A DNA stretch of 64,000 nucleotides from Chaetoceros tenuissimus. Lineage: Eukaryota > Bacillariophyta > Thalassiosirophyceae > Chaetocerotales > Chaetocerotaceae. The translations under genes and the position numbers were made by a program. The stretch lies in the NCBI GenBank assembly GCA_021927905.1, contig BLLK01000062.1, forward strand, positions 310,001-374,000, given 5' to 3'. Positions 1 through 64,000 of the stretch are shown piece after piece. The notes beneath the pieces are model-generated. The model saw only the letters and a program-made list of their open reading frames with translations. It was not told the DNA's origin and did not search any database. Each line of letters starts with the position of its first letter. Within the stretch, counting starts at the first letter, position 1.

Positions 1-3000
1 AATTGGAAAGAATACATCTGGAGGATTTGCATAATTATTGCCAAATTTCTCAGCTACGTTCAGACATTGATCTTCGCTGCGATGGAAAAAGTTGCGAATA
101 AATCTTAGTGCGACTTGGTGAATGAAGAATCGAATAGGCAACAACTCCAATATTACTCGGGTTTCATTTCCCATAAATTGTCCATCCAATGAAAATCTTT
201 CTTTTGGCTCCATACTTATCAATTTCATCATGAACTGTCCTTCATTTCGATCACGTGGATGCTCAGCGTTCACCCATTCTCCCATTAGCTTTACTGGTGC
301 TTTCCCACTTACAGTCTCAAGGATATAGAAGTCATTGAGAACTATGTCCGTTGAAGAAGCAAGTCTTTGCTTCGGAGAAGAAGAGAAAGAATCCATTCTC
401 AGATTTAGTCCAGAAAATGACAATTGAAAGAACTGATCCGAATGTCTTGAATGCTTGGGATATCCAGGATCTGGTTTGAAAATATCATCGTTATTGATGT
501 TATCACCTCCTTGTAACAATGCATTCAAGTGAGATGATCCATTTCTTTGTTCTACCGATGTACTCCAGTCATTCCCTGCAAAAAAGCGACAGTCCAATTT
601 CATATCTGTTATAATAATTCGTGTAATGACATTCAAACGTGAATCTGTTCCGAATAATGTCGATACTCCCATGTCACCCTCATACAACTTATTCTCGTAT
701 GTTTCAATAGGAATATGCTCAGGCACAACAGTGCATGTTGAATTGTTACTGCTGTGTGGAAGGTTTGGATTGAGGGTCATTGGAGTTGGACATTGCCCAC
801 TAAACCACCCTGAGGTCTGTTCTTCCTCCCGAGGTAGATCCCAAGAATGGTCAATTTGTGTCCAATCTTCATCATTATCATCATGATCTTGAAAATTATT
901 CAGACATGTGCTATTAAGATTTGGAACATCTTCCTCTTTAATTTCAAAAAAGTCAGGTATCATGGCTAAGTCATTGTCGATAATCAAATCCTCCTCTATG
1001 ATAGTACTCGAAAAGAGTCCATTTTCTATAACATCATCAAGCGATAGTGCACCATGGCTAAAGACAGTATGTGGGTCCAGAATAGATGTATCTACATTCT
1101 CTGGTGTTTTCCTACCATCAACAGAATTTTCCTTTCCTGCAAAGTAATCATTCGCCATTTGCTTCAATTCTTCAACCGAAGGCATTGTCATAAACGTGAG
1201 AAGGTCATTGATTGTGTCTGTAAAGCATGCAAATGTATCCCTGCAAGAATAAATGCGCGCATGTCCAACATTCAGTTCTAAAGTTTGCTGAGCTGCAGGC
1301 ATATTCGATTTCAATCCTTTGAAGTTCAGGTCGTTTATTATACTTGCTTCAATACAATCTAAAGTGGCAACTTGCACAAAATCGAGTTTCGAGAGAGTAT
1401 GTTCAAAAGAGCTAACTTTCAGTGTCTTTTGGGGCGCGAAATGATCGCTGCTTGGAAAAAGTGCATTGCTACAAGTCAGCTGTTGGTTCTCAGTATCATG
1501 TTTTAACCTTTTGTTCAAGATGAAAATGGATAAATCCTCCAGTGTGACCTTCATTACATTCATTGGCGATGGTGGTGATATTAGATTGCTAGTAAAACGA
1601 ATTTCCCCTAGCCTTAAGATTGATCTCGAAGCCACTGGAAAGCTTTCGGCACTTGTGTAGTCAATATTACAATCATTCATGGTAAAGAAGACCTTGGAGA
1701 ATAAAAAAGGTTAGTTTTCATCATTTGCTTTCGTATATTTCACATTGTGACTATTTCCAACGTACATTGTTGATGCAACTGGAGCTGCAGTCTTCTTCTT
1801 CATTTTTGCCCTGCTGGTAGAAATGGGTTGATATTGCTTTCAGGCGACTGACCCATTCTAAGTCATGGTAATGTCGATGAGTCATGTCATAAATTGAAAT
1901 ATATATGCTTCGTTCGATATGCGCATCGTCGTTTCTAATAAGAACATCTAAGGTCAAGGCTGGTGTAGATGGGGATAAAGGTCTACCAATTTTTGATCGA
2001 AAGAATATGGGTGAAGTGTAAAATACATTAGAAAGTCTCCTTTTTCTCAAATCTACCATCTGTCTTTCTGATATCGATAGCTTCTCGATATAGCCTTCGA
2101 CTCCATTGTTCACTGAAAAGAACTCGGTACATTAGTTATGAAGAATCATGATATTATATTTCAAGATAGTTTTACTAACCTTCAAACAATGACAAATCAT
2201 TTGAAAGAATCCGAATATTTCGAAGACCTTCTGAGTCTAGCAGCAAGTGGCTCCGAAACTCGTCAAATACAATCATATATGTATAAAAATACATTTCCTC
2301 TGTTTTAGAATAAACATCCTCATGAAAACAAAACGTGAGCTGATTACATGTGATGATAATGTTCATTTGACCACCTGCTTTTCCTTGTTTGAGTTCTTCC
2401 ACATCTTCCTTTCTATCCGACATTTTACTGCACGACAATAAATCCACAAGTATCGATGCTTCTTGAGTGGATATGTCCAATGACACAGATGGGATGGAAA
2501 TGTGAAAGATTTTTTCACAATTCATTGAATCTTGTATCAAGCATTCCTCGGGATTAGAGGCTCTTATTGTTCTTTTTGTAAATGGTTGCTCTTCATACGT
2601 ATGGCTGTCAGATTCATCCTTTTGTGATGACTTTATAGATTCCAATGTTTCAACATACGGGAATATAGATTTGACTCTGTTTGCCTTGAATGCATCTGTT
2701 TTATTTGATAACATAGTTTCCGAGTAGACGATTTTTATTATTGCGTCTGGGTCAATCTTTTCTTCTCCGTCAAAAGATAGTACGTCGATAAGTCGATTAT
2801 CTACTCCCAAGGCGGACACCAAAATCCGGTTACACGAGATGCTAGATTTTTTCTCTGCCTCATGTTGATCTAGATTCACAGAAACTTCGGATATGACTAG
2901 ATTAAAGCCAAAGTCTCCAAGTTTGGATTTGTTCTGACTTGAGTACCCACACCGTCTGCTGAGGTCCGTGAAGCAATCTTTGTTTTGACTTGGATTCAAG

Positions 3001-4829
3001 AAAAAAGGCACGTAAATCGATATTTCTTTGCACGTTAATGTAGTATTGCTTAGCGCTCCATTGGTAGAATGAGTTTGTTTTGAAGCTTCGTTTGAGTGTA
3101 TCATAACTTCCTCTTCATTTAATGAAGTTATTCCGTCCATGACCTTTGAAACGATGGTATCATAGTAAATGAATTGGAATGGTGCAAGACTTATGGCAAT
3201 GACATGTGTGCTCAAATCGTCATCCCCCACAGTTATATCAATCGTCATTGAAATCACACTTTCTTTATAGTCATCAACTCCATGAACATTTAAGAGAGAT
3301 ACTGGATCGTTTACACAATGTTCATCGGAACTGCAAAATTCTAAGTCAAAATCTGTAACATCAAAGACCAGATGACGCTGATTTTTCGATATCCCACCAG
3401 AGATGTCAATTGATTGTAGTTTCACAAGTAGATTTTGAGTTCCTTCCTTATTCTCGCTTTTGCTCGTGCAACCATTCAAATCAAATGATATTATTATCTC
3501 TTCCATGGCTAATTCTATTTCAGTGGAACAATTACTTTCATCGCGAGTAAAGTCATTCATGTAGGATCTTTCACTGATGATACTATCTTCTATCTTTTGC
3601 TTAAATTGAGAGAATTCATCATCTTCACTAAGATCAAGTAAGTCCTTCTCCAAGATACTTTCGATATCATCTTCTTGATATGCAACATCTTCTTCTGAAA
3701 TATGTTGTGTTTGCGAAGATGTGAACTTTTTGTCCATGTACTCCAAGCCTTCATTCGAATGCTGAATTATATGCGCCATGAGACCGACATTTTCCGTGCT
3801 CTTCTGATCATTTAAGAATTCTATATTGTCAAGGACTAAATCAGAGTCAGTATTTCTCTCCACTTGCCCTGATTTGTCGCTGTCATTTACCGTATGTGCA
3901 GAATGGGATACAAATGAATTCAAAATCTTGGACGTCCTCGATACACTTTCAAAACTGCAAGACCCCTGAATAGGCTCCAGTGTCACATTTATAGATTTCT
4001 TTTCTTTTGACTTTTTATACAAGATTGTACAGCAACCGTCCATTCTCAATAATTCCTGTTGATTCACTGCATCATATGCATCCGTTAACGTTCCAGTCAA
4101 GACCGTCAAAGTATCCAACACCAAAATATAATTATTTTCACCTTTGCTACATTCTTTTTCATTTTCTTTAAAGGACAAGGATTCAATATTGAGTGCTAAA
4201 AATAATTTGTCTTGAGGAGAGTTCAATTGAATGGAGATGTTCTGTATATTCACAGAGAGTTTAAGTGAATCTGCAATTGCCTTGATATAAGTTTGGAAAG
4301 TAGACTTTGACGAGGGCAAATCTTGTACTGATACTTGTTGCTCTTTCGATGAATTGCTGCATTTCGCTTCCTTTTCTTTGCCAGCAGCCGTCGATCTATC
4401 CTCATTTTCAAGACAAGAAACAATTATATCTATTCCATCTATTTTGAGTTGAGCCACTAATCGGGCAGAACCATCTGCATATCCTTGAACCTGTTGTCCG
4501 AATTCATCTTCGTAGATAATAGCCAGCTGTAATTCAAGTCTTTTGACAAGAACCTGCTCAATCTTACAGTCCAAGTCAATCTTTTTCTGTAAAGCACTTC
4601 CATCTAATTCTATATCATGTAAAATGAGTAATCCTTGACGAAGGGAAATATCAAGTAAAGAGAGTTTTTCTCTCGATTTTTTGGTAAGATATGGTCCAAG
4701 AATCCGTTGAAAAAGAAATCTATAAATTCGTGACTGCCACTATAAAGAGTTCAAGAAATAGATGAGATAGCTGTCAGTACAAATTAACATACGGTATTTC
4801 TAGAGGAGACTAAGGTATTTTCTCACCAT
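1..4829 (-). CDS. ATG2: ATG2-like autophagy lipid-transfer protein, 3' part missing
   Basis: Exons (complement): 4827-4829, 2180-4739, 1766-2112, and 1692 to beyond the left edge; about 1,534 residues are present. Introns are 87, 67 and 73 bp and all phases agree. The protein opens with MW followed by a chorein-type segment (motif FLFQRILGPYL, then KLSLLDISLRQG), as in ATG2/VPS13 tube-shaped lipid-transfer proteins. Near complement 540-640 and 130-60 lie segments resembling the ATG2 CAD region (DCRFFAGNDWS; ...LRFIRNFFHRS), which favours ATG2 over VPS13. The middle, residues about 100-850, is acidic, Ser-rich and poorly conserved, as usual in ATG2. Known family role: lipid transfer from ER to the growing phagophore. 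Exon 1 appears to hold only the start codon. Stop and C-terminus are outside the window. VPS13-like is the alternative. Confidence 0.75.
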
Positions 4830-5229
4830 GACAAAAGAATTCCGACCTAGAGTAGTGACTGACTTTGACTAGATGATTTTATTTCCAATTTACTGCCTAT
4901 CCTTTTGCTCCCAATCTTTGCAATTGGTAGTAAGCTTATCCAAATGAGAGTTATTCTATCTAAAGGTCTAATGAATATATTGAGATAGCATAAATAAATA
5001 AAGTACTATGATGACGAACAATGAAGAAATGAAAATAGAGGAAAAGAAATCAGAATTTGTTCTCGGCGCACTGACCTACGTTTCGTGACATTTACGGTTA
5101 ATTAAAATAACGGCTTTGAGAGTCTCATATTTCTTCAAATCAACATCTAGAAGCAAACAAATTAATTTTAATTCAAATACAAATTCAGTAGAAATAATTT
5201 CAAATCTTACAAAAAATACCTTTAGATAT
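4830..5229. other. Intergenic AT-rich stretch, nothing recognised
   Basis: About 400 bp between the ATG2-like start codon and the kinesin-13 stop codon, both genes on the minus strand. It must hold the ATG2 promoter and the kinesin 3' end. No ORF, RNA gene or repeat was recognised. Confidence 0.5.
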
Positions 5230-7253
<2,024 letters not shown>

Positions 7254-7866
7254 TCTTCTGCTCGATATGATTACAACAATAGAATACAGAGGTACGTATC
7301 TTTTCTTTATTTGGTAGTAGAGAGGTTGATTTGCAATCAGCCAAGATTAAGGCATTACCATAGCCACTAACAGTAATGGATCGCAAAAGTGAATAGAAGT
7401 GAAAGAAAGTACCACTCTGAAAGCAGAGCGTTATTTTCAGTCGTTTTTTTCAAAATCTAAAAATACCTTAGCCATTTAAATTTCATCGAATCATAGCTAC
7501 TTAAATCAGGCTTCGCTGCTGTCAGACGTTGATAGATTTCCATCACTACTTCAAGGGATTCATGCAGAACAAAGTTTCATCTGCACTTCCTTACAGCAGA
7601 GCATTTTCTACCATGACGTACGAGAGACAAAATGTTCCTTTGGATACGCAACTCATATGTACGCAAACTTTGTTGCCATCTGGATACGATAAATAATTCA
7701 TGAGAAGCCAATCACCTGAGAAGCCTCTTCAAGAGAAGCCGCCAATCAACACCAACGTAAAATTGGAAAAGGTCTGCTCGTCCATCGGAAACATAAAAAA
7801 GACTTCATCACTTCAGAACCATCCTAAATCTGAAAGTTGTCACATCACACATAAATTGTATCAACA
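7254..7866. other. Intergenic region upstream of kinesin-13
   Basis: About 600 bp. It contains a 61-codon ORF (7700-7885, plus) that is basic and low in complexity and is not convincing as a gene. No other feature was recognised. It would hold the kinesin-13 promoter. Confidence 0.4.
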
Positions 7867-8349
7867 ATGCACTTCTCGACACTGAAAAGAACCCAACCTT
7901 GTCTGGACTTTATCTCCATGAATTCATCTTCATCTGAACATGATTGTTCCTGTGGGATAACTCCTTCTGCCTCTTCTGAGGGAAGGAAAAGATGTGCCGG
8001 GGAATGTGGATGGGATCACTACAAATCCGAGGATGATGATTCCGAATACCTTGAGCTTCGAGAGTATCAGACCTGGAGAAATAAAAAGCGTGAGCGAGGA
8101 CCTGAAATTCATATCAAGCTAAGGCCTGCTACGAGACTCAAGATTGCCATATTCAATGGTGATGTGCCTGTCATAGCCGAAGAGCATTTGGGCAGTGAAG
8201 ATTGTTCGGGTAAAGCTCAGAGAGGAAATGACTCCATTCCATCCACTATTTTCTGCCGCTCTAGAAAGAGAAGAAACAAGACAGAGCAATCTTTGCAGCC
8301 GAGATCTCCAGTGAGTGAGATAACTCATCATCTGGACAAGATTTGGTAA
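7867..8349 (+). CDS. Hypothetical protein, 160 aa
   Basis: Single-exon ORF of 160 codons with no family recognised. It has a Ser-rich start, a Cys-containing acidic middle (CAGECGWDHYKSEDDDSEYLELREY), then a basic stretch (QTWRNKKRERGPE) and a second basic cluster (RSRKRRNK) that could be nuclear localisation signals. The segment IHIKLRPATRLKIAIFNGD looks protein-like. An ORF in another frame overlaps upstream (7700-7885), so the true start, or an intron joining the two, is unclear. It may be a spurious ORF; the length and balanced composition are the only support. Confidence 0.35.
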   Translation: MHFSTLKRTQPCLDFISMNSSSSEHDCSCGITPSASSEGRKRCAGECGWDHYKSEDDDSEYLELREYQTWRNKKRERGPEIHIKLRPATRLKIAIFNGDVPVIAEEHLGSEDCSGKAQRGNDSIPSTIFCRSRKRRNKTEQSLQPRSPVSEITHHLDKIW

Positions 8350-9051
8350 AGTTGTTATGGTTCAACCAACAATTGTTTATACCATGGGTGTGACATCTGC
8401 CCGAGAATTTGAGAATTTGAATGTACTACTATTTGATGTCACTCTTTGAACCACAGGAACTACAAAACATTTATACTATAGAATTTACCGTTGAGAATTG
8501 TTACATATATCCAAAACATGTACTAATATGTCTACAATAATGCTGATACGATCCAAAGTTTTGGGAAATGATGACAAACTTTTAGAACAACAAATGTTTT
8601 TTAGAAATTATGAAAGTGATTACAAGTTACTATATGGCATTACAGGGAAATTGTATATAAATATTATAATGCTGTAACTTTTACGCATATTGACTTTTTT
8701 CAATTCAAATATAGATTGCCTCATTGGACAATTCGTTATTTGATTGATTCCATCAAATTTTGGGAGGTTTCAAGAATGAGAAGCAGTTGTCAGCCAAACT
8801 TCTCACATACGAGCATTCGGAATTTGCTAATAATCGGCTAGGTCTAATAAGACTAGCCATAGCAAAAGCGCGCAATTTTTAACTCAAGATCCATGGAGAT
8901 GAAGATGGAAGGAGAAGATGACGAAGATGTGAGCCAACGAGCCAACACATCACTTTTCTCACTTTTTCCTTTGTGAACTCTATTGTGAAAATACTTCTAC
9001 TTGACTCTGCTACGTTGTTTCGTTATTTCCCATTCCAAAGAGTTCAACAAC
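8350..9051. other. Intergenic AT-rich region
   Basis: About 700 bp before the DUF4336 gene, very AT-rich from 8460 to 8720. No ORF of note, tRNA or repeat recognised. The last 150 bp probably contain the promoter of the downstream gene. Confidence 0.4.
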
Positions 9052-10506
9052 ATGCACCTATCGTCATTCTCGCTCGCATACACTCTCCTTACTTTGATCA
9101 GTGGATCAAGTGCATTTACATCTACTCCTCAGACGAAACAAGCAACCCATCTCCTTTCCACTGCCGATGACGTTTCAGAATCTATTCCAACTAGACGGCA
9201 AACTCTTGAACTTGCAGTAGGTGCGCTTGGGCTGGGAGTATCATTTGCGGCGACAAGGGAGAATAAGCCTACTGACTATGGTCTCTACGGTGTACTTCCA
9301 GTTGGACCATATAAAACGAAGCAAACAATACAAAAAGAGATTGTACCAGGAAAGATATGGACCTTTGATCAAAAGTTTGGTATATTGAATGTACAAGTTC
9401 CATTGAGAATGACAGTCATTAAGCTTTCGACTGGAGGACTTTTTGTGTATGATCCTATTGCAGCAACTCCAGAATGTGTAGATTTTGTTCGTAACTTGGA
9501 GAAAGATTATGGGCCAGTCAAACATATTGTACTTGGATCTGTAGCTATTGAGCATAAAGTATATGCTGGAGTTTTTGCACAAAAGTTCAAAGAAGCACAG
9601 GTTTGGCTGCAAGATGGTCAGTATAGCTTTCCTTCGGACTTACCACCATCTTTCTTAGGGTTCCCTAGTGGTAGAACTCATGCTATGCCAAAGTCCATGG
9701 CAGATGCACCCGAAGAATGGAAAAATGATTTCGAATTTGAGACTTTGGGGCCTGTTATTAGTCGCGATGGTGCATTCGGTGAAACAGTATTTTTCCATAA
9801 AGATACAAAAACTCTTCTTGTCACTGATACTGTTTTAGAAGTAACTGATGAAGTTCCAGAGATTTATGATCTTGATCCAAAACCTCTTTTGTATCACGCG
9901 AGAGACACTGTAACTGAAGTTGTAGAAGATACTGAAGAGATTCGTAAGCGTGGATGGAGACGAGTTGTGCTATTTGGTTTGTTTTTCAATCCTGGTGCTA
10001 TTGATATTAAAGATGGAGGGGTAGCATATAACGAAAGACGACCAGATATTAATCCAGATTTTATTGGAATCTATCCATTTGATTGGGTTGGAGATGACAT
10101 TGCCAGTTTCAAAGCACTGCAGGGCGGTCTATTGGTAGCGCCAATTTTGCAAAAGCTTATTTTGAATCGTTATCCTATTGAAACTCTTGACTTTGCAGAC
10201 AAAGTAGCACAGTGGCCGATCGAGAGAATTATTCCAGCTCATTTGAAGAATGACCTCAAGTATACCGGAAAAGATTACAGAGAAGCATTTTCCTTCTTGG
10301 AAGCAAAGGGGGTACCAGCTGGAAAGCCAAAACCTTTGGCAATAGATATGAAAGCACTTGATGATGCAGAAATCAATCTAATTGGTAGTGGAGCGATAGT
10401 ACCTTGCTCTCCAGCAGTTGGTGGACAATATTCAAGAGAAGAAGTACTTGCGCAAGAAACCTATCAATGCAGAGGCAAAACCTGTACTCCAAGAGCTCAA
10501 AGCTAA
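9052..10506 (+). CDS. DUF4336 family protein, plastid/thylakoid-directed
   Basis: Single exon, 484 residues from the ATG at 9052; the frame is open further upstream but only from a non-ATG codon. The N-terminus is a signal peptide (hydrophobic AYTLLTLIS, then GSSA|F), matching the ASAFAP-type cleavage context of diatom plastid preproteins. About 45 residues later comes TRRQTLELAVGALGLGVSFA, a twin-arginine plus hydrophobic segment that resembles a thylakoid Tat signal. The mature part (from about TDYGLYGVLPVGPY) matches DUF4336, a family known in cyanobacteria, algae and plants: MTVIKLSTGGLFVYDPIAAT, then KHIVLGSVAIEHK, and a C-terminal AHLKNDLKYTGKDYREAF. The family is distantly like the metallo-beta-lactamase fold and its activity is unknown. 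It is convergent with the ketopantoate-reductase-like gene. Confidence 0.85.
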   Translation: MHLSSFSLAYTLLTLISGSSAFTSTPQTKQATHLLSTADDVSESIPTRRQTLELAVGALGLGVSFAATRENKPTDYGLYGVLPVGPYKTKQTIQKEIVPGKIWTFDQKFGILNVQVPLRMTVIKLSTGGLFVYDPIAATPECVDFVRNLEKDYGPVKHIVLGSVAIEHKVYAGVFAQKFKEAQVWLQDGQYSFPSDLPPSFLGFPSGRTHAMPKSMADAPEEWKNDFEFETLGPVISRDGAFGETVFFHKDTKTLLVTDTVLEVTDEVPEIYDLDPKPLLYHARDTVTEVVEDTEEIRKRGWRRVVLFGLFFNPGAIDIKDGGVAYNERRPDINPDFIGIYPFDWVGDDIASFKALQGGLLVAPILQKLILNRYPIETLDFADKVAQWPIERIIPAHLKNDLKYTGKDYREAFSFLEAKGVPAGKPKPLAIDMKALDDAEINLIGSGAIVPCSPAVGGQYSREEVLAQETYQCRGKTCTPRAQS

Positions 10507-10803
10507 CATGTAGGTAGATTTGGGTTCTACTCAGCAATATACATATAGTTGGAGCACCTCTCTTGTTATCATGGTATCATAGCTTCGGTATTTGCATATG
10601 AAATCAATTGAAACTCTACATGAATGAAAGGATAATAGAATTAGCTTAAAAATATTTAGATACATACGCAGATATATAAATATTATTGTTTTCTTCACCA
10701 CGAAAAAAGTCCTCTACAAGAATGATCCTAACTTTGGACACTGCCAGTCTAGATTATTGATTTCATCAAGCAAAAGCCTTCAGACTGGTAAAGGTGCCTT
10801 CTT

Positions 10804-12136
10804 CTATAAATTATATTTTCGTTGAAGAAATTCAATTTGTGTTACCAATGTATCTAATGTTGGTACCTCTACACCCAATTCATTAGCGCGATCAACCGCC
10901 TTTCGAAAAACATACTTCACTTCCATTTTTCTTCTGTTTACTAGATCTAGCATCGTGCTAGTTTTGTATGGCCCCATATCATCTGATAGTTGCATCATTG
11001 CAGCTCGCTAGAGACAGTCAACACTGATAAGTATAAAAGTATAAGACTGCACAATTAACTTGCACCGTGAAGGAAACTTACCTCTACTTCACCTAGGTAT
11101 TCTTTTTCTGAAAACCCACGAACAGATAGATCTGTATTTGCTACTGCCAAAGTTTCATCCATTACTACAGGAATATCAACTCATGTGAGTGCTCTATCAC
11201 ATACACTTTCTTAAATTGATACTTGCCATTACGAGTATATGACTTACCTCTGTATGCTAATTTTCTTAGACCTGGATCATTGACTATTTGATCAACTGTA
11301 ATTCCATTCATAGCAACACTGATCCCATTGAAAGGGAGATTCCATAAATTTTTGGACCATCTCGCACGAACAAGATTATCATCATATACAAATTCAAATC
11401 CTTGTGTTGGTTTCCACAGATTCAGCATGGCATCGCGGTGATTATCCTCATTGTTTTCATCATTCGCCTTTGCCAAACTCGCAGTTAATTTTCCAGCATA
11501 CGAATGATCAATGTGTCCTGGTCTAATCCTATTGGAACAAAGCAGTGCCATTCCTCCATAAACTGTACATTTGGTCAATTTTAAATCCTTTTCATCTTCT
11601 TGATACCCTTCAATCAATCGAATCACATCTTCGTCTACTAATCCATTCATAATCACCAAGACTCTTGTGCTTTTGTCCTCTTTCAACAATGGTACCACTA
11701 ACTCTGGTACACAATCAATACCTGTACTTTTCAGACACAGTATTACCCAGTCTGTCTTTCCCATTTCTTCAATATCATCATATGCCATTAGTTTTTCTGG
11801 TGGGATAAATACATCTCCATGAATGGAAGTGACATTCAATCCATTCGTTGTAGATGCAGTGTAGTGTTCATTTCTCATGAAAAATTTAACATTGTACTGA
11901 TTTGTCTCATAGAGTCTTGCACCATAATAACAGCCAACTGCTCCGCTCCCAATGATTGCAATAGATGGTTTCGAAGCTGAAGTAGCAGTGGTAGCATCTA
12001 CTTCTTGTTGAGTTGTAGCTTGGATGCTACGAGACGATGATTTTGTCCTTGAATTGAACTGATTTGAAATAGTGAAGCTTGAAGATGGAACCCAAGCAGA
12101 AAAAACAAGCAGTAGGAATATCTTTAGCTCTTTCAT
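10804..12136 (-). CDS. Ketopantoate reductase-like (ApbA/PanE family) dehydrogenase
   Basis: Exons (complement): 11248-12136, 11082-11164, 10804-11007; 391 residues, introns of 83 and 74 bp, phases consistent. A Rossmann NAD(P) motif (IAIIGSGAVGCYYGARL) starts near residue 59. The family features ILCLKSTG, VIMNGLVDEDVI and the lysine-bearing RWSKNLWNLPFNGIS follow, then the helical C-terminal domain (SDDMGPYKTSTMLDLVNRRKMEV). PanE reduces 2-dehydropantoate to pantoate in the pantothenate/CoA pathway; eukaryotic ApbA-type relatives may act on other 2-keto acids, so the substrate is inferred. The N-terminus is a signal peptide (KIFLLLVFSAWVPSSS|F) with an F after the cleavage region, suggesting plastid import. 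Confidence 0.85.
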
Positions 12137-12725
12137 TATACTTTATTTGGAAATAGATATGATAACTTGTTTCACAACATATATAGATGCCAGTAGATGC
12201 CAAGAAAAAAGATACGATGGAGTATCGAGAAACATCGATGAAAGATCTGTCAGTCACATTGCCATGAAACACCTAGGCAGCTATCCATTTAAGAATATCA
12301 TAATCATCGCCGTTGGAAAGATGAATCAAAAGGATCCCATTCTTTCTGTATGATCTCGTTTCTTTTCACTTATTATAATCCTAGTCGAAAAATATGCAGG
12401 AACATACCGCAAGTACAATAAGTATTCCAAACCCAAATTTTCACTCAAGATCGTTTTGAACTTTTAACAGGTCAAAAGTCGGACTGATCAGTGATTTTAA
12501 TATTAGTGTGTCCCTGTTTTACGTGCTATCGTAGCACTGTATGGGTTAGAGCGAAGGTCTGTCTCCTCACTTAATATGGATAGTCGCGTCAGCGCGACAC
12601 CCTCAAGTAGGCTTCGGGTTCTCAATACCTTATGTTTTCACCTTTATTGGATCTTTTGATGTATCATAGTTTAGAATCTATCTAGTAATAACAAGTGTGT
12701 TACCACCTATTCATAGCGATATCTT
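12137..12725. other. Intergenic region with a GC-rich hairpin
   Basis: Upstream of the ketopantoate-reductase-like gene. Otherwise AT-rich, it contains a GC-rich perfect hairpin at 12583-12598 (six-base stem GTCGCG/CGCGAC, loop TCAG). No ORF or tRNA fold was recognised although the surrounding 12540-12630 is unusually GC-rich. Confidence 0.4.
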
Positions 12726-13571
12726 ATTAACAGCAGAGTTGTGTAAGAATACCGATTTTGTGCTGCAAAGTGAAAATCTAATTTCGGCTCCAATCGACGC
12801 GCAATAAAAAAGTAATACCTTTCTAAAAGCTCTTTTTACGCTTGTTTCAAAACTGTAATCGACGAGAGCGCGCATGCTTTCTGAGTCGAGAAATTTAGCT
12901 TTTCGCAAGACGAGATTGTCACTTTTTCAAATATTTGGTGTTGAGTCGCAACCATATTTCTCTCCATAAAATGAGTTGTCGATTCCAACAAGTTACATAC
13001 TGTTCATTTGAATAGTTTTCGAAAGATTGGTGTATTTACATTAGCTGTAGATTGACTGCAAAATAATCTATTTGAGGGTATAGAAGACATGGTCGATTCA
13101 TGATTCGAAATTGGCTTCAAATTCACTCGATTTCACAGACCAATGACGGAGATTGTGCCATTGTTGGTACAGTCTGTACGTACGATAAAGAATCAAAGAA
13201 AACCCCTCCAAAGATGCATTCGATAGAAATACTTGCTTTTATTCTATGGTTAAAGTAATTACATATTCATTCACAAAATAACTTCAAGAATATATTTGTA
13301 ACTTCTCAGAATCGACAACTCATTTTGCGGCGAGAAATATGGTTGCAACCAAACTGTGACGTTACCGAAGTAAGCTACTTTAGAGGGTACTTTCTCGACT
13401 CAGAAAGCTTGCGCGCTCTCATCGATTACAGTTTTGAAACAAGCGTAAAAAGAGCTTTTAGAAAGGTATTAGTATTTTATTGCGCGTCGATTGGAAGCGA
13501 AATTGGCATTTTCACTTTGCAGCAAAAACTCACAAAAATCAGGTATTCTTACGCGACTCTGCTGTTAATTT
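12726..13571. repeat. Foldback element: about 260-bp imperfect inverted repeats around a 300-bp centre
   Basis: The left arm (12726-12985) and right arm (13309-13571) are reverse complements of each other over nearly their whole length with scattered differences and small gaps. Weak similarity reaches a little further inward. The outer ends share ATTAACAGCAGAG and its complement. Both arms can be read, pointing toward the flanks, as a similar peptide (core DYSFETSVKRAFRKVL, then FYCASIG). The central 12999-13295 has no ORF. This is the structure of a foldback or MITE-like transposon, or of two inverted copies of a degraded gene fragment. No transposase was seen and no target-site duplication could be established by eye. 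Confidence 0.65.
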
Positions 13572-13901
13572 ACAAGTAAGTACACGGATATTTAGTGATC
13601 AGAAGATACAAGATTCGGACTAAATCCCAACCATTTAGACATTTTTGAAGTCCCAATCTGTGCCCAACCATGTGCCAAAATGAATCCCAACGTTATTAGT
13701 TATTAGTTTTTTAAACGAGAAAAGAGCTTTATGCACAATAACTTAAACTATAACATTATAACAGCAAAAGCAAATAAAGTAATTCCAATAAAAGAAGGGT
13801 TCTTACAATTTGTTTTCCAAAAAGTCGAGTTGGTGCACCTAACGTCTAGCTTTTCAAAGAATTTGATTCTTCGTTGCTCAATTATCACCATCTAAATCAA
13901 A
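13572..13901. other. Upstream region of the Stealth gene
   Basis: 330 bp of AT-rich sequence between the foldback element and the start codon at 13902. No ORF; presumed promoter and 5' leader. Confidence 0.35.
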
Positions 13902-15287
13902 ATGAGTGTGAAGAATTTGAATGTCGTTCAATTCTTTCTTATCGCCTGGCTTCTTTTCATGATTGCTAACCTGCAAAATATGAGAAACCTTACTGGCACA
14001 TCCATTGGAGGAAACCGTTATACTACGGAAGTAAATGGCGACGAGAATCGGACACTATACAATTTGACAATGATAAAACCTGTCACTCATGAAGAACTAG
14101 AAGAAGTACATTCAAAGACTGCAAAGTCTCTTAGAAGAATTACCAGATTACAGAATCAATTGAATACAGTCAAGAATGAAAATAAAGATTTATATAGAAA
14201 AATTGAATCAATGAATCACACTCTTCAAGAATTCATTCAAAGTCAAATGAGTGCGCACTTGAGAGCTTCAAAGGAAAAAGATCTCGTGGGTCAATCTAAA
14301 ATATTTTTGAAAGCTCCAAAGTTGCATCAAAGCAGTAAATTGTATAACGCATATGGAACTCCCGTCATTGATGCAGTATTTACCTATGTGAATGGAAGTG
14401 ATCCAGTAATCATTGAGAGAAACAGCAGATATGGAGTCATTGCTCATGATAGAGTCCGCGATATAGGTCAGCTTCGTTATGCTATGAGATCAGCTTACTT
14501 GCATGCACCATTTATACGTAATTTCATCGTAGTCATAAGCGGTCCAAAGGAAAGTCAAATTCCATCATGGCTCAATGTATCACATCCCAAAGTACGAATT
14601 GTACAACATGAAGAAATTTGGGATGACGTTGAGAATCTTCCTAGTATGAACTCACATGCAATAGAATGGGCAACCATGAATATCCCAGGTTTGTCAGAGG
14701 TTTATCTATATTTCAATGATGATTTTTCAATTCAGGAGAACTTGAAGATCTCAAGTATTTGGGGAGGGCCTGATCGACATATTTTACATGAAGCTTGGGA
14801 GGCTCCTGGTAGTGAAAACCAAGTTTCCGATACATATGGAAAGTCGTTAGCATATATTCGAAAGCTCTATGATGCCAAGTATGGTAGGTTTTCAAGTAGA
14901 AAAGTAGCATCACACGTTCCAATGCTGATGAATAGAACCATCATGAAATTGATCAAAAACGATTTTCCAAGCGTCTTCGAAGATATGTATCGAAAGAAAC
15001 CATTTAGGACAAATCATGATGTGCAGTTTCAGTTCGCCTATCAGCAATATATTCGACATCACTACAAATTTACAGTTATAAAAGACCACAATGTTCATTT
15101 CCATAGTTTGACATCAGATTATTCTTCAAATCAAAATATATTTCGGCAAGTTTTGAGTAGACCGAGGCAATTCCTTTGTTTGCAGGATAGTTTTTCGCGA
15201 GGTAAAGTTTCTGAAAATGTTCTTGATGGTATACACAAGTTTTATGAGCGTTTGTACAATGCTAGAGCCCCATGGGAGAAGTGGTAA
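13902..15287 (+). CDS. Stealth-family sugar-phosphate transferase, Golgi type II membrane protein
   Basis: Single exon, 461 residues. One N-terminal membrane segment (VVQFFLIAWLLFMIANL, about residues 8-24) is followed by a coiled stalk (residues about 65-110) and the catalytic region. Stealth CR1 is IDAVFTYVNGSDP (about residues 155-167). CR2 runs from DIGQLRYAMRSAYLHAPFI to EVYLYFNDDFS (about 190-280) and includes NSHAIEW. CR3 is HVPMLMNRTIMKLIKNDFP and FRTNHDVQFQFAY (about 338-380). Family members such as GNPTAB and bacterial capsule phosphotransferases move sugar-1-phosphate onto glycans, so a Golgi glycan-modifying role is likely; donor and acceptor cannot be read from sequence. The last codons and 3' flank are duplicated about 259 bp downstream. 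Confidence 0.9.
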   Translation: MSVKNLNVVQFFLIAWLLFMIANLQNMRNLTGTSIGGNRYTTEVNGDENRTLYNLTMIKPVTHEELEEVHSKTAKSLRRITRLQNQLNTVKNENKDLYRKIESMNHTLQEFIQSQMSAHLRASKEKDLVGQSKIFLKAPKLHQSSKLYNAYGTPVIDAVFTYVNGSDPVIIERNSRYGVIAHDRVRDIGQLRYAMRSAYLHAPFIRNFIVVISGPKESQIPSWLNVSHPKVRIVQHEEIWDDVENLPSMNSHAIEWATMNIPGLSEVYLYFNDDFSIQENLKISSIWGGPDRHILHEAWEAPGSENQVSDTYGKSLAYIRKLYDAKYGRFSSRKVASHVPMLMNRTIMKLIKNDFPSVFEDMYRKKPFRTNHDVQFQFAYQQYIRHHYKFTVIKDHNVHFHSLTSDYSSNQNIFRQVLSRPRQFLCLQDSFSRGKVSENVLDGIHKFYERLYNARAPWEKW

Positions 15288-15643
15288 TTTCTTTACGAAT
15301 ATACTCACAAGTAAATGTAAAATAAAGTAAATGTGATACGAAATGAGCAACTGGTACATTTATAAATAAAGAAAATAATAAATTTTATAACGGCACTTGA
15401 GCATGGGCGTAGAAATCATGTTTCGAGCAACAGAGAAAGCGAATGATGATGCTGCGCAAAGGGAAGATCTTGCCATCCAGATCAAAGGTCATGATGAAAT
15501 ACACCTTAGACAGAACTCGCACTCAGCCCCATGGGAGAAGTGGTAATTTCTTTACGATATACTCACAAGTAAATGTAAAATAAAGTAAATGTGATAAGAA
15601 ATGAGCAACTGGTACATATAAATAAAGTAAATAAAAAATTTTA
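15266..15643 (+). repeat. Direct duplication of the Stealth gene's 3' end
   Basis: The block 15266 to about 15393 (last codons APWEKW plus stop and the following AT-rich tail) recurs at 15525 to about 15643 with few differences and the same order of landmarks (CCATGGGAGAAGTGG, ACTCACAAGTAAATG, GAGCAACTGGTACAT). The roughly 130 bp between the copies are unrelated to this gene's coding sequence. The second copy is not attached to any reading frame. Confidence 0.85.
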
Positions 15644-16100
15644 CGCTCAGTAACAGGAGAGTATATGTAATATACCTTTGAAACAGCATACTTCAAGCAG
15701 TATGTATCAAGAATAAGTGAGTATACACAATTCACCACTCAGTACGGCATACTTGAAGCGATGCCTATGGCTCACTTGACACGTAAGAGTATAGTGGACC
15801 ATCATACGGTGGTTACTTGTACCCATACCATGCCCTCGTTAATCATTTGGTCCATACATTTCTGTTACTGTTAGGATTGAAACCATTTTTTCCAAATTCA
15901 CAAGGAATATTCACCACACGTAGACCATAGAATACACCCTTAGTACCTATTTATCTAAACATAATGAATCACCCTCTGAGAGATCACAGTATTGAACCTA
16001 CTCTGATTGCAATAATGGAACAAATAATAGTGATAGAAAGATCTCTGAAAACAAAATGTAAAAAGAAATTCTACATTCTTATCTTTATCCACTCTTCTGC
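15644..16100. other. Intergenic, nothing recognised
   Basis: About 450 bp between the duplicated 3' end and the decayed coiled-coil gene. Short ORFs only, none convincing. Confidence 0.4.
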
Positions 16101-16106
16101 AAGTCG

Positions 16107-16936
16107 TTGGCTTCCTTAAAGAAAGAGATGCTACTAATGGTTGAGGTTGAGGAGCGTCTCCATCTCGTTCCTGAAGAAGACTCTCCAGAGCTTGAAGCTG
16201 AGGATGAACAGAATCAAAATCCGAATTGGTGCCAAATATCAAGCTATTTTCTAATGACAAAGATAGAAAAGCGCTGCTATTTTGCAACTGAGGAATACTC
16301 TTCGAGGCTTGAATCTGAGGAAGAGGAGAAACTTCGCATTATTCCCGAGGAAGAAGCTATAAGGCTTATGGCTAAAGATTAGGAGCTTTCATGGATAATT
16401 ATGTGAAACATGAAGCCAAAATACGACCGTCTTCATTTTAGGGCTCAAAGTAGTTGCTATACTAAAGACAAAGGAAGACGAAAAGGATCGAAATACTGAC
16501 GAAGATGAATTATACGAGTAGATTGAAGAGCGAGGATGAGGAAGGAGTACGCATTGCTTCAAGAGAAGAAATAACCAGAGTTGTAGTTGAAGAATCTCCG
16601 TATAGATACTGAAGAATAAACTATCAGATTGAAAATCGGGGACTCAAGAAGCAGTTGGCATGAGGCTATGGAAGAGGAGCAAGTATTTTGCTAATGAGAA
16701 AGTGGCTTCAAGAGCTGAAGCTGAAGAGAAGGAACGTCTCTGTCTTGCAGCTGAGGAATGAGTCATTGTTACTAGACAAAAAGACCGATGAAGAGGTAAA
16801 ATCAAGTATTTCAACTCAAGTCGCTTTCAATACTTTGTCAATGATGCTTTTGATAGCTGGTGCAATTTTTGAAGGAAAGAGTTTTGAGACGGCTGTACAA
16901 TCCAATAATATCATTACAAATATGATTATCAGATAA
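16107..16936 (+). pseudogene. Decayed coiled-coil gene with Glu/Arg/Leu-rich repeats
   Basis: Fragments in shifting frames share one degenerate repeat theme: acidic 'E(A/S)EEEERLRxxPEEE' units. They can be read at 16130-16200, 16305-16370, 16515-16590 and 16705-16760, and stops or frame changes interrupt them. The longest open stretches are 16107-16382 (91 codons) and 16688-16936 (82 codons, ending in a hydrophobic SMMLLIAGAIFEG segment). This is what a long Glu-rich helical protein gene looks like after loss of constraint. No intact product is predicted. A gene with many introns is a less likely reading. Confidence 0.45.
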
Positions 16937-18106
16937 TAATACTCAATGGCTAAGTTCCTCCATCTAATATGACACTGCAAAGACGTAAGCTTGCAGAATC
17001 GACTTGAGAAGCATCGAAGCACCGAAGCACAAAGCGCGTATAGGGTGGAGCATAAAGTGGATATCCGTGGAGTGTCAGTGCTTCCTTTTCCAAAAGGGAA
17101 TGTATTATTCCCGACGAGTGAAAGGAAATGGAGGTCCTGGAGTAGTTCAATCCAGGCTCAGACTGGAAAGCGCATGCACTGTAAAAATGGAATGCATTTC
17201 TGGTCCATAAGGATCCGAGAGAAATGATTCTAGGCCTTGTATGACGAAATCATGTAGCGATAGGTCAGGAATATCAGCACCCGTCAGAAATCTTTCTAGT
17301 TTCTTCAAAAGGACTGTGCATAACGTGGTGAACATCAACCATATCTTTCTGACTTGACTCTTCCAGTTGCCATTCTTCTGCAAATCAATTTCATAACAAA
17401 TTTACAGACCGCATAAGAGGAAGCTTTATAAGGCAGAGAAAAGAGAGCTCATTCACTATTCTTTGCACACATTTTAAGTGCCTCGTGTGTATCTAAAGCA
17501 ATAGTAATCGGTGTAGTCTCGGACAATGAGATATGATTCCAGTACGTCTGTTTATTTCATGTATGCACTCTGGACTGCTGTTTCTCCGGATGTGTCTGTC
17601 ACCCATTAATATCTTTTGGCGAAGCTGGTAATATATTGCAGCAGATCCATCAGAAACCAGAATTGCTCTACAGGAGGTTATATCTGTCCACAGTGAATCG
17701 AATCAGCAGTGTGGCTATGCTCGATAGATTTAACCATCCAAGGGCATGAGGCCTGGTTAAATGTGGTATGGACCAATGCGAAATCCTGTTGCTGGTGTTT
17801 CGACAATATCAGAAGGACTGACTCCTTGGCGCTGAATATGATCTCTCTATTTTCACACTAAGTACTAACAATGCTTCATCTGGTGCGCCTTGGAATTGCA
17901 AATATTGTTTGTGATCCACAGATCATGCTGAAAATGATTGCATTTTACGTTTTAGATGATGAATAGAGGATTCTGTACATTTCTGGTATCAAAAATCAGC
18001 TTATATTATACAAGTAAAGGCATGAAGGTAGCATTTCATTTGACGAATGAATATGGCACACGACCTCCAGCCAACCAACATCTGAAAGGGTCACGCACAT
18101 GACAAA
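16937..18106. other. Intergenic region, possible relic ORF
   Basis: About 1.2 kb. A 78-codon minus-strand ORF (17147-17383) contains a protein-like stretch (DLSLHDFVIQGLESFLSDP) but lacks a credible start or neighbours. Another protein-like run is visible on the minus strand near 17460-17540 (SETTPITIALDTHEALKMC). Both may be remnants of a degraded gene. Nothing else recognised. Confidence 0.3.
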
Positions 18107-19023
18107 TTACCATCCCAAAGCACCTCTCAACATTCGCGATACTTCACTGTTATCATTGCCACCAACAGGACTTTCCGGTGCCAATTCTTCTCTAGTCTTT
18201 GCCAAGCCTCCCTTCACAACAACATATATAACTACCCCAACTAAAAGAAGAACATTGGTACATGCAAAACACTGAATCAATCTATCCGTTGCCATTCTTT
18301 TCCCAAAAGTTTTGATGAGTTTATCTGCTCTGTCAAGACTATTTTCCATCCTCATGACATCCTTATCAATATTATTCAGCTGCTCACGTTGTCTCTGTAA
18401 TTCTTCAACGGTACCCATACCCACTTCTTTTGACTCTGCAATCATTTTCTGTGTATTCAAAAGCGATTCTTGTGTCTTATCCTGTAGACGAGATGCATCA
18501 TTCAAAAGCGCATCTCCAGCAGCAACGGGATTATCTTCAATACAATCTGGTCCACCATCACCATTCGCACCAATAAATAAGGCTTCTCGATTCCCTTCTG
18601 ACCTCATATTCTTAATTTCAGCAGTAAGTTCCGCAACAGTCTGTTCATAACGCTTAAGTTCTGCTTTATAACTGTTTCTCTCGGAAGGATCTGCCAATAG
18701 TCTGATTTCAGCTTTGAAAGATCGAGTGTTTCCTTTGATGGAACGTAACCTTCGCTCTGCATTATCGAGAGATGCCTTTTGATCAAGACTGTCAGTGGGA
18801 ATCGATCGGATGATGGAACGAACTACTTCAATGTCGTTACTGATGGAATCTTTCCAGTAGTCAATATCAGCCTTGAGATAAACAGTAACGAGTATAAATG
18901 AGTATAAAATTAGTTTTATAAAATATACAAAGAGGTTTCCATGAGAGCACTTCCCATAGGTTCTGTCCCACGACTTGGAGAACACTATTATCAACATGAA
19001 ATGGCACCCTTTTCACTCACCAT
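18107..19023 (-). CDS. Qb-SNARE, NPSN/Vti1-like
   Basis: Exons (complement): 19021-19023 and 18107-18871; 255 residues. The first exon is only the ATG, followed by GTGAGT; the 149-bp intron ends ATCTCAAG and the second exon starts in frame with ADIDYWKDS. The N-terminal half (residues about 5-105) is helical, like the Habc region of Qb-SNAREs. The SNARE motif runs about residues 150-215 (LQDKTQESLLNTQKMIAES ... GTVEELQRQREQLNNID ... ADKLIKTFGKRMATDR). A membrane anchor (CTNVLLLVGVVIYVVV) follows, with a short lumenal tail. The KRMATDR context before the anchor resembles plant NPSN proteins, which act in Golgi, endosome and cell-plate fusion. Vti1-like is the alternative. Confidence 0.85.
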
Positions 19024-22000
19024 TTTATTCTTCAAATAAATATGTGATAGATGGAGTATATATGAGAGATCTAGAAGAAAGAATAGTAGAACTAGATGGT
19101 AAGGAAGGAAGGAAGTACTTGGTAGTTGGTAGTAAGTACTACTCGTAAAGTACTACAATACTTACAAGTGTGTGAATGTACGAACAAAAGAAAAGCGTTG
19201 GATCAAATGTAGTTCCAAAGGGGGAAGAAGGAGGGATAACTTTTGTCCAAGATCCAAATTTTATATAGCGAGCTAGCTAGCTGTGGTAGACGATGACACC
19301 ACCACCATCACGACAAACGCAAAGAAAGTAGAAAGATCTCTCTCCTCCATGTTTTATTGAAGAATGAGTAGTTATTCTCTGGAGTAACCATAATTTAGGA
19401 AAGCAACAGTACAACAAGAAAAGCTATCACATTCTTTAATTGCAGACAATGTTTAAGGACACTGTGAGAATGTGCCATAAAAGAGAGGGTCTTGGCTTCT
19501 TGAAAATGGTGTAATTACAATAGTCAATACCTATCGCTGCCTCTCTTCCCAAAAATGAAGCGGATCTAGCGAACATGAGACAGAGTATCATAATATATCT
19601 ACACAATCATGACTTGTCTTGATGTGTTGACCGTAAATATTGGTGCAATAGTCGATGCTTTGAATATCGTATGGTCAATCTTTGAGAATCATAAAAGTTG
19701 TAGGAAACGCCTTTAGAGAATAAAAACGTTGTTTCAATGTCTTGATGTATTTCAGCCCCACAGAGAAGAAAGATTGATTACAAATAAAGAGAACCTGTGA
19801 AATGTTTGCCAAATCATGGAAGATACTTTACATGAGTTAAAATGAAAAGGTCCAGAATCCAGAGAACATGGCAGGAGCTAGTTGTGTTTAAAAGTCTAGT
19901 CTTCGTCATTATGTTAAGCAGTTCGATCAAAGTGACAAGTTGGAAACACCAAACATATTTATCATATAATATGCAATCATCCGTGCAATATTTCTTATAC
20001 AATTGGAAAGAAAAGCTATAGAAAGTGGTTTTACCATGAATTCGTCAATCTAGTTAGTAATATTGAAGAATTGAAGAATGGGTAATTTTCAGATCCATAA
20101 TGTTTGCAAGATTTTGGAAACGCGTTCTTTGGACATGTAGCCTAGAGAGGGTAAAACAAAGCTACAAGATCAAATTTCTATAAAAATTTTTTGTTCGAAA
20201 CATACAGATATACAAGAAAAGTAGTTTTTTGGTTAAGCTTTTGAGCTTTTATGCGTTAGATTAGGAGAGTATGATCGAAATATTGGGAGCACATCAAGGG
20301 TGGTTTGACTCTTATTTCTTTCTTTGATAAGAGATGGACCGGTACCTGCTGTGTACGTATTAATTAAGTTGGCAAAAGCCAATCGAAATCAAAGGATTTT
20401 ATCAAAGTCGAGATGAAGAAACACTTTCGACAGTGAGGCAAGATGTGAATAAAGTTTTCATAAGAAATGGAAACACAAATGCAGAAGATGAAAATGGATA
20501 AAAGGATAGAGCATATTGCATTGAATATCGAGACATGGCCCACATATCAATGAAAAATTTGAGTGATTACTTGAATTTGTACAAGATCGCAACGGCATAA
20601 AGGAACACGAGTATAGGTCTGAAAAAGGAAGGCATGCATATTACTGTTGATGATTTGGGTGGAAAGACTTCTTTTAATTCTTTATGTTCGTGGACCAGTC
20701 AGCCAAGAAAAGTGATATTTCAGTGGGCTCTAACTTTTTCAAAACAAAGTGTATAGTTTCGGTTCCTACTTTTGGTATCGAGCTTGGCGGAAAACGAATG
20801 AGATACTTGATGTTCATTCTCAAATTCATTTCAAACCAAGTCTGTCCTACTCCACCTTCATCACAAATCACTCTTGAGCTGTAATTATTGAAATGATATC
20901 CATAGCTATCAACTCTTCCAAGCATTCTTCTCTGTCAACACGCAGCCCTTAACACTACCTCCATTGTTCCTCAATAGATTACACTATTTCGGTTAACTCA
21001 CATTACAACCAAATCTTTTTGTCACTGACCACGCTACGAATCATCTATTCTTTGAAACTTCATGGTCTGAGGATGCGGAGGTACTCCTTCAAGTAAAGCA
21101 AATGGTGCCTTAGTTACCTACGTATCCTATTCACTCCGATCTGGGATTTGAGTTCACTCTATTCTGATGCTTCTTTAGGAGAAAGAGCGAGACATGAGAA
21201 ATATGAGACTGTTCTTTCAGTTATCTTACATAAAAGCACAATCTCGACAACAATAGAATGTTCTTCTCGAGTAAGATTCACCTCACCTCCCAACAAGTTG
21301 TTCGTTGTTGTTTAGAAAATAGAAAACTGTATTGTTGTCTATGCTGGTGTGGGAATAGGGCAATTTTAATGAGACTCCGTGAGGTTGGTGAGCTTGGTAA
21401 CATCCAAGGTTTCAAGATCTTGTGTTTTCAATTGAGGTTGCTTTGATTCTGCCATATTAACGAGATATGTTACTTAGACAAGTCCTTGTAGCTATGAAAT
21501 ACGGTCGACTTTGCACCTTAACAAGAGAAGAAAGGAGCATCACTTTGTTTCTCTCGCATCTCCATCTCCAACATGAAAAAGCACTCTCTTTTGCAGGTGG
21601 AGATGAAGGATGTGAGGTCCAGTACAAAAGCCATATCGAGTAGGGAATAGTACATCCCCTTTCCCCTTCCCCCTTTCCCTTTCCTCCTTTTTTGTTAAAA
21701 TAGGAAATTGGAAATTGATCGTTGGAGTGGTCTTGGCAGTCCTGGCACAGACCGAGGGCTTAAATGTATTTGGAGTCCCACAAAACGGCTTGCCAAAAAA
21801 CAGTTTGGCGAACGTGGGAATAAAGCTAAAGCACAGAGACAATAAATGGGACTAAATTTTTTATACTTCCAACGGCATCCGTTGACAGTATAAATATCAG
21901 TTTTCTACGAGTTTTCAGAATTCGTTAGATTGTGTCTTGGCTAAATTACAAAACACAGATAATCATTCCCACCACGACACAATCGCTAGGAGACGGCTGG

Positions 22001-22202
22001 TGTTTAAACCTTTTTGGAGATGATAATTTCATCAACGGTGAGACTCCTAGACGACTTGGCACATATTCCACTGTATTGAAATAATACATTGCATAGAACT
22101 CAAATTACAAATAATAACGAATCTGCATTGAGCTGTGACCTTTTTTGGAGCCGCTCATCAACTGTAAACAACTTCCTTGAAAAGGTATTTCCCGATCCGG
22201 TA
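19024..22202. other. Large gene-poor interval
   Basis: About 3.2 kb, the longest empty stretch in the window. Only short ORFs occur (for example 20674-20925 minus, 21540-21842 minus, 21258-21446 plus), all overlapping on both strands without recognisable motifs. 19080-19180 contains self-complementary AGTACT/GTACTT-rich sequence. 21655-21700 is a C/T-rich run on the plus strand. No tRNA or transposase was recognised. The right part should contain the promoter of the giant gene. Confidence 0.4.
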
Positions 22203-25200
22203 ATGGTTCTTCCCAGTCTCGTCAAGACAGGGGAGGTCAGCAATGCATCTGCATCGTTGTCTATGAAGGATCTCAAGTCTCTCCAGACTGACTCCTCTCC
22301 CGGAGTCAGGGTGGTGGGAGAAATGAAAAAGGTAAGTATTCAGATTTCCTCTTTATCTACGAATGTTTTGTGTTTTGTAGTCAAAGTCATGTAACACAAA
22401 CGGATTCTTCGTCCCTTGTCAACAAAAACATGTTTTAAATTTATTCTAAACTATAACTTCTTTTCAATCATTACAAAGCAGACACTCATGAAAGCAAGAA
22501 CCTTTGTATTTACAAAGCTATCACCTGCTTTACTGAGTACTACTTTAACTGTTGGAACTGACACTACAGCGGGTAAAGGTGACAGATCTGTATATCTGTA
22601 TCGCGTTGGTAGATCCGTTGATGCTGCTGCGAACTTCGAAGAGGCTGACTCAGCTCTTGAGTGTTCCAAGGAGATGATGTTTGAGGAGGAAAATGGTTGT
22701 GTTGTTCTTATGAACTTCGCTGAAGTTTTTGCTAATGATCTCAAGAAGGAAAGAGGAGGAGTTACAGGAGGAGGAGAGGGAAAGGATTTGAGATTGGACT
22801 TCTTCGGACTGAAGTCTTCCAAGGAGATGATGTTTGAGGAGGAAAATGGTTGTGTTGTTCTTATGAACTTCGCTGAAGTTTTTGCTGATGATCTCAAGAA
22901 GGAAAGAGGAGGAGTTACAGGAGGAGGAGAGGGAAAGGATTTGAGATTGGACTTCTTCGGACTGAAGTCTTCCAAGGAGATGATGTTTGAGGAGGAAAAT
23001 GGTTGTGTTGTTCTTATGAACTTCGCTGAAGTTTTTGCTGATGATCTCAAGAAGGAAAGAGGAGGAGTTACAGGAGGAGGAGAGGGAAAGGATTTGAGAT
23101 TGGACTTCTTCGGACTGAAGTCTTCCAAGGAGATGATGTTTGAGGAGGAAAATGGTTGTGTTGTTCTTATGAACTTCGCTGAAGTTTTTGCTGATGATCT
23201 CAAGAAGGAAAGAGGAGGAGTTACAGGAGGAGGAGAGGGAAAGGATTTGAGATTGGACTTCTTCGGACTGAAGACTTCCAAGGAGATGATGTTTGAGGAG
23301 GAAAATGGTTGTGTTGTTCTTATGAACTTCGCTGAAGTTTTTGCTAATGATCTCAAGAAGGAAAGAGGAGGAGTTACAGGAGGAGGAGAGGGAAAGGATT
23401 TGAGATTGGACTTCTTCGGACTGAAGTCTTCCAAGGAGATGATGTTTGAGGAGGAAAATGGTTGTGTTGTTCTTATGAACTTCGCTGAAGTTTTTGCTGA
23501 TGATCTCAAGAAGGAAAGAGGAGGAGTTACAGGAGGAGGAGAGGGAAAGGATTTGAGATTGGACTTCTTCGGACTGAAGACTTCCAAGGAGATGATGTTT
23601 GAGGAGGAAAATGGTTGTGTTGTTCTTATGAACTTCGCTGAAGTTTTTGCTGATGATCTCAAGAAGGAAAGAGGAGGAGTTACAGGAGGAGGAGAGGGAA
23701 AGGATTTGAGATTGGACTTCTTCGGACTGAAGTCTTCCAAGGAGATGATGTTTGAGGAGGAAAATGGTTGTGTTGTTTTTATGAACTTCGCTGAAGTTTT
23801 TGCTGATGATCTCAAAAAGGATAGAGGAGGAGTTACAGGAGGAGGAGAGGGAAAGGATTTGAGATTGGACTTCTTCGGACTGAAGTCTTCCAAGGAGATG
23901 ATGTTTGAGAAGGAAAATGGTTGTGCTGTTCTTATGAAATTTGCTGAAGTTTTTGCTGATGATCTCAAAAAGGATAGAGGAGGAGTTACAGGAGGAGGAG
24001 AGGGAAAGGATTTGAGATTGGACTTCTTCGGACTGAAGTCTTCCAAGGAGATGATGTTTGAGAAGGAAAATGGTTGTGCTGTTCTTATGAAATTTGCTGA
24101 AGTTTCTGCTGCTGATCTCAAGAGGGAGAGAAGAGGAGTAGGAATAGAAGGAAGAGAGGCACAGGTTTTGAGCAAGGAATCTACCAAGATTTTTGAGAAG
24201 AACGTTCCTTCTGTGCTTGGGGACACTCTGAAGAAGAATTGTCTTTCTTTGATGCAATTGGCGTTGTTTGGCTTTCTAGCAAAAGTTACATATTTTGTTG
24301 CAGCAATTCAAGGATGTTTCTTTAAGAATTTGCTCGCATCTATGGTGCTTATGTTCTCTCTTACTTCTGTAGCTGCATCTAGTAGTACCACAATGTCGTT
24401 TTCAATGCATAGGGCTTCACTTTGTGACGTCGGGTATGCTAAGCCTTTCATGCAAATCGAATCAACTTTGGGTGAATGCGAATACCAATGTATGTCTTTG
24501 CGTTCTTGTAGCGGAATGCAGTTTTCTGATCCAAAGCAATGTCTGCTTTATGATATCCCATTTCCGTCAGTAAGTTTTTGATCACGTTTTTGTTTCATGT
24601 GCGAAGCAGATTTTTCTCAATCATTTCTATCCATTTTAGGTCAAATCTGTTGACGATGACTCCCTTACTTGTGGAGTCAAGGAGAAGAATGTGTCCGATG
24701 AGGTCACCTCTAGTCAAGTTGATGCTTTTGTTCATTATTTTGGATTTAAATGTGGCGATATAATTGGCCATGACCAATCTACTAGAGTCGCTGGTTTTGA
24801 TTCTCTCTCTGCTTGTGAGGAAAGATGTTTCGCAATGGAAGAGTGCAAAGCTTTTGACTGGAATGGGTCATCGAAGAATGTTTGTAACATTCTTGAGTAT
24901 CCTGTTGCCAACGAAGATATCTTGCCTGTTCTTGATCTAGATACCAAGTCAGATCGTGTCTGTGGAGTCCGAACACGTCTGGGAAAGGGTGAAAGAATTG
25001 AAAAGGAGAGTATGAACGCACTTGTCAAAAATAGTGATATTCTAGATCCTACTGGCGAGACAAAAGATGCAAGAAGGTTGGAAGCAGCTACCACATCGGC
25101 AGAGTTTGAATCTCCAGAAAATATTCCCCTTCTGAACTCTACAACTGTCGATGACTCGTACTCTAATACCATGCTTTCTGATAGTACCAATTTTGCTGAT

Positions 25201-28200
25201 ATTGCAACTAAATCTGATGAAATGATTGCTAGAGAGATGCAAATGCAACTATCATCTTTCAGAATTATGACTAGCTATTTTGGAGAATCTAAACCACCAT
25301 ACTGTGTTAGAGCAAAATCCATGAGTGTTGGATCCAAATTGGTAATGAGACATTGTGATGGAAATCTAAGAAACTACTTCCATTTTGATCGATCAGGACT
25401 TTTGAGACTTAGCATAAAGCCAGAACTATGTTTGCGTTGGAATCATACCCAACTTGAGCTGGACAATTGTGTGAATGGTATCGACAATGCTTACTTTGTC
25501 ATGGGTGCAGAAAGAATTCGAGCTGTTGGATTTGGACAGGATCCAACTGTTCAGTGGCTTGTTGGATTGAACCCAAAGAAACCAACAGAAAAAGTACGTC
25601 TGTATAAGATGAGTGCAAATAGAGATAACAAGTCTCTTTTCCTTTGGTCCAAGGATAATGCATCAGAGGCTCCATCAAATGTACCGACTTCTTATCCATC
25701 TACACAGCCTTCTTCTGAACCATCAGTAAAACCAAGTCCATCGCCGTCTGCTAAACCAAGTCCATCGCCGTCTGCAAAACCATCTGCAAAACCAACTCTG
25801 TCGACAGAACCCTCTTGGTTTCCGTCAATTTCGCATCTTCCTACTTTGTCCTACTTTACCCAGGCTGCAATGGTGTTAGAGTTGACAGGAATTACCGAGT
25901 TGACTCAAGATGTCGAAGATGCCATCAGAGAAGGTATCAGGAATGCTTACGCACCTTTCGAAGTAAGTGAGATTGTAATAACTACTATCTCTTCTTCATC
26001 AAGATTTCTTTCAACAAATAGAAAAAGAGAACTTGATTCTCATTTAATGCTTTTAATGACAATCAATGTAAGACTTTACGAAGAAAGTGCAACAAGTTCA
26101 GACATGTTTGAACAGGTAGTAGCTGGTGTTCTAAACACATTTGAGAAGAACGGCATCGATGCAGGGGTGACAGCAAAGGTTGTACCGAGTGAAATTCCAT
26201 CTGGTAAGTGCTGTCTTGACGCACCTTTGACCATCATCTTTCACTTGACTTTAGTGATTCTAATATCTCATATTCAAACTCAATAGATATGCCTTCAGAC
26301 ATTCCGTCTTTGCTACCAAGCACTTCTCCATCGGACGAACCCAGCTCGACACCTTCTGATCAGCCATCCTCAGAGCCATCATTAATTCCTTCAGATCAAC
26401 CATCCTTGTTGCCTTCTTCAGAGCCATCCCAAGAACCATCTCGTGATCCCAGCTCTGAGCCTTCTTTGCTTCCGTCGAGCGAACCTTCTGATGAGCCGTC
26501 TTTACTGCCTTCGGTCGAGCCCAGCATGGAACCTTCACGCGATCCAAGTTCGGAGCCTAGTCTTTTACCTTCCAGCGAACCTTCTGATGAGCCGTCTTTA
26601 CTGCCTTCGGTCGAGCCCAGCATGGAACCTTCACGCGATCCAAGTTCGGAGCCTAGTCTTTTACCTTCCAGCGAACCTTCTTCCGAACCAAGTGAGTGTG
26701 TTGATGAAGAAGGATGGATTGTAGGTGGAAGTTTGACCGACTCTGAAAATCAGCCATATGCAGGGACTACATGTGCCCAACTAAGTAACTTTACTGATCC
26801 TGAGCCATGGTGTAAAGCAATTCTGAATCAACCCAATTCTACATATCTTGGAAAAGCCGTTGATGAAGCATGTTGTGCATGTCATGGAAGCACTTTCAAG
26901 ACAAACTATCCATCTGTTGCACCTACAGATCAGCCATCTATCTCTACTTATCCGTCAGTTGTACCTGTAGCTTCCCAAAGTCCAAGTGCCTGTGTGGATG
27001 AGCCAGACTGGTCTTTTTTTGACAAGGAGGGGCTCAAGTTAGGATGCAATAATATTCGAGAAAGTATTGAGCGTAATGAGGTAGATTCGTGTACTCAGTT
27101 TAAGGACATTTATTCTGATGATAAAACTGTGAACTCAGCCTGTTGTATTTGTGGAGGAGGAATGCACCAGTCACGAGAACCAAGTTCTGTACCTTCAGTA
27201 TCCATGATGCCTTCTTTCAATTCTTCAGCACCAAGTGTATGTGTAGACGAGGAAGATTGGATTGTTGGAGGTAATTCAACTTATGCAGGTATAACATGTG
27301 CTCAATTAAGTTCTATGAACAACACAGACTCTTGGTGCGAGGCGATTATGCAGCAATCCAATTCAACTTATCGCGGAAAGGCTGTGAATGAAGCCTGTTG
27401 TGCATGTGATGGAAGTAAGTTCCAAAACATAGCTCCATCAAGTGTACCTTCAGAGAAGCCGTCCATCTCAGAGTCTCCATCAATGAATACTTTTCCTTCA
27501 TATATGCCTTCAAGTGAACCATCAAAATGTGTTGATGAACCCAATTGGGTTTTTTACAATGACACTGGACACCAACTTGGATGCGAAGATTTGATTGTGA
27601 ATTACACCATCGGAATTGATATGTGTGAAAGGTTTAAAGATACATATTCAGATAGCAAAACGGTAACTACAGCGTGTTGTCTATGTGGAGGAGGCATTAA
27701 TTTATCTAGAGCGCCGAGTGACACGCCATCACTCTCCCAAATTCCATCACATTCCCCTTCTTTGTCAAGTGCACCTAGTGACGCGCCAAGTAACATTCCA
27801 ACAACTAGTCCAACAGTATCAATAGCGCCATCTAACTTCCCAATAGCGCTGAATGCTCGTGTACTAGATGAAAAAGTGTGTAGGGCCCATTCGGAATGCT
27901 TTTCAGGTAGATGTCTACTTCCCCCGTTAGTGAATATAACTGTCATAAGTAATCAAACCTATGAGACCGAAGACGCGCAGGGAGTTCGGTACAATACAAC
28001 CATTGAAGTCGCAGATTCTACCATTTCTCAGCCACCAGGGATATGTGAACCAGGGGTGAGTACTATGCACTTTTTGAATGAAATTATTATCACAAATTTT
28101 CTAATAGGATTTTGGATAGGTTTTACACACAGCGGAAACTTCCTCGGACTTTGAACTACTTCCAAACGTTAAGTATTTCTCAGAAAACCTTGAGTATTAT

Positions 28201-31200
28201 GTTTCTTTTGAATCTAGCGGTTATTTAGTTTTAAGAAAGGTTAGTGCTCCAGAAGCCCCTGTATGGAGTTCTCCTCTACCAGGTGGTGAGCATTCCGGAA
28301 ATACCTGTATTTTACAAGAAAATGGTAATATTATCATCTATAACAGTGCAAAGAAACCTTTGTGGGCGAACATCCAACAGCCTCTCCAGGTAAGTTGAAT
28401 GAATATTGACTTGTTAGACCAAGAATCTTGGCTTATTTTCATTATTTCTGTATTCGAAAAGGCTTGTGAGGGACCATGCCAAACAGATTCATCTTGTGAT
28501 ACAGGATTAAGATGTACAAAAGACAGTTCCTTGCGATTTCTTGGTGATTTTTTTAGTCGTAACTTAGAAGGTGAATCTCCGGAACCTTCGAATAATCCTT
28601 CCGATGAACCTTCGGATCAGCCAAGTTCCGTGCCGTCATCGATGCCATCCGATATTCCAAGTGGTAAGTTCTTCACAATTGCTGAGACTTGTGTTTTGCA
28701 AAAGATATGATGGGACAACGATTCCATATCAAGCACACTCGTCGTACTTTTGCTGTCATGCTCGTTTCACGTTCATCTTTCACTTGACTTTAATTATTCA
28801 CTAACTCCATATCTTTCAAATTCCAAACTTCACACCTTCAGACGCTCCGTCCGATGTACCTTCTGACGTTCCAAGTGGTGAGTAAATGAAGAATGAAAGT
28901 AGAAGAGTAGATGCTTCTTTGCAAGGCTATGATAGACCTTGGCCATCACAAAGTATTCTGTTGCCTTGGTTGACGTGGTTTGGTCTGCCACTTCCCTTTT
29001 CTGCATCACTTACACTTTACTAACTCCGTTTTTTTGTTTCTTCTTCTGCTCAATAGACCAACCTTCAGATACACCATCTGGTAGTATTTCTGATAGTCCG
29101 TCTGAGATACCGTCTTCTGTCCCCTTTTCTAATAGGATTTTGGATAGGTTTTACACACAGCGGAAACTTCCTCGGACTTTGAACTACTTCCAAACGTTAA
29201 GTATTTCTCAGAAAACCTTGAGTATTATGTTTCTTTTGAATCTAGCGGTTATTTAGTTTTAAGAAAGGTTAGTGCTCCAGAAGCCCCTGTATGGAGTTCT
29301 CCTCTACCAGGTGGTGAGCATTCCGGAAATACCTGTATTTTACAAGAAAATGGTAATATTATCATCTATAACAGTGCAAAGAAACCTTTGTGGGCGAACA
29401 TCCAACAGCCTCTCCAGGTAAGTTGAATGAATATTGACTTGTTAGACCAAGAATCTTGGCTTATTTTCATTATTTCTGTATTCGAAAAGGCTTGTGAGGG
29501 ACCATGCCAAACAGATTCATCTTGTGATACAGGATTAAGATGTACAAAAGACAGTTCCTTGCGATTTCTTGGTGATTTTTTTAGTCGTAACTTAGAAGGT
29601 GAATCTCCGGAACCTTCGAATAATCCTTCCGATGAACCTTCGGATCAGCCAAGTTCCGTGCCGTCATCGATGCCATCCGATATTCCAAGTGGTAAGTTCT
29701 TCACAATTGCTGAGACTTGTGTTTTGCAAAAGATATGATGGGACAACGATTCCATATCAAGCACACTCGTCGTACTTTTGCTGTCATGCTCGTTTCACGT
29801 TCATCTTTCACTTGACTTTAATTATTCACTAACTCCATATCTTTCAAATTCCAAACTTCACACCTTCAGACGCTCCGTCCGATGTACCTTCTGACGTTCC
29901 AAGTGGTGAGTAAATGAAGAATGAAAGTAGAAGAGTAGATGCTTCTTTGCAAGGCTATGATAGACCTTGGCCATCACAAAGTATTCTGTTGCCTTGGTTG
30001 ACGTGGTTTGGTCTGCCACTTCCCTTTTCTGCATCACTTACACTTTACTAACTCCGTTTTTTTGTTTCTTCTTCTGCTCAATAGACCAACCTTCAGATAC
30101 ACCATCTGGTAGTATTTCTGATAGTCCGTCTGAGATACCGTCTTCTGTCCCCTCAAATGCTCCAAGTATAACAATGCTTCCTTCCACCGAGCCGTCACAA
30201 TCTCCAAGTGTTTCTATATTGCCTTCGTCTATCCCATCATACGAGCCACCTCTTGGTTGTAGTGGGGACTATGATGGCACCACAGACATTTGCCTCGATC
30301 CAGAGGTTACAGGTGATATATTTGCTGCAATAAAAAGTACTAACTCCCAAGCCTACCTTCAGGGAGATCTTGCACTCTGTGAAGGAAATTGTTTGGTAGA
30401 TGAACACTGTGAGGGGACAAAAATTTGTGCGAGTCAGACTGCGCCAGGAATAGTACGGGGCTGTTATATTGAAGACGACATAGTTGAAGAAGACTGGAAG
30501 TACTGTGTCTACCCCGAGATAAACACCTCAAAAACTACCCTTCTTTCTGATGGAGCTAGTTTTTTGCGTGTTGAGAACACGGGAAAACTGCAAGTTATTC
30601 GAAGAGATGATAAAAGAATTATTTGGGAGGTCCCAGCAGTTGGCGGATCTCCTGAACTAGGTATAAGTGACACTGGGTTTCAAGTAAAAACAGATGTATC
30701 TGTCCACTTATCAAGGGATATATTCCTGGTTGGTGATTATGTACATAAAGACTTTGCAATTGAAGTTAACTCAACCGAAAATTCTGGTCTGAGTGTTACC
30801 AACACACCCAATTCTGTCACCATTCACGGAACCATTTCAAAAGCATATGAGTTACCCAAACCTATTGATGTTTCGGCATTTAGTAGGCTTTCCTTCGATG
30901 TCACTGTTGGTAAAGGTGTCAAAGTTCTTGCCCTCTGTGCTGATGACGGACTGATTGCTAGAGACAATGATGACGGAAGAGTGATTACAACCTGTCTTGC
31001 ACTGGGAGGTTCAGCTATTGATGAAAACCTGGAACAATACACTTCCCTCGATCTTGACGCCTCCGTTCCTATTCCTGCTGGCACTAAAATTGAAGTGAGA
31101 GATTTCGATTTATCTTCACTTTTCCCCTCTAGGAGCAAAATGAAATACATTGGTTTTTTCCAGGTTTTGAGCAACAATTTTGCATCGCCAACGGCTTCCA

Positions 31201-34200
31201 TCATTGAAGACCTAAACTTTTTTGATGCAACCGAAGCATCACTCAGGAGAAGGCTTGAGACTGGAGAATCCGTGTGTCAGAAAGGAACTAGATGCCCTCC
31301 AGGTGAATTGGTCGCTACTGATAAAGCAGGCTTGTATGACACATGCCAGGCAAGTGGTGACTTCTGTGCACCTGCCTCCAAGATTCTCCAACAGATTTCA
31401 AAGAATGAAGGTGATGTCTGCTTAGATCCCAAAGAGTGTAGATCAGGACAATGTGAAAACAAAAAATGTGTATCAAAAGTAAGTTTCCGAAATCTTTTAC
31501 TCATTGCATTTTTTTCACAAAATATTTGTAAATTTATCTCACCTCTTCATAAAATAGTCAATGACGATAAGAAAGAAGAATTTCCCAAAGAAAGAAGTAA
31601 AATTTAATGGTTGGACTGAACCATCATCTCCAAATAAAGTAAATGTATGCGAAGGCGACTGTGACAGGGATGACCACTGTGAAGGTGATTTAAAATGTTT
31701 TCATGACGCAATAAAGAAGAATCAAGGAATCCCTGGATGCATTCAAAGCGAAGATTTCGCAAATGACGCTGATTTTTGCTATGAAGTTCCGACACTGTTG
31801 CAGATTGAATGGGATGGTTCGTACGGCGATGTGAATACATTCGTAGGTAAAGGAGGGTCTATTGTTGATAGTACTGGAAAAATTCAGCTTTTCGGAAACG
31901 TCTGGAAAGCTTATAAGCTTTCGACACCATATAATGTGAATGGAAATACCCGAGTTAGTTTTAAGTTTGAGATGACACAAGAGGCAGAGGGGCACGCAAT
32001 TTGCTTCGAAGACGACAAAATATCAGATACTTTTGGAGGCTTCCACAAGCGCTGCATCATGGTGAGTTTTCGATTCTATTTCTTTATCGAATGTTACATT
32101 TTTACCTCATAGTTCAATTATTCGATTTCAAGGTTGGTGGGACTGAGTTTGATCATTGGGATGGAACCCATGTTGAGAAGGTTGTCCTTGAAAGTGATGA
32201 CAGTGGCATCACCATTGCATCTGTTGATGTAAAAATTGCCCACTTTTTCCCGCACAAAGGATCTCAAATCAATTATATTGCTTTCATTCAAGATAATGAC
32301 GCATCGCCTTACGAAGGCGTCTCAGCATTTTATGACATTGAACTATATGAGGAGGAAATTGTAAGTGTCTTTTCCTTTTTTTTTTTTTTGAATCAGTGAA
32401 TCTTTTCTAATATATCATTTGGTAGAGTACAACTTGGGAGCATATTCCAAAATTAGCTCCAGTGAAAGTCCTGGACACCAAAAAGTATGAAGTCATTTCG
32501 TCGGTACTCTCATACGACCATGAATACCAGGCTTCCATAGTGGAGGAGTGTAAAATTACTGATAGAAAAGATAAGTTATCACAAGAGCTAGAAGACTTTG
32601 CTCTGGATAGGAGACGACCAATCCGTGCAATTAAATGCCGAAAAAAGCAGTGCTCTCAGATGGATTTCTCTACAGACTTGAAGTTAAATGACATGGAAAA
32701 CAGTGATAAGCGAATCTTGGCAGGGGTCCCAAAAGTGTCAACAACATTCTTTGTCACAAGTTACAAAAGACTCGCAGATCTAGAGGGCAATGTATATTTA
32801 AGCAAAAAATGTCCGACCGGGACCCTCGCTTCCTTCGTATCACGCGAAGCAAAGTTGACGTATTACACTCATTCGTATCAAGTCAAATGCAACTGTGGAT
32901 TTTTAGGGTGTTGTTGCGATAGATGCGATAGATCGATAAATCTCCCAACGGCTACAGTCACAAGAAGAGTTGATTGTGTTGAACTTGACGACGATGCAGG
33001 TTTTATTGTGATTGATAATGATACAAAGAATTCGGGCTGGGTTTCTTCGGGGGACAGTGGAAGTGAAACTGCACAATGTCCAGAAAACTACTATGTTGGC
33101 GGAATGGAGTGTGAAAAAAATAGTAGCTGGGGTGACAACTGTAATACAATGAGGCTTATTTGCAAGAAAATAGAGGTAAATATATTCGTATGCATGGATT
33201 TACTTTTCGATTTATAGTCATCTTACAATGAATTCCTCGAACAGATTTTGCCTCAGTATTCTGCAGTCACTTCCTTGAGACTGTACTCCAAATCTAATGA
33301 TTGGGGCGAGCACACTGGAATTGAGGAATTAAGAACCTTGCCACGTCCAGTAACAAACTTTAAGATTCCAGATTCACAATTTCCTAGTGCCTGTATTTCA
33401 CCTGAGAAGTATGACAACAACTCATTCGGTACCGTTGTGAAATTTTGGTTGTTCACATTCCAAATATCTAACGGAGATTGGATCCATACTCGTGAAAAAT
33501 GGACTTCTGGTGATAGTGGCCTTGGTATTACAGGACTAGGATTTTCATTCACCAATGATGATGTTTTTTATTATCAGAGCTCTAAAATTAAAGAGCGTGG
33601 CATTACAGCGGATGAAACGTTTTTACCAGTGGTTGAAAAGAATTTTATACCATTAGGTAATGCTGTCGTTCAATCAAAAATTGGAGGTGTAACAATATCT
33701 AGACCAAGTGAAATTGGTTCAAACACAGGATTTGGGGAATTATCGACTACATATGGAGACCCTTTCAAGTTTGCAGCAGTGAATGCCCCTCGTGCAACAC
33801 ATGAAAAAATTTCAAATAGTGGCGCTGTGGTCTTTTACAAGAAACATTCCACAAGGGGTTGGATTTTTGATGGAGTTGTGTATGGAGCAGAGAGTAATCA
33901 TCAACTTGGTCAACACTCGCTTAATTTTTTGACTGGGCACATTCTAGAAGTATATTCCAATCACCATGGAGTTGACTACATCAGTAATGTCTTGAGCGAG
34001 TGCCCAAAACATGCCAAAAAGATAGGATCTTTATGCATTTGCGAGTATGGATATTTAGCTGTAAATCACGGTGAAACATTGACTAGGAGCATCCATTCCG
34101 ATGATTACTGCACTTTGTCGTTTTTCTCTTCCATTGTCATTCCAAAAGTAGAAGATGAGAAGAATATGATTGAAGTAGTGATTAAAAACGGCTTTGAAAG

Positions 34201-37200
34201 TTTCCCGACTACTTCCTATGAAACTTATGAGAATTGGAATAATTTCTTCAGTCTATCTCAGGCCAGTGAAGACTCCAACAATCCAGAACTTATAACTCCT
34301 GTGTACTCGACAACATTTACTGTTAAGAAGAATCCAAACAATGATATTATATTTACTTTCTATGGTTTGATCCCAGGAAAGAAATATCTTGCCAAATTTA
34401 CCAATTTTCAGAGTCCTCAGCCAAACGTTGATTTTCCAATTATACCAAGTTGCTCTTGTCAATCATTAACAAATCCAGACCAAACTGGTCGACCAAGAAA
34501 TCTAGTCATTAGTCAAGATCGGGGGCATGTACAATTTAAATTCCTCGACAATTCCAAGTGTGAAAATGGATTCTCCTTCACACGTTTCAAAGGATATGCA
34601 GAGTTCGTCGATGACTCGAGTTCAGCGGCTAGTTTTTCGAAAGACTATTCATATCAGGCACCGACTCAGTGTGACTCTGACATTTCTCCCGAACGAGAAG
34701 CAAGTGATGATTTAAAACTTTCTCTACTTCCTGTAGGAAATATATATTCATATTGTGTAAGAGCAGTGAAGAACGGGGGCTACATGGATATTGCACCGAA
34801 TGCAGAGGAGGTTAGAAGTGTATCTTCTTCTTCGGCCCTTTGTAAAAGTCATGAAATTGCATGGGAGTCTTCCATTTCAGGACTTGTCAGTACAGAACCA
34901 AATGCGGGTACAATTGCAATTAAAGGCGTGAAAGTTCGATGGCAACTTCTTTCAGAAGAGACTCTTCAGCCGCTATCCTGTCCTGCTTGTACTGGCGAGA
35001 CTTACACTGACAAGGGAGGAATTTTTGAGATCAAAATTTTGGTTCAGGAGGAAATTGCTCTTCATGGCAAAAACGATGCTGACATACCAATAAAGCTCTT
35101 CTTTTCCAAGACCACTACATCTGATGCAAAGGAAATTCCCCATAGATTCCTTTGCAATGAAGGACAGGATATTTGTGATGATAGTAAGGGATTCATCACA
35201 TACGTCAGACATCTTCATTTTGATTTGCCTCTTCATATTTATGATGACACAAGCGTACCTTTTACTGGTCAGTTGACTATTCATGGAACTAAATGTCCAA
35301 TCATGGGAGCAAGAGCATGTCCTCTTCATAAGCGAGTATCTGCGAAATTAGAAGATCAAAATGCCCTCGCTGGAACTCTATGCGTCGAAACAGATTCAGA
35401 TGGCTTTTTCACAGCCCCTGTTGTGATTGGCTCTGTCATCTATGGAGTAAGATTTGAGTATCATGAGCATGAATTTAAAAAGTCTTTTGAGAATAAATGG
35501 AATTACGATCAAGGCGTTGAAATTTCTGAAGGTGGTTTCTATGCTAAGAACGATTATCAAGACATTACCAAAGCTCGTTTGATAGTACAAGGTAAGATAT
35601 TCTATGCACATCATTCACTCAAAAGACTATTTCAATACCTCATTATCGCTTTTCAATTAGTTGCTGGTGGTTTGTGCGACTTGACTTTGGGGCCGAGTGA
35701 GATTGAGATAAGAGTAAAGGGGTGTGCTGCAGAACTTCACGAGGGCGGCATTTTAGAAGAAGTAAAAAAACAAAGCTCATTCGAAGCGACATATACCGAT
35801 GTTCCAGCACAATTCCTTGAGGTGAAGGTAACGAAAGTTGAAGGTCAAACGCAAATCACAGAATTTTTTAACGGTGCTGATCCAGTTGTGAGGACCATCA
35901 GTCTTCTCGAGACTGGAGAGGAAGATAAGCAAGAGGATGCATTAATTGATACACCAGATGACGGAGACACAGGAGAAGAGACCAGCGAAGTGAAGGATAA
36001 GTCTGCGTATAAAACATCTGAAAAACGAAAAGAGACAGTAAGATTTCAATACGACGGTACTCTTGAACTGAAAGTTGAGGTCACTAGAGGGGATAAACTG
36101 ACCTGTGCTGACTATGCAATGAAAGATGAGGATGACCGTTCGTTCCATGTTGTTGATTACATGACACTTATAGAAATGTCCATTCAAGTGAGATATAAGG
36201 TATTGGAAAATACCTACTGTAATTATGTCGACCCTGATACACATAAGCTCTCAATAGAGAGTAATTTAGGGATGGATAGAAATGGGGGATTTGCCGATTT
36301 TTACAATCAACTCCCAGATGCAAAACAAAAGGAAATGATTTCTATTTGTTCAACAATTGCTCCACCAAACGGAAAGGCAAGTGGTCCATGTTTAATATCA
36401 ATAGAAAGTAGCAAAGAGTTTTCTGGAAAGAAAAAGTTTGAAATGACCGTAGGAAGACCAAATATCAGTAAAGGAGTTGAGGCACCATATTTCTCCAAAA
36501 ATGTAAACATTCGTGTAGTCGGTGGTGCGAATAATGTGCAACATAGAGCAGATTTCTTTGTTGAAGGTCAATTTTCGAAGGGTGCCGGAGATTCATTTGC
36601 TTTCCCAACACATCAGCCAGTAATGGTACTTCGAGATCCACCTGTAAGTTTCGAAATTGGTGATTGCATTTCGATTAATCTTTACTCATTTTTCTGTTTA
36701 AATCTCAGGGAGGAAGCTCATTTGCTTCGTATGACAATGTTCGAACAAGTATCCGAATGTACCACAATCATGATAAGACTGAAAACGACGGCGAAGTAAG
36801 CCTTGCTCTGGGACTTGTTTTTCATCCAGATACTGATGTGTGTGCTGGAGGTGTAAGTATCATGCTAAAGGTCCTATATTATTTTTATTTATTTTTTAAC
36901 ATTTTTGTTTCTTAGGGTTTGGGAGCTATTCTTATCACTTGTAAAGAAACGGTTGGAGGAGAAACAGCAAAAGAAGGTGGGACAAAACAAAATGTTACTA
37001 TAAGCGCAGCAGAATCCTCTAGAACTATAACAAGTTCCTTCTCAACAACATGGAGTTACCAAACAAGTGATGACCCTCAAATTGCCGGGGAGGATAGTGA
37101 TGTATTTGTGGGTGAGTTTAACCATGATGTTCAATCCATATGTCATTTTCCTTGTAGAGATACTGACCATTATTTTTCTATTGTAAAGTACCGAATCTCA

Positions 37201-40200
37201 ATGTGTTTTTCGATGAGGTGTTCATTGTTCGGTGGTCGGACGATACTTGTTCAGCAAAACTCGATGATGATGGAGAAACTTTTCCCGCTACTACTATCTT
37301 CGATATTGATTCACCAACAAACAAACCAGCTTTCACCTTTTACTCAAGACATCACATCAAGACTACAAAGATTCCTGAGTTAGAAGCTGCAGTAGATTCA
37401 CAAATTGATGTTGTAGAGCTTGTGCAAAAGTCTCTCGAAGCCAAGAGTGGAGGTGATAATGTATGCTGTAAAAAAGCAAACACAAACGGATATTGCTTAC
37501 CAGGCGAGGATGGCAGGAAATGTACACAAGAAGATTTGGATCATGAATTGGAGGGCTTTAGAGAAGTTTTCATGGCTGAAATTAATTGGCTCTCAATTTT
37601 ACAGTCTGCAGATGATACGAAAAATCTAGCAATCAAGGATGCACAATATGGAAATGTTTTGAATTGGTTCAAGAATCAGGAAAAGTACCAGTATTTTGAA
37701 TCATCTGAAAATACAGAGAGAGAAAAGGATTATGTAAGAATGGAAACTGGTATGACCGAATATTCTCAACTTGCCCCAGAAAGTTTGACTTCGATGATGA
37801 CCCCGATCGATAGAGGTACAAATCCAATCACGGCAAATACAGATAGTGCAAAGGCAAACAGAATCCAATTCAGTGGATCTAGCGGGGAATATACATTGAC
37901 TCTTGATAGAGCTTCTTCTGAAGAATATACTACAATGACTTGTTTAGACTCCGGTGCAATGAAAGCAATGGACTTGTGGAGCAAGATTGTAGGATTCAAT
38001 CCTTTAGATAGTGTTATTGATACAGCTTTAGATAGACTTGCAAAAAAATTTAGAACATTATCTGGAGATAAAAAAAAAAAAGCAGAACTGAAAGTGAAGT
38101 TGATTAAGAAGGATCAGGCTATAGAGAGCTACAAAAGGATGAAGGCCATTAAAAAAATGGAAGATGAGAAAAAAGCAAAACTGAAAGATGCAAAAGAAGA
38201 GGCGGAGCGCATTCAAAATGAAATTGATAACGAAGAAGATCCTAAAAAGAGACATGAATTAAAGAAAGATGCAAAAGAAGCAGAAGCTGCGAGTGTCCAG
38301 GCTGAAAAAGAAAGAGTGGAAGCAACGAAAGAAAAAGGGAAAAGAATTAGAGAAGAGAGAGAACGAAATAAGAAAAATGTCGCAACTAATGATAGCAAAG
38401 ATGGTGTAGAACGTAAGAATGCACTAAAGGATGTGAAAGAAGCTGAGAGGGACGGCAAAAATAAACCTGATAGAAAGCAAACAGATGTTGCGGAACAAAC
38501 TGGGAAAAAGCAGGTGTGGAAAGGGGGCTCTTTCCTTGAAAATGCCGTGAAGAATATTGGATTTGCATTTTCATCTGGTCCGATTGTCATTGCTTCAATG
38601 ATTGCTGGGTGTAACTCTGAAGTTACAAGTGAAGCTGCACCTGCTGATCTAGACTTATCAACAACAATTTTTGGAGTTGGTGTCGAAGCTGGATTTTTTG
38701 GAGGTAAGTCTTTTTATGTACACAATTTTTCCCTTGGGACGTTTTCCTCACTTACACATTTCGTTTCCTCTATCAGAATTCAGTGCTGTTGTTACACATG
38801 AATCTGATCGAACGGACGAAGAATCCGAGGAAACAAGTGTATCCTTTACACTCTCTGATCCGGATATTGATGATGAATTTGTGGTCGATATCTACTATGA
38901 CGAGTTTTATGGGACATTTATTTTCAACACCGTTGCAGGACGAAGCAAATGTGTATGGGAAACGGGGACTGCAAGAAGCGAAGATCCAGCCTTGATCTCT
39001 TTAAATCCAGCTTCTTCTTTCATTTACCCAGATGAAAAAATGGTATTTGAAGTAGAAATGAAAAATATAGGAAAGACTGGGGATAGCTTCTTCTATGTGA
39101 CTCAAGAGGCTTCTAGTCGAAACTTGGAAGTAAAAATTGATGGAAGTCGTCCTATAGATGAGAATGGTCATGTTATTCAACTTTACAGGGACAAACCTGT
39201 GATCAAACAAATCATTATCTCGAGGGGGCTGTTAGCAAAGGGTGTCGAAGGATATGAATTCCCAGCTATCGATTTAACCTTGAAAAGTAAATGTGAAGCA
39301 GATATGAACACAAGACAAAGCACAAAGGATGGAATGTACGTTACTATTCCACTCTTTAATAGTGTGAACTCAGGTGGTCAGAAAGTTCTGAAGTGGATTG
39401 AACCATGCCCAAAGATTCATTGGAGTGGTGGACTGAACAGAGAGAGATCATTCCTTGTGAATCTAGATACGTTGAGTCAAAACAGCGAGAACAAGGCCCA
39501 AGTTGATGTTCAAATCTTCAACCCTCTTGCTAGCAAGGGCAAAAAGATTACAAACACAGGAACAAACTTAGAACATGTTTATCTTCGTTTTCGACAGAAA
39601 GGAACTACTGTTTGGAGCTTAGCTCAATCGGTGACTCCTGATGGAAATCTGGAAGACATGGATTTCTTGAAGAAGGATTTTGGTGTTAATGAAGACGATT
39701 ACGGCTTTTCTTCTCTATTTTGGCGACTTGACAAGGTCCAACAAGGGCACCTTGAAATAATGCTGGAGACAAAATGTATTTCCCAAAGTAGCGACCCTGA
39801 TGTTGTGAAAGGGTTCAGGGAAGATGTTATCTCTGGTGTTTATGATATTATTAGACCAGAGCATTATGGAACAAAAGCTCTTCCTCTCCGACACGATATA
39901 CTTTACGGTGAAGAAATTCAAGTGTTGTTCACTGAGGCCATCAGGTGCCAGAAACCATACCCGTTTTCTATCAACATTGATATTGATAATACAAACTATA
40001 AAGGCCTTAAAATTGGCGAAAATATACAAGTCAACTGTCGCGATAACAAGCTTGGCTTCCAATTAAAAAATATTGATCCTTCGCTTGTTGGCGGTAAAAA
40101 CTTTGACGTAGAGATTAGTGGAGTAGAAGATTTAGCACGTAATGAAATTTCGCTACCAATCAAATTTAAAAAGCGTTTTGCAAATCTTGACTTGGACAAT

Positions 40201-41052
40201 GCATCTACCACTTTCAAGTTTACAAGTTCAAAAACTGAATGTACGGAGGAAAATGTTCAAGCACAGTCAGATCATGTGAGATCGGAAATAGCAACGAAGA
40301 TTGGTTTGGACTCTGTTGATCGTGTTCAGATATACAGACTAATGTGTCTTGATAATTCAAAAATTGTTGCCGATGCAGAAATATCACCTGCCCCTGCTAG
40401 TTCACGAAGACTTACAGAAGAAGCTGGCGTTCACGATGTAATTTCATCAATGAAATCGTATGAGCTTGCTGGAATTCTTGAGCATTCACCAAATACTCAC
40501 ACGGTAGATGAAGGATCCAGGTTGTTATTATCTGCAAAGCCGTTTTCTGTATCAGCAATCAAAATAAAACCTTCAAAGAAGGATTTGAAAAAATTTAAGA
40601 GCACAACACGAGAGGTCGAAGAGGAAAGAAAGTTAAGAGCATATATTCCAAATGATGAGACTGCAAATGAATTGAACGAGGAAACTGCTTTGAATACAGG
40701 TCAGGCGCTTAGGAAAAACATTGTTCAAATAGAAAGCCATTTTGAAGAAAAGGAGAAGAAATATATTGAAGAATTGGATCTACACAATGGAGAGAGAATG
40801 TCAGAAGTTAAGAAAGAAATGGAGGACTTAAGGATTCGTGATGAAGAAAAAATGGAGGAACTCAGAGTTCGTGATGAAGAAAAAATGGAGGAAATGAAGG
40901 AGGAACAAAGAGAGTTGAAAGATATGATTCGAAAGTTGAGTGAAGGTGGAGGAAAGCAAGAAATGACTCCAATGTACATGTTACAGGTGGGAATCATTGG
41001 TATTGGTTGTATGGTGGTTGGATTAGCTCTCATTCAGCATTTCAAGCGTTAA
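22203..41052 (+). CDS. Giant modular cell-surface protein (about 5,460 aa)
   Basis: Inferred exons: 22203-22331, 22482-24569, 24640-26203, 26287-28055, 29148-29417, 29490-29691, 29870-29905, 30085-31478, 31558-32061, 32133-32360, 32426-33175, 33245-35591, 35661-36643, 36709-36852, 36916-37111, 37189-38703, 38777-41052. All phases agree (16,395 nt). Order: ten 51-residue repeats; a hydrophobic stretch near 24249-24385; two PAN/apple-like Cys regions (24424-24980); trefoil-lectin-like segment (25261-25640); SEA-like domain (25870-26190); Pro-Ser tracts with four Cys modules (26289-27700); bulb-lectin-like domain (29148-29417); a Cys-rich region with a second lectin-like stretch (30250-30750); a dermatopontin-like region (32700-33600); a very large ectodomain containing [12 protein letters not shown]; coiled coil (40720-40950); C-terminal membrane anchor with a tail of only a few residues. 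The 5' end is uncertain: translation could start at 22488, or at 24249 where a signal-peptide-like run begins. Function unknown; adhesion or cell-wall role inferred. Confidence 0.7.
22665..24120 (+). repeat. Ten tandem copies of a 153-bp coding repeat
   Basis: Copies start every 153 bp at 22665, 22818, 22971, 23124, 23277, 23430, 23583, 23736, 23889 and 24042; the tenth is partial and diverged. Each encodes 51 residues with landmarks [31 protein letters not shown] and [10 protein letters not shown]. Copies 1-7 differ by only one or two bases (N/D before the LKK stretch, S/T at the junction); copies 8-10 accumulate more changes ([15 protein letters not shown]). The unit predicts an amphipathic, charged helix plus a Gly-rich linker. 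All three frames on the minus strand are also open for long stretches, a by-product of the periodicity. Confidence 0.95.
28097..30152 (+). repeat. Perfect 1,028-bp tandem duplication inside the giant gene
   Basis: 28097-29124 and 29125-30152 look identical base for base where compared. Each copy begins inside an intron (TTTTCTAATAGG), carries the bulb-lectin exon (28120-28389 / 29148-29417), a Cys/Pro-Ser exon (28462-28663 / 29490-29691) and a 36-bp exon (28842-28877 / 29870-29905), and ends inside the next exon (PSSVP). The copy junction lacks a 5' splice site, so copy 1 cannot simply be added. Splicing from the donor at 28056 to the copy-2 acceptor before 29148 (both phase 0) skips copy 1 and keeps the frame. 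The identity points to a very recent event or an assembly/haplotype artefact. Confidence 0.93.
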
Positions 41053-42554
41053 TTACGCACAACAAAATCAGAGTGAAAAAGTGTATATGTTAAAAGGAAA
41101 TATGAATATATGGATACCAAATGAAAATGAAGAAAAACAAGAAATAACAATTTAGTAAGAACAAGGTATTCCAACATTATCTAGTTGAATTTTGGTAGTT
41201 ACTAAGATAGATGTGTCATCTCCGTCCAATCAAGGCAGAAGAATGTAGACAGGTTCTCATCGTTATCGCCATCCACGAACATCTTTGAGCAGATTAAAAT
41301 TTTGCTGTAATGAATACTTGCGTGTAGAGGATGACAAAGATTATAAAAAAAATCATATGCATTGTGTGTAAACGCAAGTGCATAAACATTTGATAGCTGA
41401 GAATCGACTACTACAACTTCCAACATCCTTGTAAGATCGGAAATAGTTGCCGTGTACCTTACTCGTCAATCGATGACAATTCGTTTGTATCAGTTTCTAG
41501 AGGTACCATTCTAGGGATTACCATAATGTGATCATTCTCCATATAAGTATTCTGTAATCAGTCTTTGAAGTTCCTTTGCAATTTGCAAACGATTTGAAAC
41601 CTACAAAGAGCGACGATTCAGAGTTTCATCAGCGAAGTCATAGCTCGCTTTGGGGGATTTGGAAAAAGAAGTGCATTTTAAAATCCTTTCTTCGTCATAT
41701 TTTCTTGAACTACAAACTTCTTCTCTTTCTGCTCTAACTTTTTTTTCGGAGATTCCAACTATATACAAAGGCTAGTAGTGCACCTAACTTTTCGTGTATG
41801 TACATGAAGCTTTGAAAACGTTGAAAACGCTGCTCCAGCTAGATCATTCCTCCCAATCGCAGACACATGCTCGTACATCGCTTCTCTTTCTTTCTTCTTA
41901 TACCCTGTGATGCACCATTTGGCAATCATTACATTTAGTGTTGTAACATATGCGGGACAAATACGAGTCAATAGTACATGAGTGTATGGGTTGGCATGAT
42001 GTAGCAAACATGCTTCACCCTTTCTCCTTTCTTATCGGGCGTTGCCTCAATTTCAGCACTTCCAGTCAACTCATACTTGCATATATCAACTATATATCTG
42101 AATGTGAAAAGGAGATATAAATAAAGGGGTTTTGTTTGTTTCAACTAGTAGAAAGACGTACAGTAGATGCATATTCGAACTTGGAGAGACGCAGTTTTTT
42201 AGAAAAAGCCAATGCTTTCACACGTCACATGTCTTCAAATATCCGGCTACCTATGTAGCTTCCTAAGGGCAAAAATCAGCGATATGTCAACCGAAGTCAA
42301 AATGTCAAGAAGAACATGGATGAGGCTAGACACATCGAAAATAAAAAAGAACACACGCAACACCACCACTATACTCTTACACCTCTCTCTCTCTATTTAC
42401 TATCTGAGACCAATTAAGGTCAGCAGTACATTTGCAATAAAGGCAGAGAGTTGCGAGCAATAAAACTTTCACCACTGAATCTCATCACGCTTTGGATTCT
42501 TGAAAATATTTGTGAAAGTTCAGACGACTGCTGCAAAAGGAATCAGGAGACGTC
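41053..42554. other. Intergenic region with doubtful ORFs
   Basis: About 1.5 kb. Minus-strand ORFs at 41202-41426 (74 codons, MLEVVVVDSQLSNVYALAF...) and 41759-42007 (82 codons) have no recognised family. The first could be extended upstream only across an implausibly short 35-bp intron. A plus ORF at 42212-42463 overlaps the likely promoter of the HRDC gene. No RNA gene recognised. Confidence 0.3.
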
Positions 42555-43844
42555 ATGGCTACTCCAGAGATGGAAGTAGATGCAAAACTTCGCAAGGTAC
42601 TCGAAAGATGGCGTCGTGCCCAAGCACGAAGAGATAAAGTGCAATTTTCTAGAGTATTGACAGATGCTGCACTAGATGAACTATCAACCAAGAAGCCAGT
42701 TTGCGAACCAGATATATTGGCTTTGAAAAGTATGAGTCAAACCAAGTTTCGCAAGTACGGTTCCAAGATTTCTGATGTTATTCGAAAATATAAAGTATCT
42801 ACGGCAACTTCTACAGTAGCTGCTCTCAAATTGAGAAAAGAAAAAATTCCTCAATATTTAAGAATTCAGTCTGCTTTACTTGGATGGAGACTTTGTGAAG
42901 CATCGAAAAGGGAGAGAAGTGAGACTGGAATATTGAAAGGTAGTACTTTGAGATTGATTGCTGCACAAGCTCCTACAACAATATCTAGTTTGGCGAACGT
43001 GAAAGGGGTTGGGCAAGCTTTTCTTCGTCGGAATGGAAATGATATCATTAGGATAATACAGTGCCATCTTTCAATGTTACCAATTGATTCAGATTGTGAT
43101 GATACTGTATCGTCACAAGAAGATGATACAATACAGAATGTCGTACGAAGTTCTCCTCGTCGATCAGCAAGATTGCATCCTCAAAATAGCGATGAAAATA
43201 CTGAGTCCAATAATAGCCTTTCAGAGAGTAACAATGTTCCATCGCAAGTTACTCCAATCCAAATTACAAGAATGTCACTTCGAAGTAATACTGCGTCGTC
43301 TCAAGATACTACACGGCGGACTATAAGAAGTTCTCCTCGTAGATCACAGAGATTGCAAGGGAATCCTGAAAATAGCGAACAAAATTCTCGTTTGTCGGCG
43401 AGTGGGGATGCGCCATCGCAAGTTACTCCAATCCAAACTGCAAGACAATCACTTCGTAATAATACTACATCATCACAAGATACTACAAGACAAACCGTAA
43501 GAACTTCTCCTCGTAGATCGACACGACTGCATACTCAAAATAGTAGCAATTCTTCGTCAAGTAGTAACCGTTTGGCTAGTGATAACACACCATCGCAAGT
43601 TACTCCAATCCAAGCTGCAAGAATATCACCTCGTAGATCAAGGCGATTGCAAGTTCAGAATGCAGTCGACGAAAGTGACGACAGCGACGAGGTCATTTAC
43701 ATTGAAACAAGAACTTCTCCTCAGACAAATGTTTTAGATTTTGACAATGAAATAGTTATTGTGGAAGATTTGAATAATTCTGATGTCATTAGTCGAAGAA
43801 TCCAAGACGCTGAGAACAGTGGTAATATAGTTCATATATTTTAA
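42555..43844 (+). CDS. Protein with two HRDC domains and basic SPRRSxRL repeats
   Basis: Single exon, 429 residues. The N-terminal half has two HRDC-like helical domains: residues about 22-82 (QARRDKVQFSRVLTDAALDEL to KYGSKISDVIRKY) and about 103-175 (LGWRLCEASKRE ... VKGVGQAFLRRNGNDIIRII). HRDC domains bind DNA or RNA in RecQ helicases, RNase D and Rrp6. There is no helicase or nuclease domain here. The C-terminal half is disordered and repeats a unit of about 60 residues: SSPRRSxRL, then a Ser/Asn-rich spacer, then PSQVTPIQxARxSLR (three to four copies), ending in an acidic tail. The basic repeats suggest nucleic-acid binding in the nucleus or nucleolus. Confidence 0.78.
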   Translation: MATPEMEVDAKLRKVLERWRRAQARRDKVQFSRVLTDAALDELSTKKPVCEPDILALKSMSQTKFRKYGSKISDVIRKYKVSTATSTVAALKLRKEKIPQYLRIQSALLGWRLCEASKRERSETGILKGSTLRLIAAQAPTTISSLANVKGVGQAFLRRNGNDIIRIIQCHLSMLPIDSDCDDTVSSQEDDTIQNVVRSSPRRSARLHPQNSDENTESNNSLSESNNVPSQVTPIQITRMSLRSNTASSQDTTRRTIRSSPRRSQRLQGNPENSEQNSRLSASGDAPSQVTPIQTARQSLRNNTTSSQDTTRQTVRTSPRRSTRLHTQNSSNSSSSSNRLASDNTPSQVTPIQAARISPRRSRRLQVQNAVDESDDSDEVIYIETRTSPQTNVLDFDNEIVIVEDLNNSDVISRRIQDAENSGNIVHIF

Positions 43845-44085
43845 AAGAGCCTTTGAAACTATTGATTAAAATATTTAAGTATTTGATTATGTAATGATTG
43901 GTTGTTCCGTTGCAAATGACAAAATGGTCCTGTCATTGCAGTTTCTTCTGTGAATGTGTGTTGACAGAAAAACGAGGAGATTTCTATCAAGTGACCATTT
44001 TCATTTATGAGGTAATGCTCAACTCTATGAACCACTCTTCTTGCTGATCTTTGCTGGTATCTTATCTTCAAAAAGAAGACCAAAC

Positions 44086-45252
44086 TCACCATCGACCTAT
44101 GTAAGGAACAGTATCTCTCTTCTCTGCATCTCCCGGTGATGGAAATATATCCTGACATGCAGAAGGATTTACGCAAATACAAGATGTCGAGCCAGCTTCA
44201 AGACTAAATGTGCCTGCCGGACAACGGAGGCAATCAACAATTGATGAACTGCCTTCTTTACTATTGTAAGTTCTTGGTGGACATTTCATACAATCGTCAA
44301 GGCTTTTGCCCTTGATATCTTCTCTAAATCTTCCAGCAGGACAAGCTATACATTGCTCCACAGTTTCAGAATTCAAATGTCGATAGGTCCCAGAAGGACA
44401 GTGTTCCATAATTCCACTTTGGAACCTACCTTCCATATCCTGTTGATTGAAATTTACTTGAGAGCATTTGTAACCGGGTCGACACAGCTTCAATCCAATT
44501 TTACACCCATCATGACACTGCAATCGATGAATCTCAATCAATTCATTAAAACCAATTGCAATGTCATAGCTGAATTCATCATCACAAACATCAATACACT
44601 CACTGATATGTAGTGGATCGCTTTCGGATGCATAAAAGTGAGCACATCCAAGTTGACAAAAGCTCGAGAATGGATTCAGTATTTCTTCCCTTGCCAACAA
44701 ATTTACATCAAAGCTAGCAGTATGAAAACAGTTGTCGAGCTGCAGAATAGTTTTGTCCAAAGCTGCTGTGATGATATCTTTTACATCTTGATCGAATTCA
44801 AACTCGCAAGATGATAAAGATGTACATTCTTGACTCTCATCCCGAGATAGATAGATGGAAATAGAAGTCGAATAGGAGAAGAGAGGACTTTGGTTGTCCC
44901 CTTCAATGTGGACCGAATTCGATTCAAAATCAAATGTCGATAAAGGGAATTGCGCTCTCAATACCGACTCAAGGGTTTCAATCAAAATCTTCTCGTGCTC
45001 TTCTGAGACATCATACTCAAATTCTTGATCCAGGACTGTCGAATACACGTCCCTGTTTGTACAGTTGTGGGAATAGTCGAATGAAAGTGAGGCGAGTGGA
45101 ATTCCTGACGTCGTAGCTGATTTTTCTCGAAAGGAGACATTTTTTTCACATTCATGTCGGCATCGTTCCAATGTAGATACAGCTTTGTAGATCGAACAGA
45201 GAAGTAGTAAAACGATTAGGAACGCACTGGAGAATGGTAAATTCATTTTCAT
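44086..45252 (-). CDS. Secreted Cys-rich protein with ephrin-receptor-like (GCC2/GCC3) repeats
   Basis: Start chosen at 45252 because a good signal peptide follows (PFSSAFLIVLLLLCSIYKAVS); the ORF is open a further 18 codons to an ATG at 45306. About 388 residues. The middle carries scattered Cys pairs with no known family. The C-terminal part has three Cys repeats (HCPSGTYRHLNSE; CIACPAGRFREDI; CMKCPPRTYNSKEG; CLRCPAGTFSLEAGSTSC), typical of ephrin-receptor-like/GCC2-GCC3 modules of surface proteins. A possible donor (GTGAGT, about 44091) sits just before the stop. A further ORF (43859-44182) lies downstream in another frame, but simple splices into it run into a TGA, so the 3' end is uncertain. 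It is convergent with the HRDC gene. Confidence 0.65.
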   Translation of the reverse strand: MKMNLPFSSAFLIVLLLLCSIYKAVSTLERCRHECEKNVSFREKSATTSGIPLASLSFDYSHNCTNRDVYSTVLDQEFEYDVSEEHEKILIETLESVLRAQFPLSTFDFESNSVHIEGDNQSPLFSYSTSISIYLSRDESQECTSLSSCEFEFDQDVKDIITAALDKTILQLDNCFHTASFDVNLLAREEILNPFSSFCQLGCAHFYASESDPLHISECIDVCDDEFSYDIAIGFNELIEIHRLQCHDGCKIGLKLCRPGYKCSQVNFNQQDMEGRFQSGIMEHCPSGTYRHLNSETVEQCIACPAGRFREDIKGKSLDDCMKCPPRTYNSKEGSSSIVDCLRCPAGTFSLEAGSTSCICVNPSACQDIFPSPGDAEKRDTVPYIGRW

Positions 45253-45477
45253 TTTAAGGTTACGTGCGACAAGTTGACATGAGTCCGTTTGCCAATCAAA
45301 AATCAAATTGTCTTTCGTTATAATTCTTTATACTGCAATACTTGTCGTAGAGTTTCCATTTCATTTCAAATAAAAATCCCAACTTCTACTACATAGTGCA
45401 ATCCACGAAGAATCAGTTCTTTGTATTACTTTTTACTCATTCAAAAAGTCCACATTCAAATGCTCTTCTGTTTCTAT

Positions 45478-46205
45478 CTACCATTTTCGAAATGTCTTTG
45501 CAGTCTTGTGGAAGTTCTTATCCATAAGCTCTGGAGCTGTATTCAATAGATTAATGTGAGCTTGATGAGACGCAAAATTGCCATAATACAATCATATAGA
45601 CTCAAAAACTTACGTATTCCAAATCGACTAAACATCTTGACTGCAAAATGTCGAAAGTAATGATGTCTTCCAAATACCGTTCCAACAAAAACAAGCATTG
45701 CCGAATACAAAGGAGTCATGATGACAATGGAACAAATTCTATAACTCCATGGCCCATCTTTCAGTGATCCTTGTAAACCAAGCACGTCTGAAACAGCAGG
45801 ACGAACCAATACCATTGTACTCGTTCCAGTGATTGCAAATACTGTACATAGTAGAACCATTTCTCCATACCATTTTAGAGTTCCACGAGGTGGGATCTCT
45901 TTATGAGCCATCCAACGTTGAATAAACGTTTGTTCTACCTTTTGTGATGTAGATGTTGCTACATTTGTTGCTTTCGTGGATTGATTTTTCATAGCTTCTT
46001 TGGTAGCCTTTCCTGATAGGTTGCGAATACTAAATTGTTTTAATGAATACTCATAGAGTTTAGGTTGTACCGTAGATGGAAAAGAAGATGGAGAGCTTCT
46101 CATAAACGTTGGAGCAAACTTGGGAAAACTTTTGGACTTTGACAAGGACATGAGATTTCGAGTAGCAGTTGCTGTACTCAGCGAGATGAACCTACTTGAC
46201 ATCAT
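45478..46205 (-). CDS. DUF6787-like membrane protein, possibly mitochondrial
   Basis: Exons (complement): 45614-46205 and 45478-45536; 216 residues, one 77-bp intron (GTAAGT...ATACAG), phases consistent. The N-terminus is long, Ser/Arg/Lys-rich and free of acidic residues (MMSSRFISLSTATATRNL...), as in mitochondrial presequences. The mature part begins near IQRWMAHKEIPPRGTLKWY and has three hydrophobic stretches (MVLLCTVFAITGTSTMVLV; ICSIVIMTPLYSAMLVFVG). It ends IPPELMDKNFHKTAKTFRKW. The pattern recalls the small DUF6787 family known from algae, which I assign from memory with moderate confidence. No function is known. Confidence 0.68.
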
Positions 46206-46677
46206 CTTTCCGGCAATAGATTAAAGAAAATAGAGTCTTCAGTTCTTCGAGTGATATCGAGTTGTAGTTTGAATTAGAGACTACTTTTGCATCATCTACT
46301 TTATTATACTTGCAATAGATTTCCTTTCCCCACGTGTTTTTTCATGCATCATCTCTTCATTATTCTTCTCATTCTTTCCTTGTGCGTACTTACTCGTACA
46401 GACGTAATAATGACGTAATAATGACTCTATTGACTTCATATAATATAGCCTATCTATGAAATGATTGGTATTGTTTCGAGTGACGGGGAAACTTGTCGAC
46501 TGAAAAATTCAATGCAGCAGTAGTACATACTCGAAGTTCTACAAGAGCAGTAATCTGCAATGACGATATCGATTACATCAAAAAGCAAAAGAAGGTAGAT
46601 CTGTATTACACAAAACTCATTCGCTGAAGAATCAGAAAATGTTTTTCAAGTAAGATATGTAAATTAAAATACAATAT
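46206..46677. other. Intergenic, nothing recognised
   Basis: About 470 bp between two minus-strand genes. It contains the DUF6787-like gene's promoter and the AP2-like gene's 3' end. A direct repeat of GACGTAATAATGAC occurs near 46400-46425. No ORF. Confidence 0.4.
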
Positions 46678-47655
46678 TTATACTTGATTAATAATCTTCT
46701 CTACGATTTCTTCTTTAGAAATGAAATTAGCATCAACATTGGCATTGTCCCAGTAACGGGATAACTCCAGTGATCGCTGACAAACATACTCAACTTCATT
46801 TGCAAAATTTGTGGATTTCCTTGGTTTATTTGTTTTCTTAAAATCTTCATCAATAACTTTACAAACTTTATCATACATTCGTGCTGCATCGGTCTGTAGC
46901 ACAAATGTACCAAAGTACATCGGTTTTCCATTGTAAGTAACGCGGGCTTTGTAATTCCCATCTAGTAGTTTCTGCGTTCCATGAACAAACTTCCCTGCCA
47001 TATCCGTAATAGAATTGTCATTGTAATCATCATCGTCTTCACCATCATCACCATCACCATCATCAACGTCAACAACATCGTCATCAACATCGTCATCAAT
47101 ATTATCAACAGCATTGTCATCAACATCGACTGCATCTCCATCTTCATCATCATTATCAACAACATCATCATCAGCTGCATCAGTTGCATCAGCATCATCG
47201 GCTGCATCTGCATAATCTATGTAATCTGCATCATTATCATCATCGTCATCATCATCTGAAGCGACAGCATCATCATCAGCTGCATCTGCATAATCTGTAT
47301 AATCAGCTGCGTCGTCTGCATCTGCATCATCTGGAAATAAAGCAGCTTTACGAGATCTAGTCATGACTGTGTCCCAGAAGATAGAAGTATTATCAGCCTC
47401 AGCCTCAGCATCAGCTTTAGACGCATCAGCTTTAGACGCATCAACATCAGACTCATCAACATCAGATACATGGGCATCAGACATATCAGCATTAGAGTCA
47501 GCATCAGCATCATTATTATTACCAGCAGAAGAAGACAAACTCCTCTTTCTCAGTTCTGTGTTTTCAAGCTGAAGGCGCTGCGCCTCTCTCTTTGCAGCTC
47601 GGAGATTTCTCCGCAGAGTTTCAACATCTAATTTATCTACGTTTCCAGTGTCCAT
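46678..47655 (-). CDS. AP2-like domain protein with coiled coil and long Asp/Ala tract
   Basis: Single exon, 325 residues. Residues 8-40 form a leucine-rich basic coiled coil (LRRNLRAAKREAQRLQLENTEL). Residues about 50-225 are almost entirely Asp/Ala with Val/Asn, encoded by GAT/GCT-type triplet runs. Residues about 232-290 are AP2/ERF-like: NYKARVTYNGKPMYFGTF, then DAARMYDKVCKVI and NFANEVEY, the strand-strand-strand-helix layout of the family. Family members bind DNA; in diatoms they form expanded groups of putative transcription factors. The acidic tract might act as an activation region or mimic DNA. Nuclear localisation is inferred. Confidence 0.82.
   Translation of the reverse strand: MDTGNVDKLDVETLRRNLRAAKREAQRLQLENTELRKRSLSSSAGNNNDADADSNADMSDAHVSDVDESDVDASKADASKADAEAEADNTSIFWDTVMTRSRKAALFPDDADADDAADYTDYADAADDDAVASDDDDDDDNDADYIDYADAADDADATDAADDDVVDNDDEDGDAVDVDDNAVDNIDDDVDDDVVDVDDGDGDDGEDDDDYNDNSITDMAGKFVHGTQKLLDGNYKARVTYNGKPMYFGTFVLQTDAARMYDKVCKVIDEDFKKTNKPRKSTNFANEVEYVCQRSLELSRYWDNANVDANFISKEEIVEKIINQV
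47010..47340. repeat. Triplet-repeat tract (ATC/GAT type) coding for poly-Asp
   Basis: Impure trinucleotide array with dominant ATC/TCA units on the plus strand, lying inside the AP2-like gene and read as Asp-rich sequence on the minus strand. A longer unit encoding YxDYADAADD recurs about three times (near 47160-47230 and 47270-47310). Length polymorphism is expected. Confidence 0.8.
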
Positions 47656-48181
47656 GTTCTTTTCTTAATGTTTCAAGGGTGAGTTGTCTCATATGAATAT
47701 AAAAAAGTATCTTTCCAAAAGTTTTTCTGTGCCACTTTTGTTGACGATGTCTGATGTCTGTCGTCTTTCAGTCCAAGTACAGACACTCTATTTATTATCA
47801 TTCCCCTTTTCGAAAAGGGGTGACGGTATGACGGTAGACTTGCTATGTACATTTTCAACCAGACCATAATTCCGTCTTCGAGAGCAGATGGGAAGATACG
47901 TAGGCATAAGTACATTGCAATAAACCAAATCCGCGACTCTTGTTTTGCATCTAGATCAAAAACCATGTTTAGAAAGTGCTATTCGTAAAATCTACTTTAC
48001 TTTCAACTTTATTTGTCTCCATATTGAATATCGAAAGGTGTCATTCCTTCTTTTCTCAATGTATTGCCCATCATTTTATGTATTCCTTGTTGAGACGAAT
48101 ATTATTTGCTCTTTGAATCAATTTGAGTGTGTCTTTTCGCCATTTCCCCATACACTTTTTCTCGTTTCTTCTACCATCTCG
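47656..48181. other. Intergenic, with an 18-bp perfect palindrome
   Basis: About 525 bp upstream of the AP2-like gene. 47803-47820 is the perfect palindrome CCCCTTTTCGAAAAGGGG, lying about 150 bp upstream of the AP2-like start codon; it could be a binding site for a dimeric factor or a hairpin. Overlapping short ORFs on both strands have no recognised motifs. Confidence 0.45.
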
Positions 48182-48956
48182 TCATTCATTGAGAACCAAA
48201 TCGACAAGAGACGTTGAATCTAAACCTTGTTCATTTCGAAAAGATTCAAGTTGTGACGATACCAATCCCATCATATCGTTTGATAAATCATCACCATTAC
48301 AAATGTCCAAAGAAGCTGCCATACTTGTCTCATCTTTATTCTCATCCAATATCTTTTGATTTATAATCTCCAAAACATCTCGTTCCACTGTATCTAAATC
48401 CAAAATCCCCTCATATTGAAACGCATCTGCAATGAGTGCATCAATACTCGCTATAGAAGTATTATTTGGTTTCATTAATTTCCCAAAACACGAAATCACC
48501 CATAATTTTGCTCGTTCCCTATAGGCATTGTAAAACTTTTCTTGTTCCGTCGTTGTTAATTTCAAATCTGAATGTAGGAGATGGAATTTCACCAATATTT
48601 TGACTAGTAATGAAATCATTTTCTCATTTCCATGTAGTTTCTTCATGTCTTGCAATATACCATTGATGGTTGGAGGTACATGACATAGATCCATGACATC
48701 AAACTATTGTGCGAAATAGAAGTTCATATGTAAGTGAATGCTGGAGTATAGTAAGTACATATAACTAACATATAATAGCACTCACTTCCTTTCCATCGTC
48801 AACTTTGACAAGATCATTTAGAATGGATGTCAACGTATTCAGTTGAGGATCTTCATCTACCTCCTTTTCATTAGAAGGACGACTGCTCATGTCTACTCTT
48901 TGACGTTTCCGACTTTGAGTACCGACGGCTTCATTATGTTCAGGTGATGCGCTCAT
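48182..48956 (-). CDS. Unknown two-exon protein, 230 aa
   Basis: Exons (complement): 48786-48956 and 48182-48703; intron 82 bp (GTGAGT...CAATAG), phase 0. The N-terminus is hydrophilic with a likely nuclear signal (SRKRQRVD). It is followed by a helical stretch LNTLTSILNDLVKV, then DLCHVPPTINGILQDMKKLH and MISLLVKILVKFHLLHSDLKL, a helical-bundle pattern that superficially recalls the TFIIS N-terminal (LW) domain of transcription-associated factors. The C-terminal part is acidic and helical. The family is not securely recognised; the real splice signals and uninterrupted frames support it as a gene. Confidence 0.6.
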
Positions 48957-49797
48957 ATTCTAGGAGGAGAGTACAGTAGTATAGTTTCAATTTCATGAAT
49001 GGTATAGCGGTATGGCTTCTCTCTAGACTCTAGACTACACTCTTCTGTTGCTTTCATCTCTATGTCGATTGTATTGTTGCAAACCCAATGACATCCGAAT
49101 ACAAGTCCCTACCTGACAAGGAGATTCATCCTTTTCAAAAAACATTGCGTTTGTTGGGGCTGCGCCCCGATATTCCTCAGCCACGTCATATACGTTAAAG
49201 AGCCAGTATCGCCCTATTGGAGACCTACCTTTTTTTTTTGAATTTTGTCGCAGAAACGAAATTTCCAAACCTAATATCAACTCCATTTCAGAATTTTCTG
49301 TATTGATAGTTTAAAATACAAATCTTCATATCAATATTAACTATGGACAATATAGGGTTTTGGAATTGTGCTCTTGTGTATGGAGATATAAGACCACAAA
49401 CACATTTATCGTTTTTTGCAGACTGTCGCAGAAATTAATTCAAAACATATTCAAGCGAAATTATGCATATTGACAGGTCAATTCCACGCTTTCTGTCACA
49501 TTTAAGGTTTGAATCAATGGGATTGAAAATACATACTATCTAAGGTACGGAACGCAGTAACCTCGACGTGTGAGCAGCGTAGCTGCGGGAGACACGACCG
49601 GCTTCTTGGAAGCATCTACTCACTACAACAGTTTTTTTGGCTTGCCAATCAAAGGGGTGAAAGGCGCGGCCCCACTTTGCACCGCAACCAACTTATTTCA
49701 CATCATCAACATACACTATTACACTTCCATGGACATATGCAATACCTTACCTACATACACATATTCAATCAACCAACACACTCCCTTACTCTAAAAC
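48957..49797. promoter_or_regulatory. Divergent upstream region with two GC-rich hairpins
   Basis: 840 bp between the starts of the unknown minus-strand gene and the dynein intermediate chain; it must contain both promoters. Two perfect GC-rich hairpins with three-base loops stand out in AT-rich sequence: 49156-49168 (GGGGC-TGC-GCCCC) and 49574-49586 (GCAGC-GTA-GCTGC). Short ORFs (49035-49286 minus, 49570-49794 plus) overlap them and are not credible as genes. Confidence 0.4.
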
Positions 49798-52078
49798 ATG
49801 TCTAGTGAACTAAAAGCACAACGAGCAAAAGCTCTCGAAGAAAAGAGAAAAAAACTCGAAGAAATGAGAGCCAGAAGAAACCAAAGATCTGCAGGTACAA
49901 AAACATCCGTATCGGCAGTATCAGCTTCCAAAAGTGGAAATCTGGATGAGTACATTGATGGACTATTAAATAGTGCTCCTCCTATTGCACCCATTGAACC
50001 TGTCGTAGCTGCACCTGTTGCTCCTTCGACTCCAGTATCTACAGCGCCTACTACTCCATCCAAAAAAGTATCCAAAATTGATTTAATGAATGAAAAGACT
50101 GTTTCCTTTGCACCCACTACAACTACTACTGCTGAACCATCACCTGCTGTGAAACAAGTTGAAACATTTACAATTTCTACTCAAACTGATGATTTAGATT
50201 TTCCAATGGAAGAATCACAACATTCAGAAGAATCAAATCAAGAAATTGCACCAACCATTGAAATGTCCATGGAACAAGAGGAAACAAAAGATGAAGAACC
50301 GACACTCTTATCGGAAGATCAAGTTCAAGAAAAAATAGCATCAACATCCTTTTCCAATTTCTTTATCTCCGCATCGAAAAAAGTCGAACGACTATTGGGA
50401 GCACCACTCTTACAGGATTTACTAGTTGATGATACAATTTATTACAATGATCAAGAATCGAAACGTGATGCATCCACCTCTACAGAGACAAAAGATTCAT
50501 TTATATCTGCACAAGTAAGGTTCTCTTGTGAGAAATGGACCAAAGAACGGGATGTAACTAGTTTAGATTGGTCACCGCATCATAGAGGTGAAGTACTGTT
50601 GGCATCGTATGGATCATCTTCTTCTTCTGCCAACTCGACAGCCGTCAAGAATTTAAATCATAATACGAATTCGGCATCTTTATCCAGGAGTAAAACGGAA
50701 ATGACGGGTGCAGATGGTTTAGCGATTCTTTGGAATTTAACCATGCCATCGAGGCCGGAACATGTGTTTACTTGTGGATCACCCGTATTGAATGCGAAAT
50801 TTCATCCCAGTGAAGGATCATTGGTAGTGGGGGCTTGTTATTCTGGTCAAATGGTGGTTTGGGATGTTAGAAGTGGGAGATTGCCTGTACAGAGGAGTTT
50901 GTGGAATTTATTGGGTGGGACGAGTAGTAGTAAATCGCATGTTCATCCAATTGTTGGGTTAGAGGGTTTGGATGTAAGTTTATGTTGTTGTTGCGAGCGT
51001 CAGCGAGCTGCGAACGAGCGTAGCGGAGTGAGCTGTGTCTTATCGAGTGAGCGAAGCGAGCGAGTGTGTTTGCGAGTTAGCTTTAGCTCAGGATTTTGTT
51101 CTTTGGGAGACTGATAGTACTACACTACAGTATCTTATCGAGTGAGCTCACGAGTGTGTTCTTCGGGAGACTGATAGTACTATACTTTTCTGACTCTTAC
51201 TTGAACACTTTGAACATTTTATTTTCGTATGCCTTTTCAATCACCATTCTCACAATATCCTCTATTTTTAAAAGTCTGGATTTGTCTCTGCAGCATCGGA
51301 TGGAACAGTGAACTTTTGGTCCTTGGCAAATCTAATGGAACCAGCAGAAACTGTTGTAGTTCCAGGTGCGAATTTCTCATCCTTGACGGTTGCTCCTGAA
51401 AGTAATACATTGCTTCTTGGAGATGAAAATGGATCTATTCATGCAGTCTTGCCTTCAACTTCAGGTGGATCAAGATCATCCAAGCGATCTATTGTTAAAA
51501 TTTACGATAGTGAGAAGGATACTGAGTCGTTGGGACATTATGGTAATGTTACTGGTCTCGCGACCAAGCCGGCATTGAAGACGGATAAAGATAATAATAC
51601 AGTAGCAATTTCAAAGGGTTTTGCACGTGGAGCGCATGGGTTAGTATTATCTTGTGGAGTTGATTGGACTACCAAGCTTTGGGCACCTGCATACTCTGAA
51701 AAGCCTTTGCTGAACCTATTGAGTCATTCATACGACTACATGAGTGATGTTCAATGGAGTCCAGTTCATCCTTCGGTGTTTGCAACTGCTTCAAGCAATG
51801 GTACTCTTGGACTATGGAATCTTGCTACTTCCTTGGACGAACCAATTACTGGACTTCAAGGGCTTCTTCTTGATAAGAATGATAGCAACATGGATGAACC
51901 ATCTCACGGAGTCAATAGGATAAAATGGTCTAGAGATGGAAGAAGGATAGCAGCAGCATGTTCAGATACTGTGTATGTGCTGGGAATGAGCGACGAACTT
52001 TGGAAACCAAAGGGAAATGAAGGCGCGAAAGTCATGAACGCTCTGCGAGGCAGAGGTCTCATTGAGGCGGAAGAATAA
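49798..52078 (+). CDS. Cytoplasmic dynein intermediate chain (WD40)
   Basis: Exons 49798-50973 and 51275-52078; 659 residues. The N-terminal basic helix (SSELKAQRAKALEEKRKKLEEMRARR) matches the dynactin/NudE-binding helix of intermediate chains. A disordered Pro/Thr-rich linker includes ISTQTDD (TQT at residues 128-130), an LC8-binding motif. WD repeats follow from residue about 240: VTSLDWSPHHRGEVLLASYG, DGLAILWNLTMPSRPEHVF, MVVWDVRSG, and after the intron FVSAASDGTVNFWSL, DWTTKLWAP, VQWSPVHPSVFATASSNGTLGLWNL. The role is cargo binding and scaffolding of cytoplasmic dynein. The acceptor chosen (TTTTTAAAAG before 51275) keeps the frame; the stronger-looking CTCTGCAG at about 51291 would shift it. 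The intron is unusually long (301 bp) and repeat-rich. Confidence 0.92.
50990..51190 (+). repeat. GC-rich GAGCGA-type repeats in the dynein-chain intron
   Basis: Within intron 50974-51274, 50994-51075 is packed with GCGAGC/GAGCGA/GAGTGAG words that pair with one another. The block TATCGAGTGAGC...GAGTGTGTT...TTGGGAGACTGATAGTACTA (about 51038-51123) recurs in shorter form at about 51133-51183. Base composition differs sharply from the AT-rich surroundings. Confidence 0.75.
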
Positions 52079-52140
52079 TCTCATTCATATAAAAGCACTG
52101 AGTAATTACCAAGTATTAGCATAATAATTTAATAAATAGT

Positions 52141-53289
52141 CTATTGAGACTTAACAAATTCTTCAAACGACATTTGATTCCGTGGCTTGAGATATTTCAA
52201 AGCATCCATTGCTTCTTGTTCTACTTCTGACGTTTCACCACCTTCAGGCCTCGTTCTCTGAAAATAATCATCACCCGAGGCAGATTTTGCAACTCTATGT
52301 ATATGTGCTGTACTTCGACCTCCAACAAGTTCACACTCGCCATCAATAGAGTCAACCAAGTCTATTTGATAATCTCCAAATGGCATAGTTCCATCTCCAA
52401 CGACAGGATCAACAGAGCCATGTGTATTCAACTTGTATTCAGTAGTAATAAGTATTGTACCTTCTTTACACTGTGCTCCAATAGAATCACTCAAGTTGCT
52501 CATCATTTCAGCTGAAAAACAAGTGGAGAATACAAATATGATGTCTGAATCTCCATAGTATTCATATCGATCATCAAATGAACCACAACGAAATGCTACT
52601 GGAGCAAGCTTTGCATTCAAATAGTCACTACAAGGCAACGAAGCTACACCATCAATTTCATTGGTGCATGCTTCTAATGTAGACACAGCCTTCTCATGAA
52701 TACCCGGTAAAATTTCAATTCCTCGTGCAAGCTTCAAATTTGGATGTAATGCAGCAGCACCAAATACTAATCTACCTGTACCAGATCCAATATCAGTAAA
52801 AACCTTTTGAGAAATATCACTTGATCCACTCTCTGCATTGTGCATCTGAAGACCTTTCTCAATCAAATCTGCAAAGAATAAAAAGTCAAATTCTCCATAT
52901 GTCAAACCTTGATCTGGTTCTTCACCTTTGGAAATATATGACCAATACCCATCTGTACGAGAGAGAGCATTTCTGCTGGATAAATCTTCATCTGGATACA
53001 ATTTATTTAAGCCATCTTGTACATCTCCGAAGCGGACTCCTGAAGATGAAATTTTATTCGGATCGACTGATAATATTTGACCTTGTGCTTGGTCATTGAT
53101 ATGTTGTGTATTCCCAGTCAGATCGTAAGCGTTGCTGTTGAGATAATGCTCATATGGGTGTGATAAAAGTCTGCTAGGAGGGGAAAGTGTCTTATGTCTA
53201 TTATTTGTTGGAGATACAAATGCAGTTCCAGTGTTGGCACAGCTGAAAAGAAAGAATGTGTAGAGAGGAAGATAGCGTTGAAATATCAT
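52141..53289 (-). CDS. DOT1-like SAM methyltransferase with plastid-type presequence
   Basis: Single exon, 382 residues. The N-terminus YLPLYTFFLFSCANTGTA|FVSP is a signal peptide with an F at +1 (ASAFAP-type), implying import into the complex plastid. The methyltransferase fold starts near residue 160: motif I is FTDIGSGTGRLVFGAAALHP, with an acidic residue at the end of beta-2 (RGIEILPGIHEKAV), and a later FVFSTCFSAEMMSNLSDSI resembles the DOT1-type NNFAF region. DOT1 proteins methylate histone H3 lysine 79, but chloroplast delivery argues for another, unknown substrate. The gene converges on the dynein chain with 62 bp between stops and diverges from the kinase-like gene. Confidence 0.82.
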   Translation of the reverse strand: MIFQRYLPLYTFFLFSCANTGTAFVSPTNNRHKTLSPPSRLLSHPYEHYLNSNAYDLTGNTQHINDQAQGQILSVDPNKISSSGVRFGDVQDGLNKLYPDEDLSSRNALSRTDGYWSYISKGEEPDQGLTYGEFDFLFFADLIEKGLQMHNAESGSSDISQKVFTDIGSGTGRLVFGAAALHPNLKLARGIEILPGIHEKAVSTLEACTNEIDGVASLPCSDYLNAKLAPVAFRCGSFDDRYEYYGDSDIIFVFSTCFSAEMMSNLSDSIGAQCKEGTILITTEYKLNTHGSVDPVVGDGTMPFGDYQIDLVDSIDGECELVGGRSTAHIHRVAKSASGDDYFQRTRPEGGETSEVEQEAMDALKYLKPRNQMSFEEFVKSQ

Positions 53290-53757
53290 ATTTGCAGTGG
53301 TAGTAGTAGTCGACTGAAGAAAGAATTGTTAAATTTCTCGGAATGAAAACGATACGAATCACGAATGTAGATACAGCTGGAGTGATTAGTCTGTGTTGTT
53401 GTCAGCTATGGTATAGGAAACAATGAAAGATAGACAACCTTCTTAATCATTTTATTTTCATTGGTGTCTCATGGTATTTCGTGGTGGTGTGACCGTCTAC
53501 GTCTGTTGTTGTTGAATGTGGAAAAGAAAAAGCAAATGACGTTTCTCCAAAAAGGCCTCAAGAAGGGAAATTCAAATTTTGACAGGGGTCAAAAGTCGCA
53601 GAAGCTGGATAGCCTCTTTTAGCTTTACAATTTATGGGAAGCTCATAATTCAACACTGATTTGTAGAGATACTTGTTTCCTATTTATATATCAACTACAA
53701 ATTCACAGCTCTCGATTCGCAGTACATAGTGTGTAGTACTATTAAGAAAAACTGACA
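53290..53757. promoter_or_regulatory. Shared divergent upstream region
   Basis: 468 bp between the start codons of the DOT1-like gene (minus) and the dolichol/phytol-kinase-like gene (plus). It must drive both. A possible TATA-like TATTTATATATC lies near 53680, about 75 bp before the plus-strand start. No ORF. Confidence 0.35.
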
Positions 53758-54903
53758 ATGAAAAAACAATCGCCAACAAGAAGCTTTCAGGAAGATTTTG
53801 AACCAGATGGTTTGGTCAGCCCACAGTCTACCAATAACTTTGATGACGCCTACAGGCGCAAATACTGGATTTTGGATTTGTCTTTGATGCTATTACTCTG
53901 TGGTGGAATGGCAGTGGCTTTTATCCATGCTGTTGGCTTTGATAGTAACACAGAGAAGGGAGAAGAAATTGGTATGCTCATGCTTGCATTTCGCACTTTA
54001 TTTATGAAGCTCACAATGGACTTCTTCCTTTGGATGCCATGTGCTTTTCTCTTAAGGTGGTACCTGTTAAAAAAGTGGATTGGTGTGTCATCGGATCATT
54101 ATCATCAGATCATGGCAAATCGCGATGACTTTCACCTCAATGAAATACAGGAAACATATACCGAGCTCACGATTCAGAAGTTTGACTGTGCAGCACGCAA
54201 GGGTTTCCACTTCATTTGGTATGCAGTAGCTATCACGATTGAGCTGCAGATTTTTGCGAAGGGTTACACTACAGCCATGGTTCTAGCAGTCACAATTCAT
54301 GGTTCAATTTGGATGATGCTTCGTTGTGTTTCCCTTTATTGTAATCTATTTGTAAACAATATTTATGTGCAGAGCTGGCTGTACTATGCACCAAGGGTTC
54401 GAGATGGACGTCAGGCTTTCATCAACATACGCGTTGCTCAGACTCTAACTGTTTTAGCTACTCCGGTTTGCAACCTGATCTTAGATGCTGCAACAAAATG
54501 CGGGCCAAAGGCTGTAGAAGTAGATACTAGAAACATTGTGCAAAGCATGGTGTTTCTAGTTTTCTTACCTGTTGCCGTAGGTGATGCAATGGGTGAAATC
54601 ATTGGAAGTTTTTATGGAAAACACAAGTTCGCAGTGAAAGGATTTGGGGAAATAAACAAAAAGAGTATAGAAGGCTGTGCAGCTGTATTCCTATCCTCTT
54701 TGGTGGCTACAATGATGTCCACGTTTGTATTTTGGCCGGACGAGCTTACTGAAGAATGGAGCATAATCTTGCCAATTCTTGTGTCATTGTTGACTATGAT
54801 CACAGAATCAATTGCTTTTAGGAGCACAGACAACTTTGTTATTCCTGTCTGTAACACAATTCTAGTCGTATTGGTGTATAGAAAAGTGAGGGGAGAGTGC
54901 TGA
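53758..54903 (+). CDS. Dolichol/phytol kinase-like polytopic membrane protein
   Basis: Single exon, 381 residues with about eight hydrophobic segments (first: LDLSLMLLLCGGMAVAFIHAV). The C-terminal third carries the signature of the CTP-dependent polyprenol kinase/CDP-diglyceride synthase superfamily: VGDAMGEIIGSFYGKHKFAV, then KSIEGCAAVFLSSLVA, then ESIAFRSTDNFVIPVCNTILV. This matches the conserved GD-x-M-x-x-xxG-xxxG-KH ... K-(T/S)-xEG ... E ... (D/T)DN order of SEC59 and VTE5/FOLK. These enzymes phosphorylate dolichol, phytol or farnesol. The N-terminal two thirds are unlike the best-known members and no plastid presequence is evident, so the substrate is open; endomembrane location is likely. 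Confidence 0.72.
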   Translation: MKKQSPTRSFQEDFEPDGLVSPQSTNNFDDAYRRKYWILDLSLMLLLCGGMAVAFIHAVGFDSNTEKGEEIGMLMLAFRTLFMKLTMDFFLWMPCAFLLRWYLLKKWIGVSSDHYHQIMANRDDFHLNEIQETYTELTIQKFDCAARKGFHFIWYAVAITIELQIFAKGYTTAMVLAVTIHGSIWMMLRCVSLYCNLFVNNIYVQSWLYYAPRVRDGRQAFINIRVAQTLTVLATPVCNLILDAATKCGPKAVEVDTRNIVQSMVFLVFLPVAVGDAMGEIIGSFYGKHKFAVKGFGEINKKSIEGCAAVFLSSLVATMMSTFVFWPDELTEEWSIILPILVSLLTMITESIAFRSTDNFVIPVCNTILVVLVYRKVRGEC

Positions 54904-55177
54904 ATATAATAACATGTTGGATGATAAGTATAGCTATCAACACCAATCAATGCTCCAATAAGTGATATGAAGGTTCTTTTTAGACTTCAAAAATTATATT
55001 AAAAATGGGCTTTGACTTTCGAAGATATTATGAATTAGATGGGGATTGAGAAAGAAGTAAACCTAGTAAAGTTATTGTCAGTGAACGGTCAACGAACTAG
55101 GTATTAAAATCTAAGAAAAGGTAAAACGTGTTTGACTGTAATCAATGAAGAAGTTCTAGTTATTGAGTCCTTTCTTC

Positions 55178-58100
55178 TCATAATGGCTTACAGAATCCCT
55201 TGAAAATTGATTCCTTCATATACACTGGGTTAGTCATCCCAACAAACTCATGAAGGGTCTCTCCACCCTTTGTATTTGCCTCTACAATGTCTTTTAAAGT
55301 AATCGGACCTGATTTGATCAAGTTGAATCCATATGGAGTAAATGTTTCTTCACCCTTAGCCCAAACATGCTCAGATATAAGGGGATGTGTGAAGACTTGA
55401 GAAAATGCGTCCAGTGCAAGAAATTTCTTCATAGTAGCACCCCAAATAGAATCAGAAGCTAGACAAGACGGATGAGAAACGAGACAGTATTATGATGAAC
55501 CATTTGTAATAAACTTACCATGATCAGCAGCCATAAGACCGACGATAAATTCGACTTTATTTACATCACCATAGACATCGCATAACGCTTGCTGGATACT
55601 CTCATCCAATGTGATATCTGCAAAAGACTTGGGACGAGGTTCGCCCATATACTCGCAATAGTCAACATAAGGTTTCAACTTCGCTGCACGACCCATTTCA
55701 ACTGCACGAACATCTCTACTCGCCAAGTATTCAACTTCAGTATTCTTCAATGTAAATGCAGTAGCACGATGGTTGGAAATGTTTACAAAAGCCTTTCGCA
55801 AGTCACCTCCCATGTTTGATTCGTTCAATAGCAAGTCATTATTGAAAAACTGCTCCATGATAGAATAGTCTTTATCTCCCCAATGAATAGTATCTGGAAC
55901 GAGAGCATGTAAACGGTAGAGAATATAAAACTCTGCCGTTATCCAGTTTGGTTTGTACCAACTGGCGTTCCAAATTTTCTCGTTTGGATCAAGTCGCGGA
56001 GTCACATTTTGAGCTGTGATGTGTTGCCCAATATAGTCTTCCAAGATGACCTTAAGATAAACCACAGTAACAAGGTTTCTGGTAATCTGAAATACCCTTT
56101 CATCATTCCATTCAGGGTTATTACGTTCAATTTCAGAAGCATGGCGATTGTGCTCTCTCAACATTAACGTAGCTAGAGCAGTGACATTTGGACTCAAATT
56201 ATTTCGTGCCCCCCCAAAAGCAAAAATGCTCTTTCTCAGTTGCTTTGCCCTTTGCCCTGGGACATGTCCGCATAGATATTTGAGTCCTTGTGGGTACTCG
56301 AGTTTATCGAACTCGGCCTTGACATCCCCGTTTTCTTGCAGCATAAACTCAGGCCATTCTTCTCCATTGATGAGTTGACTCTTTAGACGACCCTTCTCAC
56401 CCTCCATATCACTACAGAGACGAAGTTGCTTTGTTTGAGCATCTGAGAGTCCATACAAGTTCGCTGAAAGTAATGAAATGTCAGCAAATTAGTTGACGAT
56501 GTTTGAATTCGCAAAATTGCTATACCTTTTTTCTTACATAAACTAATATCATGAGGGGAGTCTGTTTTTGACCATTCAAACTCTACCTCCTCTCCAGGTT
56601 CAGCAGATTTCACCTTCGTGACAATGAAGGAATCGACCAAAAATTGTGCAAATGTAGGAAACAAATACGTGGACTAGGATAGAAATAGTTAGCATAACAA
56701 GCATGTCAGATTTAAGATAGGTTTCCTTTTTCTACGTACCTTTGGAGAAATTTTTTGCAAGCGTTCACCATTGCCAAGGTCAACTCTTTCAAATAGACTT
56801 CGGACATGTTCAAGCGGTGGAAGGTTGGTGAGGAAATCTTCAGAACACGGTTCCAAGTGCCTACTGGAGAATGTCTTATCACGGAGAGATGAATAGGCAA
56901 CGTAATCACTCTTACAAGTGAAAGGATAGCGTCTGTATTGAAAAATGCGTTTCCATATTAGATGTGTTCACATTAAAAGTACAAAGTCCTTCAAAATCAA
57001 GCATATTGAATCTTACCTTTTCCCTCCTGAGCTTGTAGCTTCGTGTACTACGAAGTCATTGATAGCATCACCAATGACAGGTAAATCGATGGCTTTACTA
57101 ATTGTTGATCCTAGCAAGTCCTAGAGAAATATTCGAACATATTGGGTGAGGAAAATAGATAGCATATCACTGTATTTATCTTTGCGAAACAATCATCAAT
57201 GACTTACTGTTATGAATCTTTTTGGGAAAGTCGTGCAATATTTATACTCTATAGCACTTGGTGGAAGTTCCGCATCTGTTACAAAAACAGATCTTTTACT
57301 TGCAGACGAAGCAACAGTCACAGCATTTGAATTGGCAAGATCTCTTGAAACTTGGTCAGATTCTTCTATTTCATTATCTTCTTCAAAGATGGCCTTCATA
57401 CTCTTTTCACTATTATCATGAGGCCCATAGTGTAATCCTTGCAAACCAATCTTTAAAGCAGCTCTTGATGCTCGTAAATCCATCTTCTTCTTCAGAATTC
57501 CCTGAATTTTGGGTGCTTCGTAAAAGTTGGTACTAGTACCACTGTCTACGTTTGGACGACGACTAGGCCCTTGAAAAAGTTTCTTCAGAGTCATAGATAG
57601 AAGTAGCTGTTCACGAGGAGAGTCACGAATAAACTTTTTAGTCTTTGCAGTCAGCTCTGCATACTTATCCAAGTCGGAGTCAGTTGGAGCATGCCCTTTT
57701 AGTGCTTCTTCTGGCATAATTCGATGGAAGTGAATATTTGGGTTATTTATTCTTGCAATGTCAATAGCTTGATAACATGATCGATCAGAACTAGAATCAA
57801 GTCCAATTGACAAGATAACTCCAAGCTTGCGATTAGGATAAAGAATCTGAGACTCCATTATCGCTTCTGCGACAGGAGCGGTGCTGATAAAACACCCATC
57901 TGCTAATGAGATTGGTTCCTTCTTGTGATATGTCTTGAATCTTCGCACAATACCTGGAAGTGCACTTGTGCTGTGGATAGCCTTTGGGACTGTGAAGGTA
58001 CTCGATCCAGCCATTGCTCTTTCTTCCACACCTTTCGGTAAATCATAGGTTCTCAGGAGAAAAGGCTTAATTTTCGCATCATGATCATTAGAATGCCTTG

Positions 58101-58981
58101 CTGCACAAAGTGCGAATGATTTCAGTCCCTCTTCATTCTTTGCGAGAATATCTTCCTTTAGAAAGTCCATGACTACATTATCAAACTGATTTTCTTTTCC
58201 TAGACCTTGGCAATCTTTGAATATATTAAAAATACTCAGTTTTGCGAAGGCCTTGGTGGCTATTTCATTGATGAGTCCTTGTCCAAGTTCAACCGCGTCT
58301 TTGCTATTCGTGGCATGAACGAATTTGTTAGGAGCAAGACAAAATTAATTCTTAAAAATACAAAGAATATTATTGCTTACGTAGATGTTGTGTTAGCAGC
58401 AAGAATGCTGCAAATACCTCCAGCTGATGATCCAGCAATAAGGTCAAATCTGGATATCCAGTCTTCACCATATCCCAATTCGCTTGATATTTTTTCAATT
58501 TCATCGACAAGAGCACACGTACTGACAACTGAAGATAGTTGAGAATTAAATTTGTAATGAGAAAAGATAACCATGAGAGAAAAGAGATAATACAGAATGA
58601 TATAGAGTGCATTAACTTACCTTTCGTTCCTCCTCCATCAAAGACAAGGATGTTGATAGGGGGTTCTTCTTCTTCGTTCTGGTTGGTACTATTTTCCTTC
58701 TTCCTTTTTGCTTCTCTGAGAGTCTTCACTCGAAATTGAACGCGTTTTCTCTCTTCCAAGAATGGCTCGCCATATCTACTTGTTGTAGAAGTAGAAGAAT
58801 AGCTCCCTGTGTCACCAATTTCTGGATAGTCGGAAGAATATTCATCGTCCTCAGTTTCTTCAAGAGTTGCTTGTCTATGCAATTTCGTCTCGTTAGTAAC
58901 CATATCATCTAGGATATCTTGGCGACCAGCGTCGAAGCCGCTTTTAATCCATGCAACTGTGGACTTGCGATTCGTACTCAT
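55178..58981 (-). CDS. Patatin phospholipase-cyclooxygenase-like haem peroxidase fusion
   Basis: Exons (complement): 58621-58981, 58381-58528, 57208-58303, 57017-57120, 56740-56932, 56526-56673, 55519-56463, 55178-55458; 1,091 residues, all phases agree, introns 64-92 bp except where noted by positions. Residues 1-105 are acidic/disordered. Patatin domain, about 109-360: glycine loop DGGGTK (115-120), nucleophile elbow GSSAGG (Ser155), catalytic Asp305 in LADGCF. A linker exon (57017-57120) leads to the animal-type haem peroxidase, about 571-1091: SSLRDKTFSSRHLEP, LFPTFAQFLVDSF, LREHNRH (785-791), AEFYILYRLHALVPD (cyclooxygenase-type Tyr866, proximal His869), and FDAFS-like C-terminus LALDAFSQVFTHPL. 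Prostaglandin H synthase is the closest recognised family; the EGF and membrane-binding regions of animal enzymes are absent. Inferred role: release of a polyunsaturated fatty acid followed by its dioxygenation. The gene is convergent with the kinase-like gene. Confidence 0.85.
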
Positions 58982-59367
58982 ATTTTTGCATAAAGCGTAA
59001 ATAAATTTTAATGTGTGTCTGGTGTGTTTTTGGTTTTTCTAGGGCTTGATGAAACCAATTCTACTCAGAACCGAAAACAAAAATGGTTGGCAGTCAAAAT
59101 ACCATTTCGACAAAGATAGTTTTCAATCTATAATATAGAATAAACAAGAAAGGGGGATTGCTAAATACAAGGTGAATTTGAGCACAAATGCACTCTGCTG
59201 GAAAACGGAAAAATAAATTGTAACTTGAAGTCATCAAAGGTGCACCTTTTTTAAATTTTGAATGGTGGGGAATAAACAAACTTAGTCAGAGTGCAACGTC
59301 ACTCACACAAAAATATAAAAAGAAGCTGGCTCATGTCCTCATTAGATACATTTCAATTTCATTAAAA
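58982..59367. promoter_or_regulatory. Short divergent upstream region
   Basis: 386 bp separate the start codons of the patatin-cyclooxygenase fusion (minus) and the NIPA-like gene (plus), so the two promoters are adjacent or shared. AT-rich; no ORF of note (one 61-codon overlap only). Confidence 0.35.
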
Positions 59368-60985
59368 ATGTTCAAAACAATGGCAGGCGAAAATAATATC
59401 TTCCTTTGTGTTACGTTCGCTATAGGGATTGGACTATGCTTTGCGATCTCAGCTGCTATTCCAGCTTGGTTCGCAGCGAAAGATCGCGAGGTTGAAGAAT
59501 GGAACAACGACATTTGTCGCAATGAGGATGCTCAAAAGAAGCAACAAGATGAATGTAGGGAGGAAGTAAATTCAGAGGAAGAAATCATTGATGTCGATTC
59601 TTTCGATGATATAAACTCAGAAAAAGGAGAATTGTTTGATGAACAGGAAGAAGCAAAAACTGTCATCAATGGAGAAGTAGGATCATGGTTTGCTTGGTTC
59701 GCAGAAGAATACAAAAACGCAGATATCGAAGCACCAGAAAAACATTCAAAACCACAGACTCAAAAGGATAAAAGTGACGAAGAATCTATTCCTAAATACG
59801 AAAAACTTTCAGAGGAGGGATTTACTTCGCAGAAGGATATTCAAGGTTCAGAAAGTTTTCTCGACGACGCATATGAAGAAGATGCCCAACCTCAAGTGTC
59901 AGATGAAATAAAGAAAGAAAAGACTTCGCCGCGGTAAGAAATTGAAAATTCAGTCTTTTTCCTTATTCTTGATTACTCTAATGTTTCTTGTTTTTATAGC
60001 ATGTGGAGAATTGCTTCTTTTGGAAGTATTGCATTTCAGTTTCTAGGAGTTGTGTTCAACTACTTTGCCCTTTTATATGGGCCTGTTTCAATTTGTACTC
60101 CAATTAGCAATTGCAGTTTGATTTTATTCAATGTAATTATTCTTTCATACGCACTGAAGATCGAAAAGAAGCCAAATAAAGAAACGAGAGTAGGAAATTG
60201 TAAGTCATTTCGTTGAATATCCATCTATATATTCTTGATATTTGAAAAGCTAATTTGAATCAATACAGATCTCATGCTAGCAGCAGCCATCCAAGTTGTT
60301 TTCACTGGTCCAAATGTTGATAGTATTCTACCCATCTCAAACGAAAATCTCCAGGCACAACTTTTGGCGCCGCTTTCTGCAACAATTCTTCTCGCGATAA
60401 TTGGCATTTTCATCTTGACTATACTTACCGCATATTCTCATTATAATTTTTCATGAGAAAGGCGGAAACTACTTTTCCGACAACTTCAACTTCATAGCAT
60501 TCCAAGCTTCGATGATCACGTTAGGATCTTTATCAGCAAATTCTTTGAAGGTCATTTCGAACTCAGAGGGATGGTTTTTTTGGGTAACGGCTGCTGTATT
60601 AGCTGTATGCTTTTTAGTATTTCCAGTCGTTAGTGTTTACCAAAATATTGTCATCAAGAATCCAGCAACATTTACATCTATCAATGCTGGATTGACATAT
60701 CTGATGAATGTATTTGTAGGCCTTTTCTGTTGGGAAGATCAAATCATAAATTGGGGAGGTTATGTGCTATCATGGTCAATGTTTCTCTTGGGAATTTACC
60801 TTGTGAGTGATGCCGACTTGTTTGAAGAGAAGATTACTGAAAATACAGAGGAAGACATTGACAAGAATTTGATTCGGGTAGATGAAGAGCCTGACGCACG
60901 ACCTAATATCACAAGATTCTCAATCGTCCCTGGTACACGTCTGGAATCTACTTTGACAAGGGTCAATGCTGTTATAGCAAAATAG
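59368..60985 (+). pseudogene. NIPA-like magnesium transporter with a single-base frameshift
   Basis: Exons 59368-59933, 60000-60199, 60269-60985 (introns 66 and 69 bp, phases consistent). After a first membrane segment (FLCVTFAIGIGLCFAISAAI) comes an acidic insert of about 150 residues. Then the NIPA/DUF803 core: ASFGSIAFQFLGVVFNYFALLYGPVSICTPI, YLMLAAAIQVVFTG, a further segment LLAIIGIFILTIL, and (in another frame) FQASMITLGSLSANSLK, FFWVTAAVLAVCFLVFPVVSVYQN and three more hydrophobic stretches. The frame breaks at the T run 60447-60451: with five T's translation ends at TGA (60454-60456), whereas the following codons continue in the frame that four T's would give. No donor/acceptor pair can bridge it. 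It may be a real inactivating change, an allele, or a base-call error in a homopolymer. Members transport Mg2+. Confidence 0.75.
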
Positions 60986-61423
60986 AAGTAAACATGAGGT
61001 ATCTGAAGAGTTGTTGAGTGCGATGAATTTCAAAAGCATCTTTTACATCTTGGGGAAATAGATCAGAATGAGCACTTTCATCTAAATCATTCAAAGAGGC
61101 AACACGGAAAAAAGGGGAAGAAACTACGTTTGGAAATTGTTCGTAAAGTTGTAGTACATAGTGAAATTCAAAATATTTCTATATAACTATGATTATATAA
61201 GTATTTTCCCCACTGAAATCCATACAATTTATTCATGTGATTAGTTCTTCGTACCAGTCTGCATCTTTCACTCCGAGAAGTCAATAGGCTTCAGTTTTAC
61301 TTCACATTTGTTTCAAATATTCATTGTATAAACTATTTCAATTATTGTACACTTCATTATACTCTATTTATATCCATACGTCACCTAGTTGACAGTCATA
61401 TTGCCATTTGAACGATTTTCAAT
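60986..61423. other. Convergent 3' intergenic region
   Basis: 438 bp between the stop codons of the NIPA-like gene and the Ulp1-like gene. AT-rich; no ORF or RNA gene recognised; both transcripts must end here. Confidence 0.45.
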
Positions 61424-64000
61424 TTAATTGTTTTCCTGCTGCATCTGAATATGCTGTTTCTTATCTCTCTTTTTCGTTTTCTTTTCTTCGATCTTTTGTT
61501 TGTAGATTTGATGGAGATCCTGAATCAAGATTGCCATCTCTTCACGAAGTCTTGCAATATCATCCATACCAAAGTCGAACGCTTCTGTTTCTGTGATATA
61601 TTCCTTGATGATATCTCTTCTAAACTTTGCATCTCTCCAGTCAGCGAGTTTGCATTGGATACGTGTATCAAGTAATTGAAGCATTGCAAAAGCATACCTA
61701 CAAATAAATACTCCACAATCCCAACAGTTGTCTTGCCTAGGGACTTTTGTAATTGAAGGAAGCAAAGTCAGTCACCAAGAGACGAAAGAATGAAAGAACA
61801 AGGTCCAAACATGAAAAAAGCTTACCATGTGCATTCTCAACAGGACATGTCGAGTTTTCATATGGATCCTTTCTATCGAATTTGCCAAGCCTTGCCGCTT
61901 CTGCGTTTAGCCATTTGTGAAGAGTTTTTTGCAGTCTGGCTTTTTTATGAGCGCGAAGTGAATCCATGAATAGAATGTATGGATGCTCCAAGTTTTGGTT
62001 GCGTGCTTCCTCGTCGTCGTCTGAGAAAATATTTCCTGGATTTACAATCACAAGTAGTGACCAATGAATATCTTTGTTGACAGGGACAAAAACATATTTC
62101 TTCTCAAAGATATCAATATTCTTTTTGGCAGTCCAAGACTTGACTGATTCGACACCTTCCTCTTCAAGTTTCGTATAGAATTGAGTAGTGAATACATGGA
62201 CTTGGTTTGAGACATTTCCCATGTTGTAGATAAGCCAACTGATCCAAAAATCAATAAGAGTATCATTGAGAAATTCTCCTGGTGACAATCTATCATAGTC
62301 TTCTCCTCGAATAGTGATGATATGATTGTTCTGCTTTCCATTAGGAACCTTCTCCTTGATGGCTAGACGGATAAACATTGATTCATGGTTTTGTCCAATT
62401 TTCCCATTGGGCTCATTGAGGTTGCTAGATACGGAGTCCAATTCCGTCTCTAGAAGTAACGAGGGGAAGACAAGAGCTGTTTCGTTCTCTTTACAAATAG
62501 GTTTCAATGGTTTCTTGGCATTCAAAAGACTGACGATTTCTTCTCCGAGGTTTTCGTGAGTAAGCCGATTGTTGTCATTTACGAAATACATCCCTATTGT
62601 AACATTTTCTTTCAACAATGTAATGAGACTTTCGAAATCGGTCTGACTGCTCGACTTAATGACAATATACCGCTTTGCAAGTTGCGTTGATTTGGTTGGA
62701 GTGGTTTTTGGCATTGATTTGTAGTAATGTTTGTTGGAAGTAAAAGTGGTCAGTCCATTTTCTTTAGATGGTTTTGCGCGAAGAATGAGATAATAGTGAC
62801 TACGAATATCATCCTCTGCCTCTTCTGTTGGCTCTATGATAGATTTCGAAACATAGTCTGGCTTTGGACTAAGAGATGTTGTCTCAACATTGTCAATTGA
62901 CTCCCTTGAATTATCGTCTGCGATTTCCTCATTTGTACTTGATTTTGCTTCTTCGAAGTCGTCCTCAAAGTCTGGGCTTACAACCTTTCGACTTTGCTCC
63001 TCGTCCTCCTCGTCCTCTTCATCATCGATTGCAATTCTCTTCTTTTGCGCATTCAAATTTTTCTTCAAATCAGATCCATTATCATCATCACTGCTATCCG
63101 CCGATTCATTGGGATCATTTTCATTGCCATTGTATTCCTCTTTGCTCTCATCTGACTCTGCATCAATATTACTTTCAGTACCTAATTCATGACGATCGGG
63201 CATATAATAATGAATCTCCTCAATCTCCTTCACATCGATCCGCAACTTGCATTTGTGATCCAAATCAAGTTCAAACTTATTACACACAAAACTCAATTCC
63301 ATATTCTCAAAATAAACGCAATTCCCAATAGCAACCCTATTACATTCCACAAAACATTTTGAACCCCTAGACCGTGTCCTTGGAGAAATTCTCCTGCTAT
63401 AGTTTTCACATTCCTCTTGTTCCGTTCCAGTATTGTTGCGAATACTATGATTCAACTCTTGATTCACCTCTTGATTCAAGGAAGCAGCAATGGCAGCATC
63501 ATTGTCACAGCTGGGTGTAGGTTGCGGAGTCGGAATATCATCATCACTTTCTTCATCACTCGACAATTCAATCACTTCTTTTACATCTTTTCGTCTTGAT
63601 TTTCTTGTCGAAGAACGTGTCGATCTTCTTAAAGGAGACTTGTAGAGTGGTGATCCTGTCGAAGAGGTAATATCCTCATCAAGAAAATGACGTGATTGTG
63701 GTTTTGGCGAAGACTGCGGAGAAGTAACTTTATTTGTCTCGATATCCGTCTTCTTCGCTTTCTCCTTGGATGTGCTCTTCTTTCCCACGTTATCATTTCC
63801 AGCTTTTTCAGCAGTCTTGCTTATTTCAGCAGAATTCTGCTCCTTGATTTTCTTTTGCTTTTTTGATGACTTGGTTGATAAGATACCATCACCATTTCTC
63901 TTTGAATTAGTTAGCTTTGTACAGCTTTGCTTATCCCCATCCTCAGTCTTTTCTCCAAGTGCCTCCGAGTAAAGATTAAAACCTTGGTCAACTTTCTCCA
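61424..64000 (-). CDS. Ulp1/SENP-type SUMO protease (C48), 5' part missing
   Basis: Exons (complement): beyond the right edge to 61826, then 61424-61743; intron 82 bp (GTAAGC...ACAAAAG), phase 1. The frame is open to the window edge, so the start lies outside. The visible N-terminal part is long, charged and disordered, with Lys-rich, Ser-rich and Asp/Glu-rich blocks. A PH-like or scaffold region may lie at about 63360-62600 (CKLRIDVKEIEEIHYYMP ... YIVIKSSSQTDFESLITLL), as in plant ESD4/OTS2-type and human SENP6/7-type relatives. Protease domain: RLSPGEFLNDTLIDFWISWL, catalytic His in DIHWSLLVI, catalytic Asp in PYILFMDSL, and Gln/Cys in RQDNCWDCGVF. It cleaves SUMO from targets, usually in the nucleus. 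The C-terminus is a basic coiled tail. Confidence 0.9.

Follow-up and report, generated by a model that had tools for sequence, protein, structure and literature searches.

Gene model and the junction between the two halves

The window (the whole 64,000-nt stretch of Chaetoceros tenuissimus DNA that was analysed) carries on its minus strand, at 58981-55178, a gene whose eight exons (361, 148, 1096, 104, 193, 136, 945 and 281 nt; Table 1) join without a break into a single frame of 1087 residues (3264 nt, ATG to TGA). The N-terminal part of the predicted protein is a patatin domain and the C-terminal part a haem peroxidase-type domain of the cyclooxygenase (COX) superfamily. All seven introns are GT-AG, 60–92 nt long and 28–35% G+C, with exons of 39–44% G+C. 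The initial annotation had proposed the same eight-exon join, which holds, and the motifs that it named (GSSAG, REHNR and LYRLHALVPD) are present in the protein; at the level of the sequence the patatin–dioxygenase fusion gene is confirmed as real, in one continuous frame. No targeting signal was evident when the N-terminal region encoded by exon 1 was inspected by eye, so the protein is probably cytosolic or peripheral to membranes.

Table 1. Features of the patatin–dioxygenase gene (positions in the window).
Feature	Position	Strand	Description
Exon 1	58621..58981	-	ATG start; charged N-terminal region; oxyanion motif DGGGTK
Exon 2	58381..58528	-	Nucleophile elbow G-S-S-A-G; presumed catalytic Ser155, codon 58427-58425
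Exon 3	57208..58303	-	Remaining patatin domain; Asp305 codon 57900-57898 (ADGC); fusion-specific tail to residue 535
Intron 3	57121..57207	-	87 nt; GTAAGT...TAG
Exon 4	57017..57120	-	N-terminal segment of dioxygenase module; alignment to bacterial homologue starts
Exon 5	56740..56932	-	N-terminal region of dioxygenase (RRYPF...SRHL...)
Exon 6	56538..56673	-	Distal haem helix FAQFLVDSF; Gln644 and Asp648 (codon 56634-56632) = COX Gln203 and His207
Exon 7	55519..56463	-	Catalytic core; Arg766 = COX Val291 position; Tyr823 = Tyr348
Exon 7 catalytic codons		-	Tyr862 = COX Tyr385, codon 55918-55916; His865 = His388, codon 55909-55907
Exon 8	55178..55458	-	Terminal motif LALDAFSQ (Ala1012 = COX Ser530), C-terminus, stop

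The halves meet at intron 3, which in length and composition (32% G+C) is ordinary among the introns of this gene and whose retention would give a patatin-only protein ending in VSH and a stop. A separate start codon for the peroxidase half had been named beforehand as something that would speak against a fusion; an in-frame ATG does exist at 57165, within intron 3, but its frame ends at the TAG (57123-57121) that forms the exon 4 splice acceptor. The in-frame scan around exon 4 and downstream found no usable start for the dioxygenase half, and because the acceptor TAG is in frame and the next methionine (residue 699) lies beyond the distal haem helix, this half seems to have no start of its own.

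The 104-nt exon 4 had been regarded as a linker, a role that we reject since in alignment it matches the N-termini of bacterial dioxygenase homologues, though its stand-alone profile score is weak: against a profile of those N-termini the junction scored 2.6 bits, a value reached by none of 1000 shuffles, and the same match scored −1.1 bits within the full-length protein. The exon 3 tail alone gave no signal as a dioxygenase N-terminus in this profile test (−4.0 bits). With starts as called by our script, 30 of the 50 bacterial homologues shorter than 545 residues begin at positions equivalent to residues 527–531 of the window protein, and the exon 3/4 join falls at residue 535.

Patatin and haem domains

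Pfam places Patatin (PF01734) at residues 112–318 (45.8 bits against a cut-off of 27.7), covering model positions 1–191 of 191. Patatins have their catalytic serine in GxSxG and their aspartate in DG[GA], and a glycine usually comes next after DGGGxK/R. The elbow is intact, and the DG aspartate noted previously is there as Asp305-Gly, but the motif runs on as DGC where two close paralogues have DGG. The residue after DGGGTK is Val in the fusion and likewise in both paralogues (under the same splice model). These paralogues (C13 and C43), found in the same assembly, are unfused. The patatin half differs from C13 with dN 0.093 and dS 0.59, and from C43 with dN 0.166 and dS 1.58; by these sequence comparisons it is shown to be under purifying selection. 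It had no match among the plasmid sequences. The patatin domain is shared with the patatin-like lipolytic acyl hydrolases of Pseudo-nitzschia, reportedly concerned with galactolipid hydrolysis in diatoms, and those enzymes are, to our knowledge, unfused.

The haem half is recognized as An_peroxidase (PF03098) at residues 679–1062 (141.3 bits, cut-off 25). A C2 domain at 773–827, inside the peroxidase domain, fell below its cut-off (15.3 against 22 bits) and was set aside. With COX residue numbers assigned by us from alignment and recall, the proximal haem ligand and the catalytic tyrosine are kept, and His207, Gly526, Ser530 and Trp387 are replaced by Asp648, Leu1008, Ala1012 and Leu864 respectively. 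The combination Gln/Asp/Tyr/Tyr/His/Ala at COX positions 203/207/348/385/388/530 is common to the fusion and all 87 aligned bacterial homologues; the fusion also shares Arg at 291 with 86 of them and Gln at 533 with 84. Two leucines are features of the fusion and not of its bacterial relatives: Leu864 occupies an otherwise invariant Trp position (87/87), and the Gly526 position, Leu here, is Val in 85 and Ile in two. The chemistry of the haem domain may therefore have shifted.

The linoleate 10S-dioxygenase of Nostoc punctiforme (UniProt B2J5P4), compared by its printed motifs only, has a distal Asp, Tyr305, Tyr342, Ala487 and Gln490 in the excerpts of PMC13049297 available, and it too departs from COX at the His207, Gly526 and Ser530 positions. 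As printed there, it shares with the fusion the distal Asp and the Arg at the Val291 position and, together with its bacterial ‘peroxidase family protein’ relatives, the Tyr348, Tyr385 and His388 equivalents, Ala at Ser530 and Gln at Gly533. The lengths are similar (542 residues, against 552 from exon 4 onwards). The distal motif LVDSF compares with F143tdsF (first Phe to Leu), the terminal motif LALDAFSQ with IGxDAFxQ (Ile483 to Leu, Gly484 to Ala), and one additional residue follows Tyr823. Judged by active-site residues and printed motifs, then, the haem domain would be of the bacterial linoleate 10S-dioxygenase type.

Relatives in bacteria, viruses and diatoms

The nearest relatives found were bacterial haem dioxygenases, at 35–43% in the best 80 genome loci. 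Among seven annotated plasmid loci a P450 gene lies beside the dioxygenase in two (L025 and L028) and a catalase-family gene in another two (L027 and L031). From 158 immediate neighbour ORFs 63 remained after omission of the opposite strand and, by no fixed rule, of several same-strand ORFs, and were scanned in Pfam together with the two fused proteins; three of the 63 were catalase-family, and one neighbour is a Tle1-like phospholipase. Patatin was absent among the 25 of 54 Pfam families listed for these neighbours. Two of three N-terminally extended genome proteins scanned (L097 and L111) are catalase–dioxygenase fusions, a count outside which lie the 1142-residue ORF of L095 (apparently an over-extended call) and most other extended ORFs; none of the bacterial proteins scanned showed fusion to a lipase. 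The bacterial enzymes are thus free-standing, joined to a catalase-related domain (two seen) or next to a catalase-family or P450 gene, whereas the diatom enzyme has a patatin instead. Catalase and P450 partners consume hydroperoxides, which we count in favour of dioxygenase activity.

No viral relative was found with a single-protein query; with alignment A1 as query, seven of 37 candidate IMG/VR stretches encode one, at 31–32%. A tree was built from the 80 loci thinned to 40, the seven plasmid proteins and the fusion, and contains no other diatom. The fusion has a long branch (2.19), and no starred set comprising half the rows or fewer includes it; an open fork (88) places it with proteobacterial sequences, and starred branches separate it from the Acaryochloris pair. 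With due caution over long branches the tree is consistent with a bacterial origin, and it carries no weight in our argument.

Within the assembly the single other trace of this dioxygenase is a decayed relic, and a search found no unfused intact copy. As neither close patatin paralogue is fused and the other dioxygenase trace is decayed, the fusion looks lineage-specific, and it probably arose in this lineage: a patatin gene, once duplicated, would have ended up in front of a dioxygenase gene of bacterial type whose own start was lost. A lipoxygenase search of the 41-Mb assembly gave no match, while its positive control did. Chaetoceros socialis is reported to have a single-copy lipoxygenase (excerpt of PMC9999646), and a survey including three diatom genomes gives at most one gene in each (excerpt of PMC5712309).

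Proteins called ‘COX’ in Thalassiosira rotula and Skeletonema marinoi belong to the same peroxidase–COX superfamily (PMC7096440, in excerpt). In those excerpts the diatom proteins keep the Arg of an XRXXEX motif, and none of the diatom sequences studied has its Glu, which in T. rotula is replaced by Leu. The comparison, which rests on printed residue numbers only, equates Arg766 and Leu769 of the fusion (ARNNL) with T. rotula R275 and L278; Leu at the second position occurs in none of the 87 bacterial homologues, and the motif spacings agree only roughly (97 against 96 and 82 against 75 residues). Given this Arg/Leu pair, the fusion may fall within the diatom clade that goes by the name COX. 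Unlike the fusion, the diatom ‘COX’ is described there as peroxidase-only, and its numbering implies no patatin: the T. rotula protein would start near fusion residue 485–493, that is, it is annotated as unfused, and the fusion may therefore be restricted in range.

A candidate lipase-coupled dioxygenase

We consider it probable (roughly 0.7) that the gene specifies a single bifunctional enzyme, a dioxygenase coupled to a lipase, which initiates oxylipin synthesis by way of fatty-acid hydroperoxides. Going by the residues present, the Ser155–Asp305 dyad of the patatin half would detach an acyl chain from a membrane lipid or galactolipid, and the released acid would, by analogy with the characterized relative as well, enter the C-terminal haem domain. 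There the peroxide-activated haem, held by His865, would oxidize Tyr862 to a radical able to abstract an allylic or bis-allylic hydrogen, after which O2 would add and a fatty-acid hydroperoxide be released. Since the haem domain appears to be of 10S-dioxygenase type (Asp648, Arg766), the enzyme would be expected to yield a linear mid-chain hydroperoxide rather than a prostaglandin endoperoxide.

Of the initial interpretation, one gene joining a patatin to a COX-superfamily domain and a plausible coupling of lipase to dioxygenase survive, but identity as a cyclooxygenase and initiator of prostaglandins is not supported. A true cyclooxygenase that is fused to its own phospholipase and converts EPA or arachidonate into prostaglandin endoperoxides seems unlikely. 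COX-1 is indeed the nearest solved structure (E 3.7e-34), and animal PGHS-1 and -2 share with the fusion the superfamily, the catalytic Tyr, the proximal His and the REHNR region. Cyclooxygenase (PGHS) also has an N-terminal EGF domain, a family that Pfam did not report in the fusion at E up to 1; it thus goes without all five of the distal His, Ser530, Gly526, Trp387 and EGF features of the animal enzymes, the bacterial dioxygenases are closer to it than animal COX, and membership of the animal group is rejected on the distal His, Ser530, Gly526 and the EGF domain. The T. rotula-like Arg766 and Leu769 speak for a cyclooxygenase, as do reports that diatoms make prostaglandins and express superfamily ‘COX’ genes (PMC7096440, in excerpt), but because the active site matches the 10S-dioxygenase (Asp at His207, Ala at Ser530) prostaglandin synthesis is unsupported. 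Channelling of C20 acids, also suggested at the outset, gains no support from the characterized 10S-dioxygenase, which according to the excerpts of PMC13049297 accepts 18:1 and 18:2 but not 18:3n-6 and is slow with 20:2n-6.

It is quite improbable that the fusion is a gene-model artefact made of two genes, a patatin ending after exon 3 and a dioxygenase starting at about exon 4. The early stop on reading through intron 3, the ATG at 57165, the unfused patatin paralogues and the apparently free T. rotula protein (as far as its excerpted numbering goes) would suit such an arrangement, but that ATG leads only to the acceptor TAG, Met699 comes too late to include the distal helix, intron 3 is unremarkable, and its 87 nt alone would have to hold the 3' end of one gene and the promoter and start of the next. 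We give still less credence to a real fusion with one half catalytically degenerate, serving in binding or regulation or with a single activity: DGC in place of DGG, Leu864 and the distal Asp could be read in this way, but none of Ser, Asp, proximal His and Tyr has been lost, the patatin half is under purifying selection, and a distal Asp is normal, being found in every aligned homologue and in the printed motif of the active 10S-dioxygenase (PMC13049297, in excerpt).

Oxylipins from diatoms act on grazers and bacteria; excerpts of PMC8511707 describe their formation as release of membrane fatty acids followed by lipoxygenase. More tentatively, we raise the possibility that, in a diatom with no recognizable lipoxygenase, one polypeptide of lipase and bacterial-origin haem dioxygenase performs this ‘lipase then lipoxygenase’ step and initiates wound or stress oxylipins. 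If so, the fusion could account for part of the ‘lipoxygenase’ and ‘COX’ activity that diatoms are reported to show, and it offers a concrete gene for the two-step activity of release and oxygenation. Diatom genes named ‘COX’ by similarity may likewise be of 10S-dioxygenase type, so that prostaglandin claims based on annotation need product chemistry.

The initial annotation knew of no description of this fusion, and our full-text searches of the open-licence PMC literature agree, no patatin–peroxidase, patatin–COX or patatin–dioxygenase fusion being described among the matches listed. Cyanobacterial catalase–lipoxygenase and catalase–haem dioxygenase fusions and fungal dioxygenase–P450 fusions exist (PMC11719350 and PMC13049297, both in excerpt). 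They place successive enzymes on one chain, as here, but link the dioxygenase to the next enzyme and so extend the product side, whereas the diatom protein links it to the preceding one, with the lipase on the substrate side.

Gene structure and the patatin–dioxygenase join

The fused gene comprises eight exons separated by GT–AG introns, with a spliced length of 3264 nt and a frame of 1087 codons plus a stop. Its introns (60–92 nt) are richer in A+T than the exons, and intron 3, which separates the patatin half (exons 1–3) from the dioxygenase half (exons 4–8), resembles the other six, being 87 nt long with a GTAAGT start and a CTCTAG end. Both Pfam domains are present, and the single unbroken frame proposed in the initial annotation stands. 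At sequence level, the argument for the join is that the dioxygenase half seems to lack a start codon from which it could be made separately. The codon directly 5′ of exon 4 is TAG, within the splice acceptor; this terminates the in-frame ATG in intron 3 before exon 4 is reached, and the first in-frame methionine from exon 4 onward is residue 699, past the distal haem helix (Gln644, Asp648). Thus a usable separate peroxidase start, which the initial annotation had named as evidence against a fusion, was not found. Computationally called starts equivalent to window residues 527–531 occur in 30 of the 50 bacterial homologues under 545 aa, and exons 3 and 4 are joined at residue 535. Exon 4 (104 bp), earlier taken for a linker, thus appears to be the native N-terminal segment of the dioxygenase module, with splicing from the patatin gene having taken the place of its initiation codon. 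When the junction was scored with a profile built from 67 bacterial N-termini, it reached 2.6 bits, more than any of 1000 shuffles though a weak score in itself; the full-length fusion protein gave −1.1 bits. Retention of intron 3 would give a patatin-only protein ending VSH-stop, a possible isoform.

Coordinates of the fused gene, its domains and the loci compared with it
Feature	Location	Remark
Fused gene	window 58981-55178 (-)	
In-frame ATG, intron 3	window 57165	
Patatin domain, complete	residues 112-318	Pfam, above cut-off
An_peroxidase domain	residues 679-1062	Pfam, above cut-off
ORF with DOT1-like methyltransferase domain	window 52141-53328 (-)	31.1 bits (cut-off 23); about 2 kb past the fused gene's 3′ end
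Host patatin paralogue	C13:561000-571000 (L022)	
Host dioxygenase relic	C38, 124.7-125.7 kb (L023 5272-6209)	
Host alpha-dioxygenase	C58:235-237 kb (L002, L004)	
Bacterial catalase-related fusions	L097 1649-4315; L111 3828-6473	
Bacterial proteins with hydrophobic extension	L038 4566-6566; L059 4527-6656; L040 7443-9515	

Character of the haem domain

The best solved-structure match of the dioxygenase half was the animal cyclooxygenase (COX) COX-1, which reflects what the PDB contains. The top plasmid matches were bacterial ‘peroxidase family proteins’ (13 records, identity up to 37.8%), and in GTDB genomes a relative was encoded in 463 of 512 candidate stretches (35–43% identity for the best 80 of the 463). 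The window protein was aligned with seven plasmid and 80 genome proteins (87 bacterial homologues; the unannotated plasmid locus L026 was excluded), and COX numbers were assigned from the COX-1 alignment and the usual COX numbering. Gln, Asp, Tyr, Tyr, His and Ala at COX 203, 207, 348, 385, 388 and 530 are common to the window and all 87 homologues; the window also shares Arg at COX 291 (Arg766) with 86 of them and Gln at COX 533 with 84. Two residues set the window protein apart from these homologues, Leu864 (Trp in 87/87) and Leu1008 (Val in 85, Ile in two).

According to PMC13049297, the Nostoc linoleate 10S-dioxygenase retains COX Tyr348, Tyr385 and His388, departs from COX at the distal His207 (motif F143tdsF), and carries a conserved Arg at COX Val291 and Ile483 and Ala487 at COX Gly526 and Ser530, its terminal motif ending DA487FxQ490A. 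The window resembles these printed motifs in LVDSF, Arg766 and LALDAFSQ, and on this evidence its haem domain is predicted to work like the 10S-dioxygenase. The domain lacks COX features that were tested, among them distal His207, Gly526 and Ser530, and the cyclooxygenase reading of the initial annotation is not supported. The same paper reports that the Nostoc enzyme uses oleate and linoleate, 20:2n-6 slowly and 18:3n-6 not at all, and for this reason EPA is not assumed to be a substrate of the fusion. In the mechanism we propose, the patatin domain would release an acyl chain, the haem domain would convert it to a hydroperoxide via a Tyr862 radical, and further enzymes would complete the oxylipin. 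The residues and family membership of the fusion are read directly from its sequence; its activity, substrate and channelling are what we infer. No description of a patatin combined with a haem dioxygenase was found among the matches listed from the open-licence full-text literature.

In PMC7096440, the Thalassiosira rotula COX has R275 and a Leu (L278) replacing the usual Glu, which is absent from all diatom sequences analysed there. As the window has Arg766 and Leu769 at these positions, and Leu occurs there in none of the 87 bacterial homologues, its dioxygenase domain plausibly belongs to the diatom ‘COX’ clade of that study. By the published numbering the first T. rotula residue corresponds to about window residue 485–493, with only rough agreement in residue spacings (97 vs 96; 82 vs 75); this suggests that T. 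rotula COX was annotated without a patatin domain, and that model may be incomplete.

Gene context of the bacterial relatives

At the seven annotated plasmid loci, the dioxygenase relative is adjoined by a P450 at two (L025 and L028), by a catalase-family gene at two (L027 and L031) and by neither at the remaining three. Catalase-family genes made up 3 of the 63 chosen neighbour ORFs, and most bacterial loci show neither neighbour. A catalase-related N-terminal domain is fused to a 10S-dioxygenase-like domain in two genome proteins, L097 and L111, of the three extended ones scanned. As the Nostoc 10S-hydroperoxide is passed to a catalase-related lyase encoded by a separate gene (PMC13049297), these associations suggest that the bacterial relatives are hydroperoxide makers. 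The diatom fusion would add the preceding enzyme rather than a following one. Some bacterial dioxygenases (L038, L059 and L040) carry a hydrophobic N-terminal extension of about 130–180 residues, by eye probably membrane-spanning; that of L038, the only one of the three scanned, gave no Pfam match. Seven IMG/VR contigs (L113–L119), ‘viral’ by database label, encode dioxygenase relatives at 31–32% identity.

History of the fusion in the host genome

The host assembly (41.0 Mb, 68 contigs) has 11 matches to silicon transporters, the strongest at E 2.3e-211, in keeping with the diatom of the initial annotation. Searching it exon by exon turned up two genes closely related to the patatin half, on contigs C43 (76%) and C13 (82%, best piece). 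Both have different C-terminal tails and then a stop, and at neither locus did the 9–19 kb read contain a dioxygenase match with E below 0.05. The C13 copy has an insert of about 6 kb within its coding region, both flanks of which still resemble the fused gene. Against the patatin half, dN/dS is low for both C13 (dN 0.093, dS 0.59; 198 codons) and C43 (dN 0.166, dS 1.58; 300 codons). The dioxygenase half left one other trace, on C38 (49% identity), a decayed relic with no significant patatin match within 10 kb around it. As this relic is apparently frameshifted and the search recovered neither its N-terminal nor its C-terminal part, the fused copy is the only intact bacterial-type dioxygenase found in the assembly. 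In the simplest history the fusion would be lineage-specific and later than the patatin duplications; possibly, the other patatin copies instead lost a dioxygenase.

A Pfam lipoxygenase search of the host assembly gave no match, although introns, gaps or divergence could mask one; the model matched none of 14 control genomes, but of two plasmids from Acaryochloris it detected a lipoxygenase in one (E 1.4e-60), indicating that the search works. One catalase match was found in the host, and an alpha-dioxygenase is encoded by a different gene, whose top hit in the PDB is the alpha-dioxygenase 4hhr (E 8.7e-41).
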